DNA from: an uncultured Marivita sp.
Lineage (GTDB): Bacteria; Pseudomonadota; Alphaproteobacteria; Rhodobacterales; Rhodobacteraceae
Direction: 5' to 3'
DNA: 64,000 nucleotides
Assembly (NCBI RefSeq): GCF_947488135.1
Contig: NZ_CANKYW010000007.1
Location: 62,001 to 126,000, forward strand
Part shown: one piece after another, positions 1-64,000 of the stretch
How positions within the stretch are numbered: the stretch's first letter is position 1
Layout: each line of letters opens with the position of its first letter
Translations under genes and position numbers: made by a program
Notes under the pieces: model-generated
Seen by the model: only the letters and a program-made list of their open reading frames with translations
Told to the model about the DNA's origin: nothing
Database searches by the model: none

Positions 1-777
1 CTGACGGTCTGCGACAGCGCCTATTGGAAGAAAGCGGGCAAGAACCGACCCGAGGCGCATCAGCTGCGCCAGACCTTCAACGCCACCCGTGCCCTGCGCG
101 CGGCCGAGGGCACGGTCGACTGGCTTGGTCATATCGACACGGACGAATTCATCCTGAGCGACACCAAATTGTCTTCGGCGCTGAAAGCGGTCCCCAAGGA
201 CATGGCCGGCGCACGGCTTTACCCGGCCGAGGCGCTTGCCACTCCCGTGCCGGGCGAAATGCCCCGCCACTTCAAACTGCGCACAACTGCGGACGGTGTC
301 GCGGCGACCGCCGTGACCGAGATCTACCCGACCTTCGGCAGCTACATCCGCGGCGGTTTCCTGAGCCATCTCGCGGGCAAGGTCTTCGCGCGCACCGGCC
401 TCGGCAATATCCGCCTCGCCATCCACCGGCTGCGCATCAAGGGCGAGGACGTGCTCAACACCGCCACTCTGAACAACGCGGTGGTCGGTCACCTGCACGC
501 GCCCGATTGGGAAAGGTTCATCACCAAGCTCGATTTTCGCCAGACCAAGGGCTCATACCGCATCAAATCCGACGACGCGCTCAAGAATATCGGGCATCTT
601 CTGCAATACCTGCGCAACGAGGAAGGCGAGGACGGTCTGCGGCAGTTCTTCGACGAAGTCTGTCTGGATTCGCCAGACCTGCGCAAAGGCCTGAAAAAGC
701 ATGGTTTGCTGCTCTCGCCGCGCTTTGATCCAGACGCCGCCGTCGAACGTGTCTTCGGTGTGCAGCTCAATCGTTGA
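1..777 (+). CDS. Family 2-like glycosyltransferase, 3' part only
   Basis: The frame is open from base 1 to a TGA at 775-777, so the start lies to the left of the window and 258 C-terminal residues are visible. The segment GHIDTDEFIL (codons from about base 130) is the DxD-type metal/nucleotide-sugar motif typical of the Glyco_tranf_2_4 group, preceded by a conserved-looking stretch with NATRAL. These proteins are common in Roseobacter genomes as putative polysaccharide glycosyltransferases. Acceptor and donor cannot be inferred. The family assignment rests on the DTDE motif and overall look; no neighbours to the left are visible. Confidence 0.75.
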   Translation: MTVCDSAYWKKAGKNRPEAHQLRQTFNATRALRAAEGTVDWLGHIDTDEFILSDTKLSSALKAVPKDMAGARLYPAEALATPVPGEMPRHFKLRTTADGVAATAVTEIYPTFGSYIRGGFLSHLAGKVFARTGLGNIRLAIHRLRIKGEDVLNTATLNNAVVGHLHAPDWERFITKLDFRQTKGSYRIKSDDALKNIGHLLQYLRNEEGEDGLRQFFDEVCLDSPDLRKGLKKHGLLLSPRFDPDAAVERVFGVQLNR

Positions 778-1001
778 CGAACCGGAAACAATCGCCGCAT
801 CGCCCCTTGGTTTGTTGCGACACCGCCACCATATCTGTGTCGGCCAAGGCACATCCGCGCAGGCATGTGCAGCCTCATTGACCCGCCCCACTTCCGCGAG
901 TACATACGCGGGCAGATCGTGACTGTGGATAAACACAGGGCCATACGGGCCGGATCGCAACAGACGCGCGGGCGCAGTCAGTCCGTGAATAACGGATACA
1001 C

Positions 1002-2483
1002 ATGACAAAATTCTCTGAGTTGAACCTCAACCCGAAAGTTCTGAAAGCTGTCGAAGAGGCGGGTTACGATACGCCCACGCCCATTCAGGCAGGCGCCATT
1101 CCTCCCGCCCTCGAAGGGCGCGACGTTTTGGGCATCGCCCAGACCGGAACCGGCAAGACCGCCAGCTTCACGCTGCCGATGATCACGCTGCTCGCCCGCG
1201 GGCGTGCCCGCGCGCGCATGCCGCGCAGTCTTGTGCTGTGCCCGACGCGCGAACTGGCCGCACAGGTGGCGGAAAACTTCGACACCTATGCCAAGCATGT
1301 GAAACTGACCAAGGCGCTGCTGATCGGCGGGGTCAGCTTCAAGGAACAGGACCTGCTGATCGACAAGGGCGTCGATGTTCTCATCGCCACACCCGGCCGC
1401 CTGCTCGACCATTTCGAACGCGGCAAGCTGCTGTTGACCGGCGTGCAGGTCATGGTGGTGGACGAGGCCGACCGGATGCTCGACATGGGGTTCATCCCCG
1501 ATATCGAACGCATTTTCAGCCTTACGCCCTTCACCCGTCAGACGCTGTTCTTCTCGGCCACCATGGCGCCCGAGATCGAGCGCATCACCAACACCTTCCT
1601 GTCGGCCCCGGCCCGCATCGAAGTCGCCCGTCAGGCCTCGGCCTCCGAGACCATCGAACAGGGCGTCGTGATGTTCAAGGCATCCCGCCGTGATCGCGAA
1701 GGCACCGAAAAGCGCGCGCTCCTGCGCAAGCTGATCGACAACGAAGGCGACAAGTGTTCGAACGCCATCGTCTTCTGCAACCGCAAGACGGATGTGGATA
1801 TCGTCGCCAAATCGCTCAAGAAGTACGGCTACGACGCGGCCCCGATCCATGGTGATCTGGACCAGTCGCAGCGCACCAAGACGCTTGATGGCTTCCGCGA
1901 TGGCAGCCTGCGGTTCCTCATCGCGTCCGACGTCGCCGCACGCGGCCTCGACGTGCCAGCGGTCAGCCACGTCTTCAACTTCGATGTGCCCAGCCACGCC
2001 GAGGACTACGTGCATAGAATCGGCCGAACCGGCCGTGCCGGGCGCGATGGCAAGGCTCTGATGATCTGTAGCCCGCGCGACGAAAAGAACTTCGACGCCA
2101 TCGAACGCCTGCTGCAAAAAGACATCCCTCGCGTGGACAATCCTCTGGGCCAAGCCGCGCCGGAGGCGTCAGACGCGACACAGGACGACAAGAAAGACAG
2201 CAAGCCCCGCCGCAGCAGTCGGAGCGGACGCGGTCGTAGCAAGCAGACCGAGGCCGAAGCGGTCCAGGTTCAGGACACCAAGCAGACAACCGTTGAAAAA
2301 GACGCTCCTGCGCGGACACAGCCAGAACCGAAGGTGCAGCAAGACACGTCTCAAGTTGGGTCCGACAAGGGCAACCGCAACCGCCGCAATGACCGCGGCG
2401 GACGCGATAACAACGTTGTCGGCATGGGCGACCACATGCCGTCCTTTATCGCCAAAAGCTTCGACGAACGCCGCGCTGGCTGA
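1002..2483 (+). CDS. rhlE: DEAD-box ATP-dependent RNA helicase, RhlE-like
   Basis: This 493-aa RNA helicase unwinds RNA duplexes with ATP and probably acts in RNA turnover or ribosome assembly. All core motifs are present in order: a Q motif near residues 22-29, Walker A AQTGTGKT at 46-53, DEAD at 154-157, SAT at 185-187 and HRIGRTGR at 338-345. After residue 380 comes a low-complexity tail rich in Lys, Arg, Gln and Asp with RGR/RGG-like pieces, usual for cold-shock type helicases and thought to bind RNA. The gene is monocistronic and ends in a hairpin repeat shared with a convergent gene. The exact subfamily (RhlE or another) is inferred from overall similarity. Confidence 0.93.
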   Translation: MTKFSELNLNPKVLKAVEEAGYDTPTPIQAGAIPPALEGRDVLGIAQTGTGKTASFTLPMITLLARGRARARMPRSLVLCPTRELAAQVAENFDTYAKHVKLTKALLIGGVSFKEQDLLIDKGVDVLIATPGRLLDHFERGKLLLTGVQVMVVDEADRMLDMGFIPDIERIFSLTPFTRQTLFFSATMAPEIERITNTFLSAPARIEVARQASASETIEQGVVMFKASRRDREGTEKRALLRKLIDNEGDKCSNAIVFCNRKTDVDIVAKSLKKYGYDAAPIHGDLDQSQRTKTLDGFRDGSLRFLIASDVAARGLDVPAVSHVFNFDVPSHAEDYVHRIGRTGRAGRDGKALMICSPRDEKNFDAIERLLQKDIPRVDNPLGQAAPEASDATQDDKKDSKPRRSSRSGRGRSKQTEAEAVQVQDTKQTTVEKDAPARTQPEPKVQQDTSQVGSDKGNRNRRNDRGGRDNNVVGMGDHMPSFIAKSFDERRAG

Positions 2484-2497
2484 CGGTTCAGGGCAGA

Positions 2498-2538
2498 GTT
2501 TCCGGCACCGGAAACGCGGCGATGCGTCGACGCATCGC
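2498..2538. repeat. Two-hairpin intergenic repeat, copy 1
   Basis: Two adjacent inverted repeats lie between the convergent helicase and gph genes. The first (2498-2515) has arms GTTTCCGG/CCGGAAAC around CA. The second (2519-2538) is a perfect 20-bp palindrome with half-site GCGATGCGTC. A near-identical pair occurs at 57490-57530, also between convergent genes. It probably works as a bidirectional transcription end or mRNA 3' stabiliser; there is no strong T tract. Confidence 0.75.
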
Positions 2539-2542
2539 CCGC

Positions 2543-3199
2543 CTAGATCGGCCGCATCAAGTCCCGACAAATCGACGGCACATCCTCGAACCGTTCGAAC
2601 GCACGGTCATGCGGGATTTCGTCGACGGATTTCGTCCGGATGCCCTCGGTAAAGAAGGCAAACGGCACCCCTGCCCGCTGCGCGGTCTCGGCATCCACAT
2701 CGCTGTCGCCGACATAGACACCCTCGGTCGCGCCCATGCGTTCGAATGCCAATCGCAACGGCGCCGGATCCGGTTTGCGCACAGACAACGTGTCGCCCGC
2801 GATGATCGCATCGAACCATCTGGTCAGGTCCACCGCGTCCAACACCGCGGCCAAAGGCCCGCCCGGCTTGTTGGTGCAAATGCCCACCTTGATCCCCTCG
2901 GCTCGCAGCGCCTGAACCGCCTCGATGGCACCGGGGAACACGCGCGTGCGCCCCGTGCTGGCTTTGTAATGCGTGATGAACTCTGCCAAAAGCGGGTCGA
3001 ACTGGTCCGCCTCCAACGCAGTCGCCGCGATCAGGCGGTCAAGGAACACCCGTTCGCCCATGCCGACAAATCCACCGATCTGTGCCTGCGGCAACGGATC
3101 AAGCCCGTGATCGGCCAGAAGCGCATTCGCCGCCGCCGCGATGTCCGGCAGACTGTCGATCAGCGTTCCGTCGAGGTCAAAGACAACGCCCCGCGTCAT
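2543..3199 (-). CDS. gph: Phosphoglycolate phosphatase (HAD family)
   Basis: This 218-aa haloacid-dehalogenase family phosphatase is predicted to hydrolyse 2-phosphoglycolate. Motif I is FDLDGT with the nucleophile Asp8 and Asp10; motif II is ICTNKP near residue 108; the motif III lysine is in RKPDP; motif IV is GDSDVD. The cap domain position fits Gph. The start codon overlaps the rnj stop by four bases (ATGA), so it is translationally coupled to rnj. A second Gph-like protein is encoded at 37199-37861, so which of the two is the main phosphoglycolate phosphatase is not settled by sequence. Confidence 0.88.
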   Translation of the reverse strand: MTRGVVFDLDGTLIDSLPDIAAAANALLADHGLDPLPQAQIGGFVGMGERVFLDRLIAATALEADQFDPLLAEFITHYKASTGRTRVFPGAIEAVQALRAEGIKVGICTNKPGGPLAAVLDAVDLTRWFDAIIAGDTLSVRKPDPAPLRLAFERMGATEGVYVGDSDVDAETAQRAGVPFAFFTEGIRTKSVDEIPHDRAFERFEDVPSICRDLMRPI

Positions 3200-4863
3200 G
3201 CCAACCTGCTGATAACCACAGTGACCTCGGGCTTCTTGCCGATCTCGTTCTGCGTCGTCTGACGCGCGATCCGGCGCAACCCTTCTTCAAGCTTGTCATC
3301 GTCCGTGATGGTTTTCTCACCGGCTCGCCCGATGAATTGCGACAGGTCTTCCTCCAGCGCATCCACCAGCGGCGCATTGTTCCGGCCCATTTCCGGCAGC
3401 CCCATGATCTCGCACCACGGCTCACCCAGCATGTCGTCCTGTTCATCAAGGATGACCGTCACGATCACATGCCCATTGAGCGCCATGCGGATCCGGTCGC
3501 GCACGATCCCGTCCATCGCACCGATCTTCACCGACCCGTCCAGATAGGTGCGACCCGTCTCGACATATTCCGCGACCGTGGGCTCGTTGCCCGACAGATC
3601 CATCATCATCCCGTTCACGGCCAACACGCCCTTGCGACCGCCCGCACCCGCGACCTTCACATGCTCGCGCAGGTGGCGGTGTTCGCCGTGCATCGGAATG
3701 ACAAGCTGCGGATTGACCAAGCCGTGGATGGTCTCGAGATCGGGCCGATTGGCATGGCCCGACACGTGATACTTGCCGCTGCTGTCATCGACCACATCCA
3801 CACCCTGCTCCGAAAACGCGTTCATGATGCTGATCACGCCACGCTCGTTGCCGGGAATGGTCTTGGAGGAGAACAGGAACAGATCGCCCTCGGCCATCGT
3901 CAGGCCCTGGTACTTGCCCCGCGCCAGCTGCGCCGAGGCCGCCCGGCGTTCGCCCTGGCTCCCCGTCACGATGAGCATCAGGTTCTCGCGCGGAATCTGC
4001 GTCGCCTCTTCCGGGCTGATCACGCTCGGGAAATCAGAGAGGACACCTGTGGTGATCGACGCCTCGATCATCCGCCGCATCGCCCGCCCCAGCAGACAGA
4101 CCGACCGACCGGCCCGCACCGCAGCCTCGGCCAGCGTCTTGACCCGCGCCACGTTGGACGCGAACGTGGTGGCCACAACCATCCCGGTTGCCTCGCGCAC
4201 CAGCGTTTCGATCTCGGGTCCGACCGTCGCTTCCGACCGCCCTTCGTGCAGGGAAAACACGTTCGTGGAATCGCAGACCAGCGCCTTCACACCCGGCTTG
4301 CCCACCTCTTCCCAAAGCGCGCGGTCGAACGGCTCTCCCACCACGGGGGTTTCGTCGATCTTGAAATCCCCCGAATGCACCAAACGTCCCTTCGGCGTGT
4401 CGATCACGAGCCCCGAGCTTTCGGGGATCGAATGCGAGATCGGCACGAAACCCACCTTGAACGGGCCCGCCTCGATGGTTTCGGGCCAGGGTGACACGGT
4501 GCGCACGGTTTCAGGCGACTGCCCCGCATCCTCCATCTTCAACCGTGCGATATGCGCCGTGAAGGCCCGCGCGTAGATCGGCGCGCCAAGCTCTTCCCAA
4601 AAATGCCCCACCGCACCGACATGGTCTTCATGCGCGTGGGTGATGAAGATCGCCTCGAGCTGGTTGCGCCGTTCTTTCAGCCAGGTGATGTCCGGCAGGA
4701 TCAGATCGACCCCCGGCGTGCTGTCCATGTCCGGGAAGGTCACGCCCAGATCGACAAGGATCAGCCGCTCTTTCCCCGGTTTGCCGTAGCCATAGACATA
4801 GGCATTCATGCCAATTTCGCCGGCCCCGCCAAGGGGCAGGTAGATGATCCGTTCACCGCTCAT
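3196..4863 (-). CDS. rnj: Ribonuclease J
   Basis: This 555-aa metallo-beta-lactamase/beta-CASP ribonuclease processes and degrades RNA (5'-3' exonuclease and endonuclease in characterised homologues). The zinc-binding signature HAHEDH is at residues 76-81, preceded by the usual N-terminal IYLPLGGAGEIGMN. Length and C-terminal domain match alphaproteobacterial RNase J. It starts three bases after the coaX stop and overlaps gph by four bases. The order coaX-rnj downstream of nuo and birA is often seen in Rhodobacteraceae. The protein should be cytoplasmic. Confidence 0.95.
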   Translation of the reverse strand: MSGERIIYLPLGGAGEIGMNAYVYGYGKPGKERLILVDLGVTFPDMDSTPGVDLILPDITWLKERRNQLEAIFITHAHEDHVGAVGHFWEELGAPIYARAFTAHIARLKMEDAGQSPETVRTVSPWPETIEAGPFKVGFVPISHSIPESSGLVIDTPKGRLVHSGDFKIDETPVVGEPFDRALWEEVGKPGVKALVCDSTNVFSLHEGRSEATVGPEIETLVREATGMVVATTFASNVARVKTLAEAAVRAGRSVCLLGRAMRRMIEASITTGVLSDFPSVISPEEATQIPRENLMLIVTGSQGERRAASAQLARGKYQGLTMAEGDLFLFSSKTIPGNERGVISIMNAFSEQGVDVVDDSSGKYHVSGHANRPDLETIHGLVNPQLVIPMHGEHRHLREHVKVAGAGGRKGVLAVNGMMMDLSGNEPTVAEYVETGRTYLDGSVKIGAMDGIVRDRIRMALNGHVIVTVILDEQDDMLGEPWCEIMGLPEMGRNNAPLVDALEEDLSQFIGRAGEKTITDDDKLEEGLRRIARQTTQNEIGKKPEVTVVISRLA

Positions 4864-4866
4864 GAT

Positions 4867-5640
4867 TTATCCGTTTTCTGTGTTGTAAGAGTGGATGACC
4901 GTCAGACCGTGCATGGTCAGGTCATCTTCAATCGTGTCAAATAGCAGCTCACCCTGTGCAAACAAGGGAGCAAGCCCGCCGGTTCCAATGACCTTCATCG
5001 GTTTGCCGTATTCAGCCTTTATCCGCGTGGTGATCCCCTGGATCAACCCGACATAGCCCCAGAACACCCCGGACTGGATACAGGCCACGGTATTGGTGCC
5101 GATCACCTTCTCGGGCTGGGAAATGTCCACATGCGGCAGCGCCGCCGCCCCCTGGTGCAGCGCCTCGAGCGACAGGTTCACCCCCGGCGCGATCACCCCG
5201 CCGACATAGGCGCCGTCCTCGGCCACCACGTCGAAATTGGTCGCGGTGCCGAAATCCACCACCACCACGTCACCACCATGCCGATCAAAGGCCCCCGCTG
5301 CATTGGCAAGCCGGTCCGGCCCCACCCCGGTGCCCGCATCCACACGCGGCGCATGGGGCAACAGGCACTCGGGCTTGCCGACCACGATGGGCCGCACGCC
5401 AAAGAACCGGTCCGAGAACACCCGCAGGTTCCACACCACGCGCGGCACGGTGGACGAAATGATCACATCCGAAATATCCGCCTCGATGCCGTAATGCTTG
5501 ATCAGGGTCGAGAACCACGTGAAATAGGCATCCGCCGTGCGCCCGTGATGGGTCGAAGTGCGCAGCGTACACAGGAACCGCTCCCCGTCCCAAATGGAGA
5601 ACACGGTGTTGGTGTTGCCGCAATCAATACACAGAAGCAT
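4867..5640 (-). CDS. coaX: Type III pantothenate kinase
   Basis: This 257-aa CoaX catalyses the first step of coenzyme A synthesis, ATP-dependent phosphorylation of pantothenate. The ATP-binding DCGNTNT (residues 6-12), GPDRLAN, DFGTATNFD and GGVIAPG motifs of the ASKHA-fold type III enzymes are all present. The frame stays open further upstream, but the ATG at 5638-5640 gives MLLCIDCGNTN, which fits the family N-terminus. It follows birA by 11 bases and is almost contiguous with rnj. Type III kinases need a monovalent cation and are not inhibited by CoA (family knowledge). Confidence 0.95.
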   Translation of the reverse strand: MLLCIDCGNTNTVFSIWDGERFLCTLRTSTHHGRTADAYFTWFSTLIKHYGIEADISDVIISSTVPRVVWNLRVFSDRFFGVRPIVVGKPECLLPHAPRVDAGTGVGPDRLANAAGAFDRHGGDVVVVDFGTATNFDVVAEDGAYVGGVIAPGVNLSLEALHQGAAALPHVDISQPEKVIGTNTVACIQSGVFWGYVGLIQGITTRIKAEYGKPMKVIGTGGLAPLFAQGELLFDTIEDDLTMHGLTVIHSYNTENG

Positions 5641-5651
5641 CGCCCTGCCCC

Positions 5652-6404
5652 TCAAAAGAAGATATCCGCCGCCGCGATGGCCTGGCGGGTTGACCCGGTG
5701 TTTAGGACGATCCGCCCCTCGGCGTCCACTGTCTCGAAACGTCCGGTGATCTCGGTCTCGCCCATGCGCGCGGTGACGCGCTCGCCCAACCGCGCCGCCC
5801 GCGCCAGCCACGCCTCGCGAATGGGTCCGAACCCGTAGGTCACGAACTGCGCCTCGTGCCGCGCGAAAGCCGCGGCCAGCATGTCCAGGAACACTTCCGG
5901 CCCCACTTCGACACCCAAGGCCGACAGCACCGATACGGGCGGCACCGCCCGCGCCTCGACCTCCGAAAGGGCGGGTGCGGCAACCAGGTTCACGCCGATC
6001 CCGATGGCCAGATGCGACCCAAGGCTTTCCAGCAGGATCCCCGCCACCTTGCCCCCGGTCAGAAGCACGTCATTCGGCCATTTGAGCGCAAGCCCGTCCA
6101 CCCGGCCCGACACCGCCACCAGCGCATCGTAAAGGGCCAGCGCCGCGACGAAACTCCGCAGCGCCCGACGGTCGGGCGCGTCCGACGTCGGCATCACCAG
6201 CGTGGCCGCGAAATTGCCGTCCGGGTTCACCCAGGCCCGTCCGCGTCGCCCGCGCGCCGCCGTCTGCCGCAGCGCACAAATCCAAGTCGGCCCCGAAAGC
6301 CCCGGCGCCTGCCGCGCCGCCTCGAGCATGGTGCTGTCCACCTCGGCCAGCACCTGCCGCCCGTATCCCGCAGGCCAGTCAACCAAGGCACACTGCTCCT
6401 TCAT
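5652..6404 (-). CDS. birA: Biotin--[acetyl-CoA-carboxylase] ligase
   Basis: This 250-aa class I biotin protein ligase attaches biotin to carboxyl-carrier lysines, here presumably including MccA (29006-30946). The catalytic domain shows QTAARGRRGRAW (biotinyl-AMP loop), ALKWPNDVLL and KVAGILLE. There is no N-terminal helix-turn-helix, so it is not a BirA-type repressor. The ATG at 6402-6404 was chosen because the homologous region begins shortly after it; upstream sequence in frame resembles intergenic DNA including the nuo terminator. It is the first gene after that terminator, followed by coaX, rnj and gph. Confidence 0.92.
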   Translation of the reverse strand: MKEQCALVDWPAGYGRQVLAEVDSTMLEAARQAPGLSGPTWICALRQTAARGRRGRAWVNPDGNFAATLVMPTSDAPDRRALRSFVAALALYDALVAVSGRVDGLALKWPNDVLLTGGKVAGILLESLGSHLAIGIGVNLVAAPALSEVEARAVPPVSVLSALGVEVGPEVFLDMLAAAFARHEAQFVTYGFGPIREAWLARAARLGERVTARMGETEITGRFETVDAEGRIVLNTGSTRQAIAAADIFF

Positions 6405-6454
6405 CTTGCCAGATAAACTCCCGCCGGAGGCTTTGCGACCCGCGCAGCGGGGCG

Positions 6455-6486
6455 CAAAAAACAAAGCGACGCGCCAGAGGCGCGTC
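6455..6486 (-). terminator. Rho-independent terminator after nuoN
   Basis: On the minus strand an 8-bp stem GACGCGCC / GGCGCGTC with a 3-nt loop (6468-6486) is followed by GCTTTGTTTTTT (6467-6455). It lies 25 bases past the nuoN stop and before birA, so it should end the nuo transcript. Confidence 0.8.
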
Positions 6487-6511
6487 ACATTGTTTCAACG
6501 GTGTCAGAGGC

Positions 6512-7954
6512 TTAGTTGACAAGGGTCGCCGCTGCCGCTGCCGCCGCGCCTTCGATCCCGAAGAGGTTGACGACACCGACCACCATGATCACCGCGCTGG
6601 CCATCAACATGCCCCAGAGCACCGGCGACTTGTTGCCGTCCAGCGCGTCATCCCGCTCTTCGCCGAAATACATGTAGAACACAATCCGCAGGTAATAGAA
6701 CGCGCCGATCACCGATGCGATCACGCCGGCAATCGCCAGCCATGCCAACCCGGCCTCATACGCCGCGCGCAGCACGTAGAGCTTGCCGAAGAAGCCCACC
6801 AGCGGCGGCACACCTGCCAGGGAGAACAGCAACACCAGCATCGCCAGCGCCTTGCCCGGCTCACGCTTGGAGTACATGTTGAGCGACGCGATGTTGGACA
6901 CCGGCTGCCCGTCCCGCTGCATCGACAGGATGAAGGCGAAGGTGCCCACATTCATCGTCACGTAGATCGCCATGTAGATCAGCATCGCCTGAACGCCGAA
7001 CGCCGTGCCGGCCGCCAGCCCCATCAGTGCGTAGCCCATATGCGCGATGGACGAGAACGCCATCAGGCGCTTGATGTCGGTCTGACCAATCGCGGCAATC
7101 GCGCCAAGGAACATGGACAGCAGGGACAAGAGCGCGATCACTTGGCTCCAATCGCTCACGGCACTTCCGAAGGCGTCATGCATGACCCGCGCAAACAGCG
7201 CCATCGCCGCCACTTTCGGAGCGGTGGCGAAGAACGCCGTCACCGGCGTCGGAGAGCCTTCGTAGACATCCGGCGTCCACATGTGGAACGGCACAGCGGA
7301 TACCTTGAACGCAAGGCCGGAGATCAGGAACACCAAACCGAAGAGCAGGCCCAGCGACACGCCGCCCTCGCTCGCCGTCTGGATGATGCCCGAGAACAGC
7401 GTTGTGCCGGAATACCCATAGACGAGCGACGCGCCGTAAAGCAGCAGCCCCGACGACAGCGCGCCCAGCACGAAATACTTGAGACCGGCTTCGGTGGATT
7501 TCAGGCTATCGCGCCGCAGCGACGCCACGACATAAAGCGCCAGCGACTGAAGCTCGAGCCCCATGTAAAGCGCCATCAGGTCGCCCGCCGACACCATCAT
7601 CATCATGCCGACCACGGCCAGCGCGATCAGCAGCGGGTATTCGAACCGCAGCAATCCGCGACGCGTCATGTAGGCCTCGGACATCAGCAGCACCGCCGCT
7701 GCCGACACAAGGATGACCACCTTGGCGAACCGCGCAAACCCGTCGTCGATGAACATGCCGTTGAAGGCGACGTTGGTGCCACCCCCGTTCAGACCGATCC
7801 ACACGGCAAGCGCCAGGAACAGACCGCTCGTGGCCCAGACCAGCAGCGATGCCACGCCGTCCTTGACGGTGTAGACCGCACCCAGAAGTGCGACCATCGC
7901 GTAGACCGCCAGCACGATTTCCGGCAGGATGATACCCAGATCAGCCGAGAGCAT
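6512..7954 (-). CDS. nuoN: NADH-quinone oxidoreductase subunit N
   Basis: This 480-aa antiporter-like membrane subunit of complex I is one of the three proton-pumping subunits (L, M, N). The protein is hydrophobic throughout with about 14 predicted transmembrane segments and ends in an Ala-rich tail. Conserved features visible are the lysine-bearing helix region around [17 protein letters not shown] and the [18 protein letters not shown] stretch typical of NuoN. It is the last gene of the operon, 12 bases after nuoM, followed by a terminator. Confidence 0.97.
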
Positions 7955-7966
7955 AGCCCAGCCCCC

Positions 7967-9511
7967 TTATTCGCTATGCGCGACCTGCGTGGCGAGATCC
8001 GCCTCCGCAACCGCGACTTGATAGTTTGAAACCAGCGCCTCGACCGACGGCCCGATCGTGTCGAGGATCGGGGCCGGGTACACGCCAAAGAGGATCGTCG
8101 CCACCACCAGCGGCGCGAAGATCGCCCGCTCGCGGCGCGTCATGTCGGTGATGGTCTTGAGGCTTTCCTTGATGAGATCGCCAAGCACCACCCGGCGGTA
8201 CAGCCAAAGCGCATAGGCCGCCGACAGAATTACACCCGTTGTCGCCACCGCGGCGATCCAGGTGTTGACCTGGAAAATCCCCATCAGCGTCAGGAATTCC
8301 CCGATGAAGCCGGAGGTGCCCGGCAATCCGACATTGGCCATCGTGAACAACATGAAAATCAGCGCGTAGGCCGGCATCCGGTTCACCAGGCCGCCATAGG
8401 CGTCGATCTCGCGCGTGTGCATCCGGTCATAGATCACGCCGACGCAGAGGAAGAGCGCGCCCGAGATGAAGCCGTGGCTGATCATCTGGAAGATCGCCCC
8501 ATCCACACCTTGCTGGTTCGCTGCGAAGATGCCCATCGTCACATAGCCCATATGGGCGACCGACGAATAGGCGATGAGCTTTTTCATGTCTTCCTGCACC
8601 AGCGCCACCAGCGACGTGTAGACGATGGCGATCACCGACATCCACAGCACCAGCGGGGCCATGACATCGGACCCGACCGGGAACATCGGCAGGCTGAACC
8701 GCAGGAAGCCGTAGCCCCCCATCTTCAGAAGGATCGCCGCCAGAACCACCGACCCCGCGGTCGGCGCTTGCACGTGCGCGTCCGGCAACCATGTGTGGAC
8801 CGGCCACATCGGCATCTTCACCGCGAAGCTGGCGAAGAAGGCTAGGAACAGCAGCGTCTGCAACCCGCCGACGATCTGCACCCCGAGGATCGAGAAGCTC
8901 TCCGACCCGAACTGGTGCACCAGCAATTGCTCTATATCCGTGGTGCCCGCGTCCGAGAACATCGCCACCATCGCCACCAGCATCAGCACCGAGCCGAGGA
9001 AGGTGTAGAGGAAGAACTTGAACGACGCGTAGATGCGGTTCTTGCCGCCCCAGATCCCGATGATCAGAAACATCGGGATCAGACCCGCCTCGAAGAAGAG
9101 GTAGAACAGCACCAGATCTAGCGCCATGAACACGCCCAGCATGAGCGTCTCGAGGATCAAGAACGCGATCATGTATTCCTTGACGCGGTGGGTCACGTCC
9201 CAGCTTGCCGCGATGACCAGAGGCATCATGAAGGTGGTGAGCATCACGAACAGCACAGAAATGCCGTCGACCCCCATCTTGTACTGCATGCCAAGCAGCC
9301 ATTCGCCCTGCTCGACCATCTGGAACCCGGTGTTTTGCGGGTCGAACTGGAACAGGATGAAAAGCGAGATCAGGAACGTGGCCGAGGTCGCGATCAGCGC
9401 CAGCCACTTGGCATTCCGGTTCGCCGCCTCGTCGTCTCCGCGGAGGAACACGAGCAGGATCACCGCTGCCAGGGCTGGCAGGAAGGTGACGATGGACAGA
9501 AGGTTATCCAT
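7967..9511 (-). CDS. nuoM: NADH-quinone oxidoreductase subunit M
   Basis: This 514-aa proton-pumping antiporter-like subunit sits in the inner-membrane arm of complex I. It has multiple transmembrane helices, with the characteristic [24 protein letters not shown] region and the [18 protein letters not shown] segment carrying conserved lysines. Its ATG overlaps the nuoL TAA by one base (TAATG), a translational coupling arrangement. Length is normal for the family. Confidence 0.97.
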
Positions 9512-11583
9512 TATTCAACTCCTCCGCTCAGCGTCATCCAGGTGACGAGTGCGGCAATGCCGATCACCATGAAGAAGGCGTATGTGAAGATGTACCCCGA
9601 TTGCGCCCGACCGGCGAGCCGCGTCAGCATCGGAATGAACCCCATTGCCAGCCCGTTGATCGACCCGTCAATCACATTGCCGTCCCCGCGCTTCCAGAAG
9701 ATGCGCCCGACCATGCTGGCGGGTTTCACGAAAAGGAAGTCGTAGATCTCGTCGAAATACCACTTGTTGAGCAGGAACAGGTACAGCGGGCGCTGGTTCT
9801 CGGCCAGTCGCTTGGGCAGCGACGGGTTCACGATGTAGAACCAGTACGCCGTCGCGAGGCCCAGAAGCATGGCGATGAACGGGCTCAGCTTGACCCAAGT
9901 GGGCACGTAATGCGCTTCATGCAACACGGTGTTCTCCGGTGCGATATAGATCGCTGCCTCGCCCGGCGCGCTTTCCATGACATAATGCAACTCGGACGCC
10001 TTGGGGCTGCGTTCTGCCACCTGCTCGACAAGCTCTGCTGTCGGCTCGCCATAGGCACCACCGAAGAAGCTGATGACCTCGTTGGGCTTGCCAAAGAAGC
10101 TCGAATACCAGATGGCCCCGGCAAAGATTGACCCAAGGCTCAGGACACCCAGCGGGATCAGCATGATCATCGGGCTTTCATGCGCGTGTTCATGCGTGTG
10201 CTTGTCGCCGCGCGGCTTGCCGTAGAAGGTCAGGAACATCAGCCGCCAGCTATAGAAGCTTGTGAACAGCGCCGCGATGACCAGCAGCCAGAAGGCATAG
10301 CCCATCGGACCGGCGGCATAGGCGCTCTCGATCACCGCATCTTTCGACGCAAACCCGGCGAAACCGATCCAGCCAGTGAGCGGAATACCCACACCCGTGA
10401 TGGCCAGCGTGCCGATCATCATCGCGGCGAAGGTATAGGGGATCTTCTTGCGCAGACCGCCGTAGTTCCGCATGTCCTGTTCGTGGTGCATCGCGTGGAT
10501 GACCGACCCGGCCCCGAGGAACAGCATCGCCTTGAAGAACGCGTGCGTGAACAGATGGAACATCGCCACGCTGTAGGCCCCGACGCCGGCGGCCACGAAC
10601 ATATAGCCCAGCTGCGACATGGTCGAATAGGCGATCACGCGCTTGATGTCGTTCTGCACCAGACCAATGGTCGCCGCGACAAAGGCCGTGGACGCGCCCA
10701 GCACGGTCACGAACATCATCGCTTCGGGTGCAAATTCCATCACCGGCGACATCCGGCAGACCAGGAACACCCCCGCCGTCACCATCGTCGCCGCGTGGAT
10801 CAGCGCCGACACCGGGGTCGGGCCTTCCATCGCATCCGGCAGCCATGTGTGCAGGAACAACTGCGCCGACTTGCCCATCGCCCCGATGAACAGCAGCACC
10901 GCGATCAGGTTCGCTGCGTTCCATTCCCCCCAGAGGAAGGTCAGCTGCGTTTCCGCCAGTGTGGGCGCGGCCGCGAAGATGTCGTCGAAGCGGATGCTGT
11001 CGACAAGGAAGAACAGCGCGAAAATGCCAAGCGCGAAACCGAAGTCACCGACGCGGTTGACCACGAACGCCTTGATCGCGGCGGCATTTGCCGACGGCTT
11101 GCGGTAGTAGAAGCCGATCAACAGGTAGGACGCGACGCCCACGCCTTCCCAGCCGAAGAACATCTGGACCAGATTGTCAGACGTCACCAGCATGAGCATG
11201 GCGAAGGTGAAGAACGACAGATAGGCAAAGAAGCGCGGCTTGTAGACCTCGCCTTCTTTCCACTGCGGATCGTGGTCCATGTAGCCGAAGGAATAGAGGT
11301 GCACGAGCGCCGACACGGTGGTCACGACGATCAGCATGATCGCCGTCAGCCGATCCAGCCGGATCGCCCACTCGGTCGACAGCGTGCCGCTCTCGATCCA
11401 GCGCAGGATGTTGATGGTCTCGGTGACGCCGTCATGGGTCAGGAAGACGATCCAGGACAGGACGCAGGCGAAGAACAGAAGCCCCGTCGCCACCCATTGC
11501 GCGGCGGTCTCGCCAATGAACTTCCAGCCGAACCCGCAGAGGATCGCGCCGACAAGCGGGGAAAACAGGATGAGCGTTTCCAT
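9511..11583 (-). CDS. nuoL: NADH-quinone oxidoreductase subunit L
   Basis: This 690-aa distal proton-pumping subunit of complex I carries the long lateral helix at its C-terminus. Recognisable segments are [17 protein letters not shown], the [33 protein letters not shown] motif region and [18 protein letters not shown]. The C-terminal third includes a hydrophilic loop followed by the amphipathic lateral helix and final anchor. The start overlaps the stop of the small zinc-ribbon gene by one base (TAATG), so nuoL translation is coupled to that gene rather than directly to nuoK. Confidence 0.97.
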
Positions 11584-11798
11584 TAGTTATACTCCAGTCC
11601 CGGTTGTCCGCTCTGGCACGCAGGGCATTTTCTCAAGTGAAGATCAGATCCGTTTGCGCCATAGACCGCACCGCATTCTGAGCAACCAACTTGATAAACC
11701 TTTTGATTGTGGTCGTTGCCATCCAAGTCCGTTTTTCGGATTACAACCTGCCCATTTCGATTAACCGAACCGATTTGTGTAGAGTAGCCAGCCTGCAT
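11583..11798 (-). CDS. Small zinc-ribbon protein inserted in nuo operon
   Basis: This 71-aa protein has two CxxC knuckles, Cys39/Cys42 (CSEC) and Cys58/Cys61 (CPAC), a minimal zinc ribbon probably binding one Zn2+. It has no signal peptide or membrane segment. It starts four bases after the nuoK stop and its TAA overlaps the nuoL ATG, so it is locked in the operon. A hand count gives about 48 % GC against 60 % or more for the flanking nuo genes, suggesting later acquisition. Function is unknown; a nucleic-acid or protein-binding role would be usual for such ribbons but is not shown. Confidence 0.75.
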
Positions 11799-11802
11799 TG
11801 GG

Positions 11803-12108
11803 TCAGCCCTTCATCACGTTGACGTCTTCAACCGCGATGGAGCCACGGTTGCGGAAGAAACAGACGAGGATGGCAAGGCCAATCGCGGCTTCGGCGGCGG
11901 CCACGGTGAGAACGAACAGGGTAAAAACCTGCCCCACCAGATCGCCAAGGAAGCTCGAAAACGCGACAAGGTTAATGTTCACCGCCAAGAGCATCAGTTC
12001 GATGCTCATCAGCAGGATGATCACGTTCTTGCGGTTCAGGAACAGCCCGAAAATCCCGATCACGAACAGCACCGCTGCCACTGTCAGGTAATGCTCAAGT
12101 CCTATCAT
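11803..12108 (-). CDS. nuoK: NADH-quinone oxidoreductase subunit K
   Basis: This 101-aa subunit has three transmembrane helices and forms part of the proton-channel region of complex I. The sequence begins [15 protein letters not shown] and contains the conserved membrane glutamate in [15 protein letters not shown] three bases upstream is also in frame, but the ATG at 12106-12108 matches the usual family start. The gap to nuoJ upstream is unusually long for this operon (103 bases). Confidence 0.96.
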
Positions 12109-12181
12109 CACGTCCCCCGGGGCCTTGCGCCCTCTGGTTCTTTCGACGGGTTGGCGGATACCAACCCCTTGTTTTCACTCA

Positions 12182-12197
12182 TGTCCCCACGGGGACA
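12182..12197. repeat. Small inverted repeat between nuoJ and nuoK
   Basis: TGTCCCC and GGGGACA arms separated by AC lie in the longest gap between adjacent nuo genes J and K. There is no T tract. It may be an mRNA processing or stability hairpin; support is weak. Confidence 0.35.
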
Positions 12198-12211
12198 CGC
12201 TTAGGTTGTGC

Positions 12212-12814
12212 CTAAAGCCCCTGCCCGGGCTTCACGTCTTTCAGTTCCATCGACTTGGCCGGATCGCGGTACATCTGCGCCAGCACGTTCTGGCGCTTGA
12301 CGTCCGAACGATGGCGGAGTGTCAGCACGATCGCGCCGATCATCGCCACCAGCAAAATCAGCCCAGCAAGCTGGAACAGCAGGAAATACTGATCATAAAG
12401 AATGAGCCCCAAGGCTTCGGTATTGTGCCGATCCACTGGCGCCACCTGAGCGCGCAACCCTTCGGCCGCCGCGTTGCTTTCCCATGCACCGAAGGCCAGC
12501 GCGAATTGCATCAGGATGATGACCCCGAACAGCAGCGCCAACGGCACGTAACGCGCCATCTCGGCCTTCAGCTCGGCGAAATCCACGTCGAGCATCATCA
12601 CCACGAACAGGAACAAAACCGCCACCGCGCCGACATAGACGATGACCAGAAGCATCGCCACGAATTCGGCGCCCAGAAGCACGAACAACCCGGCTGAAGA
12701 CAGGAAGGCAAGGATGAGCCACAGCACCGAATGCACCGGGTTCCGGCTGATCACAGTGAACAGGCCACCGGCAATCGTGCACAGGGCAAAGAGGTAGAAG
12801 GCAAAGACACTCAT
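12212..12814 (-). CDS. nuoJ: NADH-quinone oxidoreductase subunit J
   Basis: This 200-aa membrane subunit of complex I has five predicted helices. It contains the conserved [27 protein letters not shown] region, whose pi-bulge helix undergoes conformational change in structures of the complex. The start codon overlaps the stop of the AhpD-like gene by four bases (ATGA). Its C-terminal tail is charged and cytoplasmic. Length is normal. Confidence 0.96.
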
Positions 12815-13221
12815 GTCTCGTCATCCTTTTTGTCGTCTTCCATGACATCCCGCGCAAGTTCCATTGCGCGCGTCATGGCGGGGATACCGGCGAACATCGA
12901 CATCTGTGCGATGGTCTCGGCAATCTCGTCTCTGGTGGCACCGGCAGCCAAGGCGTGACGCACGGTCATGCGCACCTGCGTATCCGCCTGCGCGCCCTGC
13001 ATCGTCAGACCGGCCAGCGTGAGCAAAAGCCGTGTCTTGGCATCCAGCCCATCCTTGCTGATGCCCTTGCCGAACCACATCTCCATGGCGTCTTTCGGCA
13101 TGGTGGGCCACATCTTTTCAAACCCCTTGGGGTCAAACGACGACAGAGCGGGATTGAAAGCCTTCGCCATCTCCTGCGCCTGCTGCATCATCAACTCGAA
13201 CGGGGTTTTCGGATCGCTCAT
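12811..13221 (-). CDS. AhpD-like / carboxymuconolactone decarboxylase family protein
   Basis: This 136-aa all-helical protein ends in an acidic tail. Residues from about 55 on ([17 protein letters not shown], then [20 protein letters not shown]) match the CMD/AhpD fold. The CxxC pair that makes AhpD a disulfide reductase is absent: the protein contains no Cys, so peroxidase-type redox chemistry is unlikely. It overlaps nuoI and nuoJ by four bases on each side (ATGA both times), so it is firmly part of the operon. A CMD-like gene here is one of several non-complex-I genes in this nuo cluster; its role is unknown. Confidence 0.8.
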
Positions 13222-13712
13222 CGGTACGGTGCATCCAGTTCGAGGTTGCGCGCGATCTCGGCTTCCCAGCGGTCGCCGTTGTCCAGAAGCTTGGCCTTGT
13301 CGTAGTACAGTTCTTCGCGCGTTTCGGTCGAAAACTCGAAGTTGGGACCTTCGACAATGGCATCCACCGGGCACGCCTCCTGGCAAAAGCCGCAATAGAT
13401 GCACTTGGTCATGTCGATGTCATAGCGCGTGGTGCGGCGGCTTCCGTCGTCACGCGGTTCGGCATCAATGGTGATCGCCTGCGCCGGGCAAATCGCCTCG
13501 CACAGTTTGCAGGCGATGCAGCGTTCTTCGCCATTGGGATACCGCCGCAGCGCGTGTTCACCGCGGAACCGCGGGGACAAAGGCCCCTTTTCGTGCGGGT
13601 AGTTGATGGTGGCCTTGGGCGCGAAGAAATACTTGAGGCCCAGCTTCATGCCTTGCCAGAAGTCCTGAAGAAGGAAGTACTTGGCGGCGCGTCCGTAGTC
13701 GATCTGCGTCAT
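13218..13712 (-). CDS. nuoI: NADH-quinone oxidoreductase subunit I
   Basis: This 164-aa peripheral-arm subunit holds two 4Fe-4S clusters (N6a and N6b) that relay electrons towards cluster N2. The two cysteine motifs are Cys65/68/71 with Cys75 and Cys104/107/110 with Cys114. An N-terminal amphipathic stretch ([12 protein letters not shown]) is the membrane-contact helix of the family. It follows nuoH by 11 bases and overlaps the AhpD-like gene. Confidence 0.97.
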
Positions 13713-13723
13713 CTCTACTCTCC

Positions 13724-14752
13724 TTATACCCAGCGCGCGAATGCGCCCCAGAACCAGTCGAATTTCGCTGCAAAGGCCACGAAGACCACCCAGACCAACG
13801 AGAACGGCAGGAACACTTTCCAGCCAATCCGCATTAGTTGGTCATAGCGGTAGCGGGGCGTGATCGCCTTCACCATCGCGAAGATGAAGAAGAAGAACGC
13901 CATCTTCGCCACCATCCATAGTGCGCCGTCCGGCAGACCGGGGATCGGCGACAGCCAACCGCCGAAGAACAGCAGAGACATCAGCGCGCACATCAGGAAG
14001 ATCGCGATGTACTCTCCCGCCATGAACAGCAGGAACGGCGTGGACGAATATTCCACCTGGTAGCCCGCAACCAGTTCGGATTCCGCTTCGGGAAGGTCGA
14101 AGGGCGGGCGGTTGGTCTCCGCCAAGGCGCTGATCAGGAACAGGAAAACCATCGGGAAATGCGGCAGCCAGTACCATGAGAAGAAGCCGAAATCACCGTC
14201 TTGTGCGCGCACGATATCGCCGAAATTCATCGACCCCGTCGAGATGATGATGCCGATGATGATGAGGCCGAGCGACACTTCATACGAGATCATCTGCGCA
14301 GCAGAGCGCAGCGAGCCAAGGAACGGATATTTGGAGTTCGACGCCCAGCCACCCATGATCACGCCGTAAACCTCAAGCGAGGACACGGCGAAGACGAACA
14401 GGATCGCCACGTTGATGTCGGACAGAACCCAACTGTCGTTGAACGGGATCACCGCCCACGCGACCATGGCGAGCACGAAGCTTGTCATCGGCGCCAGCAT
14501 GAAGACCGGACGGTCCGCACCGGCGGGAACAACGACCTCTTTGACCACGTATTTCAACGCGTCGGCTACAGTTTGCAGCAGGCCATAGGCCCCCACGACG
14601 TTGGGCCCGCGCCGCATCTGGACGGCCGCCCAGATCTTGCGGTCGCCGTAGACGAGGAACAGGAGGCTCACCATCACAAAGCCCAGTACCGCAAGGCACT
14701 GTGCCACGATGATCACGCCGATCCCCAGGGGGGTGGTAAAGAAGTCAGCCAT
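13724..14752 (-). CDS. nuoH: NADH-quinone oxidoreductase subunit H
   Basis: This 342-aa membrane subunit joins the hydrophilic and membrane arms and forms the quinone chamber. It has eight predicted helices and shows the signature segments [24 protein letters not shown] and [20 protein letters not shown]. The ATG at 14750-14752 ([10 protein letters not shown]) was chosen; an earlier in-frame start would overlap the preceding lipoprotein gene. It begins seven bases after that gene's stop. Confidence 0.96.
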
Positions 14753-14759
14753 CACGTCC

Positions 14760-15161
14760 TCAAACCATCGGTATTCCGTTTTCAACGCAGGAGGCGGTCA
14801 CGACTTCGGCGTCGATGGTCCGCACCCCACGGGGCAGCGCCGGCGAGATGGTGTAAACCGCATCTCCTCGCCAGAGGCCAGCCTCTTCGTATACATTTGT
14901 GCGCAAATGCCGCGCAAATCCGTAACCCCGAATGAGCGCGTATTGCGCCGCCGCACATTCGGCGTAGTCCTCCACGTCCGACGGCCCGCGCGCCCCGCGC
15001 ATCGCCACATCGAACTTGACCAGGTCGCCATCCAGCAATGTGGTCTGCACCCCTTCGTAATTGGGCGCGAACCGCGCGGGCGGCGTCGGCGCTGCCTCGC
15101 AGCCGGACAAACCGCCCACCATCGCAAGAGCGACAGATGTTATGACCGCCGGGTGGCGCAT
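14760..15161 (-). CDS. Small lipoprotein between nuoG and nuoH
   Basis: This 133-aa protein has a signal sequence ending in a lipobox LSGC with lipidated Cys21, so it is probably an outer- or inner-membrane lipoprotein facing the periplasm. The mature part has two further Cys pairs' worth of residues (one in DYAECAAA, one in TASCVENG) that could form a disulfide. The ATG at 15159-15161 has GGAG eight bases upstream; a GTG at 15170 overlapping the nuoG stop is an alternative. No function is recognised; it resembles other operon-embedded Rhodobacteraceae exported proteins only in position. Confidence 0.8.
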
Positions 15162-15166
15162 TCCGC

Positions 15167-17191
15167 TCACTCCGCCGCGATCTTGGTGTCCTTGCGGGCC
15201 TTCGCGCCCGCTGAAAGCTCTGCCATCAGGCTGCTGGCCCGGGCAATCGGATTGGTCAGCCAGAAATCCCGGATCGGGTTGCGGAAATCCGCGTCGCCCA
15301 GCTTGCCTTCGGCCTCAAGCTGCCATTCGTTCTCCGGCACCTGGTCGATTTGGGCGAGATGCGGGACATCGGCCACCAGTTTCTGACGCAACTGCGCAAG
15401 ACTGTCGAAGGGCAAAGTTGCCCCCAGTTCCGCAGACAGCGCGCGCAGGATGGCCCAGTTTTCCTTGGCCTCGCCGGGTGCGAAGCTGGCACGCAGCGCA
15501 AGTTGTGGACGCCCTTCGGTGTTGACGAAAAGCCCCTGCTCTTCCGTGTAAGCCGCCCCCGGAAGGATGATGTCGGCGCGGTGTGCGCCCCGGTCGCCGT
15601 GGCTGCCTTGGTAGATCACGAACGGACCATCGGCGATTTCCACCTCGTCCGCGCCGAGGTTGTAGATCACCTCTGCGCCGTCGATCGCCTTCTCCATGCC
15701 GCCCTCGGTGGTGCACCCGGCATCCATCGCGCCGACGCGACCCGCTGCGGTGTGCAGGACCAGAAGTTTGGAGCCTGAAATCTCGGCCATCTTTTGCGCT
15801 GCCGCCAGAACCGCCGCGCCATCCGCCTCGCGCAAGGCGCCCTGGCCGACGATGACGATGCTATTCTTGTCGTCGCGCGTCTCGTCCGACACGCCCTTGT
15901 CGATCATCGCCTGCAACGCGGCACGATCGGTGCCAGCGTGGTGATAATCATACGTCAAATCAACGGCTTCGCCGATCAGAGCGACATCGGCGCCCGCGGC
16001 CCACGCCTTGCGGATGCGGGCATTCAGCACCGGCGCTTCGTCGCGCGGGTTGGTGCCGATCAGCAGGATCATACCCGCCGTGTCGATCTCTTCGATGGTC
16101 GCCGTGCCGACATAGCCGGAGCGGTTGCCCGCAGGCAGCTTCGCCCAATCGGTGCGGCATTCGACCTGTCCACCCTGCCCCTCGATCAGAACTTTCAGCG
16201 CATAGGCTGCCTCGGTCGGGACCAAATCGCCGACGAGACCGGCGAGTTTCTTGCCCTTCATCGCCTCGGCGGTCTTGGTCAGCGCTTCGGGCCAGGTGGC
16301 CGGGCGCAACTTGCCGTTTTCGCGCACGTAAGGCTTGTCCAGGCGCTGCTTGCGCAGCCCGTCCCAGACAAAGCGCGTCTTGTCGGAAATCCATTCCTCG
16401 TTCACGCCGTCATGGTTGCGCGGCAAAAAGCGCATGACTTCCCGACCCTTGGTATCGACGCGGATGTTTGACCCAAGCGCATCCATCACGTCGATGGATT
16501 CGGTCTTGGTCAGCTCCCACGGGCGGGCGGTGAAGGCGTAGGGTTTCGACACCAAAGCGCCCACCGGGCACAGGTCGATGATGTTGCCCTGCATGTTGCT
16601 GTCGAGCGTTTCGCCCAGATAAGCGGTGATCTCGCTGTCTTCGCCCCGACCCGTCTGGCCCATCTGGGTGATGCCCGCGACCTCGGTCGTGAAGCGGACG
16701 CAACGGGTGCAGGAAATGCAGCGCGTCATATGGGTTTCGACCAGCGGGCCAAGGTCCAGATCCTCAACCGCGCGCTTGGGTTCGCGGAAGCGGCTGAAAT
16801 CCACACCATAGGCCATCGCCTGATCCTGAAGATCGCATTCGCCGCCCTGATCGCAAATGGGGCAATCGAGCGGGTGGTTGATGAGCAGGAACTCCATCAC
16901 CCCTTCGCGCGCCTTTTTCACCATGGGCGAGTTGGTCTTGACCACGGGCGGCTGGCCTTCCGGCCCCGGACGCAGATCCTTGACCTGCATCGCGCAGCTT
17001 GCCGCAGGTTTGGGCGGTCCGCCCACAACTTCGACAAGACACATCCGGCAATTGCCGGCGATGGACAGACGTTCATGGTAGCAGAACCGCGGCACCTCGA
17101 TCCCTGCCTGTTCACAGGCCTGAATCAGCGTCATCGCGCCGTCCACTTCAATCTCGTTTCCATCGATGTTGATCTTGCGCAAGTCAGACAT
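15167..17191 (-). CDS. nuoG: NADH-quinone oxidoreductase subunit G
   Basis: This 674-aa subunit carries most iron-sulfur clusters of the NADH arm. Visible ligands are Cys37/48/51/66 for the 2Fe-2S cluster N1b; His106 with Cys110/113/119 for N5; and Cys158/161/164 with Cys208 for N4. The additional N7 ligand set found in some bacteria is not visible. The C-terminal part is a molybdopterin-oxidoreductase-like fold without a cofactor. The start [11 protein letters not shown] (ATG 17189-17191) fits the family. A gap of 197 bases separates it from the preceding secreted-protein gene. Confidence 0.96.
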
Positions 17192-17388
17192 GCCCGAGCC
17201 CTTTGTTCCCATTTGGCTGGCGCAGTCGATGCCGTGGCAACAGGCTATCGGCTGACGTCGCCCGCCTTCTAACCCCAACGCATCAAATAGGCCAGATGTT
17301 CAGGCAAAAAGAAAACGGGAAATATCGACGCGGGCGCAGATTTTTCTGCACCTGCATCCTATGACGCAAAGTCAGGCAATAAACAGGT

Positions 17389-17784
17389 TTATCTCAGCAA
17401 CTGGCCGATTTCGGTTTGCGACTCGATCTGCCGTTGGCCGAAGCGGCACAGCGCGGGGATGTCATCCGCACGCACGCCGTTCTCCGCCAAAAATTGCTCG
17501 GCCTTGGCTTTCATCCGCGCCTTTTCCTCGCGAGAGGTGACATAGCGTTCCACCTCTTTTTCGGTGTAGCCCATATCCCGCGCCAAGGCTTTCAGGCGGT
17601 TCAGTTCGGAATAGGCCCGGATGAGACGCGCGTTGATGTTGTCGCAGGATTTGCGGATCGCATCGGCGATAGCGACGTTCATCAGGCCATTGTCGATGGC
17701 GGGCACATCCCGCAACGGTGTCTGGGCCGAGACCACGGAGCCCAGGGTCAGCGCAAGGATCAAGGCCGGGGTCAGCAATCGCAT
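17389..17784 (-). CDS. Secreted DUF5333-like protein
   Basis: The protein has 131 aa with an N-terminal signal peptide ending in VVSAQ, then a helical, charged mature domain with two Cys (SCDN and ALCRFG). It looks like the DUF5333 family that occurs in rhodobacterial nuo clusters; the family number is from memory and should be checked. The ATG at 17782-17784 follows GGATGAAAAG; an ATG six codons earlier is also possible. It lies between nuoF and nuoG downstream of an internal terminator. Predicted periplasmic; function unknown. Confidence 0.72.
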   Translation of the reverse strand: MRLLTPALILALTLGSVVSAQTPLRDVPAIDNGLMNVAIADAIRKSCDNINARLIRAYSELNRLKALARDMGYTEKEVERYVTSREEKARMKAKAEQFLAENGVRADDIPALCRFGQRQIESQTEIGQLLR

Positions 17785-17874
17785 CTTTTCATCCAATACC
17801 ATCCGCCCTCAATATGGTGACGGAGACCGCGGTTATTCAATATCACCCTTTACAACTTTTGGAGACCGGAGGCG

Positions 17875-18207
17875 TCAGGGTTCGATACAACGTCCCGACA
17901 GCACCACTTTGTTGTTGTCGATGGTCAAGGCGGTGTCGTCCGTGTCCGGTCCAACGGTCCAGGCGATATCCGAACTTCCCAGATAGGCGATGCAATGCTG
18001 AACCGCCTGATAGGCCGCCGCCCGCTTCGAGCCCTCGAGGCTCACCGAGGCCGGGCCACCAGTTGCAACGAACGCCGCCCTGTCACCGCGTTCGGACCGC
18101 AGATCGCCGCTAAACCTGGCACCTTCGTAGGTGACGGTTTCCAACTCGCCCCGGCCACATGCCGCGAGTGTCAGTATGATTGCGCCTGCTGCCCATGCCG
18201 ATTTCAT
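17875..18207 (-). CDS. Small lipoprotein between nuoF and nuoG
   Basis: The protein has 110 aa with a lipobox LAAC (Cys17) after a short hydrophobic signal. The mature domain has two Cys (HCIAYLG and SGRCIEP) that may pair. It starts at the ATG 18205-18207, with AAGGGG as a likely ribosome-binding site a few bases upstream. It is the first gene after the terminator-like hairpin at 18298-18322, so it may mark the start of a second transcription unit inside the nuo cluster. No recognised function. Confidence 0.75.
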   Translation of the reverse strand: MKSAWAAGAIILTLAACGRGELETVTYEGARFSGDLRSERGDRAAFVATGGPASVSLEGSKRAAAYQAVQHCIAYLGSSDIAWTVGPDTDDTALTIDNNKVVLSGRCIEP

Positions 18208-18297
18208 GGTGATACCCCTTCGAAAATGCTGGGCGCACATTGCGCTTAGACGCGATACGCTTGCAACCCCTGAGACACGTCCACCGCAATCGGCATG

Positions 18298-18322
18298 AAA
18301 AAAGGCGCGAAAACGCGCCTTT
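18298..18322 (-). terminator. Terminator-like hairpin inside the nuo operon
   Basis: On the minus strand the stem AAAGGCGCG / CGCGCCTTT with a TTTT loop runs straight into a run of six T (18303-18298). It is 75 bases past the nuoF stop and precedes the lipoprotein, secreted protein and nuoG. It looks like a true intrinsic terminator or attenuator. Confidence 0.75.
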
Positions 18323-18397
18323 ATCCAATTTTGTGCGAGCGGCCTTCAAACGCGATCTATAAACCAAGCCAAAGAGCCGTTTTGAGACGGTTACCGC

Positions 18398-19696
18398 CTA
18401 CTCGGCCGCAACCGCGCTGACCCGGCCGCTTTTCTGAGCCTTGATCCGGTCCTCGATCTCATCGCGGAAGTTCTTGATGAGACCCTGGATCGGCCAGGCC
18501 GCCGCATCGCCAAGGGCGCAGATGGTGTGGCCTTCGACCTGCTTGGTCACGTCGAAGAGCATGTCGATTTCCTCGACCTCTGCCTCGCCGCGCACCAGAC
18601 GGTCCATCACGCGCATCATCCAGCCGGTGCCTTCGCGGCAGGGCGTGCACTGACCACAGCTTTCATGCTTGTAGAAAGCCGACAGCCGCCAGATCGCCTT
18701 GATGATATCGGTGGACTGATCCATCACGATCACCGCCGCCGTGCCAAGGCCAGAGCCCAGTTCACCGCGCAGGTAGTCGAAATCCATGATCGCGTCCTTC
18801 ATGTGCTCACCGCGCACACAGGGCACAGACGATCCGCCGGGGATCACGGCCTTCAGGTTGTCCCAACCGCCGCGAATGCCGCCGCAGTGCTTTTCGATCA
18901 GTTCTTCGAACGAGATCGACATCGCCTCTTCGACCACGCAGGGGTTGTTCACATGGCCCGAGATCGCGAAAAGCTTGGTGCCAGCGTTGTTCTGACGCCC
19001 AAAGCCCGAGAACCATTCGCCGCCCCGCCGCAGGATCGTCGGCACCACGGCGATGGATTCCACGTTGTTCACGGTGGTCGGGCAGCCATAGAGGCCCGAT
19101 CCCGCCGGGAACGGCGGTTTCATGCGGGGCATCCCCTTTTTGCCTTCGAGGCTTTCAAGAAGCGCCGTTTCCTCGCCGCAAATGTAAGCGCCTGCGCCGT
19201 GATGCAGGTAAAGATCGAAATCCCAACCGGATCCGGCAGCGTTTTTGCCGATCAGCCCGGCGTCATACGCCTCGTCGATGGCGTTTTGCAGCGCCTCTTT
19301 CTCGCGGATGTATTCGCCGCGAATGTAGATGTAGCAGGCATGGGCCTGCATCGCGAAAGACGCGATCAGGCAGCCCTCGATCAGCGTGTGCGGATCGTGG
19401 CGCATGATCTCACGATCCTTGCAGGTGCCCGGTTCGGACTCGTCGGCATTCACCACCAGATAGCTGGGACGCCCGTCGCTTTCCTTGGGCATGAAGGACC
19501 ACTTGAGACCCGTCGGGAAGCCTGCGCCACCCCGGCCCCGCAGACCCGAGGCTTTCATCTCGTCGATGATCCAGTCACGGCCTTTCTTGATGATATCCGC
19601 CGTGCCGTCCCAATGGCCACGCGTCTGCGCGCCCTTGAGCGTCCGGTCGTGCATCCCGTAGATGTTGGTAAAGATCCGGTCCTGATCGGTCAGCAT
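18398..19696 (-). CDS. nuoF: NADH-quinone oxidoreductase subunit F
   Basis: This 432-aa NADH-binding, FMN-containing entry subunit of complex I has the glycine-rich segment GRGGAGF (54-60) and the [11 protein letters not shown] region that contact NADH and FMN. Cluster N3 ligands are Cys347, Cys350, Cys353 and Cys393. Length is normal. It starts three bases after the small DUF5337-like gene and is followed by a hairpin with a T tract, so downstream nuo genes need read-through or another promoter. Confidence 0.97.
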
Positions 19697-19699
19697 CGT

Positions 19700-19936
19700 T
19701 CATTCCTTGTCAGCTTGGCGCGCACGCCAAATTTGAATTGATTTCCAAATCCCCACGCCGAAACCGGCCAGTACGACAAGATCGAAAAACGCGCGTGTTC
19801 GGATTGACCAATCATACGCGTCCCCGATGGCGATGATCAGCACCCAGAAAATCGCGACGCCTGCAATCAAGAGGGCGATCCGTTGCCCCTGTCGTTTCAG
19901 CTCTGCGTCGCGGTTTATGTCCGGGTCCGATCCCAC
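19700..19936 (-). CDS. Small two-helix membrane protein (DUF5337-like)
   Basis: The protein has 78 aa with two hydrophobic helices (about residues 20-38 and 50-65) and charged ends. Start is a GTG at 19936-19934 placed immediately after the TAA of the helix-hairpin-helix gene; no other start is available. It resembles the DUF5337 family known from rhodobacterial nuo operons (number from memory). Function unknown. The position, directly before nuoF, and tight spacing on both sides suggest it is expressed with complex I. Confidence 0.72.
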   Translation of the reverse strand: MGSDPDINRDAELKRQGQRIALLIAGVAIFWVLIIAIGDAYDWSIRTRAFFDLVVLAGFGVGIWKSIQIWRARQADKE

Positions 19937-20833
19937 TTAGTAAACGTCGCCCTTGTCCACTCGTTTCGAGAACTCGGTATCCCCGCCAGACGCGAGGATT
20001 TTCGCTTGTTCGACCCAATTATCGCGGGTCACGCGACCCTTGAACCCCTGAAGATTGGCATTCACCCACGCCACCTCTTCAGCCGTCCAATTGGCAATCT
20101 GGTCGAAATGGTAAAAGCCCATGGAGTGCAGAAGCTGCTCCAGTTTCGGGCCAACACCCTTGATTTCCTTCAGGTTGTCCGGCCCGCCTTCGCGCGCCTG
20201 CGACAGTGTTTCGGGCTTTTTGCCCTCGGCATCGCCTTCGAGCGCGCCGTCGCCGTCATAGTCCGGCGTCGCTGAGGCCGCGGCGGGTTTGGCTTTGGTG
20301 GGTTTCTCGCCCTTGCCGCTCTCGTATTTCCATTCGCCCTTGCGCGATGCAAGCTCGTCCTGACCGGCAAGCTTGGTCGACGGCTTTACCTGTGCGCCCG
20401 CTTCGGCATCGGCGGTCGCGGTTGCGGTCTGAACATCGGGAAGTGCGTCGGACGACGGTGTGTCCTTGGAGGCATTTGCGTTCGGCGTATCGGCCTTCGG
20501 TGCCGATGTCTTGGCTTCTGACGTCTTGGCCGCCGGGGCCGAAGCCGCCGGAGCGGAGGCCGTGGGCGCAGACGCGCTTGGCGCGGCGGCGGAGGTGTCG
20601 CGCGCGCGGGAGGTGTCAATATTGCCCGGACCGCGCGCTTCGGGAAGATCGCGACAGAAAAGCCAGCTGAACACGGCGCCCAGCACCACGAATGCAAGAC
20701 CGGCCATGAAGATCGACCCGATGATGCCCCAGTCGCCGACCACGAGCAGCAGGACAAAAACGAGCAGACCTACGCCAGCGGCCATAGCCCATGACCCTAG
20801 CTGGCAGCCCATGCCTGATTTCTGTTGTTGCAT
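19937..20833 (-). CDS. Membrane-anchored helix-hairpin-helix protein, paralogue of the NuoE tail
   Basis: This 298-aa protein has two N-terminal hydrophobic helices (about 15-33 and 36-58), then a long Ala/Pro/Ser/Thr/Lys-rich linker (about 65-215) and a C-terminal domain beginning LKEIKGVGPKLEQLL. That domain has a helix-hairpin-helix signature (GVGPK). It matches the C-terminus of the adjacent NuoE at 60 of 78 aligned positions by eye. Such domains are often labelled predicted 5' DNA nuclease or HhH. Here it is in the nuo operon, 37 bases after nuoE, so a role in assembling or tethering complex I is an inference only. Confidence 0.75.
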   Translation of the reverse strand: MQQQKSGMGCQLGSWAMAAGVGLLVFVLLLVVGDWGIIGSIFMAGLAFVVLGAVFSWLFCRDLPEARGPGNIDTSRARDTSAAAPSASAPTASAPAASAPAAKTSEAKTSAPKADTPNANASKDTPSSDALPDVQTATATADAEAGAQVKPSTKLAGQDELASRKGEWKYESGKGEKPTKAKPAAASATPDYDGDGALEGDAEGKKPETLSQAREGGPDNLKEIKGVGPKLEQLLHSMGFYHFDQIANWTAEEVAWVNANLQGFKGRVTRDNWVEQAKILASGGDTEFSKRVDKGDVY

Positions 20834-20870
20834 TCGTACTCTCCCTGTCCGTGTTCAGATGTTAGGTGAT

Positions 20871-22112
20871 TTAAGCATCACCGTTCTTGACACGTGCAGA
20901 AAACTCTGTCTCGCCGCCTGAGGCAAGTGTCTTGGCCTGTTCGACCCAATTATCGCGCGAAACCCGGCCCTTGAAGCCTTCGAGGTTCTGATCGACCCAG
21001 GCCACTTCTTCGGCGGTCCAGCTTGCGATCTGGTCGAAATGGTAAAACCCGAGGCTGTTGCACAGTTCGGCGAGTTTCGGCCCAATCCCCTTGATCCGCT
21101 TGAGATCGTCGCCCTTGCCGTCCTTCGGTGCATCGAGCGTCGCGGGCTTGAGGCCCGGTGCCGCGTCGGCTCCGGACGCGCCGGGCGCTGCGGTGGAGGA
21201 GGCCGGGGCACTTGCGGGCGGCTTCGCCTTGGCTTCGACGTCGGGTGCTTCGCCCGGCACTTCCGAGCGTTTGTCCGACGCTTCGCCCACATCGCGCGGC
21301 GCGGGCTTGTCGCCCTTGGAGCGTCCCCCCTGCGTTCCGTCCGGCCCGTCTGGCGGCATCATGTCGTCCGGTCCCGGCTTGGGCGGTGTGCCTGCATTGG
21401 CCGCATTGGCCTGCCACGGTGTGATCAGCGGCACTTCGGTGCCGTCGATCCGCTTGACGGTGTCGCCGATATCCATCGCAAGCTGCACCGAGGCGTTGTA
21501 TTTGTACTGGCCCGAGTCAAAGTCGGTCAGGCTGGTCAGCCCGGATTTGGGCTCGGATGTGAAACGGCCATTTTGCGGCCCGGGAACAGGCACCTTGCCC
21601 GCTGCCAATTCGTCGATGATCTCGGCAAAGCGTTCGGCGGTCAAATCTTCGTAGTAGTCCTTGCCGATCTGCGCCATCGGAGCGTTCGCACAGGCGCCAA
21701 GGCACTCGACCTCTTCCCAGCTCAGCTTGCCATCGTCAGACAGCATATGCGGCTTGGGCGCGATCTTTTCCTTGCAGACCGCCACAAGATCCTCGGCCCC
21801 GCAGATCATGCAGGACGTGGTGCCGCAAATCTGGATATTCGCTATGCTGCCAACCGGTTGCAGCTGAAACATGAAGTAAAACGACGCCACTTCCAGCGCC
21901 CGCATATACGCCATGCCCAGCATGTCGGCCACGTGTTCGATCGCCGGACGGCTCAACCAGCCTTCCTGTTCCTGCGCACGCCACAAAAGCGGAATGATCG
22001 CGCTGGCCTGACGGCCCTCGGGATACTTGGTGATCTGCGCTTCGGCCCACGCCCGGTTGGCGTCGGTGAAGGCAAAACTGTCGGGTTGCTCGGAATGGAG
22101 GCGTCGTAGCAT
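20871..22112 (-). CDS. nuoE: NADH-quinone oxidoreductase subunit E with C-terminal extension
   Basis: The 413 aa are about twice the usual 160-240 of NuoE. Residues 1-180 form the thioredoxin-like domain with the 2Fe-2S cluster N1a ligands Cys96, Cys101, Cys137 and Cys141. Residues from about 180 to 335 form a low-complexity Pro/Ala/Asp/Lys linker, and the last ~78 residues are a helix-hairpin-helix domain ([14 protein letters not shown]) shared with the next gene. Extended NuoE proteins are known in Rhodobacterales. It starts eight bases after the preceding small gene. Electron-transfer function is secure; the tail's role is unknown. Confidence 0.94.
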
Positions 22113-22120
22113 ATCAGATC

Positions 22121-22429
22121 CTATTGCGTCATCACGCAGACAACGGGAATGTTCGGAATGGTGCGGGTGTCAGCCGCGCCTTGCAGTTCAGCGATCAAGG
22201 CGCTTTGACGGGCGGACTGATCCTCGGGCGTGTCGAGGAGGAAGCACAGATAAATCTCCGCCCCATTGGTCATGCCAAAAAGCTCGCGCGCCGCGCCGCC
22301 GGTGCCGAAAGGCGTGAACCCACGCTCGGACAACTCGGACACGAAAACATAGTCCGACGTTCCGACCTCGACGGCATGAGCCATCGGCGCGACGGCCAGC
22401 AGCGCGGTTATGGCAGCGGCCCGGATCAT
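22121..22429 (-). CDS. Small secreted protein between nuoD and nuoE
   Basis: The protein has 102 aa with a clear N-terminal signal peptide cleaved about after residue 19 (MAHA). The mature part has two Cys (IYLCFLL and VVCVMTQ) that could form a disulfide. No family recognised. Its ATG overlaps the preceding lipoprotein stop by four bases (ATGA), and nuoE follows after eight bases, so the two small exported proteins and nuoE are translationally linked. Expected in the periplasm. Confidence 0.75.
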
Positions 22430-22713
22430 GCCGGCGCGCAGGCCCCGGTGATCAGACGCACACCGCCGCCTTCGAGGGCCACGGCCTGTTCGGAGGCCAG
22501 ACGGAACTGCGCCACTTCAACCACCTGTTCGCGGGTCAAGCCCGTTTGCAGCTCAACCGGAAGATAGTCGCTTTCGCTCACCAGATCGCATCCGATCGAC
22601 GCCACCGCCTCGTCGAACGCGACAAGGTCCGCCTCTGACACACCTTGCGGCGGCAGAGCACAGGCGGTCAGCAGGCCAAGACCGGACAGGACAGCAAGCG
22701 GGCGTGCATTCAT
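22426..22713 (-). CDS. Small lipoprotein after nuoD
   Basis: The protein has 95 aa with the lipobox LTAC (Cys18). The mature part has Cys in SIGCDLVS and ITGACAPA, a spacing again suitable for a disulfide. Overlaps the nuoD stop by four bases (ATGA) and the next small gene by four. The pattern of a short lipoprotein with two extra Cys recurs at 14760-15161 and 17875-18207. Function unknown. Confidence 0.75.
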
Positions 22714-23942
22714 CGGTCGATCTCTCCGAAGACGACGTCCATCGTACCGATGATCGCCGCCACATCGGCCAACTGGTGGCCGCTGGCAACATGGTCCATC
22801 GCCTGAAGATGCAGGTAGCCCGGCGCGCGCAGCTTGGCGCGGTAGGGTTTGTTCGTGCCGTCCGCGACGAGATACACACCGAATTCGCCTTTCGGCGCTT
22901 CGACACAGGCGTAAACCTCGCCTTCAGGCACGTGGAAGCCCTCGGTGTATAGTTTGAAGTGGTGGATCAAGGCCTCCATCGAGGTCTTCATCTCGGACCG
23001 TTTCGGCGGCGTGATCTTGCCACGGGCGAGGATGTCGCCCTGCCCTTCGGGCGCGCGCAGCTTCTCGATGCATTGCAGCATGATCTTCACGCTTTCGCGC
23101 ATCTCCGCCATGCGAACGAGATAACGGTCGTAGCAATCACCGTTCTTGCCCACGGGGATCTGGAAGTCGAACTCGTCGTAGCATTCATACGGCTGTGCGC
23201 GGCGCAAATCCCAGGCGAGACCCGATCCGCGCACCATCACACCCGAGAAGCCCCATTCCTGGATTTCCTCTTCGGTGACGACGCCGATATCGGCGTTGCG
23301 CTGTTTGAACACGCGGTTCTCGGTCAGCAGCCCGTCGATATCGTCGAGCACCGCCGGGAATGTCCCGCACCATTCCTCGATGTCGTCGATCAGGTCAGCC
23401 GAGAGATCCTGATGCACACCGCCGGGGCGGAAATAGGCCGCGTGCAGACGCGCGCCACAGGCCCGTTCGTAAAAGATCATCAGCTTTTCGCGCTCTTCAA
23501 AGCCCCAGAGCGGCGGGGTCAGAGCGCCCACATCCATCGCCTGCGTCGTCACGTTGAGCAGGTGCGACAGGATACGTCCGATCTCGGAATACAGCACCCG
23601 GATCAGCGACGCGCGGCGCGGCACCTCGACACCTGTCAGGCGTTCGATGGCCAGACACCAGGCATGTTCCTGATTCATCGGCGCCACGTAATCCAACCGG
23701 TCGAAATACGGCAGGTTTTGCAGGTACGTGCGACTTTCCATCAGCTTTTCGGTGCCACGGTGCAGCAAGCCGATATGCGGATCGCAGCGTTCCACGATTT
23801 CGCCGTCCAGCTCGAGCACCAGACGCAAAACCCCGTGCGCCGCAGGGTGTTGCGGGCCGAAGTTGATGTTGAAATTGCGGATGCTCTGTTCGCCAGAGAC
23901 CGCGTCGATGCTTCCATCGTCGAATTTGGAGCCGTCCATCAT
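22710..23942 (-). CDS. nuoD: NADH-quinone oxidoreductase subunit D
   Basis: This 49-kDa-type subunit of complex I forms the quinone-binding site with NuoB. The hallmark [18 protein letters not shown] lies near the N-terminus, followed by [14 protein letters not shown] with the conserved His/Tyr quinone-site region, and it ends in [15 protein letters not shown]. The ATG at 23940-23942 overlaps the TGA of the 57-aa ORF by one base; the next codon is also ATG. It is a separate gene, not fused to nuoC. Confidence 0.97.
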
Positions 23943-24115
23943 CAGCGTTTCTCCAACTCTTGCAGCTTCATCGCCATGACCCAGAGCAGCACCAGAGCGC
24001 CGAACGGGATGATTGCGCCGTAAGCCCAATTCTTGTTAACCCCGAAATGGGGCAGAAGTTTCAGCATCGGGATGACCGTGGCCGCCGTGATGGCGAGCCA
24101 GACGAGGAATTCCAT
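23942..24115 (-). CDS. 57-aa two-helix membrane protein between nuoC and nuoD
   Basis: A short ORF reads [10 protein letters not shown]... to ...MKLQELEKR. Residues 3-20 and 32-49 are hydrophobic helices, joined by a short loop (PHFGVNKNW); the C-terminus is charged. Its ATG shares a base with the nuoC stop (TGATG) and its TGA shares a base with the nuoD start (TGATG). This exact fit argues for a real, co-translated gene although it is below usual length cut-offs. No family recognised; an assembly or accessory role for complex I is inference. Confidence 0.75.
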
Positions 24116-24726
24116 CAGCCTGCCTTCTCTTCCTGCTTTTCATCCCCCGGAAGCACATATTGCGCGCCTTCCCACGGGGACATGAAATCGAATTGCCGGT
24201 ATTCCTGAACAAGGCTCACCGGTTCGTAGACCACGCGCTTCTTCTCTTCGTCGTACCGCACCTCGGTATAGCCCGTGGTCGGGAAATCCTTGCGCAACGG
24301 ATAGCCGCGGAAGCCGTAATCTGTGAGGATGCGGCGCAGGTCCGGGTGGCCTGAGAACAGGATGCCGAACATATCGAACACTTCGCGTTCGAACCAGTTG
24401 GCGCTGGGATGCACATCTGTGATCGACGGAACCATCTCATCCTCCCGGATACTCACCCGCAAGCGGATGCGGTGGTTCTGGTACATCGACAGGAAATGGT
24501 AGACCACGTCGAACCGCTTGGGCCGTGCGGGGTAATCCACCGCCGTGATATCCACCAGCGACGAGAACTTGCACGTGCTGTCGGTCTTGAGGAAATCGAC
24601 GAAGCTCGCGATGTTCGACGGGGCCACGTCCACGTTCAGCTCGCCATGGGTCACGTCCCACCCGATCACACATCCTGGGCGTTTCAGCTCGAGATGCTGG
24701 CCAAGTTCGTTCAGCGCTTCACTCAT
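24115..24726 (-). CDS. nuoC: NADH-quinone oxidoreductase subunit C
   Basis: This 203-aa 30-kDa-type subunit of the peripheral arm has no cofactor and supports NuoD. The family signature [16 protein letters not shown] with [23 protein letters not shown] is intact. The ATG at 24724-24726 overlaps the nuoB stop by four bases (ATGA). The upstream extension of the frame is part of nuoB and was not used. Length is normal for a stand-alone NuoC. Confidence 0.97.
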
Positions 24727-25247
24727 CGTACGATCGTCCCTGTCCGGCGGATTTTTCGTTGCAACGCCATGATACCGTAAAGCAGCGCCTCGGCCGTGGG
24801 CGGGCAACCCGGCACGTAGACGTCGACCGGCACGATCCGGTCGCAGCCGCGCACGACGGAGTAGCTGTAGTGGTAATACCCGCCGCCATTGGCGCAGGAC
24901 CCCATCGAGATCACGTAGCGCGGTTCCGGCATCTGGTCGTAGACCTTGCGCAACGCCGGGGCCATCTTGTTCGTCAGCGTGCCGGCCACGATCATCAGGT
25001 CCGACTGGCGCGGGGACGCGCGCGGCGCGGTGCCGAAGCGTTCCAGGTCATAGCGCGGCATCGAGGTGTGCATCATCTCGACCGCGCAGCAGGCAAGCCC
25101 GAAGGTCATCCAGTGCAGCGACCCGGTGCGCGCCCAGTTGATGATGTCTTCGGTCGAGGTGAGCAGGAACCCCTTGTCCGCAAGCTCTGCGTTCAGAGCC
25201 TGCGTTGCATGTTCCTTGTCCGCCTCGGCGGTGTTGACGCCTGTCAT
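24723..25247 (-). CDS. nuoB: NADH-quinone oxidoreductase subunit B
   Basis: This 174-aa subunit binds the terminal cluster N2 next to the quinone. Ligands are the adjacent Cys53 and Cys54 (GLACCAVEM), Cys118 (MGSCAN) and Cys148 (VPGCPP). The ATG at 25245-25247 shares one base with the nuoA stop (TGATG) and gives [10 protein letters not shown], fitting Rhodobacteraceae homologues; an ATG three codons upstream is possible. It overlaps nuoC by four bases. Confidence 0.97.
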
Positions 25248-25612
25248 CACTCCCATTCCAAGGCTCCTTTTTTCCATTCATAGGCAAAGCCGATGGTCAG
25301 AACGGCGAGGAACACCATCATCGACCAGAACCCCACCATGCTGATATCCGAAAACGCCACGGCCCACGGAAAGAGGAACGCGATTTCCAGATCGAAGATG
25401 ATGAAGAGGATCGACACGAGGTAGAACCGCACGTCGAACTTCATCCGCGCGTCATCGAACGCGTTGAATCCGCATTCATAGGCCGACACCTTTTCAGGGT
25501 CCGGATTGCGCACCGCGATGACCACGGCGGCCAGGATCAGAACAAGGCCCAACCCGATGGCGATGGCCAGAAACACGAGGATGGGCAGATATTCCCGCAG
25601 CATGTCTTCCAA
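25247..25612 (-). CDS. nuoA: NADH-quinone oxidoreductase subunit A (TTG start)
   Basis: This 121-aa subunit has three transmembrane helices and the conserved [21 protein letters not shown] loop that reaches the quinone site. The start is judged to be TTG at 25612-25610. It has AAAGGAG seven bases upstream and gives an N-terminus [12 protein letters not shown] like homologues that begin [12 protein letters not shown]. The next ATG, three codons in, is 16 bases from that site and less likely. First gene of the nuo operon. Confidence 0.93.
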
Positions 25613-25661
25613 GACGAGGCTCCTTTTCCCATCGCACACCGACACGCATCGTCAATGGGCG

Positions 25662-25710
25662 AGGTTGACTTGGCGCATGATGTACTCCTGCCACCCGGCG
25701 GGGTCAACCT
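25662..25710 (-). promoter_or_regulatory. Candidate nuo promoter with flanking inverted repeat
   Basis: On the minus strand TTGACC (25707-25702), a 17-bp spacer and TACATC (25684-25679) form a plausible sigma-70 type promoter about 70 bases before nuoA. An 8-bp inverted repeat, AGGTTGAC at 25662-25669 and GTCAACCT at 25703-25710, brackets it; the second arm overlaps the -35. Spacing between arm centres is 41 bp. Computed by eye only. Confidence 0.4.
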
Positions 25711-25867
25711 TACCCCCCTACTCTGTGAACAGCTAAAAAGCGTGGGATTCCAGCGCCATGACGTGAATTCGCAAGGAATTTCCGTCACATGCGGCAATCG
25801 GTCAGACCAGAGCCGACGTTGCGTGCGTTACCGCAAACAGTTTTGGCCTATGCGATGTGCCCGGAGT

Positions 25868-26260
25868 TCAGGCATATTCGATCAGGTCCCACAGGTTGCC
25901 GCAGTGATCGCGGAAAACCGCGACGGTGCCGTAAGGCTCTTTCTTCGGTTCCCTGACGAACTCGACCCCGCGCTCGCGGTACAGCGCGTAATCCCTTGCG
26001 AAATCATCGGTTTGCAAAAACAGGAACACGCGCCCTCCGGTTTGATTGCCGATCGCCGCGATCTGCTCGAGGGTAGACGCCCGGGCCAGCAGGATCGCGG
26101 CCTGTCCGGCGCCTTTCGGTTTGACGACGACCCAGCGTTTGTTCTGGTCCGGCTGGTCAATATCCTCGACCAGCTCGAACCCGAGGACACCGCAGTAGAA
26201 CGCGATAGCGTCGTCGTAGTCGCGGACGACCACGCTGACGAGAGCAAGCTGTTGCGACAT
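25868..26260 (-). CDS. VOC (glyoxalase/bleomycin-resistance) family protein
   Basis: A 130-aa single-domain VOC protein. The betaalphabetabetabeta pattern is visible, with VVVRDYDDAIAFYCGVLGFELVEDI at the N-terminus and FRDHCGNLWDLIEY at the C-terminus, where the Glu is the usual metal ligand. Members include glyoxalases, dioxygenases and epimerases; the substrate cannot be told. It is last in the run of genes behind ivd, 34 bases after the membrane protein gene, and may be part of the same transcript. Confidence 0.88.
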   Translation of the reverse strand: MSQQLALVSVVVRDYDDAIAFYCGVLGFELVEDIDQPDQNKRWVVVKPKGAGQAAILLARASTLEQIAAIGNQTGGRVFLFLQTDDFARDYALYRERGVEFVREPKKEPYGTVAVFRDHCGNLWDLIEYA

Positions 26261-26294
26261 GCGATCCCCTTTAGACCAGACACCAACTCGGATG

Positions 26295-26666
26295 TTACGC
26301 CGTCAGCACCGCCAGTGCCATCACCGTCATGACCAGCGTCACCGGCCCCCAGACGGCACGTTCCGGTTTCGACGGTGTGATCCAGTTGAGCACCGTTGTC
26401 ACCGCCTGCACGGCGAAGGCCACCCACCCGGTCCAGACCGGCCAGTCCAAGCCCGGAAATCCCGCCGCCGACAGGATCGCCAGCGCCTGAAACAGAACCA
26501 CGGGGATGGAGACAGCCGCCACTATGCGGCCCGACAGCGGCAACGCGCCTTCGTGTTTGCCGCCTTGCGTATAGGCCCCCAAAGGCACGCCCGCGATCAG
26601 CGCGATCTGGAAGAACACGATGGCCAGACAGGCCGTGCCGTAAAGATGCGCAATCTGGACGATCAC
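26295..26666 (-). CDS. Four-helix membrane protein of unknown function
   Basis: This 123-aa very hydrophobic protein has about four helices (near 5-25, 45-65, 75-95, 103-121). A short hydrophilic loop (TQGGKHEGALPLSGR) follows helix one. Its start overlaps the liuC stop by four bases (ATGA), so it is translated with the leucine-degradation operon. Similar small proteins are known only as hypothetical membrane proteins as far as I can recall. A transport role is possible but nothing in the sequence shows it. Confidence 0.75.
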   Translation of the reverse strand: MIVQIAHLYGTACLAIVFFQIALIAGVPLGAYTQGGKHEGALPLSGRIVAAVSIPVVLFQALAILSAAGFPGLDWPVWTGWVAFAVQAVTTVLNWITPSKPERAVWGPVTLVMTVMALAVLTA

Positions 26667-27439
26667 TGCCAGCCGGGCGCGCGCTTGTCGAAGAAAGCGG
26701 CTACACCCTCGCGCGCCTCGTCCGATTGCCAGCGCATTGCAAGCGCGTCGATGGCCATGTCCACCTGCGCGGGCGTCACGCGACCCGCAAGATCGCGCAT
26801 CAACGCCTTGGTCTCGGCCACCGCTCCCGGCGCACAGGACAAATAGGGCCGGATCTCCGCCTCGATCGCGGTATCCAGGGCGTCTGGCTGCACCGTACGG
26901 CTCAGCAGGTTCAACCGTACGGCCTCGTCCGCGTCGAACACCCGCGCCGACATGAATACCTCTGACGCCCGTGTGGCCCCCATCCGTTTCAGGACGTAAG
27001 GCCCGATATTGGCCGGGATCAGCCCCAGCCGCGTTTCCGTGAAGCCCAGCTTCGCTCCGCTAACGCCGATGGCCACGTCACAGACCGACACGAGGCCCAC
27101 ACCACCGCCCAACGCATTGCCCTGCACCCGCCCGATCAGCGGTTGCGGCAGATCATAGAGCGCGCCCAGCACCGTCGCGATCCGGCGGCTTTCGGCCTTC
27201 CGCGTCTCGGCATCCATGTCGAACTGCGCCCGCATCCACGCCAGATCTCCACCCGCGCAGAAGGTCTTGCCCTCAGCGGCCAGAACCACCACGCGCACGG
27301 TCCGGTCCTTGGCCAGATCGCGTGCGGCTTGCTCCAACTCGGTCATCATCTCGGCCGACAGCGCGTTGTGCTTGTCCGCCCGCGCCAGCGTCACCGTCGC
27401 CACGCCGCGCGCATCCATCTCGACCGTGATCAGGCTCAT
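26663..27439 (-). CDS. liuC: Enoyl-CoA hydratase, probable methylglutaconyl-CoA hydratase
   Basis: This 258-aa crotonase-fold enzyme hydrates 3-methylglutaconyl-CoA to HMG-CoA in leucine breakdown (by context). The oxyanion-hole segments FCAGGDLAWM and NALGGGVGLVSVCDVAI are intact, as is GFTETRLGLIPANIGPYV, where the acidic residue is catalytic in crotonases. It overlaps the HMG-CoA lyase gene by four bases upstream and the membrane protein gene by four bases downstream. Family is certain; the exact substrate comes from neighbours mccA, mccB and liuE. Confidence 0.9.
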   Translation of the reverse strand: MSLITVEMDARGVATVTLARADKHNALSAEMMTELEQAARDLAKDRTVRVVVLAAEGKTFCAGGDLAWMRAQFDMDAETRKAESRRIATVLGALYDLPQPLIGRVQGNALGGGVGLVSVCDVAIGVSGAKLGFTETRLGLIPANIGPYVLKRMGATRASEVFMSARVFDADEAVRLNLLSRTVQPDALDTAIEAEIRPYLSCAPGAVAETKALMRDLAGRVTPAQVDMAIDALAMRWQSDEAREGVAAFFDKRAPGWQ

Positions 27440-28287
27440 CCCCGCATCCTCCGTGCCATGTCTGCGGCCTCTTCCACCACCTGCATGTCCAGCCCATGAT
27501 CGTATCCCAAGGCGGCGACCCGTTCGGCCACCGCCTCGGTCGCCACGTTGCCCGCGGCCCCCGGCGCGTAAGGGCAGCCGCCCAGACCACCGACGGCGGC
27601 ATCGAAGACGCGCAAGCCAAGTCCAAGCGACGCCTCGACGTTGTCGCAGGCCAATCCACCGGTGTCATGGTAATGCCCCGCCAGCTTGTCCGCAGGCATC
27701 TCGTCCAACACCGCCTTCAGCATCGCCACGATCCCCTCGGGCGTCGCGCGCCCGATCGTGTCGCCCAAGGACACCTCGTAGCAGCCCATGTCACGCAACG
27801 CCGCAACCACGCGCGCCACCTGCGCAGGGGCCACCGGCCCGTCATAGGGGCATTCCACCACACAGGACACGTATCCCCTGACCGGAACGCCCGCCGCCCT
27901 GGCCGCCTCCGCCACCGGCGCGAACCGTTCGAGGCTTTCGGCAATCGTCGCGTTGATATTGGCCCTGGAAAACCCCTCTGAGGCCGACCCAAAGATCGCC
28001 ACCTCGTCCGCCCCGGCGGCCATCGCATCCTCGAACCCGCGGAGGTTCGGCGTCAGCGCGGCATAGGACACGCCGGGCATGCGTGTGATGCCTTTCAAAA
28101 CCTCCCCCGACGCCGCCATCTGCGGCACCCATTTCGGAGACACGAAACTGGCGCATTCGATGCGTCGGAACCCGGCGCGCGACAGGCAATCGACCAGCGC
28201 GATCTTGTCGTCCACCGGAATGAGCCGCGCCTCGTTCTGCAACCCGTCGCGTGGCCCCACCTCGAAGATCTCGACCCGTTCACCCAA
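27436..28287 (-). CDS. liuE: Hydroxymethylglutaryl-CoA lyase (TTG start)
   Basis: This 283-aa enzyme cleaves HMG-CoA to acetyl-CoA and acetoacetate, the last step of leucine catabolism. It shows EVGPRDGLQNE near the N-terminus, the catalytic-loop signature GGCPYAPGAAGN with the conserved Cys, and HYHDTGGLA metal ligands. The start is judged a TTG at 28287-28285 with AGGGGG eight bases upstream; there is no ATG before the first motif. It overlaps liuC by four bases. A 47-base gap separates it from the upstream GST gene. Confidence 0.93.
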   Translation of the reverse strand: MGERVEIFEVGPRDGLQNEARLIPVDDKIALVDCLSRAGFRRIECASFVSPKWVPQMAASGEVLKGITRMPGVSYAALTPNLRGFEDAMAAGADEVAIFGSASEGFSRANINATIAESLERFAPVAEAARAAGVPVRGYVSCVVECPYDGPVAPAQVARVVAALRDMGCYEVSLGDTIGRATPEGIVAMLKAVLDEMPADKLAGHYHDTGGLACDNVEASLGLGLRVFDAAVGGLGGCPYAPGAAGNVATEAVAERVAALGYDHGLDMQVVEEAADMARRMRG

Positions 28288-28334
28288 GGCGCCGTCCCCC
28301 TGCTTATCTCTTCTCAAATACGCGAAAACCGCGC

Positions 28335-29009
28335 TCAGCCGCTGCTTTCCCAGGCCGGGTAGAAGTCCTGCGTGTAAAGCCGCGCGCCCCCTTCGTCAGG
28401 CAGCGCCTTCTGAAATTCCGGCCGCTCGGTAATGCGTTCGTACCAGTCGGCCACCGCCGGATGATTGTCGAGCTTGGCAAAGTGCCGTGCCATATAAACC
28501 GCCTGCCCAACCGACACGTCCGCCGCCGAAAACCCGCTGGTCAGCAGGTAGTCCCGGTTCTCCACCGGCGTCGAAAGCCGCGCCTCGAGCGCGTCATAGC
28601 ATTTCCCCAACCGCGCCGCCTCGAGCTTCATCACCACGGGGCTGCGCATGTGATCCTCGTAGAGCATGATATGCTGTTGCGTCAGCGCCGCCGCGTGCTG
28701 GCTGATGGTTTCGGCGAAATGCACCCAGACGAGCCAAGCCATCCGGTCCGGGTCGTCCGGCCCGCGCCCCATGTTCGCTTCGGGGAAGCGTTCGCACAGG
28801 AATTCCGTGATCGCCCCCGTCTCGAACATGCGCTCCCCGTCAATCTCCAGCGCAGGCACGCGTCCTGCCGGCGACAGGCTGAGATATTCCGGCGCGCGAA
28901 GACTGCGATCGAAGGCGTGCAGCACGACTTCGAACTCCACCTCCAATTCGTAAAGCAGCCAGAGCGTGCGCATGGAGCGCGTCTGCGGACAGTGATGCAA
29001 TCGGATCAT
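28335..29009 (-). CDS. Glutathione S-transferase family protein
   Basis: A 224-aa GST. The N-terminal thioredoxin-like domain (residues 1-75) contains PAGRVPALEIDGERMFETGAI, the cis-Pro and Glu/Ser glutathione-binding segment; the helical C-terminal domain follows. The start overlaps the mccA stop by four bases, so it is co-translated with the methylcrotonyl-CoA carboxylase genes. Substrate unknown; a link to detoxifying reactive enoyl-CoA or aldehyde by-products is speculation. Confidence 0.9.
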   Translation of the reverse strand: MIRLHHCPQTRSMRTLWLLYELEVEFEVVLHAFDRSLRAPEYLSLSPAGRVPALEIDGERMFETGAITEFLCERFPEANMGRGPDDPDRMAWLVWVHFAETISQHAAALTQQHIMLYEDHMRSPVVMKLEAARLGKCYDALEARLSTPVENRDYLLTSGFSAADVSVGQAVYMARHFAKLDNHPAVADWYERITERPEFQKALPDEGGARLYTQDFYPAWESSG

Positions 29010-30946
29010 GCGTTTTCCTCCTCCAGCCGGATCAGAACCGCCCCGGCCTCGACCTGCGTTCCCGCAGCGGCCATCACTTCGGCCACGGTGCCGTCGCGCG
29101 CGGCAAGCAGGCTGTGCTCCATCTTCATCGCCTCGAGCACGGCCAGCCTGTCGCCACGGGTGACAGCCTGGCCTACCTCGACAAAGACCGACCGCACCAT
29201 GCCCGGCATGGGCGCTTCGATCAGATCGCTTGACGCCCCGGCCCCGGCGTCCACATCCAACGGGTCGACATGATCGACCACAAGCGTCGGATCGCCAAAG
29301 ACTGTCGCCCTTCCGTCCGCCACGAACACGTCCCGAGCCGGTTGCCCGTCATAGCGCCAACCATTGGCCCCGAACCGGGCGGGGACCGTTGTCCCGCCAA
29401 GCTCGACATCAATCTCGCCCGGCGCATGGCAGATGACGCGGCATGTCGATACGTCTTCGCCAATCCGCACCGTCACATCCTGCGCCACCGGCCCCCAGAG
29501 GGCAAACCCGTCGAGCGGTCGGGGCGCGCGGTCCAGCCCCTTCAGCGCCAGCACCGCCTGAGCCATCGCGGCAGGTGCGGGATCGGGCACCGCTGTCAAA
29601 GCCTCAAGATCGCGCCCGATCAACCCGGTATCGACCTCACCGCGCGAAAACCCGTCATGCCGCGCCAGCGCACCCAGGAAGGCCAGATTGGTGACGGTCC
29701 CGGCGACCTGCGTACCCGAAAGCGCCCGCCGCAGTTTGCGCAGGGCCACGTCGCGGGACGGGCCGTGCACGATCACCTTGGCGATCATCGGGTCGTAATG
29801 CGGGCTGATGGCGTCCCCGGACCGCACGCCGGTATCGGCCCGTGCGTCCTCCGGGAAGGCCAGATGCGCCAAGCGCCCCGTCGAGGGCAGGAATCCGGCG
29901 GGAACGTCCTCGGCGTAGAGCCGCGCCTCGAATGCGTGGCCGGTGATCGTCAGGTCCTCTTGCGCACAGGGCAACGGCGCACCCGCCGCCACCCGCAACT
30001 GCCATTCCACCAGATCCACGCCGGTGATCGCCTCGGTCACGGGATGTTCGACCTGCAACCGCGTGTTCATCTCCATGAACCAGAACCCGTCCGGGTGCAG
30101 CCCGTCCGAGCCGTCCACGATGAACTCCACCGTCCCCGCGCCCTTGTAGCCGATGGCCTCTGCCGCGCGCACCGCAGCGTCCCCCATCGCGGCGCGCATC
30201 TCTGCCGTCATGCCGGGGGCTGGCGCTTCTTCGATCACCTTCTGGTGCCGACGTTGCAGCGAACAGTCCCGCTCGAAGAGATGCACCGCGCGTGTCCCAT
30301 CGCCGAACACCTGCACCTCGATATGGCGCGGGCTGGTGATGTATTTCTCGATCAGCACATGCGCATTGCCGAACGCCGTCCGCGCCTCCGACTGGGCCGA
30401 GGCCAGCGCATCGGCAAATGCCTTGGGCGCCTCGACCAACCGCATCCCCTTGCCGCCGCCGCCCGCCACCGCCTTGATGAGCACCGGGTAGCCGATCGCT
30501 TCCGCCTCGCGCGCCAAATGGTCCGGCGCTTGCTCCGCGCCCTGATACCCCGGCACCACCGGCACGCCCGCTTCCGCCATCAGCGCCTTGGCCGCATCCT
30601 TGAGCCCCATCGCGCGGATCGCCTTGGCCGACGGCCCGATAAAGACCAGACCCGCCGCCTCGACAGCTTCCACAAAATCGGGATTCTCGGACAGGAAGCC
30701 GTAGCCCGGGTGTATCGCCTGCGCGCCGGTGGCCCGTGCCGCCGCGATGATCGCATCCCCGCGCAGATAGCTCTCGGCCGGTGACGCCCCGCCCAGCGAC
30801 ACCGCAACATCCGCCATCTCCACATGGCGCGCCTGCGCGTCCACATCCGAATGCACCGCGACCGTCCGCACACCCAAACGGCGGCAGGTGTCGATCACGC
30901 GGCACGCAATCTCTCCCCGGTTGGCTATCAGGATCGTGTCAAACAT
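29006..30946 (-). CDS. mccA: Methylcrotonyl-CoA carboxylase, biotin-containing alpha subunit
   Basis: This 646-aa subunit carboxylates biotin and carries it for conversion of 3-methylcrotonyl-CoA to 3-methylglutaconyl-CoA. Order: biotin carboxylase N-domain (1-110), ATP-grasp with the glycine-rich GGGGKGMR loop, carboxylase C-domain, linker, and biotinyl domain with EAMKMEHS, biotinylated Lys608. It follows mccB after 65 bases that contain a GC-rich hairpin, and overlaps the GST gene. The pairing with mccB, ivd and liuE makes MCC more likely than acetyl- or propionyl-CoA carboxylase. Confidence 0.94.
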   Translation of the reverse strand: MFDTILIANRGEIACRVIDTCRRLGVRTVAVHSDVDAQARHVEMADVAVSLGGASPAESYLRGDAIIAAARATGAQAIHPGYGFLSENPDFVEAVEAAGLVFIGPSAKAIRAMGLKDAAKALMAEAGVPVVPGYQGAEQAPDHLAREAEAIGYPVLIKAVAGGGGKGMRLVEAPKAFADALASAQSEARTAFGNAHVLIEKYITSPRHIEVQVFGDGTRAVHLFERDCSLQRRHQKVIEEAPAPGMTAEMRAAMGDAAVRAAEAIGYKGAGTVEFIVDGSDGLHPDGFWFMEMNTRLQVEHPVTEAITGVDLVEWQLRVAAGAPLPCAQEDLTITGHAFEARLYAEDVPAGFLPSTGRLAHLAFPEDARADTGVRSGDAISPHYDPMIAKVIVHGPSRDVALRKLRRALSGTQVAGTVTNLAFLGALARHDGFSRGEVDTGLIGRDLEALTAVPDPAPAAMAQAVLALKGLDRAPRPLDGFALWGPVAQDVTVRIGEDVSTCRVICHAPGEIDVELGGTTVPARFGANGWRYDGQPARDVFVADGRATVFGDPTLVVDHVDPLDVDAGAGASSDLIEAPMPGMVRSVFVEVGQAVTRGDRLAVLEAMKMEHSLLAARDGTVAEVMAAAGTQVEAGAVLIRLEEENA

Positions 30947-30992
30947 CTTGCAACACCGCTTCTCTTCATCTTGCCCCTAAACTCCGGGGGTG

Positions 30993-31009
30993 TGGGGGCA
31001 GCGCCCCCA
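30993..31009 (-). repeat. GC-rich hairpin between mccB and mccA
   Basis: Arms TGGGGGC and GCCCCCA around AGC lie directly after the mccB stop. The surrounding sequence (CTCCGGGGG just upstream on the plus strand) resembles the GGGGGC-GCCCCC part of the intergenic repeats at 43588-43651 and 57429-57490. It may tune the mccB:mccA ratio by stalling or processing; there is no T tract. Confidence 0.45.
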
Positions 31010-31011
31010 GG

Positions 31012-32613
31012 TTACATCCGAAACACACCGAAGCGCGTCTCTTCAATCGGCGCGTTCAACGCCGCTTCCAGTGACAGTGACAGCACCGAGCGGGTCTTGC
31101 GCGGATCGATGATGCCGTCATCCCAAAGCCGGGCCGAGGCATAAAGCGGATGCGCCTGTTCCTCGAACATCTCGACCGTGGGCCGCTTGAACGCCGCCTC
31201 GTCCTCCGCCGACCAGCTTTCACCGCGCTTTTCCATCGCGTCGCGCTTGACCGTCGCCAGCACGCCCGCGGCCTGTTCGCCGCCCATCACGGAAATACGG
31301 CTGTTGGGCCAGGTCCACAGGAAACGGGGCTGATAGGCCCGCCCCGCCATGCCGTAATTGCCCGCGCCGAAGGAACCACCGACCAGCATGGTGATCTTGG
31401 GCACAGACGTACAGGCTACCGCCGTGACCATCTTGGCCCCGTGCCGCGCGATGCCCTCGTTCTCGTACATCCGGCCCACCATGAAGCCGGTGATGTTTTG
31501 CAGGAAGACCAGCGGGATTTTGCGCTGCGAGCACAACTCCACGAAATGCGCGCCTTTCTGAGCCGCCTCCGAGAACAGCACGCCATTATTGGCCACGATC
31601 CCCACCGGCCAGCCGTCGACATGGGCAAAGCCCGTCACCAAGGTCTCGCCGAAGCGCGGTTTGAACTCGTCGAAGTAGGACCCGTCCACCACCCGTGCGA
31701 TCACCTCGCGGATGTCATAGGGCGTGCGCAGGTCGCCCGGCACGACGCCGAAAATCTCGTCGGGGTCATAGGCCGGATCCTCCGCCGCCTGTCGTAGGGT
31801 GGGCATCACATGCCCACCAAGCGACCCAACCGCCCGCCGCGCCAAGGCCAATGCGTGACCGTCATCCTCCGCGAGGTAATCCGCCACGCCCGAGAGCCGC
31901 GTATGCACATCGCCGCCGCCCAAATCCTCGGCTGTCACGACCTCGCCCGTCGCGGCCTTCACCAAGGGCGGACCGGCAAGGAAGATCGTGCCCTGTTCCT
32001 TCACGATGATCGTCACGTCCGACATGGCAGGCACATAGGCCCCGCCTGCCGTACACGACCCCATCACCACGGCGATCTGTGCGGTGCCTTTCGCGCTCAT
32101 CCGGGCCTGGTTGTAGAAGATCCGGCCAAAATGGTCGCGATCCGGGAAGACCTCATCCTGATTGGGCAGGTTCGCGCCGCCCGAGTCGACAAGGTAGATA
32201 CACGGCAAATGGTTTTCCTCGGCGATCTCCTGCGCGCGCAGGTGCTTCTTGACCGTCATCGGATAATACGTGCCGCCCTTCACCGTCGCGTCATTGCAGA
32301 CCACCATGACCTGACGGCCCATCACCCGTCCCACCCCGGCGATCACCCCGGAAGCACGCGCGGCCCCATCGTAAAGCCCGTGCGCCGCCGTGGCCCCCAC
32401 CTCAAGGAAAGGCGATCCGGGATCGAGCAGGTTCGCCACGCGGTCGCGGGGCAGCATCTTGCCGCGCGACACATGCCGTTCGCGCGCTCGCTCGCCCCCA
32501 CCCGCTGCGGCCAGATCGGCGGCTTCTCGCACAACACGCAATGCCTCTTCATGCGCGGCGCGGTTCGTCTCGAACTGCTCGGACGACGGGATCGCTTGTG
32601 ATCGAAGTTTCAT
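31012..32613 (-). CDS. mccB: Methylcrotonyl-CoA carboxylase, carboxyltransferase beta subunit
   Basis: This 533-aa subunit transfers the carboxyl group from biotin to 3-methylcrotonyl-CoA. It has the two crotonase-like carboxyltransferase halves, with glycine-rich acyl-CoA/biotin sites seen in [17 protein letters not shown] and [23 protein letters not shown]. Length is normal for MccB. One base separates it from the DUF1311 gene upstream. LiuB is an alternative name for the same gene. Confidence 0.95.
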
Positions 32614-32614
32614 C

Positions 32615-33103
32615 TTACTGTCCCCGCATGTCGCGTAATTCGATGGCCCGCCCAGCCGTCATGGTCAGGTGGCAATTCGCGCCAACGATGGTGCGGATCG
32701 TGCCGTCCTGCCACATCGCGTAGCGCGCCGCACAATCGGCATCACGGAAGGCGATCCAGGCCCGCTGCGCATCGCGCAAGGCATCGGTCCGGTCCATCAC
32801 GGTCGAGTACCCTGCCGCGTCGGCCTCGGCATTGACCGCTTGCGTCGCCGTGTATTCTTCGTTCAGGATCGCGTCCCATTCCGCCGTTTCGGCCTGAATA
32901 CACTGGGCAATCCCGATTGTGGTTGAGCCGTCGGGCAGATCCTGACACTGGCCTGCCGCCTGGCCAAGACAGGGCGGATACATCGCGCCGATCTCGGTGG
33001 TGTCAAAGCAATCGCGGACGATACTCTTGTCGATGGCGAATTCCTGCGCAGGCGCAATCTGCGGTGCCAGCATCAGGCAAAATGCGATGGGAGCGTATCT
33101 CAT
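32615..33103 (-). CDS. Secreted LprI/DUF1311-like protein
   Basis: This 162-aa protein has an N-terminal signal peptide ending near APAQE. The mature part has the DUF1311 pattern: [10 protein letters not shown], then [15 protein letters not shown] and [16 protein letters not shown], ending with [13 protein letters not shown], including the WxxxRDxxC core. In Mycobacterium LprI a similar domain inhibits lysozyme; here that is family knowledge only. It sits between the acyl-CoA ligase (four-base overlap) and mccB, an odd place for a periplasmic protein. Confidence 0.85.
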
Positions 33104-34662
33104 GACAATCCTTCCTGCCGCGCCCGGGCCTTCAATTCCTTGCGGATCACCTTGCCGGTGACAGTCATCGGAAGCTCTGACAGAAATTCGATTTCCCTTG
33201 GATAAGAATAGCTTGCAAGTCGATCTTTTACCCATGACTGAAGATCCGTAACCGAGGTGTTAACCCCGTCCTTCAGCACCACGTAGGCCTTCACGATCTC
33301 GGTGCGCAGCGCGCAGGGCTTGCCGACGACGCCGCAGGTGGCGACCGCCGGGTGGGTGAGCAGGCAATCCTCGATTTCCGCCGGGCCGATGCGGTAGCCG
33401 GACGAGGTGATGACGTCGTCCTCGCGTCCGACAAAGCGGATCGTGTCGCCATCCATCACGCCGCGATCCCCGGTCAGCATCCAGTCGCCACGATACTTCG
33501 CCGCCGTTTCCTCGGGTTTGCGCCAATATTCCAGCATCATAGAAGCGGATCCACGGCGTACCGCGATGTCGCCTTCACCCTCGCACGGCAAACCAGCCTC
33601 GCCGATCACCGCCACCTGATGCCCCGGCACCGCGCGCCCCATTGCGCCCGGCACGGAGTCGAAGGACGCGCCGCAAGAGGACACGATCATGTTGCATTCC
33701 GTCTGGCCGTAAAATTCGTTGATCGTCACGCCGAACGCGTCACGCCCCCAGGACAGCATCTCGGCCCCGAGCGTCTCACCCCCTGACGCGACCGAGCGCA
33801 GCCCGTCGATCCGGGCGTCTTCCGCCTTGAGCATCCGCAGAGCCGTTGGTGGGAAAAAGACATTGCGCACAGATGCTTCTGTGCAAATCCTTACGCACTC
33901 TTCGACCGAGAATTTGGGCATCCGCGCCGCAACCACCGGCACGCCAAGCGCCAGCCCGGGCATCAGCACGTCAAACAACCCGCCGATCCAAGCCCAGTCA
34001 GCGGGTGTCCAGAGCACGTCGCCCTCCTGCCCGAGGAAATCATGGCTCATCTCGACACCCGGCAGATGGCCGGTCAGCACGCGGTGCCCGTGCAACGCGC
34101 CCTTGGGTGAACCTGTGGTGCCGCTGGTATAGATCAGCACCGCGGCATCATCCGGCCCGGTATCGACCATCGCGCGGGTGCCGGAGGACGCGCCCAGATC
34201 GCTGCGGGTGATGGTGGCCACGCCCAGCCCGGTCATTTGCACCACGCCCTCCAGATCGGTCACGACCACGCCCAGCCCCGCATCCTCGATCCGGGTTTTC
34301 AATGCGTCCGTGCGGAAGAGCTTGAACAGCGGCACGGATATCGCGCCCAGCCGCCATGCCGCGATATGCGCGGCGGCGCAAAGCGGTGATTGCGAGAGCA
34401 GCACGCCAACCCGGTCGCCCTTCATCACGCCACGTTCGATCAGCGCGACCTCGACCTGACGCGAGCGATACCAGAGATCGCCATAGGTGATCCGGCGGGT
34501 CACGTCCGGCGTCACCTCGATGATCGCCACGCGGTCCGGTTCTGTCGCCGCCCAGCCGTCACAGACCTGGTGCGCCATGTTGAGAGATGGCGGCAAATCC
34601 CAGTCGAACCCCTTGCAGAGGGCGTCATAAGACTTCGGTCTGAGCATTGGGCGCGCCGTCAT
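33100..34662 (-). CDS. AMP-dependent acyl-CoA synthetase in the leucine operon
   Basis: This 520-aa adenylate-forming ligase is of the acetyl/medium-chain acyl-CoA synthetase type. Visible motifs are the P-loop YTSGTTGSPKG, the ATP motif NEFYGQTECN, LTGDRGVMDG, the hinge region GREDDVITSSGYRIGPAEIE and the C-terminal catalytic Lys in MTVTGKVIRKEL. The start ATG (34660-34662) overlaps the upstream small gene by four bases. In the liu operon it could activate isovalerate or acetoacetate to the CoA ester; the substrate is inferred, not shown. Confidence 0.9.
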   Translation of the reverse strand: MTARPMLRPKSYDALCKGFDWDLPPSLNMAHQVCDGWAATEPDRVAIIEVTPDVTRRITYGDLWYRSRQVEVALIERGVMKGDRVGVLLSQSPLCAAAHIAAWRLGAISVPLFKLFRTDALKTRIEDAGLGVVVTDLEGVVQMTGLGVATITRSDLGASSGTRAMVDTGPDDAAVLIYTSGTTGSPKGALHGHRVLTGHLPGVEMSHDFLGQEGDVLWTPADWAWIGGLFDVLMPGLALGVPVVAARMPKFSVEECVRICTEASVRNVFFPPTALRMLKAEDARIDGLRSVASGGETLGAEMLSWGRDAFGVTINEFYGQTECNMIVSSCGASFDSVPGAMGRAVPGHQVAVIGEAGLPCEGEGDIAVRRGSASMMLEYWRKPEETAAKYRGDWMLTGDRGVMDGDTIRFVGREDDVITSSGYRIGPAEIEDCLLTHPAVATCGVVGKPCALRTEIVKAYVVLKDGVNTSVTDLQSWVKDRLASYSYPREIEFLSELPMTVTGKVIRKELKARARQEGLS

Positions 34663-34958
34663 GTCGATGGCCGTCCCGACACGGCCCCGACCGAAATCAG
34701 GCTGCCGAAGCGATTTACGTGATAGAGGATGTCGGCACAGCGCACGGTGATCCACGCGCCACCGACCTGCCCCGCCAGTCCGACGCAATCGGACACCCGC
34801 GCGTCGGCGCTGCCGTCCTGCGTCACGTAGCGATGGGTCATTGCATTGATCACATCCGTCTCCGTTATCGTGGCGGCGATCCATCCGTAGCGAAACGCCA
34901 GCAACGCCCCGACCAAGGTGGCAAGGCCCAAGGGCACCCACCAGACCCAGCGTGGCAC
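34659..34958 (-). CDS. Small single-helix exported protein in the leucine operon
   Basis: The protein has 99 aa. Residues 4-27 form a hydrophobic helix that could be a signal anchor (WVWWVPLGLATLVGALLAF); the rest is a small globular part with two Cys (SDCVGLAG and RCADILY), probably periplasmic. It starts four bases after the ivd stop and overlaps the ligase gene by four bases. The arrangement of a helix plus two Cys resembles the small exported proteins embedded in nuo. No family recognised. Confidence 0.7.
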   Translation of the reverse strand: MPRWVWWVPLGLATLVGALLAFRYGWIAATITETDVINAMTHRYVTQDGSADARVSDCVGLAGQVGGAWITVRCADILYHVNRFGSLISVGAVSGRPST

Positions 34959-34962
34959 AGCT

Positions 34963-36126
34963 CTAGCCCATCGCCGCCATCATTTCTCGTCCGACGAGCA
35001 TGCGGCGGATCTCGGACGTGCCCGCGCCGATCTCCATGAGCTTGGCGTCGCGGAAGATCCGCGCCACGGGCGCGTCGGATAGGAACCCGGCCCCGCCCAT
35101 CGCCTGCACCGCTTGATGCGCCTGCACCATCGCCTGTTCGCTGGCATAGAGACAGCAGGCGGCGGCGTCCTGACGGGTGACGTCACCCCGGTCGCAGGCC
35201 TTGGCGACCTCGTAGACATAGGCGCGGGCGGAATTCATCGCCGTGTACATATCGGCCATCTTGCCCTGCATCAGTTGGAAGCTGCCGATGGGCTGGCCGA
35301 ACTGCTTGCGCTCGGCCATGTAGGGCATGATCTCGTCCAGGCAGGCAGCCATGATGCCAAGGCCGATCCCAGCCAGCACGACACGTTCGTAATCGAGGCC
35401 GGACATCAGCACGCGCACGCCCTTGCCCTCTTCGCCCAGCACGTTCTCGAACGGCACTTCGACGTCATCGAAGATCAGTTCCGCCGTGTTCGACCCGCGC
35501 ATCCCCAGCTTGTCGAAATGCGGGGAGGTGGAGAATCCTTTGAACGTCTTTTCGATCAGGAACGCCGTGATGCCCTTGGACCCGGCATCGGGATCGGTCT
35601 TGGCATAGACCACCAGCGTGTCGGCATCGGGGCCATTGGTGATCCAGTATTTGCTTCCGTTCAGCTTGTAATGATCGTTCCGCTTTTCCGCGCGCAACTT
35701 CATGGAGACCACGTCGGACCCTGCCCCCGGCTCGGACATCGCCAACGCACCGACATGTTCGCCGGAAATCAGACCGGGCAGGTATTTCGCCTTCTGATCG
35801 GCATTTCCGTTCAACTTGATCTGGTTCACGCAGAGGTTGGAGTGTGCACCGTAAGACAGCGACACCGAGGCGGACGCACGCGCAACCTCTTCCACTGCCA
35901 CGGTATGCGCCAGATAGCCCATTCCCGCGCCGCCATATTCCTCGTCCACGGTGATGCCCAGTAGGCCAAGCTCACCCATCTCGGTCCACAACTCGGGCGG
36001 AAAGGCGTTCTTCTGGTCGATCTCGGCCGCCATCGGTTTGACCCGCTCCTGCGCCCAGCGGTGCACCATCTCGCGCAAGGAATTGACGTCTTCACCCAGA
36101 TCGAACTGCATGGTCGCGTTGAACAT
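34963..36126 (-). CDS. ivd: Isovaleryl-CoA dehydrogenase
   Basis: This 387-aa FAD acyl-CoA dehydrogenase oxidises isovaleryl-CoA to 3-methylcrotonyl-CoA. It has the [11 protein letters not shown] and WITNG FAD-binding segments, and Glu247 in [10 protein letters not shown] is at the position of the catalytic base specific to IVD (not in the usual C-terminal place of other family members). The ATG at 36124-36126 has GGAGAGG just upstream. It is the first gene of the liu operon, preceded by a perfect inverted-repeat operator. LiuA is a synonym. Confidence 0.95.
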
Positions 36127-36151
36127 TCGCCTCTCCCCAAGAGCGGACTTA

Positions 36152-36167
36152 TTGAACACTTGTTCAA
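36152..36167. promoter_or_regulatory. Candidate repressor operator of the liu/ivd operon
   Basis: TTGAACA-CT-TGTTCAA is a perfect 7-bp inverted repeat starting 26 bases upstream of the ivd start codon. Size and symmetry fit a TetR-family dimer site, often found in acyl-CoA catabolic promoters. No regulator gene lies next to it. Confidence 0.6.
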
Positions 36168-36266
36168 ATCCTAGAGGAAACCCCCACGTCAGGTCAAGCG
36201 CAAGGAACCGCCGGACCCGGCCCGCGTTGAGCGACTGAACCGCATTTCAACGCGAAAGGACACGCA

Positions 36267-36737
36267 ATGACCGCGACACTCACCGAAACATTCTGGAACA
36301 ACATGAGCAAGATCCACGTCGTCCTTCTTGGCGCGGGCGGCGGCACACCGGTGCCGATGTCCCCTCTCGCACGGAAAGAAGACACCGCCATCTGGTTCAT
36401 CACCTCCGCCGATCACGACACGTTCAAGGCTGCGAAGGCTGGCGAAGGGGCTGACATTTACCTCTGCGATTCGGCCGGGAAAATGTACGGCACCATCAAG
36501 GGCCGTCTTTCGGTCTCGGACGATAGCGAAAAACTGGACGAGCTTTGGTCGCCGATGGCCGCCGCGTGGTTCGAGAACGGCCGCGAGGATGACTCGGTGC
36601 GATTGATGAAATACACTCCGACCGAAGCCGAGATCTGGGCCACCGACGGCACCGCCAAATACCTGTTCGAGACGATCAAGGCGAATGTCACAGATTCCAA
36701 ACCCGATACCGGCGAATACGGTATGATTCACTTTTAA
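36267..36737 (+). CDS. Pyridoxamine 5'-phosphate oxidase-like (general stress 26) protein
   Basis: This 156-aa split-barrel flavin-binding family protein contains TETFWNNMSKIHVVLL and DTAIWFITSADHDTF, characteristic of the YzzA/general stress protein 26 group within PNPOx-like proteins. Members bind FMN or FAD; enzymatic activity is mostly undefined. It is read divergently from ivd and is nine bases upstream of creA, with which it may be co-transcribed. Cytoplasmic. Confidence 0.88.
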   Translation: MTATLTETFWNNMSKIHVVLLGAGGGTPVPMSPLARKEDTAIWFITSADHDTFKAAKAGEGADIYLCDSAGKMYGTIKGRLSVSDDSEKLDELWSPMAAAWFENGREDDSVRLMKYTPTEAEIWATDGTAKYLFETIKANVTDSKPDTGEYGMIHF

Positions 36738-36746
36738 GGACCGCAC

Positions 36747-37202
36747 ATGAAACGAGTTGGAACCGCCTGCCTTCTGGGCTTGCTCTGCCTGTCCCCCGCC
36801 CAAGCCGAACAGATCGGTGAGGTCGGCGTGGATTGGGTCGGCAACGATATCATCATCGAAGCCATCGCAGACCCGGATGTGGCAGGCGTGACCTGTCATA
36901 TCGCCTATTTCGAACGCGGGCTGATCGATCGTTTGAGCAAGGGAAACTGGTTCGAGGACCCATCGAACGCGTCAATCTCTTGCCGTCAGACCGGACCCAT
37001 CGAAATTGGCGATATCGACCGTGATGACGATGGTGAGGATGTCTTCCGCGCCTCGCGGTCGATCATCCTCAAATCATTGCGCGTGAAGCGGATCTTCGAC
37101 GAAAAGAACCAGACGCTGGTGTATATCGCCCATGCGGCGGAATTGACGGACGGGTCGGCCAAGGTGTCGATGTCGACCGTGCCGCTTTATGGGTCTGACT
37201 AG
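36747..37202 (+). CDS. creA: CreA family periplasmic protein
   Basis: The protein has 151 aa with a signal peptide ending in AQAEQ. The mature part matches CreA: IGEVGVDWVGNDIIIEAIADP, VTCHIAYFERG, the SISCRQTGPI segment and SIILKSLRVKRIFD. Two Cys could form a disulfide. CreA is widespread in proteobacteria but has no settled function. The stop overlaps that of the convergent gph-like gene by three bases. Confidence 0.9.
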   Translation: MKRVGTACLLGLLCLSPAQAEQIGEVGVDWVGNDIIIEAIADPDVAGVTCHIAYFERGLIDRLSKGNWFEDPSNASISCRQTGPIEIGDIDRDDDGEDVFRASRSIILKSLRVKRIFDEKNQTLVYIAHAAELTDGSAKVSMSTVPLYGSD

Positions 37203-37861
37203 GCCAAAAGCCGCGCGGCCACGCCCGGCAGTTCATCGAAATGATGGATGATCGCATCGGGTTCGAGCGCCGCCATGTCTTCGCCGGACGGACCGAAACC
37301 GACCAGAACACAGGCAACGCCGACCGCGCGGGCTGTGTCGCGGTCGGTTTTCGTGTCTCCGATCAAACAGCTTTGCGCCACCACGCCACCCGCCCGTTCG
37401 ACCGCCGCGATATAAGGCGCCGCATCGGGTTTTCGCGTGGGCAAGGTGTCTGCCCCGATCAGCGACCCGAACGCATCCCGCACGCCCAGCCGTGTCATCA
37501 GGGTTTCTGCCAGACCTTCGGGCTTGTTCGTGCAGATGCCGACGGCCATTCCGTTCGATTTCAACAGCTCCACCGCGTCCATCGCGCCCGGATACATGAC
37601 GGTGTGCACATCCAGCGCATCTCCATACGCGCTCAGCAGTTCGGGATACCACTGTTCCACCAATCCGGCGGAATACTGCCCGGCGCGCTCGAGCCCGAGG
37701 GTCAGCATGGCTTTCCCACCCCGAAGCGCCGTGCCCGCATCGGTGGCGGGATCAAGCCGGGTGTCGAACCCCATACGGTCAAAGCAATGGTTGGCCGCGG
37801 CGATCAGGTCGCCGCTGGTGTCGGCCAGAGTGCCGTCGAGGTCGAATATCACTGTCCGCAC
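37199..37861 (-). CDS. Second Gph-like HAD phosphatase (GTG start)
   Basis: This 220-aa HAD phosphatase has motif I FDLDGT with Asp7/Asp9, ICTNKPEG (motif II), RKPDAAP (motif III Lys) and GDTKTDRDTA (motif IV). It is related to Gph at 2543-3199 but clearly diverged. The start is a GTG at 37861-37859 with GGAG seven bases upstream. It is divergent from glmU. The substrate may be phosphoglycolate or another small sugar phosphate; sequence does not decide. Confidence 0.85.
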   Translation of the reverse strand: MRTVIFDLDGTLADTSGDLIAAANHCFDRMGFDTRLDPATDAGTALRGGKAMLTLGLERAGQYSAGLVEQWYPELLSAYGDALDVHTVMYPGAMDAVELLKSNGMAVGICTNKPEGLAETLMTRLGVRDAFGSLIGADTLPTRKPDAAPYIAAVERAGGVVAQSCLIGDTKTDRDTARAVGVACVLVGFGPSGEDMAALEPDAIIHHFDELPGVAARLLA

Positions 37862-37966
37862 CGGGTCTCTCCTGTCACAACTCGCAATCATGTGTGAAAT
37901 TAGCTGCCTTGCGGCATTGGCCCAGACCGATAAAAGGACCGTGAGCAAAACACAAAGAGAAACCTG

Positions 37967-39316
37967 ATGAGCATAGCCTTGGTGATCCTCGCAGCGGGCA
38001 AGGGCACGCGCATGGAGTCCGATCTTCCGAAAGTCCTGCACAAGATCGGCGGCGCGCCCCTGTTGCACCACGCGATGCTCTCGGCCTCGGCGCTGGAGCC
38101 GGAACGGACGGTGGTCGTCACCGGCCACGGAGCGGAATTGGTCGAGGCCGCAGCGCGGGATTTCGATGAAGACGTGCTGACCGTTCGACAGAAAGACCAG
38201 CTTGGTACGGCGCATGCCGTGGCGCAGGCGCGCGGCGCGCTGGACGGGTTTGAGGGCGACGTCATCGTGCTATACGGCGACACGCCGTTTATCACGACCG
38301 AAACCTTGGAGGCCATGATCGCCGCGCGGGTCACGCATGACGTGGTGGTGCTTGGCTTCGAGGCGACTGACCCCAGGCGCTACGGGCGTCTCATCGTCAA
38401 TGGCAACACGCTGTCGAAAATCGTGGAGTACAAGGATGCATCGGATGAAGAACGCGCCGTAAAACTCTGTAATTCAGGGGTAATCTGCGCGGATTCCGAA
38501 ACGCTCTTTGACCTGATCGACGCCGTCGGGAATGAAAACGCGGCGCAGGAATACTACCTGACTGACATCGTCGGCATCGCTAATGAGCGCGGCCTGAAAG
38601 CCACCGCCGTCACCTGCGACGAGGCGGAAACGTTGGGGATCAATTCCCGCGTCGAACTGGCCGCTGCCGAGGCGACATTTCAGGCCAACCGCCGCCGTGA
38701 CCTGATCGAAGACGGGGTGATGATGCAGGCCCCCGACACAGTGTTTCTGTCCTTCGACACAATCATCGGCCGCGACGCGGAGATCGAGCCGAACGTGATC
38801 TTTGCCCCCGGCGTTACCGTCGAATCCGGTGCACGCATCCGCGCCTTCAGCCATCTCGAGGGCGCCCATGTCAGTCGCGGTGCGACGGTCGGCCCCTTCG
38901 CACGCCTGCGCCGCGGTGCCGAACTGGCCGAGGACGTGCACATCGGCAATTTCGTGGAAATCAAGAACGCCTCTATCGACGAGGGCGCAAAGGTCAATCA
39001 TCTGACCTATATCGGCGATGCTTCGGTCGGCGCGCGCAGCAATATCGGCGCGGGCACCATCACCTGCAACTACGACGGCGTGATGAAGCACAAAACGACG
39101 ATCGGACGTGATACATTCATCGGATCGAACACCATGCTGGTCGCGCCCGTGACCGTGGGCGACGAGGCCATGACCGCGACCTCAACGGTCGTCACGAAAG
39201 ACGTGCCAAACGGTGCCATGGCCATCGCCCGGACCGAGCAGACCAACAAACAAGGCTTCGCGCGCAAACTTTTTGCAATGCTGCGCGCCAAGAAGGCCAA
39301 GCAATTAAAGGGATAG
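37967..39316 (+). CDS. glmU: Bifunctional GlmU
   Basis: This 449-aa enzyme makes UDP-GlcNAc for cell wall and lipid A. The N-terminal uridylyltransferase domain has LAAGKGTRM (8-16), LPKVLHKIGG and the YGDTPF metal/UTP site; the C-terminal left-handed beta-helix has hexapeptide repeats with RLRRGAELAEDVHIGNFVEIKNA and the acetyltransferase residues around HLTYIGDASVGARSNIGAGTITCNYDG. It is ten bases upstream of glmS; together they cover conversion of fructose-6-P towards UDP-GlcNAc (GlmM is elsewhere). Confidence 0.97.
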   Translation: MSIALVILAAGKGTRMESDLPKVLHKIGGAPLLHHAMLSASALEPERTVVVTGHGAELVEAAARDFDEDVLTVRQKDQLGTAHAVAQARGALDGFEGDVIVLYGDTPFITTETLEAMIAARVTHDVVVLGFEATDPRRYGRLIVNGNTLSKIVEYKDASDEERAVKLCNSGVICADSETLFDLIDAVGNENAAQEYYLTDIVGIANERGLKATAVTCDEAETLGINSRVELAAAEATFQANRRRDLIEDGVMMQAPDTVFLSFDTIIGRDAEIEPNVIFAPGVTVESGARIRAFSHLEGAHVSRGATVGPFARLRRGAELAEDVHIGNFVEIKNASIDEGAKVNHLTYIGDASVGARSNIGAGTITCNYDGVMKHKTTIGRDTFIGSNTMLVAPVTVGDEAMTATSTVVTKDVPNGAMAIARTEQTNKQGFARKLFAMLRAKKAKQLKG

Positions 39317-39325
39317 ATTTAGATC

Positions 39326-41143
39326 ATGTGTGGAATTGTCGGCATTTTGGGCAAGCACGAGGCTGCCCCTCTTCTGGTCGATGCGCTCAAGCGGCTCGAA
39401 TACCGCGGTTATGACAGCGCCGGGATCGCCACCGTAAACGACGGCAAACTGGACCGCCGCCGCGCCGTGGGCAAACTGGTGAACCTGTCCGACCTTCTGG
39501 TGCACGACCCGCTTCCCGGTAAATCCGGCATCGGGCACACCCGCTGGGCCACCCATGGCGAGCCTAACACGAAAAACGCCCACCCGCATCAATCGGGCCC
39601 GGTGGCGGTTGTCCACAATGGGATCATCGAGAATTATAAGGACCTGCGCGCCGAACTTGCGCAGCACCAGATCACGCCGCAGACCGACACGGATACCGAA
39701 ACCATCGCCTTACTGACACATCACCTGATGCAGCAGGGCTTGGGCCATGTGGACGCCGCCCGCGCCTGTTTGGCCAAGCTCGAAGGGGCGTTCGCTCTGG
39801 CCTTCCTATTCGATGGCGAGGACGACCTGATCGTCGCCGCCCGCCGTGGCAGCCCCTTGGCCATCGGTCACGGCGATGGCGAGATGTTCGTCGGATCCGA
39901 CGCCATCGCCTTGGCGCCGTTGACCGACACGATCACGTATCTCGAAGAAGGCGATTGCGCCGTTGTCACCCGGCAGACGCTTGATATCTTTGACGAAAGC
40001 GGTGCGCGCGTCACCCGCGAAAGCCGCAAGATCAACACTGACGCGACCCGCGTCGACAAGGCTGGCTACAAGCACTTCATGGCCAAGGAAATCGCCGAAC
40101 AACCCACCGTTCTGGCGGACGCCCTGCGCGCCTATCTCGATGGGACGACCATCGTCTTTCCGGCGGAACTGCCCGATTTCACCAAGATCGAACGTCTCAC
40201 ACTGGTCGCTTGCGGCACGGCATTCTACGCCTGCCTGACGGCAAAATACTGGTTCGAACAACTGGCCCGACTGCCCGTCGAAGTCGATATCGCCTCGGAA
40301 TTCCGATATCGGGAACCGCCGGTAGCCCCCGGAACTGTCGCGATTTTCGTGTCGCAATCGGGGGAAACCGCAGACACTTTGGCGGCGCTGCGGTACTGCA
40401 AAGGCAAGACGGACAGCATCCTTTCGGTGGTCAATGTCGCCGAAAGCTCCATTGCGCGGGAAAGCGATGTCGCCCTGCCGATTCATGCAGGGGTCGAAGT
40501 CGGGGTTGCCTCGACCAAAGCCTTCACTTGCCAGCTCAACACGCTGTTGTTGCTGGCCTTGCACGCAGCCTCCCAGCGCGGCACGATGAGTTCCGACGAT
40601 CTCAAGGACACCCTGACTCACCTGCGCGCCTTGCCGGGCCTTTTCAACGCCACGCTCGACCGCGATCCGGCGATGGCGGACGCGGCGCACAAGATCGCCG
40701 AGGCGCGAGATGTTCTGTTCCTGGGGCGTGGGCTGATGTATCCTCTCGCCCTTGAAGGCGCACTGAAATTAAAGGAAATCAGCTATATACACGCTGAAGC
40801 TTATGCATCGGGCGAACTCAAGCACGGTCCCATCGCGCTGATCGACAAGTCGGTTCCAGTGATCGTCATGGCCCCGCGCGACGCGCTTTTCGAAAAGACG
40901 GTGTCCAACATGCAAGAGGTGATGGCCCGTGGTGGCAAGGTCTGCCTCATCACGGATGCCGCCGGGGCGGAGGCCGCGGGCTCGGATGTCTGGCGCACCA
41001 TCATTTTGCCCGAAGTGTCGCCGATCCTGTCGCCCTTGCTTTACGCGCTGCCGGCGCAGCTTCTGGCCTATCACGCCGCCATCGCGAAAGGCACCGATGT
41101 GGACCAGCCCCGCAACCTTGCCAAATCCGTCACCGTGGAATGA
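39326..41143 (+). CDS. glmS: Glutamine--fructose-6-phosphate aminotransferase
   Basis: This 605-aa enzyme makes glucosamine-6-phosphate from fructose-6-P and glutamine. The N-terminal class II glutaminase domain starts CGIVGILG with the nucleophile Cys2 after Met removal; two SIS sugar-isomerase domains follow (SQSGETADT, VGVASTKAF). It ends in DQPRNLAKSVTVE, the typical isomerase C-terminus. No glmS ribozyme-like element is visible upstream. The stop overlaps the start of the next gene by four bases (ATGA). Confidence 0.97.
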   Translation: MCGIVGILGKHEAAPLLVDALKRLEYRGYDSAGIATVNDGKLDRRRAVGKLVNLSDLLVHDPLPGKSGIGHTRWATHGEPNTKNAHPHQSGPVAVVHNGIIENYKDLRAELAQHQITPQTDTDTETIALLTHHLMQQGLGHVDAARACLAKLEGAFALAFLFDGEDDLIVAARRGSPLAIGHGDGEMFVGSDAIALAPLTDTITYLEEGDCAVVTRQTLDIFDESGARVTRESRKINTDATRVDKAGYKHFMAKEIAEQPTVLADALRAYLDGTTIVFPAELPDFTKIERLTLVACGTAFYACLTAKYWFEQLARLPVEVDIASEFRYREPPVAPGTVAIFVSQSGETADTLAALRYCKGKTDSILSVVNVAESSIARESDVALPIHAGVEVGVASTKAFTCQLNTLLLLALHAASQRGTMSSDDLKDTLTHLRALPGLFNATLDRDPAMADAAHKIAEARDVLFLGRGLMYPLALEGALKLKEISYIHAEAYASGELKHGPIALIDKSVPVIVMAPRDALFEKTVSNMQEVMARGGKVCLITDAAGAEAAGSDVWRTIILPEVSPILSPLLYALPAQLLAYHAAIAKGTDVDQPRNLAKSVTVE

Positions 41144-41823
41144 AACTCGACGACGCCATCGCGGCTCTGACGGCCAAGGCCGACCCCGGGCGCGCGGAAC
41201 AGATGGCGGTCTATCACAAGGTGGACCGCCCGTATCTCGGTGTCGCCAATCCGGAAACCGATATCCTCGTACGGGAGTGGCGCCAGACGCTCGACCTCGA
41301 CAACCGGCTCCGACTTGCCCGCGATCTGTGGCAAACGAATATCTTCGAGGCCCGCGTCGCGGCGGCGAAATTGCTCACTCAGGCGCGGATCAAACCCACC
41401 GACGATGACGCCTGGCATCTTATCCAATCCTGGATGCCCGATTTCGACAGTTGGGCCATCGCCGATCACGCCTGTATCGCCGGTCAGAAACGCCTGGTCG
41501 CCGATCCGTCGCGCCTCGATACTGTTGAGACGTGGACAACGAGTGATCATATGTGGACCCGACGCGCGGCGCTGGTCATCACCCTGCCGTGGACCAAGCA
41601 GAACCACCCGACACCCGACGATATTGCCGCGCGCGAACGCATCCTCGGCTGGGCCACGACCTATTTGACCGACCCGGAGTGGTTCATTCAGAAAGCGGTC
41701 GCCTGGTGGCTGCGCGACCTGTCCCGCCATGATCCGGACCGCACCCGCGCGTTCCTCGCGGAACACGGCGACAGGTTGAAAACCTTTGCCCGCAAAGAGG
41801 CCGCGCGCCATCTACCCGCCTGA
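41140..41823 (+). CDS. AlkD-like DNA alkylation repair protein
   Basis: This 227-aa HEAT-like helical repeat protein resembles the AlkD/DNA alkylation repair family: YHKVDRPYLGVANPETD, ARDLWQTNIFEARVAAAKLLTQ, WSIADHACIA-like WAIADHAC and WFIQKAVAWWLRDLSRHDP. The tryptophans and aspartate seen in these segments match positions used by AlkD to hold alkylated bases. Co-translated with glmS (four-base overlap). It overlaps the convergent lipoprotein gene by 12 bases. Activity is inferred. Confidence 0.85.
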   Translation: MKLDDAIAALTAKADPGRAEQMAVYHKVDRPYLGVANPETDILVREWRQTLDLDNRLRLARDLWQTNIFEARVAAAKLLTQARIKPTDDDAWHLIQSWMPDFDSWAIADHACIAGQKRLVADPSRLDTVETWTTSDHMWTRRAALVITLPWTKQNHPTPDDIAARERILGWATTYLTDPEWFIQKAVAWWLRDLSRHDPDRTRAFLAEHGDRLKTFARKEAARHLPA

Positions 41824-42297
41824 AAACACCTGCACTTCGACCAAACCGGTGAGCGGCACGCCGATCAACCGCATCGCGGGCAGCGACATGCGGCTGCCGC
41901 CCCCGTCGATCGGGATCAGGTCCACCTGCGCCGACTGCCCGGTCTCGGGATAGACCACGCGCCCGGAACCTGCCGCCGACACCAACGATGTCTCGAGCCA
42001 GAACCCCGGACGGGCCGGATCGCCCAGCGACACGACGGTCGTGCCCAAAGACCGCTCCGCCGAAGCCGCCGCCGGAGCGGCCGCGGCCTCACGTTCTTGC
42101 GCTGTCGTCGTGTCGAATTCATCCACCGTGCGCGCGGTCGCAGGCGGCCGACGCGCCGCCGCATCCGTCTCCGCAGGACGCGATTGTGGCCTCACCTGCC
42201 CGTCATTCGCTCCGGGCGCGGATTGCGGGGACATCTGCAACGCGCCGCACCCGGTCAACAGCAGACAACTCCCCAGAATTCCAAGTTTCTTCAGCAC
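41812..42297 (-). CDS. Lipoprotein of unknown function (GTG start)
   Basis: This 161-aa lipoprotein has lipobox LTGC (Cys17). Residues 20-85 are low-complexity (Ala, Pro, Arg, Glu); the C-terminal half is a small beta-rich domain (TVVSLGDPARPGFWLETSLV, VVYPETGQSAQVDLIPIDGGGS) that ends in GLVEVQVFSGG. Rhodobacteraceae homologues are sometimes mislabelled as D-galactarate dehydratase. The GTG at 42297-42295 has GGAGG five bases upstream. Read divergently from moaA. Confidence 0.8.
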   Translation of the reverse strand: MLKKLGILGSCLLLTGCGALQMSPQSAPGANDGQVRPQSRPAETDAAARRPPATARTVDEFDTTTAQEREAAAAPAAASAERSLGTTVVSLGDPARPGFWLETSLVSAAGSGRVVYPETGQSAQVDLIPIDGGGSRMSLPAMRLIGVPLTGLVEVQVFSGG

Positions 42298-42377
42298 CGC
42301 GTCCTCCGACTTTTGTCCCGCACATGATTGCACCGGCATACTTGCCCAGTCTGTAGCGAAAGGCTAGGCTCCCCGGC

Positions 42378-43382
42378 ATGACACCGCTTATTGATCCCTT
42401 CCAGCGCGCGATCACCTATCTGCGCGTTTCCGTCACCGACCGTTGCGATTTCCGCTGCGTGTACTGCATGTCGGAAAACATGACCTTCCTGCCCAAGAAG
42501 GAATTGCTGACGCTGGAAGAGCTGGACCGCATGTGTTCCACCTTCATCCGGCTGGGTGTGGAGAAGCTGCGCATCACCGGGGGTGAACCGCTGGTGCGGC
42601 GGGACATCATGACCTTCTTCCGGTCGATGACTCGCCATCTCGACGCCGGCACGCTCAAGGAATTGACGCTCACGACCAATGGCTCGCAACTCGAACGGTT
42701 CGCGGACGATCTGTTTGCCACCGGTGTGCGCCGCGTGAACATCTCTCTCGACACACTGGACGATCAGAAATTCGCCGACATCACCCGGTGGGGGCGCCTG
42801 CCGCAGGTGCTCAAAGGGATCGACGCCGCGCAAAAAGCGGGGCTTCGGGTCAAGATCAACACCGTGGCACTCAAGGGTTTCAACGAGGACGAACTGTTCA
42901 CCCTCACCGAATGGTGCCACAGCCGCGACATGGATCTCACCTTCATCGAGGTCATGCCGATGGGCGACATCGGCAACGAGGACCGTCTCGGCCAGTACTG
43001 GAAACTCAGTGACCTGCGCGACGAGCTTCGCAAAGAGTATACCCTGACTGACCTGCCCGAACGCACCGGCGGCCCGGCCCGCTACGTCCGGATCGAGGAA
43101 ACAGGTCAGAAGATCGGCTTCATCACGCCGCTCACGCATAATTTCTGCGAAAGCTGCAACCGCGTGCGCCTGACCTGCACGGGTGAGCTGTTCATGTGCC
43201 TCGGCCAGGAAGACAACGCCGATCTCCGCTCGGCCCTGCGCAACCATCCGCAGAGCGACGCACCGCTGGAACAGGCGATCCGCGACGCAATCACGCTGAA
43301 GCCCAAGGGCCACGATTTCGACTATTCTCGCCAAACCGTCGACGGCCGCGTCTCGCGCCACATGAGCCATACTGGCGGCTGA
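42378..43382 (+). CDS. moaA: GTP 3',8-cyclase MoaA
   Basis: This 334-aa radical SAM enzyme performs the first step of molybdenum cofactor synthesis. The SAM 4Fe-4S cluster ligands are Cys23, Cys27 and Cys30; the second cluster binding GTP uses Cys257, Cys260 and Cys274 ([11 protein letters not shown]). The C-terminal Gly-Gly, needed to enter the active site in MoaA, is present. It is followed by an inverted copy of the intergenic repeat. Confidence 0.97.
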
Positions 43383-43391
43383 GCCGTCGCA

Positions 43392-43448
43392 GCTACGAGG
43401 GGCCAGCCCCTCGCGCTCCCAGAGGTATTTTCAGCCCAAAGAAACCTT
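43392..43448 (-). repeat. Intergenic repeat family B, copy 1 (inverted)
   Basis: Read on the minus strand it gives GGTTTCTTTGGGC, then AAAATACC, followed by a GGGAGCGCGAGGGG-type GC-rich inverted repeat (GAGGGGC/GCCCCTC). The same order is found at 43588-43651 and 57429-57490 on the plus strand. It lies between moaA and anmK, right after the moaA stop. Confidence 0.7.
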
Positions 43449-43457
43449 GAAGCGACG

Positions 43458-43487
43458 AAAAACCCGCCGCGCACAAGACGCGACGGG
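43458..43487 (-). terminator. Probable terminator downstream of anmK
   Basis: On the minus strand CCCGTCGCG / CGCGGCGGG (9 bp, one G-U pair in RNA, 7-nt loop) runs into TTTTT (43462-43458). It would end anmK transcripts about 225 bases past the anmK stop. The 328-base gap 43383-43710 otherwise holds two repeat-B copies and no convincing gene. Confidence 0.6.
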
Positions 43488-43587
43488 CGCAGAAGCGGTC
43501 TGAAGGATCAGAGGCTTCTTCGGGCACGGCCATCGGCGCCTCCGCCTGTACCGTGTCTAGAGGATAGCGCGTTAACCTTAACAAAAG

Positions 43588-43651
43588 GTTTCTTTGGGCC
43601 AGAAATACCTTGGGGGGAGGCGCGCAGCGACGGGGGGCAAAGCCCCCCAAC
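43588..43651 (+). repeat. Intergenic repeat family B, copy 2
   Basis: GGTTTCTTTGGGCC, then GAAATACCTTGGGGGG, then GCGCAGCGACGGGGGG and a GGGGGGC/GCCCCCC hairpin. It matches the element at 57429-57490 at most positions. Sits in the gap between the convergent genes moaA and anmK, opposite in direction to copy 1. Confidence 0.7.
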
Positions 43652-43710
43652 CGCGTGGCGCGCCGAAGGCGTGACGCGCAAAAGCTGTGCGCCGCAGGCG
43701 CTCCTTATCG

Positions 43711-44805
43711 TCACACCCGCGAAATCTGCCCACCGCCAACGGGCGCACGCACGCCCGTCGTTCCCGGGGCCGAGGTCGGCAGACCGCACATTACCCGCAC
43801 GGCAAGATAGGCAAAGGCCTGCGCCTCCAGCATGTCGCCGTTCAGACCCACCGCTTCGACGGGCTGTACCGGGCAATCGAGCGCAGACTCCAGCATCGCC
43901 ATCATCACCGGGTTGTGCCGCCCGCCGCCAGTGACGAGCAGGCGGTCGGGCGCCACCGGGCAATGCTCCATCCCCTGCATCACGGCGGCTGCCGCCATCG
44001 CCGTCATGGTGGCCGCCGCATCCGCATCGCCAAGCTCGCGCACGAGATCGAGCATCAAGGAAAAATCGTTCCGATCCAGCGACTTCGGTGGCATCTTGCG
44101 GAAATAGCCTTCCTCCAGAAACAGCTCCAACGCGCCATCCACAACCTGCCCCTGCGCCGCCAGCGTACCGCCCTCGTCAAAGGGCAACCCGCGCCGCTGC
44201 ATCATCAGATCATTGATCGGCGCGTTCGCGGGGCCGGTGTCGAAGGCCAGCAAAGCACCGGGATCCTCAGGTCTGCCCGACGCCGGATCGACCCAGGTCA
44301 GGTTGCCGACGCCCCCGAGGTTGAGAAAGGCCAGCGTCGCCTCCGCCCCGATCCACTTCGCGCAGGCCCAGTGAAAGAACGGCGCCAGCGGCGCGCCTTC
44401 GCCGCCAAGCTCCACGTCATTCGATCGGAAGTCCCAGACGACCGTGCGCCCCAGTGCCTCGGCCAAAGCCGCGCCATCGCCCAATTGATGCGTGCCGCGC
44501 CCTTGCGGGTCATGGGCCAAGGTTTGCCCGTGAAACCCGACCACATCCGCATCGAACCCGCGCAACGCCGCGATATGCGCGTCCAGCACCACGGCGGAGG
44601 CTGCCTCCAGATCGTCCCCCGGCCATTTGCCCAGAGCCGCGCGCAGCACGGTTTGCTCCTCGGCCGAATACCCGCGATAGCGCGATGGACCGAACTCGGA
44701 AATCGTCATCCCTTCTGTCAGGACCAGCGCCGCGTCCACGCCATCCAAGGACGTGCCCGACATCGCACCCAAGGCCCAGATCGGTTCTGCCAACTTGCCC
44801 TTCAC
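43711..44805 (-). CDS. anmK: Anhydro-N-acetylmuramic acid kinase
   Basis: This 364-aa ASKHA-fold kinase phosphorylates 1,6-anhydro-MurNAc released during cell-wall recycling. It shows the N-terminal [15 protein letters not shown] phosphate loop, [25 protein letters not shown] and the [14 protein letters not shown] adenosine motif. Read divergently from tyrS. Length is normal. Confidence 0.95.
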
Positions 44806-44859
44806 CTTTTCCCCTGCCCTGCGTATAGCTGCCCCACCAATCTATAACGAGGCAACCCC

Positions 44860-46110
44860 ATGACCTACCATCCCAAATCGGACTTCATGCGCGTCATGAT
44901 GGAGCGTGGCTTTCTGGCCGATTGCACCGATTACCAGGGCCTTGACGAGGCACTGATCAACGGGGTGGTGCCGACCTATATCGGCTATGATGCCACGGCG
45001 AAATCGCTGCATGTGGGGCATCTGCTGAACATCATGATGCTGCGCTGGCTGCAAAAGACAGGGCACAAGCCGATCACCCTGATGGGCGGCGGCACCACCA
45101 AGGTGGGCGATCCGAGCTTTCGCGCGGATGAACGCCCGCTGCTGACGCCCGCGCAGATCGACGACAATATCGACGGCATGAAGCAGGTCTTCGCCAAGTA
45201 CCTGACCTACGGCGACGGCGCGACAGACGCGATCATGCTGAACAATGCCGAATGGCTGGACGGTCTCAACTACCTCGATTTCCTGCGCGACATCGGGCGG
45301 CATTTCAGCGTCAACCGAATGCTGTCTTTCGAGAGCGTCAAATCCCGCCTCGACCGCGAACAGTCGCTGTCCTTCCTCGAATTCAACTACATGATCCTTC
45401 AGGCCTATGACTTCCTTGAACTCAACCGCCGCTATGGCTGCCTGTTGCAGATGGGCGGGTCGGACCAGTGGGGCAATATCGTCAACGGGATCGACCTCAC
45501 CCGACGCGTGCTGGATCACGAGATCTACGGGTTGACCTCGCCGCTGCTGACCACCAGCGACGGCAAGAAAATGGGCAAGAGCCAGGGCGGCGCGATGTGG
45601 CTCAACGCCGACATGCTCACCCCGTATGAATTCTGGCAATTCTGGCGCAACACCACCGATGCCGATGTGGGCCGTTTCCTGAAGCTCTATACCGAGCTGC
45701 CGCTTGACGAATGCGACCGCCTTGGCGCGCTGGCGGGATCCGAGATCAACGACGCCAAGATCGTGCTTGCGAACGAAGTGACCACATTGTGCCACGGGGC
45801 CGAGGCGGCGCACGCGGCCGAAGCCACGGCGCGTGAGGTGTTCGAGAAAGGCGGCATCGGTGACGACCTGCCCACCGTTGCCCTCACGTCCGAGGATATC
45901 GGCGACGGCATCTCCATCGTGCAACTGATCGTCAAGACGGGTCTCGCCAAATCCGGCAAAGAGGCCAAACGCCTCATCGCGGAAAACGGCGCAAAGATCG
46001 ACGATGCGCCGCTGACGGATGCAGGCCTGATGATCGACGCGGCGGCCCTTGCCTCTCCGATCAAACTCAGTGCCGGCAAGAAACGCCACGCGCTGGTCAA
46101 GTTGGACTGA
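44860..46110 (+). CDS. tyrS: Tyrosyl-tRNA synthetase
   Basis: This 416-aa class I synthetase charges tRNA-Tyr. It has the HIGH-like HVGH (51-54), the DQWGNI tyrosine/ATP site and the KMSKS-like KMGKS; a C-terminal S4 RNA-binding domain ([22 protein letters not shown]) follows. GAGG seven bases upstream of the ATG gives a good ribosome-binding site. A GC-rich hairpin follows the stop at 46126-46146. Confidence 0.97.
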
Positions 46111-46125
46111 CCACGTTCGCGGGAG

Positions 46126-46146
46126 GCCCCGGACAAGTGCCGGGGC
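46126..46146 (+). terminator. Terminator-like hairpin after tyrS
   Basis: Arms GCCCCGG and CCGGGGC (7 bp, 7-nt loop) start 16 bases past the tyrS stop. No T run follows immediately, so it may be weak or only stabilise the 3' end. Confidence 0.45.
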
Positions 46147-46200
46147 ATCCTTCGCGCTGGTTTTAACCAAACCGCAACCTTGCGACGCTATTCCAGCGGG

Positions 46201-47061
46201 ATGGTGCCCAACCCTCTGCCCCAATCCGATGAATACGCCCGAACTTTGCGCGCCCTTGGCACCGGGGTTCGCATCGACACCATCTCGGACGCCGGACGCT
46301 GTCTGATCCAGACGCGCGCTTTTCTCCTGATCGGCCAGGTGAACCTGATCTCACGCGGGCCCGTGGGCGTGACGCCGGATGACGCCGCCGCCTATCTTCA
46401 CAGGCTGGACTTGAAGGGACCGCTGGTTGTCAACGCCGACAATCACGACTTCCGTGGTGCCGGGCACATCCGTCTTGCCCGCGCAAAAAGCGTTGCACTG
46501 CTATCGCTCTCCTCTCCAGACGCTATGCGAGCCGCCTTTCACCAGAAGTGGCGCAACGCGTTGAACAGGGTCGAAGATACGGGACTCCGCGTCACCAACA
46601 CGCCTTACCACCCGGTGAGGCACAATTGGGTGACCGCCGCTGACGATGCGCAGCAAAAGGCCAAGCGGTATCGCAACTGGCCGCTCTCTCTGCTCAACAC
46701 CTTCGCCGCCGAAAACCCAGGTCGGGCGCGGGTGATCACGGCCTTCGACGCGAAAACGCCGCTCGCCGCGATGCTGTTTCTCTGCCATCGGCCCTGGGCG
46801 ACGTATCACATCGGGGTCACGCTGCCCGAAGGTCGCCGCAGAAACGCGCACAATCTGACGCTTTGGCACATGATGCTCTGGCTGGCGGCGCGGGGGTATA
46901 CCACGCTCGATCTTGGCCTGCTGACCGGTCCGGACAGCCTTGACCGGTTCAAACTCCGCACCGGGGCGGCGCGCCACGATCTCGGCGGCACATGGTTGCG
47001 CCTGCCAAGGATCCGCCGTCAGTTCCCCAGCATCCAGGTCCCGTCCGGCCAGAAGGCGTGA
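46201..47061 (+). CDS. GNAT/FemAB-like acyltransferase
   Basis: The protein has 286 aa. The C-terminal half (FLCHRPWATYHIGVTLPEGRRRNAHNLTLWHMMLWLAARGYTTLDLG) has the GNAT motif A/B layout used in FemAB-like and BioF2-like acyltransferases, in which a backbone acetyl-CoA site is followed by a helix. Start: ATG at 46201; a TTG seven codons upstream is an alternative. Substrate unknown. Its 3' end overlaps the convergent DUF3179 gene by 43 bases. Confidence 0.72.
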   Translation: MVPNPLPQSDEYARTLRALGTGVRIDTISDAGRCLIQTRAFLLIGQVNLISRGPVGVTPDDAAAYLHRLDLKGPLVVNADNHDFRGAGHIRLARAKSVALLSLSSPDAMRAAFHQKWRNALNRVEDTGLRVTNTPYHPVRHNWVTAADDAQQKAKRYRNWPLSLLNTFAAENPGRARVITAFDAKTPLAAMLFLCHRPWATYHIGVTLPEGRRRNAHNLTLWHMMLWLAARGYTTLDLGLLTGPDSLDRFKLRTGAARHDLGGTWLRLPRIRRQFPSIQVPSGQKA

Positions 47062-47984
47062 TAGGCAAAGGCAAACATCACGTCATGCGGCACGTCCCGC
47101 CCCTGCCCGTCGCGCACCCGGATAGAGCCGACATCCCGGCCGTCGCCGATCCGCGCGGTATCGAGCGCCGAAGCCTGACCGGCCCGCCAGGAAATCACGA
47201 CCCCGGCCTCGCGCACCTCACCCTCGCGGGCCAGACGCGCCATCGGCCAGGCTCGGTCGCCGACGCGGATCACCCGCGCCAAGGCGTCGATCCCGTGGGG
47301 CGGCATCTCGCCGGAATAGAGGAACGGTTTGGTCGAGCTGTCATAGCCACGATAGGGATTGCGCCCGTAATCTCTGTTATATGCCGGTTCGGCCATCACC
47401 AGCCCATCGGGATGGCGGGCAGAGAACTCGGCCCAGCTTTCCATCCAGCTTGGCAAAAGTTTCAGTTCCGCCCCGGTCAGATCGCCCACAATCGCCTCGC
47501 CGATTGCTTGCTGCCACCAGCTTTCCGTTTCGCGATCATACATGATCATGTCCGAATTCCGCAGCTTCCCGGTCACGCCGAAGGTCAGAACCCGGCCATT
47601 GACCCGACGGTCGAAACTCAGGGCCGAATTGCACAAGGGGCAAAAGGTGACGGCCACAGGCACGCCCCCCACCACATCGTTCACGATCTCATGCCAGGTG
47701 AGGTAGCGGATCGGATAAGCTCGCGGCTGCCCGCCCATGTCCAAAGTGATCACGGGCTCGGCCGGGTCGAGCCCGGTCTTGCCGGAGGCGCGCACGAAAT
47801 CGGGATCGCTCAGCGCAGGAATGCCATCCTTCGGCGGCCCGCCCGACAGGATCTCCACCCAATTGGGAACCGTGGTCTTTTCGAAATTCGTGTCGGGCCA
47901 CTCGTTGCGCCAGAACTCCGGACTGGCCAGGGCGGACCCGACCAGAAGCATCGAGACCAGGGCGGACAAGATCGACAGGCGCAT
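47019..47984 (-). CDS. DUF3179 periplasmic protein
   Basis: The protein has 321 aa with a signal peptide ending near ALAS. It carries the DUF3179 signature: ITLDMGGQPRAYPIRYLTWHEIVND, then FCPLCNSALSFDRRV with the CxxC pair, TGKLRNSDMIMYDRETESWWQQ and later SSTKPFLYSGE. The family is common in marine and halophilic bacteria with no assigned function. The ATG at 47982-47984 is preceded by GGAGGAG. Predicted periplasmic. Confidence 0.9.
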   Translation of the reverse strand: MRLSILSALVSMLLVGSALASPEFWRNEWPDTNFEKTTVPNWVEILSGGPPKDGIPALSDPDFVRASGKTGLDPAEPVITLDMGGQPRAYPIRYLTWHEIVNDVVGGVPVAVTFCPLCNSALSFDRRVNGRVLTFGVTGKLRNSDMIMYDRETESWWQQAIGEAIVGDLTGAELKLLPSWMESWAEFSARHPDGLVMAEPAYNRDYGRNPYRGYDSSTKPFLYSGEMPPHGIDALARVIRVGDRAWPMARLAREGEVREAGVVISWRAGQASALDTARIGDGRDVGSIRVRDGQGRDVPHDVMFAFAYHAFWPDGTWMLGN

Positions 47985-48084
47985 GGGACATCTCCTCCAG
48001 ATGCCATCCAGCTTGACGCAAACCGCCGCATCTGCACAGCCCGCCCACGCCATTGTGACAAGGCGCGACCCCCTCGTTCTTCTT

Positions 48085-48151
48085 TTTGCAAATATGCAAA
48101 TGCTCCGTTGCAAACCCGCAAAGCGTCATGGTTCAGCAAAGAGTTTGCAAA
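48085..48151. promoter_or_regulatory. Cluster of TTTGCAAA-like sites
   Basis: Five 8-mers of the type nnnGCAAA lie in 67 bp: TTTGCAAA (48085), TATGCAAA (48093), GTTGCAAA (48107), CCCGCAAA (48115) and TTTGCAAA (48144). The first four form two adjacent pairs exactly 22 bp apart. TTTGCAAA is the half-site of alphaproteobacterial short-chain acyl-CoA regulators such as PccR. The gap is between a cyclophilin 3' end and the DUF3179 promoter. Confidence 0.4.
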
Positions 48152-48231
48152 TAGCGCCCATTGCCGATGCCGCCTCAACGCGGCGTCGGCTGAGACTGTG
48201 CGCGGTCCGAACCGGGCCGCGCACCGCAAGG

Positions 48232-48780
48232 TCACTCGGTGACGGTCACATCCGCCATGACATCGGGCTGACCGATGACCGCCCCGTTCTGGCCTTGGCC
48301 GCGCTTGATCGCATCGACGATCTCCATGCCCTCGGTCACTTCGCCGACGACCGTGTACTGGCCATTCAGGAAATAGCCTTCGTCGAACATGATGAAGAAC
48401 TGCGAATTGGCCGAATCCGGGCTTTGCGACCGCGCCATTCCGACGACACCGCGATCGAAGGGCAGATCCGAGAACTCGGCGGGCAGGTCCGGGCGGTCCG
48501 ATCCGCCGCGCCCGGCCATGCGCATGTCACCGCCGTCGAGCTTGCCGAACTCCACGTCGCCGGTTTGCGCCATGAAGCCGTCGATCACGCGGTGAAAGAC
48601 CACGCCGTCATAAGCGCCCTCTTCCGCAAGCGCCGTGATCTGCGCCACGTGCTGGGGGGCCACCTCTTCGAAGAGGTCGATCACCACGGTGCCATTGGCC
48701 TCGCCCGCAACCTCGATCTGCAACCCTGTTGCCAGCGCCGGGGACGCCAGCAGCGAAAAGGCGAAAGCGAGTTTACGCAT
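48232..48780 (-). CDS. Periplasmic cyclophilin-type peptidyl-prolyl isomerase
   Basis: This 182-aa cyclophilin has an N-terminal signal peptide (cleavage about after residue 17), so it is the exported form. Core segments FHRVIDGFMAQTGDVEFG, FSDLPFDRGVVGMARSQSPDSANSQFFIM and LNGQYTVVGEVTEGMEIVDAI cover the catalytic Arg, Phe and Gln. It overlaps the upstream cytoplasmic cyclophilin gene by eight bases, so the two are co-expressed. Confidence 0.95.
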   Translation of the reverse strand: MRKLAFAFSLLASPALATGLQIEVAGEANGTVVIDLFEEVAPQHVAQITALAEEGAYDGVVFHRVIDGFMAQTGDVEFGKLDGGDMRMAGRGGSDRPDLPAEFSDLPFDRGVVGMARSQSPDSANSQFFIMFDEGYFLNGQYTVVGEVTEGMEIVDAIKRGQGQNGAVIGQPDVMADVTVTE

Positions 48781-49279
48781 CGGCGGCCACCTTGACGGAG
48801 ATCATCCGGTCCGGGCTCGCAGGCGGCTCGCCGCGGGTGATCGCGTCCACATGCTCCATGCCCGAAATCACCCGGCCATAGACGGTGTACTGGCCATTGA
48901 GGAAATGGTTGTCCGAAAAATTGATGAAGAACTGCGAATTCGCGGAATTCGGGTTCTGCGAGCGCGCCGCACCAAGCGTGCCGCGATCATGTGGCAGTTT
49001 GGAGAACTCCGCCGGCAGGTCCGGCAGGTCCGACCCGCCCGTGCCCGCACGGCGGATGTTGAAGCCGTCTTCCATGTCGCCATGCTCCACATCACCGGTT
49101 TGCGCCATGAAGCCGTCGATCACCCGGTGGAAACACACGTTGTCATAGGCTCCCGACCGCGCCAGTTCCTTCATGCGCTCGGCGTGTTTCGGGGCCACGT
49201 CCGGCAGCAGCTCGATGGTCACCGTGCCGTCCTTGAGCTCCATCAGGATCGTGTTTTCAGGGTCTTTGATCTCGGCCAT
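48773..49279 (-). CDS. ppiB: Cytoplasmic cyclophilin-type peptidyl-prolyl isomerase
   Basis: This 168-aa cyclophilin has no signal peptide. It has the same catalytic segments as its neighbour (FHRVIDGFMAQTGDVEHG, LGAARSQNPNSANSQFFI, LNGQYTVYGRVISGMEHVDAI). Adjacent exported and cytoplasmic cyclophilins look like a tandem duplication with acquisition of a signal peptide. Divergent from pgk, with 126 bases between the two starts. Confidence 0.93.
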   Translation of the reverse strand: MAEIKDPENTILMELKDGTVTIELLPDVAPKHAERMKELARSGAYDNVCFHRVIDGFMAQTGDVEHGDMEDGFNIRRAGTGGSDLPDLPAEFSKLPHDRGTLGAARSQNPNSANSQFFINFSDNHFLNGQYTVYGRVISGMEHVDAITRGEPPASPDRMISVKVAADA

Positions 49280-49405
49280 GCCGCGCTCCTTCAGATGATT
49301 GGTTGCGGCAAGACTTAAAGCGCGCCCCCGCGATTGCCAAGGACGTCATTGACCTCTGCGCCCCGGAGCGCCATCACGGGGGTCAGATGGGATCAGGAGG
49401 GACAG

Positions 49406-50581
49406 ATGGCCTGGAAAACGCTCGACGATATGGATCTTGCCGGAAAACGCGTGCTCACGCGGGTGGATATCAACGTGCCGGTGGAAAACGGAACGGTCAC
49501 CGACGCCACCCGGATCACCCGGATCGTGCCCACGATCACGGATATCCTGGACAAGGGCGGTACCCCAATCCTGCTGGCGCATTTCGGCCGCCCCAAGGGC
49601 AAGCCGAACCCCGAGATGAGCCTTCGCCTTGTCCAGCCCGCGCTGGAAGAGGCGCTGGGGCGGTCCGTCACCTTCATGGAGCAGCCCTCGCGCGACCAGA
49701 TCGACGCGCTGCCCGCCAATACGGTTGTGCTGGTGGAAAACACGCGCTTTTCCCCGATGGAAGAAGCCAACGATCCCAAGATGGCCGAATTCCTTGCCTC
49801 GCTGGGGGACGTCTACTGCAACGACGCCTTCTCGGCTGCGCACCGCGCCCATGCCTCGACCGAGGGTGTCGCGCATCTCCTGCCCTCCTGCGCCGGGCGG
49901 TTGATGGAAGCGGAACTCAGGGCGCTGGAGAAAGCGTTGGGACATCCCGAACGCCCTGTCGTGGCCGTGGTCGGCGGCGCCAAGGTGTCGACCAAGCTCG
50001 ACCTTCTGTCGAACCTCGTGGAAAAGGTCGATATCCTGATCATCGGCGGCGGCATGGCCAATACCTTTCTCGCGGCAAGCGGCATCGACGTGGGCAAATC
50101 GCTCTGCGAGCATGATCTGGCCGACACCGCCCGGGCCATCGCCGAAAAGGCGACGACCACCGGGTGCGAGATGCTGTTGCCGCGCGACGTGGTGGTGGCG
50201 CGTGAATTCAAGGAAGGCGCCGAGGCGCAGGTGGTCAAGACCGAAGACTGCCCGGCCGACGCGATGATCCTCGACGCCGGGCCCGACAGCGTGGCGCATA
50301 TCTGCCAGGCCTTCGACAGGGCCAGGACGCTGATCTGGAACGGACCGCTGGGGGCGTTCGAAATCCCGCCCTTCGACGCCGCGACCAATGCGGCGGCGGC
50401 TTATGCGGCCGGGCTCAGCCGGTCGGGCAAGCTCGTGTCCGTGGCCGGTGGGGGCGACACGGTTGCCGCGCTCAACAAGGCGGATGCGGCGGAGAGCTTT
50501 ACCTATATCTCCACCGCCGGCGGCGCGTTCCTGGAGTGGATGGAAGGCAAGACCTTGCCGGGTGTCGCCTCCTTGGGCTGA
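49406..50581 (+). CDS. pgk: Phosphoglycerate kinase
   Basis: This 391-aa glycolytic/gluconeogenic enzyme converts 1,3-bisphosphoglycerate to 3-phosphoglycerate, making ATP. It has [11 protein letters not shown] and [15 protein letters not shown] at the N-domain substrate site, [14 protein letters not shown], and [14 protein letters not shown] followed by [12 protein letters not shown] at the nucleotide site. The ATG at 49406 gives [11 protein letters not shown]; an upstream in-frame ATG would lie in the intergenic region. Confidence 0.96.
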
Positions 50582-50721
50582 TCCACGCCGGACCGGCGGG
50601 TCCTGAAAGCCACACTGGGCGGTTTGCCGCGGAAAAACCGCGTGCGGGGAATTCCATCGGGGGTTGCCCTGTGCCATCGTCGCGGCACGCGCCCGACAAG
50701 AGGCGCGGTTCGAGGTAGCAG

Positions 50722-51024
50722 ATGACGCAACACCGCACACGACCGGCGCTTGGCGCCCTTGTCTATTTCGCAGGCTCGTTCTGTATCGGGGTCTATTTCA
50801 TCTTTGCCGCCGTGCAGGGTGATTACGGCGTGTTTCGCCGCGCCGAGATCATGAATGAGACCCGTCAGCTGGAGGCCGAGCTTTCGGAACTGCGCGCCGA
50901 GGTCGCCCGGATGGAGAACCTCACCCGTCGCCTGTCGGACACCTATCTCGATCTGGACCTGCTGGACGAACGCACGCGCGATATGCTGGGCATGATCCGC
51001 ACCGACGAAATCGTAGTGCGCTAA
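50722..51024 (+). CDS. FtsB-like septum formation initiator protein
   Basis: This 100-aa single-pass membrane protein has a helix at about residues 10-30, then a coiled coil (about 38-75, heptads in RRAEIMNETRQLEAELSELRAEVARMENLTRRL), and a short C-terminal tail DERTRDMLGMIRTDEIVV. This is the FtsB/DivIC layout, which links cell-division proteins in the periplasm. Position between pgk and pdhA is known in Rhodobacteraceae as 'septum formation initiator'. Moderately sure. Confidence 0.85.
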   Translation: MTQHRTRPALGALVYFAGSFCIGVYFIFAAVQGDYGVFRRAEIMNETRQLEAELSELRAEVARMENLTRRLSDTYLDLDLLDERTRDMLGMIRTDEIVVR

Positions 51025-51084
51025 GAGCGTAAGGAAATGTTCGGGGGCGCTGTAGCGCCGGAAAGCGTGTCTCACCCCCGTTTG

Positions 51085-52845
51085 TCACATGAATAGTGCC
51101 ATCAGCCCCAAGATCGGCAGCGCCGCGATCAGATCGCCCAGCCCCTCCATGCCGCCCTCGTCGTCCTCGGCTTCGCTGTCTTCCAGCGCTTCGGCCTCTT
51201 CCATTGCCAGAAACTCATCCGTGCCCGCTGTTGCCGCCACTGTGGGGAACGGGAACTCCGTTTCCCCGTCTTCGACGGCGCTTTCTTCGAGGAACGGGTC
51301 GATCATCGGCTCGGGCAGCGCCTCGGGCGCGTCGTCCGAGATTACGTTCTGGAAGTCCTCTGACGGGGTGAAGCCGAACATGCGCACCTGCATGATCTCG
51401 CCCTCGTCCATCTGGACCGACAGCATCGTCCCATCCAGAAGCGTCGCCGGATCGATGTCTTCGACCACCGCGTCCGATGCGTTCGATCCGGCAGCAGCCC
51501 CTTCGGCAACGCCGAGCACTGAAATCTCGACCCGACCGGTGTCCGAGACCAGCCCCGAGAAATCGACGCTCGTATCCGCCCCACCCTCTTGTGTTGCCGC
51601 GACGTAGAACAAAAGCTCGTCCGGTTCCCAGAACCCGTGCACCGCGATCCCGTCTTCCTCCACCTCGGTATCGGCTCCGGCCTCCGGCGTGAGATCGAGC
51701 GCGACTTTGCCCGGCAGGGCCTCTTGCATCATGTTGAACATCGCGCCACCGGGTGTCAGGTCAGCCTGCCCGTCATCCACGCTCAGCGTGTTGGGGGTGT
51801 TCTGGATCAGCGGCCAGACATGCGCCTGTTCGACATCGTAGCGCAGAAACTCCTCCATGATGTTGATCATCTCGTGCGACTGGTAGAGCCCGTAGTCGGA
51901 GTTGCGGTCGAGAGACCCGGTATTGCCGGCGGTGTTCCATTCGGTCACGGCGATCTGCGCATCGGGCATCTGTTCGCCCCAGGTTTCGTCCGTGGTGTTG
52001 AGGAAAAAGCTGCGCTGCCCCTCGTTGACCTGACCGCGTGAATAGACATGCACCGCCACCTGATCGACCGCCTGTTGCTCGGCTTCGGTGTCGAATTCGG
52101 ACAGGATCATTTCGTTCGCGACCTGGGTCCAGTTGACCTCGCCCGAGCTGAAGAGGCTGTCTTCCCCGAGGTTCAGACCGTAGCTTGCGTTGAGGTCCGC
52201 GATGATGTCCGCACCGCTCATGTCATCGCTGAATTGATCGTTCAGGCGCGCGAAATTGAAGTTGGCTCCGGACTGCACGATGATATCGGCACCCGAGCCT
52301 TGCGCGTCCAGTTCGTCATTGACGATCACCGCCATTTCGCTGGCGAGCCGCCCGTATTCGACCGACGACATCTGCCCGCTGCCCCAATATTCGTTGCCCA
52401 GCTCGAACGCTTCGATCTCGGCATCGCCATGCACGCCGTTCACCACGTCCCGCACGAAGCCGCGCAACGCATCCTCGTCAATGGCGGCGAAGCGATCACC
52501 ATTGGCATCGGCCGTGTCGGACAGCAGGTTGCGCGTGGGGATGACGATGGTGACTGATAGCCCTTCTTCGCCTGCATAGGCCAGCGCCTCGTTCAACGGG
52601 ATGAAGTCGCGCAGTTCCCCGGTGTCGCGGTCGGTGACCACGGAGGCATTGGGATCGGTGATGTCGAAATAGCGTTCGGTCAGCGACCCACCCGGATAGC
52701 GGAACGACCCGACACCCAGTTCCTCGATCAGGCGGTCGTAATCCCCGCCCTGTTCCAGCGAGGACCGTGTTGCAAGCACATTGGCGCCGAACAGCCCCTG
52801 TGACGCCTGAGAGCCCATAAAACCGAAGGCCGCGATTTCTGGCAT
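51085..52845 (-). CDS. Glycosidase-like protein without signal peptide, acidic tail and hydrophobic C-terminus
   Basis: The protein has 586 aa. Residues about 15-380 resemble clan-A glycoside hydrolases (GH39/GH51/GH79-like): SFRYPGGSLTERYFD, then EAFELGNEYWGSG with the GNE acid/base motif, and IAVTEWNTAGN with a TEW nucleophile-type Glu. A beta domain follows (about 390-490), then a strongly acidic linker (EDSEAEDDEGG) and a hydrophobic C-terminus LIAALPILGLMALFM. No N-terminal signal peptide is visible. Such proteins could leave by type I secretion, but no RTX repeats are present. Substrate unknown. Confidence 0.75.
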   Translation of the reverse strand: MPEIAAFGFMGSQASQGLFGANVLATRSSLEQGGDYDRLIEELGVGSFRYPGGSLTERYFDITDPNASVVTDRDTGELRDFIPLNEALAYAGEEGLSVTIVIPTRNLLSDTADANGDRFAAIDEDALRGFVRDVVNGVHGDAEIEAFELGNEYWGSGQMSSVEYGRLASEMAVIVNDELDAQGSGADIIVQSGANFNFARLNDQFSDDMSGADIIADLNASYGLNLGEDSLFSSGEVNWTQVANEMILSEFDTEAEQQAVDQVAVHVYSRGQVNEGQRSFFLNTTDETWGEQMPDAQIAVTEWNTAGNTGSLDRNSDYGLYQSHEMINIMEEFLRYDVEQAHVWPLIQNTPNTLSVDDGQADLTPGGAMFNMMQEALPGKVALDLTPEAGADTEVEEDGIAVHGFWEPDELLFYVAATQEGGADTSVDFSGLVSDTGRVEISVLGVAEGAAAGSNASDAVVEDIDPATLLDGTMLSVQMDEGEIMQVRMFGFTPSEDFQNVISDDAPEALPEPMIDPFLEESAVEDGETEFPFPTVAATAGTDEFLAMEEAEALEDSEAEDDEGGMEGLGDLIAALPILGLMALFM

Positions 52846-52940
52846 AATTGTGTCCCTGATTGAGCAACGGCCTTAATCTCTCCTTATTTCCGCCCAGATG
52901 TCTGTAGATTTGGTTAAAACCGCCCGATTTGGGCCACAAT

Positions 52941-52959
52941 TGTTCCAAACTTCGGAACA
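52941..52959. promoter_or_regulatory. Inverted repeat upstream of pdhA and the glycosidase-like gene
   Basis: TGTTCC and GGAACA arms, 7 bp apart, lie in the 291-base divergent gap. A second, GTTTA-ACAC-TAAAC, is at 53103-53116 close to the pdhA ribosome-binding site (GGGAGG). Either could be an operator; neither was matched to a known regulator. Confidence 0.35.
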
Positions 52960-53136
52960 GTCCGCCCCGCCGCTTCGCCATTGTTTTGCCATATCCGCTA
53001 AGGGCCACTGCCGGAGGTGCCGAATCACCGTCGGCGTCCGCACCGGCTGCCAAGATCGCCTCTTGCCTTTGGGCAAATGTTGATCGTAGGCTTCGAGAAA
53101 AGGTTTAACACTAAACAGTTTCGCAGGGAGGCGCCC

Positions 53137-54150
53137 ATGGCGGCACGGAAATCCAAGGCCGAGGCGGCACGCGTATCCAATGTCTCGTCAGAAGAGCTGA
53201 CCGCCTATTACCGCGACATGCTCCTGATCCGCCGGTTCGAGGAAAAGGCGGGCCAGCTTTACGGCATGGGCCTGATCGGCGGCTTCTGTCACCTTTACAT
53301 CGGGCAGGAGGCCGTCGTTGTCGGGCTCGAGGCCGCCGCCGAGGACGGCGACAAGCGCATCACCTCCTACCGCGATCACGGCCATATGCTGGCATGCGGT
53401 ATGGATCCGAACGGCGTGATGGCCGAACTGACCGGGCGCGAGGGAGGCTATTCCAAGGGCAAGGGCGGCTCCATGCACATGTTCTCCAAGGAAAAGGATT
53501 TCTACGGCGGGCATGGCATCGTCGGCGCGCAGGTGCCGCTTGGCGCGGGTCTGGCCTTTGCCGACAAGTACAAGGGCACCGACCGCGTGACCTTTACCTA
53601 TTTCGGCGATGGCGCCGCCAACCAGGGCCAGGTTTACGAGACCTTCAATATGGCGGCGTTGTGGGCCCTGCCGGTGATTTTTGTCATCGAAAACAACCAA
53701 TACGCCATGGGCACGGCGCAGAAACGCTCCACCTCGACCCCCGATCTGCACACGCGTGGCGAGGCCTTCGGCATCCCCGGCGAGGCGGTGGACGGGATGG
53801 ATGTGCTGGCAGTCAAGGCGGCGGGCGACAAGGCCGTGGCACACTGCCGCTCCGGCAAGGGGCCCTATATCCTCGAAGTGAAAACCTACCGCTATCGCGG
53901 CCATTCCATGTCCGACCCGGCCAAGTACCGCACCCGCGAAGAGGTCCAGAAGATGCGCGAGGAACGCGACGCCATCGAACATGTCCGTGAGATGCTGCTC
54001 ACCGGCAAACACGCGACCGAAGACGACCTCAAGGCCATCGACAAGGAGATTAAGTCCATCGTCAACGCCAGCGCCGATTTCGCCCGCGAAAGCCCGGAAC
54101 CGAGCTTGGATGAGCTTTGGACGGATATCTATGCAGAGGAGGCCGTGTGA
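53137..54150 (+). CDS. pdhA: Pyruvate dehydrogenase E1 component, alpha subunit
   Basis: This 337-aa TPP enzyme subunit decarboxylates pyruvate as part of the alpha2beta2 E1. It has the TPP motif GDGAANQGQVYETFNMAALWALPVIFVIENN (GDG...NN), GGSMHMF and the phosphorylation-loop-like YRGHSMSDP. The start ATG at 53137 has GGGAGG just upstream. The stop TGA shares its A with the ATG of the small inserted gene; the same junction sequence recurs before pdhB. Confidence 0.96.
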   Translation: MAARKSKAEAARVSNVSSEELTAYYRDMLLIRRFEEKAGQLYGMGLIGGFCHLYIGQEAVVVGLEAAAEDGDKRITSYRDHGHMLACGMDPNGVMAELTGREGGYSKGKGGSMHMFSKEKDFYGGHGIVGAQVPLGAGLAFADKYKGTDRVTFTYFGDGAANQGQVYETFNMAALWALPVIFVIENNQYAMGTAQKRSTSTPDLHTRGEAFGIPGEAVDGMDVLAVKAAGDKAVAHCRSGKGPYILEVKTYRYRGHSMSDPAKYRTREEVQKMREERDAIEHVREMLLTGKHATEDDLKAIDKEIKSIVNASADFARESPEPSLDELWTDIYAEEAV

Positions 54151-54152
54151 TG
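54137..54152 (+). repeat. 16-bp direct repeat, left copy (pdhA end)
   Basis: AGGAGGCCGTGTGATG covers the last codons and stop of pdhA and the ATG of the small inserted gene. The identical 16 bases occur at 54472-54487, just before and over the pdhB ATG. The repeat is 335 bp apart and brackets the AT-richer segment, so it marks the edges of an insertion that duplicated the pdhA/pdhB junction. Confidence 0.85.
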
Positions 54153-54473
54153 CGGACAGTTTTGACTGTCGCTTTTTGCGCTCTCGGCAACACAGTTGTA
54201 GCAGAAATGCCTAGGTATGACGTGGAAAGTCATTGTACCTCTGTGGCCTCATTCAGCGGCGACTACAGCGCATCCCTTTTCAACGGATGCATTGACATGG
54301 AGCAATCGGCTTATAATGCCCTGAAACAGAATTGGGAGAGACTGCCAGAGACGATGCAGTCTCATTGCAATTCGGTTGCCTCATTCAGCGGAGCAGGTTC
54401 TTACTCACTTCTCGAAGGCTGCGTTCGAATGGAATTGGAAGCAAGCAATTCGAGCAAAACCTTTAAGTATTAG
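54150..54473 (+). CDS. Small secreted repeat protein inserted between pdhA and pdhB
   Basis: The protein has 107 aa with a hydrophobic N-terminal signal (cleavage near TVVAE). It contains an internal tandem repeat, residues 27-51 and 71-95, each with SHCxSVASFSG...GCxxME and a Cys pair at the same spacing (Cys29-x17-Cys47, Cys73-x17-Cys91). GC is about 48 % by hand count versus about 61 % just downstream. The TAG stop lies within the Shine-Dalgarno sequence of pdhB. Flanked by 16-bp direct repeats. Periplasmic by prediction; function unknown. Confidence 0.8.
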
Positions 54474-54487
54474 GAGGCCGTGTGATG
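54472..54487 (+). repeat. 16-bp direct repeat, right copy (pdhB start)
   Basis: Identical to 54137-54152. It provides AGGAGG seven bases before the pdhB ATG at 54485, so pdhB keeps its own translation start after the insertion. Confidence 0.85.
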
Positions 54488-55867
54488 GCGACCGAAGTTC
54501 TCATGCCCGCCCTCTCGCCCACCATGGAAGAAGGCACGCTGGCCAAATGGCTGGTCAAGGAAGGCGACACCGTTTCGGCGGGTGACATCATGGCCGAGAT
54601 CGAGACCGACAAGGCGACGATGGAGTTCGAAGCCGTGGACGAGGGCATCGTCGGCAAGATCCTTGTCGCGGAAGGCACCGAAGGCGTGCGGGTGAACACC
54701 CCCATCGCGGTGCTGGTCGAGGATGGCGAAAGCGTGGAAGACGCCGAATCGACCGCCCCGCCGCAGCAGCTTGTGGCCAAGGACAAGGCGCAAAGCTCGG
54801 AAGACCAGCCTGCCGCCGGCATGGACCACCCCGACCCCGCCCGCGTGATCGCCAAGGCCGAAGCGCCGTGGCCTGAAGGCACCAAGACCAAGCAGACGAC
54901 AGTGCGCGAGGCGCTCCGCGATGCGATGGCCGAGGAAATGCGCCGCGACGAGGATGTGTTCCTCATGGGTGAGGAAGTCGGCGAATACCAGGGCGCCTAC
55001 AAGATCAGCCAGGGTCTGCTGGACGAATTCGGCGCGCGCCGGGTGATGGACACGCCGATCACCGAACACGGCTTCACCGGCATTGCGGTGGGTGCCGCCT
55101 TTGGCGGTTTGCGCCCGATCGTCGAATTCATGACGTTCAACTTCGCCATGCAAGCCATTGACCAGATTATCAATTCCGCCGCCAAGACGCTCTACATGTC
55201 AGGCGGTCAGATGGGCGCACCAATGGTGTTCCGGGGTCCGAACGGCGCCGCCGCCCGCGTCGGTGCGCAGCACTCACAGGATTACGCGGCGTGGTACGCG
55301 CATATTCCGGGGCTGAAGGTGGTGATGCCCTACTCGGCCTCCGACGCCAAGGGACTGCTGAAGACCGCGATCCGCGATCCGAACCCGGTGATCTTCCTGG
55401 AGAACGAAATCCTCTATGGCAAAACCTTCGAGGTGCCCGAGCTCGAGGATTACACGGTGCCCTTCGGCAAGGCCCGCATCTGGCGCGAGGGCGCGGATGT
55501 CACCATCGTGAGCTTCGGCATCGGCATGACCTACGCGATGGACGCCGCCGAAAAGCTCGCTGGCGAAGGGATCGAGGCCGAGGTGATCGACCTGCGCACC
55601 CTGCGTCCGATGGATTACGACACGGTGATCGCGTCCGTCCAGAAGACCAACCGCTGCATCACGGTCGAGGAAGGTTTTCCCGTTGGCGCCATCGGCAACC
55701 ATCTGTCGGCGGTGATCATGGAGCGCGCGTTCGACTATCTGGACGCGCCGGTGCTGAACCTGACGGGCAAGGACGTACCGATGCCCTATGCCGCAAACCT
55801 CGAAAAACACGCGCTGGTGACAACCGCCGAGGTGGTCGAGGCCGCGAAAAAGGTCTGCTACAAATGA
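54485..55867 (+). CDS. pdhB: Pyruvate dehydrogenase E1 beta subunit with N-terminal lipoyl domain
   Basis: The protein has 460 aa, longer than a plain E1 beta (about 330) because of an N-terminal lipoyl domain (residues 1-77, [11 protein letters not shown] with the lipoyl Lys) and an acidic linker (about 78-130). The transketolase-like part has [31 protein letters not shown] and the C-terminal domain with [14 protein letters not shown]. Lipoylated E1 beta is a known alphaproteobacterial feature. A GTG one codon upstream is an alternative start. Its stop overlaps the next small gene (ATGA). Confidence 0.96.
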
Positions 55868-56118
55868 CCGACGCCCTGACCGTCCGCACCCGCGACGTCG
55901 CGCGCGAGGCCTACAGGGTGGAGACCCCGGCGGGGGCTGCCTTCGTGCCGGAATGCCTGATGGACAGGTTTCCGAACGAGGCCCGCCCGTCGCACCAGAC
56001 GGCCTATGAATGGATCGGCGCACATCGGCGTCAGATCACTAGGGCCGTCGAAGCCCTCAACGCCGGCAAGACGCCGAAAGCCCCCTATGACCTCATCACC
56101 CTGATCGAGGAGACCTGA
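55864..56118 (+). CDS. Small protein between pdhB and pdhC
   Basis: This 84-aa soluble protein without signal or membrane segment is locked between pdhB (four-base ATGA overlap) and pdhC (TGACATG). It contains [19 protein letters not shown] and a helical [19 protein letters not shown] is like the neighbours, so it is an old part of the operon, unlike the 54150 gene. I do not recognise the family; a vague DUF1488-like layout was noted but not relied on. It could be an accessory factor of the pyruvate dehydrogenase complex, by position only. Confidence 0.72.
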
Positions 56119-56119
56119 C

Positions 56120-57424
56120 ATGCCCATCGAGATACTCATGCCCGCCCTGTCCCCCACGATGGAGGAAGGCACGCTTGCGAAATGGATGGTCAAGGAAGGC
56201 GACACGGTGTCCTCTGGCGACGTCATCGCAGAGATCGAAACCGACAAGGCGACGATGGAATTCGAAGCCGTCGATGAAGGCGTGATCGGCAGACTTCTGG
56301 TCGACGAGGGCACGGCGGATGTGAAGGTGAACACACCCATCGCCATGCTGCTGGAAGACGGCGAAAGCGCCGACGACCTTGGCGCGCCGTCCGCGCCGAA
56401 AGAAGAACCGGCCTCGTCTCATGTCGCTCCTGCCGAGCCGTCGGAGGCGACAGCTCCCGCGCAAGGCTACGGTCGCGGCGGGGCACCAAAAACCGAAACC
56501 GCCTCTGGTGACCGCATCTTCGCCTCCCCCCTCGCCCGCAGGATCGCGGCCGACAAGGGCTTGGACCTGAGCCAGATAAAGGGCTCCGGCCCGCGCGGCC
56601 GCATCGTGAAGGCGGACGTGGAGACTGCATCGCCGCAGTCCTCCGCGCCGATATCCGCGCCAGCCGAATCCGCACCTGCCTCGGCCGGAAAACCGGTCGA
56701 TGCCAGCGCCATTGCCAAGATGTACGAGGACCGCGCCTATACCGAAATCCCGCTCGACGGTATGCGCAAGACCATCGCCGCGCGGCTCACCGAGGCGAAA
56801 CAGACCATCCCGCATTTCTACCTGCGCCGGTCCGTGACCCTCGACCCGCTTCTGGCCTTCCGGTCACAACTCAACACGCAGCTTGAAAAGCGCGGCGTGA
56901 AGCTGTCGGTCAACGATTTCATCATCAAGGCCTGCGCGCTGGCCCTGCAACAGGTCCCTGCGGCCAATGCCGTCTGGGCAGGCGACCGCATCCTGCAACT
57001 GGAGCCGTCGGATGTCGCCGTCGCCGTCGCCATCGAAGGAGGGCTGTTCACGCCAGTCCTGAAGGACGCACACCAGAAATCCCTTTCGGCCCTGTCGGCA
57101 GAGATGAAAGACCTTGCCACCCGCGCCCGCGACCGCAAACTGGCACCCAACGAATATCAGGGCGGGAGCTTTGCCATCTCCAACCTCGGCATGTTCGGGA
57201 TCGAGAATTTCGACGCTGTCATCAACCCGCCCCACGGCGCGATCTTGGCCGTGGGCGCAGGGATGAAGAAACCGGTGGTCGCAGAAGACGGCAGCGTCAC
57301 AGTCGCCACGGTGATGTCGATGACCCTTTCGGTGGATCACCGCGTGATCGACGGCGCGCTGGGGGCAGAGCTGCTGGAAGCCATCGTGGACAACCTCGAA
57401 AATCCAATGGCCATGCTCGCCTGA
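56120..57424 (+). CDS. pdhC: Pyruvate dehydrogenase E2, dihydrolipoyllysine acetyltransferase
   Basis: This 434-aa E2 core enzyme transfers acetyl groups to CoA. Residues 1-77 form one lipoyl domain ([12 protein letters not shown]); about 130-170 is the E1/E3-binding domain (SPLARRIAADKGLDLSQIKGSGPRGRIVKADV); about 205-434 is the catalytic domain with the C-terminal DHRVIDGALGAELL active-site motif. The order E1alpha-E1beta-E2 without lpdA nearby is seen; E3 may be encoded elsewhere. Confidence 0.96.
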   Translation: MPIEILMPALSPTMEEGTLAKWMVKEGDTVSSGDVIAEIETDKATMEFEAVDEGVIGRLLVDEGTADVKVNTPIAMLLEDGESADDLGAPSAPKEEPASSHVAPAEPSEATAPAQGYGRGGAPKTETASGDRIFASPLARRIAADKGLDLSQIKGSGPRGRIVKADVETASPQSSAPISAPAESAPASAGKPVDASAIAKMYEDRAYTEIPLDGMRKTIAARLTEAKQTIPHFYLRRSVTLDPLLAFRSQLNTQLEKRGVKLSVNDFIIKACALALQQVPAANAVWAGDRILQLEPSDVAVAVAIEGGLFTPVLKDAHQKSLSALSAEMKDLATRARDRKLAPNEYQGGSFAISNLGMFGIENFDAVINPPHGAILAVGAGMKKPVVAEDGSVTVATVMSMTLSVDHRVIDGALGAELLEAIVDNLENPMAMLA

Positions 57425-57428
57425 CCCC

Positions 57429-57490
57429 TGGTTTCTTTGGGCTAAAAATACCTCGGGGGAGTCGCGAAGCGACGGGGGCAGAGCCCCCTG
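57429..57490 (+). repeat. Intergenic repeat family B, copy 3
   Basis: GGTTTCTTTGGGC, AAAAATACCTCGGGGGAG and GCGAAGCGACGGGGGC-AGA-GCCCCC, much like 43588-43651. It directly follows pdhC and abuts the two-hairpin repeat at 57490-57530, so the pdhC/cysE junction holds both repeat families. Confidence 0.7.
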
Positions 57491-57530
57491 TTTCCGTCAC
57501 CGGAAACTCCGCGATGCGTCAACGCATCGC
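57490..57530. repeat. Two-hairpin intergenic repeat, copy 2
   Basis: GTTTCCG/CGGAAAC (57490-57507) and GCGATGCGT-CA-ACGCATCGC (57511-57530), nearly identical in sequence and order to 2498-2538. Again it sits between convergent genes, pdhC and cysE. Confidence 0.75.
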
Positions 57531-57536
57531 CCCTCG

Positions 57537-58346
57537 TCAGGCCCCCGAGCGCAGGATCTGGTCCATGCTGATCGACGGCTGCGAACAGCCTGCTTCCCCG
57601 ACGATGCGCGCCGGGACACCTGCCACGGTCTTGCAGGGCGGCACTTCTTCCAGAACAACCGATCCAGCCGCCACGCGCGAGCAATTCCCGACACGGATAT
57701 TGCCCAGCACCTTGGCCCCGGCCCCGATCAGCACACCGTCACCGATCTTGGGATGACGGTCTTCCTCTTCCTTGCCGGTCCCGCCCAGCGTCACGGAATG
57801 CAGCATCGACACGTTGTCCCCCACCACAGCGGTCTCACCGATGACGATGGAGTGCGCGTGGTCAATCATGATCCCCTGCCCGATCTTCGCCGCCGGGTGA
57901 ATATCGACGCCGAACGCCTCGGAACACCGCATCTGCACGAAATAGGCCAGATCGGTCCGCCCCTGCCGCCAGAGCCAATTGCCGACGCGGTAGCACTGCA
58001 CGGCCTGGAAGCCTTTGAAAAACAATAAGGGTTGCAAGAACCGATGGCACGCCGGGTCGCGCTCGTAGACCGCCACGATATCGGCCCGTGCCGCCATGGC
58101 AAGGTCCGGATCGGACGCGAACGCCTCGTCGCAAATCTCACGCAGGATCTGCTCGGTCATCTCACCGTTGGCCAGTTTCAGCGATATCCGGTAGCTCAAC
58201 GCGCGTTCGAGGCTGGGATGGTGCAACACTGAATAGTGGATCATTCCGCCGAGCAACGGCTCCTTGGCGACGGCCTCATCCGCTTCCTTGACGATGCGGC
58301 CCCAGACCGGGTCGACCGATGCGAGTTTCGCGCGTGTTTCCGCCAT
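57537..58346 (-). CDS. cysE: Serine O-acetyltransferase
   Basis: This 269-aa enzyme acetylates serine with acetyl-CoA to O-acetylserine, the first step of cysteine synthesis. After the helical N-terminal domain comes the hexapeptide-repeat beta-helix: DIHPAAKIGQGIMIDHAHSIVIGETAVVGDNV (catalytic His and Asp), LGGTGKEEEDRHPKIGDGVLIGAGAKVLG and PCKTVAGVPARIVG. The C-terminal Ile expected for binding CysK is not evident. Divergent from the DksA-like gene. Confidence 0.95.
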   Translation of the reverse strand: MAETRAKLASVDPVWGRIVKEADEAVAKEPLLGGMIHYSVLHHPSLERALSYRISLKLANGEMTEQILREICDEAFASDPDLAMAARADIVAVYERDPACHRFLQPLLFFKGFQAVQCYRVGNWLWRQGRTDLAYFVQMRCSEAFGVDIHPAAKIGQGIMIDHAHSIVIGETAVVGDNVSMLHSVTLGGTGKEEEDRHPKIGDGVLIGAGAKVLGNIRVGNCSRVAAGSVVLEEVPPCKTVAGVPARIVGEAGCSQPSISMDQILRSGA

Positions 58347-58411
58347 GCCTTCTCTCCTTTGACGCGTAGAACATAGCAGATAGGATGCAATATCGAAAAC
58401 GCAAAGCTGTG

Positions 58412-58768
58412 ATGGCGAGGATCACCGGTTTGAATGACGCCGAGGTTGAAGATTTCCGGAAACTGATCGTACAACGCCTGAGCGATCTCGATGCCGAAGA
58501 CGCGCTTGGCCGCGAGGGGCAATCCGTCGTGTCATTGGACCAGCAGGCTGTTGGGCGCTTGTTCCGACAGGATGCGCTGCTGGGCCAGTCGATGGCCAAG
58601 GCAACGCAGGCCCGACGCGATGGGCACCGTAGGGCGCTGACGGCCGCGCTGGAACGATTGAACCGCGGGGATTTCGGTTATTGTGAGGAGTGTGGCGAGG
58701 ACATCGCTGTCAAACGGCTAGAATTCGATCCTTCCGCACGCCGCTGCATCAGTTGCGCCTCCGGCTGA
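58412..58768 (+). CDS. TraR/DksA-type zinc-finger protein
   Basis: This 118-aa protein has a coiled-coil N-part and C-terminal zinc finger with Cys91, Cys94, Cys112 and Cys115 (CEECGEDI and RCISC). DksA relatives bind RNA polymerase in the secondary channel; this one is shorter than canonical DksA (151 aa in E. coli), so it may act differently. The ATG at 58412 gives MARITGLND; an ATG nine codons upstream is also open. Its 3' part overlaps, on the other strand, the gene at 58678-59046 by 91 bases. Confidence 0.83.
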   Translation: MARITGLNDAEVEDFRKLIVQRLSDLDAEDALGREGQSVVSLDQQAVGRLFRQDALLGQSMAKATQARRDGHRRALTAALERLNRGDFGYCEECGEDIAVKRLEFDPSARRCISCASG

Positions 58769-59046
58769 GACTGCCGCTCCAACAACGCCGAAAGCACACA
58801 GAGCCATGCCTCAAGACCGACCTGCGTCTGGAACGAGATGTGACCGTGCCGGTCGTATTGCAAGGCCGCGGCCATGAGGCTCCCATCTCCGTAAACCGGA
58901 TGTGCGGCATGATGCGTAGCACGGTACCGCGCCGCCCGTTCGGCATCGGCGATCAAGCCGACCATGACCGCGTGCCGCCGCGACGGAACAACGCTGGCCA
59001 CCACGGACACGGCGGCCAGCACATCGTTGTAGATGACCGGCGTCAC
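58678..59046 (-). CDS. Small GTA-cluster-linked protein (GTG start)
   Basis: The protein has 122 aa. GTG start at 59046-59044 overlaps the stop of the GTA tail gene by three bases (GTGA). It contains AERAARYRATHHAAHPVYGDGSLMAAA, like short proteins found after the last GTA gene in Rhodobacteraceae (DUF7742-type, from memory). The C-terminal ~30 residues lie opposite the DksA-like coding region and look low in information, so the true end may be earlier in evolution but the frame continues. Confidence 0.65.
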   Translation of the reverse strand: MTPVIYNDVLAAVSVVASVVPSRRHAVMVGLIADAERAARYRATHHAAHPVYGDGSLMAAALQYDRHGHISFQTQVGLEAWLCVLSALLERQSQPEAQLMQRRAEGSNSSRLTAMSSPHSSQ

Positions 59047-62000
59047 GCGGACCACGCGATCCGCGCCCACGGTCCGGGTCCGAACCGGTCCGAAACCTGC
59101 GCCACCTCGAAGATCGCCGCGCCGGTGAAGCCGTCTTCGGCCTGCATGGCCGCCGTATAGGTCCAACCCGGCTGCATCACCTCCACGTCTCGCAAGACGC
59201 TGCCGCCGGACGTGACACGCACGCGATACGCCTCGCGATCCTCGCCCAGCGGAATGTCCGGCAAGTCCCACCCATCCGCTTCAATACGTGCGCGACGAAT
59301 CCAGGTCAGACGCATATCGGGTCCGGTTGCCCTCAGGTTCAGGTGCACTGGGCTGAGAGGCCGCAATCCGTTGCCCGCAAAAGCCTGAACCACATGGCGA
59401 TACGCCGCGTGATCATACGGCTTGTCCGCCGGTCCGATCCGGTAATGCCGCTCTTGCCCGCGCAAGGAAACTGGCATCGCGATCTGCCGGGGCGTGCCGT
59501 CCAAAAGGACGAAATACGCGCCCGCCGCCAATGTTGCCGGACTCAACGCATCGGTCCCGACCTGCCCGCGCAGCAAGTGGCTAAGACGCCAGACGCCGAC
59601 GTCAATCAATTCGGCACTCTTGAACTGGATCACTTCCCACGCATCCGGATCACCCGTTCCGATTGCGGCAAGGTTCGCACCGCCCAGAAGCCCCGCTTCA
59701 CTCACCGAGGACAGGCTGCCGGTGGTCAAGGAAACCTCCAACTGCGTGCCCAGATCGACCAGGCCGCTCGGAGCACGGTTCACCGCGGTCAGGGTGACTC
59801 CGACCGTAGAGGCCACCCCAATCAATGAATTGAGCCCATACCCCGTATCCTCCGCCGCGTCGTAGACTGCCACGTCTCCCGGCCATAGATCGGATGTCAC
59901 CGCGAGATGCGGCGCATGGGGTACTTCGTCACCCCGGATGAGCGGCAAATCGAGGAACAACGGCAACACCGGACCGCTTGCGGTAAAGCGGCGCGCGGGC
60001 GTCGGATCGTCCGGGAAATCCGCCGGATGATAGACCTGCGGCTCGATCCGGACCGCTTCGATCAGCTGATGGGTCGTTTGCTCGACCCGGTCGATACGCA
60101 CGGTCATGTCGCCCGCCTCGCCTGGCAATCGGACGACATCGCCCGCACCCAACGCGTGCTGCGACAGTGGAAGCGCGAACCGCACCCCGTCCCGTGCCAC
60201 ACGCGCCTCGCTGAGCCAGCGTTCGACGGCCTGCCGCCCCTCGGGCCGTGTCAACAGGATCGGCACTTCGCTCTCCGCCACCGCATGTGTGGCCTCGTCC
60301 GGCAGCACGGATTCCTCGGCGATATTGCGATAATCCCCGTCGGATTCGACAAAGTTCAACCGGACCCGCCCCGACATCTCGGCCTCGGAGCTGCGCGATT
60401 GCGCGACGTCCGACCCCAGATCGTCATGCAAGGCAAGCTGCGACATGTCCAGATCGACCACCCGCGCCGCGTTGCGGTTGCGGAACACGAGGACGCCGTC
60501 CCGTTCGATCGCGTCGAACCCGTAGGCGATCATCAAGGGCTGCAACGCGCGCCGCGCATCCGCCACATCTGGCGCAAGATAGCCGCGTACAAAGCCGTAC
60601 AGCGCGCTGACATCATAGTCCCGCAGACCCGAACGCTCGCAAATCTCGGCCACGACCGACGCCAATGTGCGGCCCGACACCCGTCCATTGATCCAATGTC
60701 CGCGCCGGTAGTTCGGCCCGTCAGACCACATTTCGTCCACGTTCGGAAACCACGGGTAGGGTCGCGCGTCCCAGGCCCAGACGTAGACCCGCGCCATGTC
60801 GATCATCGGCTCGCCGTAGACGTCAGACACCGGATTATGTTCCGGATCGCCCCAGTATCCCAGCATCGCGCGCAGGTACTGATGCTGGATCAATTCGTCC
60901 CGCAACCCGTTGGAATACTCAGGCAGAGTGCTTTCCGAGCTTTTGGGATCGAGAAACTTGTTCGGCTCATTGGTGGCCTTGTCGACGGCGGCACAGCCGA
61001 TCTCCGTGAACCAGATCGGCTTGCTTTCGGGCACCCACGCGGTTGGCATGGCTTCCCGGACACCGCCGACCCGATCGTGATGCGGTTGCGACCACCAGTT
61101 GCGAATATCCTTGTAGCGATAGACCCACGGCTCACCGTAGGCGCCATCCGTGATCGCCGCGCGCTGCTGAAGGTCCCGCGCCTCTTGCGACGGGTAGTAC
61201 CAGTCGTACCCCTCACCACCCGCCACATTGGCGCGCAGATAGTCGAGATTGTAGATCGACCCCCATTCCGCATCGGCGTGATCCGCACCGTCCCGCCAGT
61301 CGGACAGGCGCATGTAATTGTCGATGCCGATGAAATCGATATTCGGATCGGCCCAAAGCGGATCGAGGTGAAAATAGACGTCCCCGCTGCCATCCTGCGG
61401 ATGATAGCCGAAATACTCGGACCAGTCGGCGGCGTAGCCGATCTTCACATCCGGTCCGAGGATCGCCCGACAATCCGCCGCCAGGCTCCGCAACGCCTCG
61501 ACCGCCGGGAATCCCGACACGCCCCGCAACTGCGTCAGGCTGCGCATTTCCGACCCGATGCAGAAGGCCGTCACGCCTCCCGCAAGCGCACAAAGATGCG
61601 CCTGGTGCAGGATGAACCGGCGATAGCCCCAATCCTGCGGGATCTCAGTGTCCTCGCCATCGTCATCACCCGGCAAATCATTGGTTTCGGCTGCAAACCG
61701 GATCACCCCGTCTTCCACGGAAAAATCCCCGATCTGCGCCGTTCCGAAAAACGCGGCAATCTGATCGTCCACGGCAGCTGTGCCGGACGGATCCCCAACC
61801 TGCCCCGGCGCCACGCTGGCCGTGATCCGCCCGCGCCAAGGCAGTTTCGGCTGACCGATCTCCCCCGTCCACGGATTAGGAAGCCCGTTGCCCGGCATCT
61901 GTTCCATCAGGATGAACGGGTAGTAAAGAACCTCCAACCCCTTATCCGTCATGTCCCGGATGGCCTGCACCACCGACGCGTCACAGGGTGTTCCTCCATA

Positions 62001-62996
62001 CACCGGACGCCCGTCCTCGACCGGCACCAAACCAGCATCGGCGCGCTCCAATCCGCTGACCGTCCACGGCATGTCGGCGCTGTCACGCTGGGTCTGCTCC
62101 ACCTTCGGCTGGATCACACACTCCCCACAGCGCAGATCGCTGCCGAACCAGCTCACCACCAGCGACGCCGACCCGCAATCCGGCACCTCGTCCTGCAAAT
62201 GCTTGAGAGACGTCACGAAATCGGGCCGGTCCGACGGGCTGTTGACGTTTATGACGTCCGACTTGCCCGCACCGCCATCCAGCGCAACCGGCTCGGTCGC
62301 CAGCGCATACTCACCCGTCCCGGGGATCATCGCCACCCCGCGGATATTGAACGGCACGTCCTCGGGATCGTCCTGCACCGGCCGCGTCACTTCGAAGGAA
62401 AACTGCGGCACGCGGTTGCCGAACCGCTCCAGATCAAGGTCCTCAAAGACGACATACGCCGTGCCGCGATAGGCGGGCACCATGCCCACACCCTCAACAG
62501 CTTCCATCTTCGGATCCGGCTGTTGATCGCGCGATCCGGGATACATCCGCATCGTCACGTCATAGATCGAGATCTCGGCCCCATCCGCCCAGATCCGGTT
62601 CACGCTGGTGATCTCACCTTCGCAAAGTGCAACCGCGAGGCTGACCGAATAGCTATATTCCTTGATCGTCGGCTGCTGCGACGGCCCCTTTCCGCCACCG
62701 CCCGATTTCGACACCTTTTCCTTGAACTGCGTGGCCCAGATGATGTGTCCGCCGACCCGCATCCGTCCGTAGACCTGCGCGATCGGCTGGCCTTCCCCGG
62801 CGGTGCTCAATCGCAGCCGGTCCAGCCTCCCGGTCTCGATGGTGCGCCCGCCGGCCCCCAGTATACGCTGATCGATCGCACGACCCAGAGTAGCCCCCGC
62901 AAACCGCCCCACCGCCGTCATCGACAGCCCGAGCACCGATCCGCCAAGACTGCTGCCCAGCGCCGCGCCCGCAGCCGAAAGAACCAGTGTCGCCAT
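59043..62996 (-). CDS. Gene transfer agent tail/host-specificity protein (orfg15-like)
   Basis: This 1317-aa homologue of the R. capsulatus GTA 'megatron' protein encoded by orfg15 is a baseplate/tail-tip protein with a TIM-barrel. Visible parts are an N-terminal Gly/Ala-rich membrane-like segment (MATLVLSAAGAALGSSLGG), the phage-tail segment with YGRMRVGGHIIW, a central TIM-barrel region (IGIDNYMRLSDWRD, PIWFTEIGCAAVD with an acidic catalytic-like Glu), and C-terminal tail domains. It starts five bases after the NlpC/P60 gene. Chromosomal GTA genes package random DNA; whether this cluster is active cannot be told. Confidence 0.9.
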   Translation of the reverse strand: MATLVLSAAGAALGSSLGGSVLGLSMTAVGRFAGATLGRAIDQRILGAGGRTIETGRLDRLRLSTAGEGQPIAQVYGRMRVGGHIIWATQFKEKVSKSGGGGKGPSQQPTIKEYSYSVSLAVALCEGEITSVNRIWADGAEISIYDVTMRMYPGSRDQQPDPKMEAVEGVGMVPAYRGTAYVVFEDLDLERFGNRVPQFSFEVTRPVQDDPEDVPFNIRGVAMIPGTGEYALATEPVALDGGAGKSDVINVNSPSDRPDFVTSLKHLQDEVPDCGSASLVVSWFGSDLRCGECVIQPKVEQTQRDSADMPWTVSGLERADAGLVPVEDGRPVYGGTPCDASVVQAIRDMTDKGLEVLYYPFILMEQMPGNGLPNPWTGEIGQPKLPWRGRITASVAPGQVGDPSGTAAVDDQIAAFFGTAQIGDFSVEDGVIRFAAETNDLPGDDDGEDTEIPQDWGYRRFILHQAHLCALAGGVTAFCIGSEMRSLTQLRGVSGFPAVEALRSLAADCRAILGPDVKIGYAADWSEYFGYHPQDGSGDVYFHLDPLWADPNIDFIGIDNYMRLSDWRDGADHADAEWGSIYNLDYLRANVAGGEGYDWYYPSQEARDLQQRAAITDGAYGEPWVYRYKDIRNWWSQPHHDRVGGVREAMPTAWVPESKPIWFTEIGCAAVDKATNEPNKFLDPKSSESTLPEYSNGLRDELIQHQYLRAMLGYWGDPEHNPVSDVYGEPMIDMARVYVWAWDARPYPWFPNVDEMWSDGPNYRRGHWINGRVSGRTLASVVAEICERSGLRDYDVSALYGFVRGYLAPDVADARRALQPLMIAYGFDAIERDGVLVFRNRNAARVVDLDMSQLALHDDLGSDVAQSRSSEAEMSGRVRLNFVESDGDYRNIAEESVLPDEATHAVAESEVPILLTRPEGRQAVERWLSEARVARDGVRFALPLSQHALGAGDVVRLPGEAGDMTVRIDRVEQTTHQLIEAVRIEPQVYHPADFPDDPTPARRFTASGPVLPLFLDLPLIRGDEVPHAPHLAVTSDLWPGDVAVYDAAEDTGYGLNSLIGVASTVGVTLTAVNRAPSGLVDLGTQLEVSLTTGSLSSVSEAGLLGGANLAAIGTGDPDAWEVIQFKSAELIDVGVWRLSHLLRGQVGTDALSPATLAAGAYFVLLDGTPRQIAMPVSLRGQERHYRIGPADKPYDHAAYRHVVQAFAGNGLRPLSPVHLNLRATGPDMRLTWIRRARIEADGWDLPDIPLGEDREAYRVRVTSGGSVLRDVEVMQPGWTYTAAMQAEDGFTGAAIFEVAQVSDRFGPGPWARIAWSA

Positions 62997-63001
62997 TCCT
63001 C

Positions 63002-63445
63002 TTATCCTTCCTGAAGGTCCGCGAACGCAAACCGCGCCACGATACGCCGCTGCCACGGCGCGCTGAGCGAGGTCTCAAGAACCCCGTTCCCCGAATACGC
63101 GTGAACAAACCGCGCCAACGCGCCGATCCGCGTCTGTATCCCAAGATGTTTCGCGATCCCGCGATCCCGCATCCGGAACAGGATCACGTCGCCCTCGCTC
63201 TCGTCATCGACGTGTTTGGCCGCCATCCGTTGAGACAAAGCCTGCCAGAGAACCTCGTCCCCCTGCGGCTCACCCCAATCCTGCGTGTAGCTCGGAACGG
63301 ACCCTGGCTCGCAGCCGTAAAGCTCGCGCCAGACCCCGCGCAGCAGGCCAAGACAATCAGCCCCGGCGCCGCGCAGGCTCGCCTGATGCACATAGGGCGT
63401 CCCGATCCATCCACGCGCCGCGGCCACGATCTCCAGCCGCGTCAT
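63002..63445 (-). CDS. GTA NlpC/P60-family peptidase (orfg14-like)
   Basis: This 147-aa cell-wall peptidase domain probably opens peptidoglycan during GTA delivery. Catalytic triad segments: GADCLGLLRG (Cys), GIAKHLGIQT or RFVHAYSGN (His). The ATG at 63443-63445 overlaps the stop of the upstream gene by four bases. Same order as RcGTA orfg13-orfg14-orfg15. Confidence 0.9.
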   Translation of the reverse strand: MTRLEIVAAARGWIGTPYVHQASLRGAGADCLGLLRGVWRELYGCEPGSVPSYTQDWGEPQGDEVLWQALSQRMAAKHVDDESEGDVILFRMRDRGIAKHLGIQTRIGALARFVHAYSGNGVLETSLSAPWQRRIVARFAFADLQEG

Positions 63446-64000
63446 CGCAAGCTCCCGCCGCCGCGCGACTTGGCCATCGTCGGATGGATCATGACCCATT
63501 CCTCTTGCGGAATATCGGGAAAACCCTGAAAATTGAGAACGTTGTCGAATTTGGCGCGACAGGTCTCGAACCGCTTGTCGCACCCGACAATCAGCTTGAG
63601 CCTGTCGCCCACAGCCAAACTGGCCCGCAAAGGCTCCCAAAGGTCGATCCCACGCGACCCATCATCGTAAAGCACGTCCCGCTTGATCGCCGCCCAAAGC
63701 CCTTCGGCGGCCCCACTGATCACCGTCATCCGCCCGCGCTGAAACCAGCCGGGCTCAAACCCGGACGCACCGACCACGGTCAGCGCCCCCGTGGCGCCGA
63801 CCTCCGTCACCGTCACCTCGGCCCACATGCCATCGGCAGTGGTATCCACACCGCAAGACGCATCGCCCAGTACCGCCAGGCAAGGGGCCTGATACACCCG
63901 ACCCACCGGACGGTTGAGCCATTCCGTCAGTCCACGCAGCTCTGCCGAAAACGCACCGCCGCTGCGCGTGATGTCCCCCAAGGATCCGCGAAACAGCAGC
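63442..64000 (-). CDS. GTA DUF2163 tail protein (orfg13-like), 5' part outside window
   Basis: The reading frame runs off the right end of the window; 185 C-terminal residues are visible. FRGSLGDITRSGGAFSAELRGLTEWLN and VGCDKRFETCRAKFDNVLNFQGFPDIP match the phage BR0599/DUF2163 family encoded by RcGTA orfg13, a tail component with four conserved Cys. The next GTA genes should lie to the right. Confidence 0.88.
   Translation of the reverse strand, partial: LLFRGSLGDITRSGGAFSAELRGLTEWLNRPVGRVYQAPCLAVLGDASCGVDTTADGMWAEVTVTEVGATGALTVVGASGFEPGWFQRGRMTVISGAAEGLWAAIKRDVLYDDGSRGIDLWEPLRASLAVGDRLKLIVGCDKRFETCRAKFDNVLNFQGFPDIPQEEWVMIHPTMAKSRGGGSLR

Follow-up and report, generated by a model that had tools for sequence, protein, structure and literature searches.

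The gain of genes within operons and hotspots of horizontal transfer are topics with which Price et al. 2006 is reportedly associated, and together with prophage accessory genes they are the background to the small gene described here, which encodes a protein of 107 aa and lies in a pyruvate dehydrogenase operon within a 64,000-nucleotide stretch of Marivita DNA (the window). Judged by the section of PMC6316719 that defines them, phage morons (prophage accessory genes) resemble the 107-aa family, which is small, sporadic and found on phage contigs, between or beside repressor and tail genes, and the window gene shares with them a foreign composition within a host operon. Unlike the morons of that section, the window copy sits in a housekeeping operon, outside any phage, and a scan of 53950-54650 gave 0 promoter-like sites, so that no promoter of its own was found. 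PMC8585504 describes bstA as a defence gene that prophages carry downstream of cI. Several copies of the 107-aa family in prophages likewise stand directly beside a CI-like repressor, but the 107-aa protein is a predicted secreted protein with two Cys modules, and the family has no PADLOC defence-family match at E 0.01. As outlined in PMC5635113, horizontal-transfer hotspots combine conserved core flanks with fast-changing content. The same is seen at our locus, with the difference that here a single gene-sized slot, running from start to stop, lies in one operon and mostly holds one gene at once. The features of the operon are listed below in window coordinates.

53137-54150, plus strand: pdhA, pyruvate dehydrogenase E1 alpha, 337 aa (Pfam E1_dh, 1.4e-105)
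54137-54152, plus strand: first copy of AGGAGGCCGTGTGATG, holding the small-gene SD, the pdhA stop and the small-gene start (exact match)
54150-54473, plus strand: gene for the 107-aa predicted secreted protein of an undescribed family, with two Cys-x17-Cys helical-hairpin modules (ORF, family alignment, AlphaFold2)
54472-54487, plus strand: second copy of AGGAGGCCGTGTGATG, holding the pdhB SD and start (exact match)
54485-55867, plus strand: pdhB, lipoyl-fused E1 beta, 460 aa (Pfam Biotin_lipoyl, Transket_pyr, Transketolase_C)
55864-56118, plus strand: 84-aa ORF in the pdhB-pdhC junction (sequence, gap lengths)
56120-57424, plus strand: pdhC, dihydrolipoamide acetyltransferase, 434 aa (ORF list; homologue at the expected place in relatives)

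The name pdhC follows from the lipoyl N-terminus and the place in the operon rather than from a family scan, and a Pfam scan of the 84-aa ORF gave no match at E 0.01. The insert ORF runs from the ATG at 54150 to the TAG at 54471-54473. The last codons of pdhA contain the first copy of the repeat and its TGA stop overlaps the insert ATG, while the second copy opens with the AG of the insert's TAG, an AG common to AGGAGG. Because of the TGA/ATG overlap on the left and the TAG/AGGAGG sharing on the right, the ORF is bounded exactly by both repeat copies. Its GC content is 0.481, compared with 0.624 for pdhA and 0.633 for pdhB, and its N-terminus is signal-peptide-like as judged by eye, in agreement with the low-GC signal-peptide ORF proposed by the first-pass annotation. 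That annotation had also held the operon to be unbroken, and gene order and start/stop overlap are indeed kept. Other inserts at this junction have a GC content of 0.52-0.61, likewise below that of pdhB. A hairpin that resembles a terminator, at the insert's start (GACAGTTTTGACTGTC, 54155-54170, T-rich thereafter), was discarded as a candidate, since 0.8 such sites are expected by chance. Elsewhere in the window, a gene-transfer-agent (GTA) tail gene (59043-63056, minus strand; Pfam GTA_TIM 5.6e-150, Rcc01698_C) lies 1.6 kb from pdhC and adjoins a serine acetyltransferase gene. Small ORFs, some secreted-looking, are similarly wedged between the nuo genes of another core operon (14760-15170, 17389-17802 and 17875-18240, minus strand); one is a DUF5333 protein, and Pfam gave no hit to the remaining two at E 0.001.

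The 16-bp direct repeats that had been reported 335 bp apart, at the pdhA end and at the pdhB ribosome-binding site (RBS) and start, are both exact. In a search of the window for AGGAGGCCGTGTGATG with 3 mismatches allowed, these two copies are the only matches; this loose count proves little by itself, because 15/100 shuffles give two or more such matches. We also compared the positions of the exact 16-mer with those of pdhA in 17 genomes of the genus. It occurs once in 10 of the others, always at the pdhA end, is absent from 6, and is present twice only in the window's genome (G000); nowhere else in the 17 genomes does it appear. The likeness of the two regions stretches to 21 nt, of which 19 are identical (90%). 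A shared exact repeat of more than 8 nt between the two junctions is found in 1 of 22 pdhA-pdhB inserts, that of the window, and the remaining 21 share 5-8 nt, which is within the cross-genome background given by unrelated pairs. Could chance, or selection for a good RBS, have made the junctions alike? Any start would be expected to have AGGAGG and ATG, and the other inserts have an SD of their own. Between AGGAGG and ATG, however, stands CCGTGTG, 7 free bases whose chance agreement is 4^-7 = 6e-5. CCGTGTG is plain spacer in the second copy, since the insert already stops at TAG; it is not demanded by RBS selection, which alone therefore does not explain the repeat. With the other inserts sharing so little, we find a coincidental or RBS-driven likeness scarcely credible.

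An exact direct repeat that equals the empty site, in a family linked to phages, might also be read as attL/attR or as the target-site duplication of a phage, a satellite or an unknown element now reduced to one gene. The 335 bp between the repeats hold one gene-size ORF, which has no Pfam match above cut-off and no PHROG match at E 0.01, and we saw no transposase, integrase, phage gene or tRNA there. A repeat search of 53900-54700 (seed 8, minimum 10) found no inverted pair at the insert ends. A 16-bp duplication is present as for a target site, yet it is bounded by SD and ATG and unseen in the 21 other inserts. The repeats fall on the start and the stop of the ORF itself, an arrangement not expected from a shrunken element, and the largest pdhA-pdhB insert in our survey is 1.7 kb and contains no prophage. 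An origin of this kind is in our judgement highly improbable.

The genus offers a direct view of the junction before and after insertion. pdhA was found in 16 of the 17 genomes at 88-100% identity, G002 having paralogues only. The first-pass annotation had suggested looking for the uninterrupted junction in relatives, and 8 of the 16 readable junctions are empty (G003, G007, G009, G011, G013, G014, G015, G016). The 107-aa gene occupies the site in G000 only (0/15 other readable genomes), which makes it a gain in this genome and not a gene carried by all relatives. The 8 filled junctions hold at least 4 unrelated families: the 107-aa gene, a 74-75-aa coiled-coil-like ORF (G001, G012 and G008, with another version in G010), secreted-looking 181-aa ORFs (G004 and G005, 29% identical) and a glyoxalase-like ORF (G006; Pfam Glyoxalase 1.4e-8). 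At the empty junction the two genes overlap tightly at TGATG and the SD lies within pdhA; carriers of the coiled-coil gene have the same left end. On a tree of the 16 genomes built from pdhA, pdhB and pdhC, which is poorly resolved around G000, the five slot states take at least 7 changes, against a minimum of 4, and cluster no better than randomly permuted ones, of which 92/200 gave a count as low. As controls, four tight junctions picked non-randomly from the window were read in the same genomes. Inserts were found at 0/17 for nuoM-nuoN, 0/17 for glmU-glmS, 1/15 for HMGL-ECH (a 174-aa ORF in G015) and 3/17 for MCCA-GST (a second GST-like gene in G009 and G015, and a spacer of about 190 bp in G002). 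Other operon junctions therefore change too, but less often (4/66 versus 8/16; Fisher p 1.2e-4, kinship ignored). The pdhA-pdhB junction is a fast turnover slot, with the same core flanks and different content in relatives.

Slot variation extends beyond the genus. In a survey of 80 other Rhodobacteraceae genera, 77 junctions were readable (G030, G046 and G075 being unlisted and unread). These comprise 48 that were fetched and 29 that were counted as short gaps because they matched as one in-frame stretch. The distance from pdhA stop to pdhB start exceeds 100 bp in 14/77 of the genera, and 11 of these 14 long gaps contain a plausible gene, with none convincing in G064, G072 and G074. The genes are glyoxalase-like (G041, G069, G088, G152, G155; 68-77% identical between genera), coiled-coil (G036, G081), secreted (G018, G041 and, with three, G066) or membrane-like (G027, G079, G155). 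In most short junctions the pdhA stop is followed by a spacer of 10-26 bp that carries an SD of its own. The second variable site of the operon is the pdhB-pdhC junction, where 26 of 45 readable loci have a 9-16 bp spacer and 11/45 readable family loci have a relative of the 84-aa ORF. In the particular case of G008, a homologue of the 107-aa gene stands where the window has the 84-aa ORF.

The 107-aa protein belongs to an undescribed family, predicted to be secreted, that is common to phages and a core-metabolism operon. No significant match to the family was found in Pfam, NCBIfam, PHROGs, PADLOC or PDB. All four Cys (C29, C47, C73, C91) are invariant in an alignment of 23 members, and an AlphaFold2 model (pLDDT 86.7, pTM 0.73) shows one Cys in each of its four helices, which suggests a fold of two stapled hairpins. 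At the DNA level, a 30-nt repeat (83%; 54230-54259 and 54362-54391) is a trace of the two modules.

The gene is rare. The family was detected in 6/394 Rhodobacteraceae genomes, plus G008, and in 4 of these 7 carriers from whole-genome searches the gene lies within the pdh operon, at one of two junctions: pdhA-pdhB in G000 and pdhB-pdhC in G008, G240 and G288. A p value for the 4/7 was dropped because the three pdhB-pdhC copies belong to a single clade and another four carriers, not known to have it in the operon (Ruegeria, Salipiger, a Rhodobacterales MAG and a partial Paracoccus match), bring the wider figure to 4/11. The G240 copy (L169) is frameshifted, by decay or assembly error. In its own genome the window gene is single-copy, the other match being at E 0.07, 33% identical and interrupted by a stop. 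No donor was found among its relatives, the best of which are about 50% identical. The 19 loci from a genome-contig search span Alpha- and Gammaproteobacteria.

The gene tree bears on two further explanations. The first is that the gene was already in the operon at pdhB-pdhC, as it is in G008, G240 and G288, and shifted to the next junction upstream. The concentration of Rhodobacteraceae carriers in the pdh operon speaks for such a move, as does the placement of the window gene next to the pdhB-pdhC clade, at a non-significant 85/29. Against this, identity between the window gene and the pdhB-pdhC copies is only about 45-49%, the branch of the window gene is long (1.14), and the window's own pdhB-pdhC junction keeps its usual 84-aa gene intact; we consider the move unlikely. 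The window gene and the three pdhB-pdhC copies fall into a wider group with Halomonadaceae copies (93/89). The second explanation is long membership of the operon, by inheritance with many losses, the repeat being a late product of gene conversion. Since the three pdhB-pdhC copies form a clade across genera (97/92), the association with that junction may indeed be old, and some slot genes, such as the glyoxalase-like ones with their identity between genera, look old as well. Old membership at pdhA-pdhB is nonetheless hard to reconcile with a gene found there in 1/16 readable genus genomes and in 0/22 other long-gap or genus inserts inspected, and the family is present in just 1/2 genomes in the genus of G288 and 1/7 in that of G240. 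We judge long inheritance improbable. The best reading is of a sporadic accessory gene whose family is also found on phages.

Relatives of the 107-aa protein are encoded at 9 IMG/VR phage-contig loci, some of whose sequences recur among the genome loci. The family as a whole has one property of phage morons, members inside phage genomes, though INPHARED phages gave no match. Nine neighbour proteins from 7 loci, chosen for their phage-like look and hence not blind, were scanned against PHROGs, and 8 of the 9 matched phage families: 3 repressors (CI-like; L151, L154, L097), 4 tail proteins (L150, L155 twice, L157) and 1 integrase (L082). One guess at the role of the protein, in phages and hosts alike, would be an envelope function such as superinfection exclusion; it is made by analogy, because several prophage copies directly adjoin a CI-like repressor, the position of bstA, and we hold it to be doubtful. 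In the Halomonas/Salinicola (pro)phage loci L151, L152, L154, L094 and L087, differing large genes follow the 107-aa homologue. L151 has an AAA ATPase resembling defence ATPases downstream of the repressor and the homologue, and L154 and L094 have NA37 nucleoid proteins downstream of the homologue. The repressor-adjacent region in these loci is a possible defence or accessory hotspot.

The reading that we favour, as somewhat probable, is that a phage-associated accessory gene was captured into a permissive pdh slot through an illegitimate recombination event whose limits are the SD and the start. The joining may have been a microhomology-guided template switch or an unequal joining. One switch at the start (TGATG) and a return at the SD (AGGAGG) would have copied the 16 bp between them twice, and the outcome would be an exact ORF with an SD 7 nt before each start and with stop/start coupling kept. 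With SD and coupling kept, pdhB expression should survive, and selection can therefore let the insert stay. The 107-aa gene would then be co-transcribed with pdh and translated, and its product probably exported and folded as two disulphide-stapled helical hairpins. The empty junction of the genus may itself have arisen when the coiled-coil gene was deleted between the ATGGCG at its start and that of pdhB.

This route of joining, as read from the repeat, is modelled on a single event, 21/22 slot inserts and 3/3 pdhB-pdhC copies being free of such a repeat. The first-pass annotation had proposed that the gene moves by copying an RBS junction without a transposase, and that it would recur at other operon junctions with matching duplications. 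The lack of a transposase and of an inverted repeat agrees with the former, but a duplication in only 1/22 inserts does not. The gene does recur, at pdhB-pdhC in three genomes, but with a long repeat in 0/3, these copies sharing 5-6 nt. Phages and a permissive slot account for the spread of the family better than a junction that copies itself would. A more far-reaching possibility, which we regard as fairly improbable, is that tight junctions of housekeeping operons serve as transposase-free exchange slots through their SD-stop-start homology. An ORF joined in would leave an SD-to-start duplication, and one joined out an exact start-to-start deletion. Bacteria would use the pdh slots to express phage-borne envelope genes strongly and constantly, and the slot genes could be disseminated by gene transfer agents with pdh flanks.

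The slot, together with the family's repeated presence in the pdh operon, is the wider and better supported finding than the scar, which is real and informative but single. The way in which single genes enter operons and leave them functional has mostly been deduced from end states. In this case one genus offers an empty site, an occupied site and a scar that looks fresh, at a junction whose state has changed at least 7 times among 16 genomes, and a secreted family common to phages and a core-metabolism operon has a function that is directly testable.
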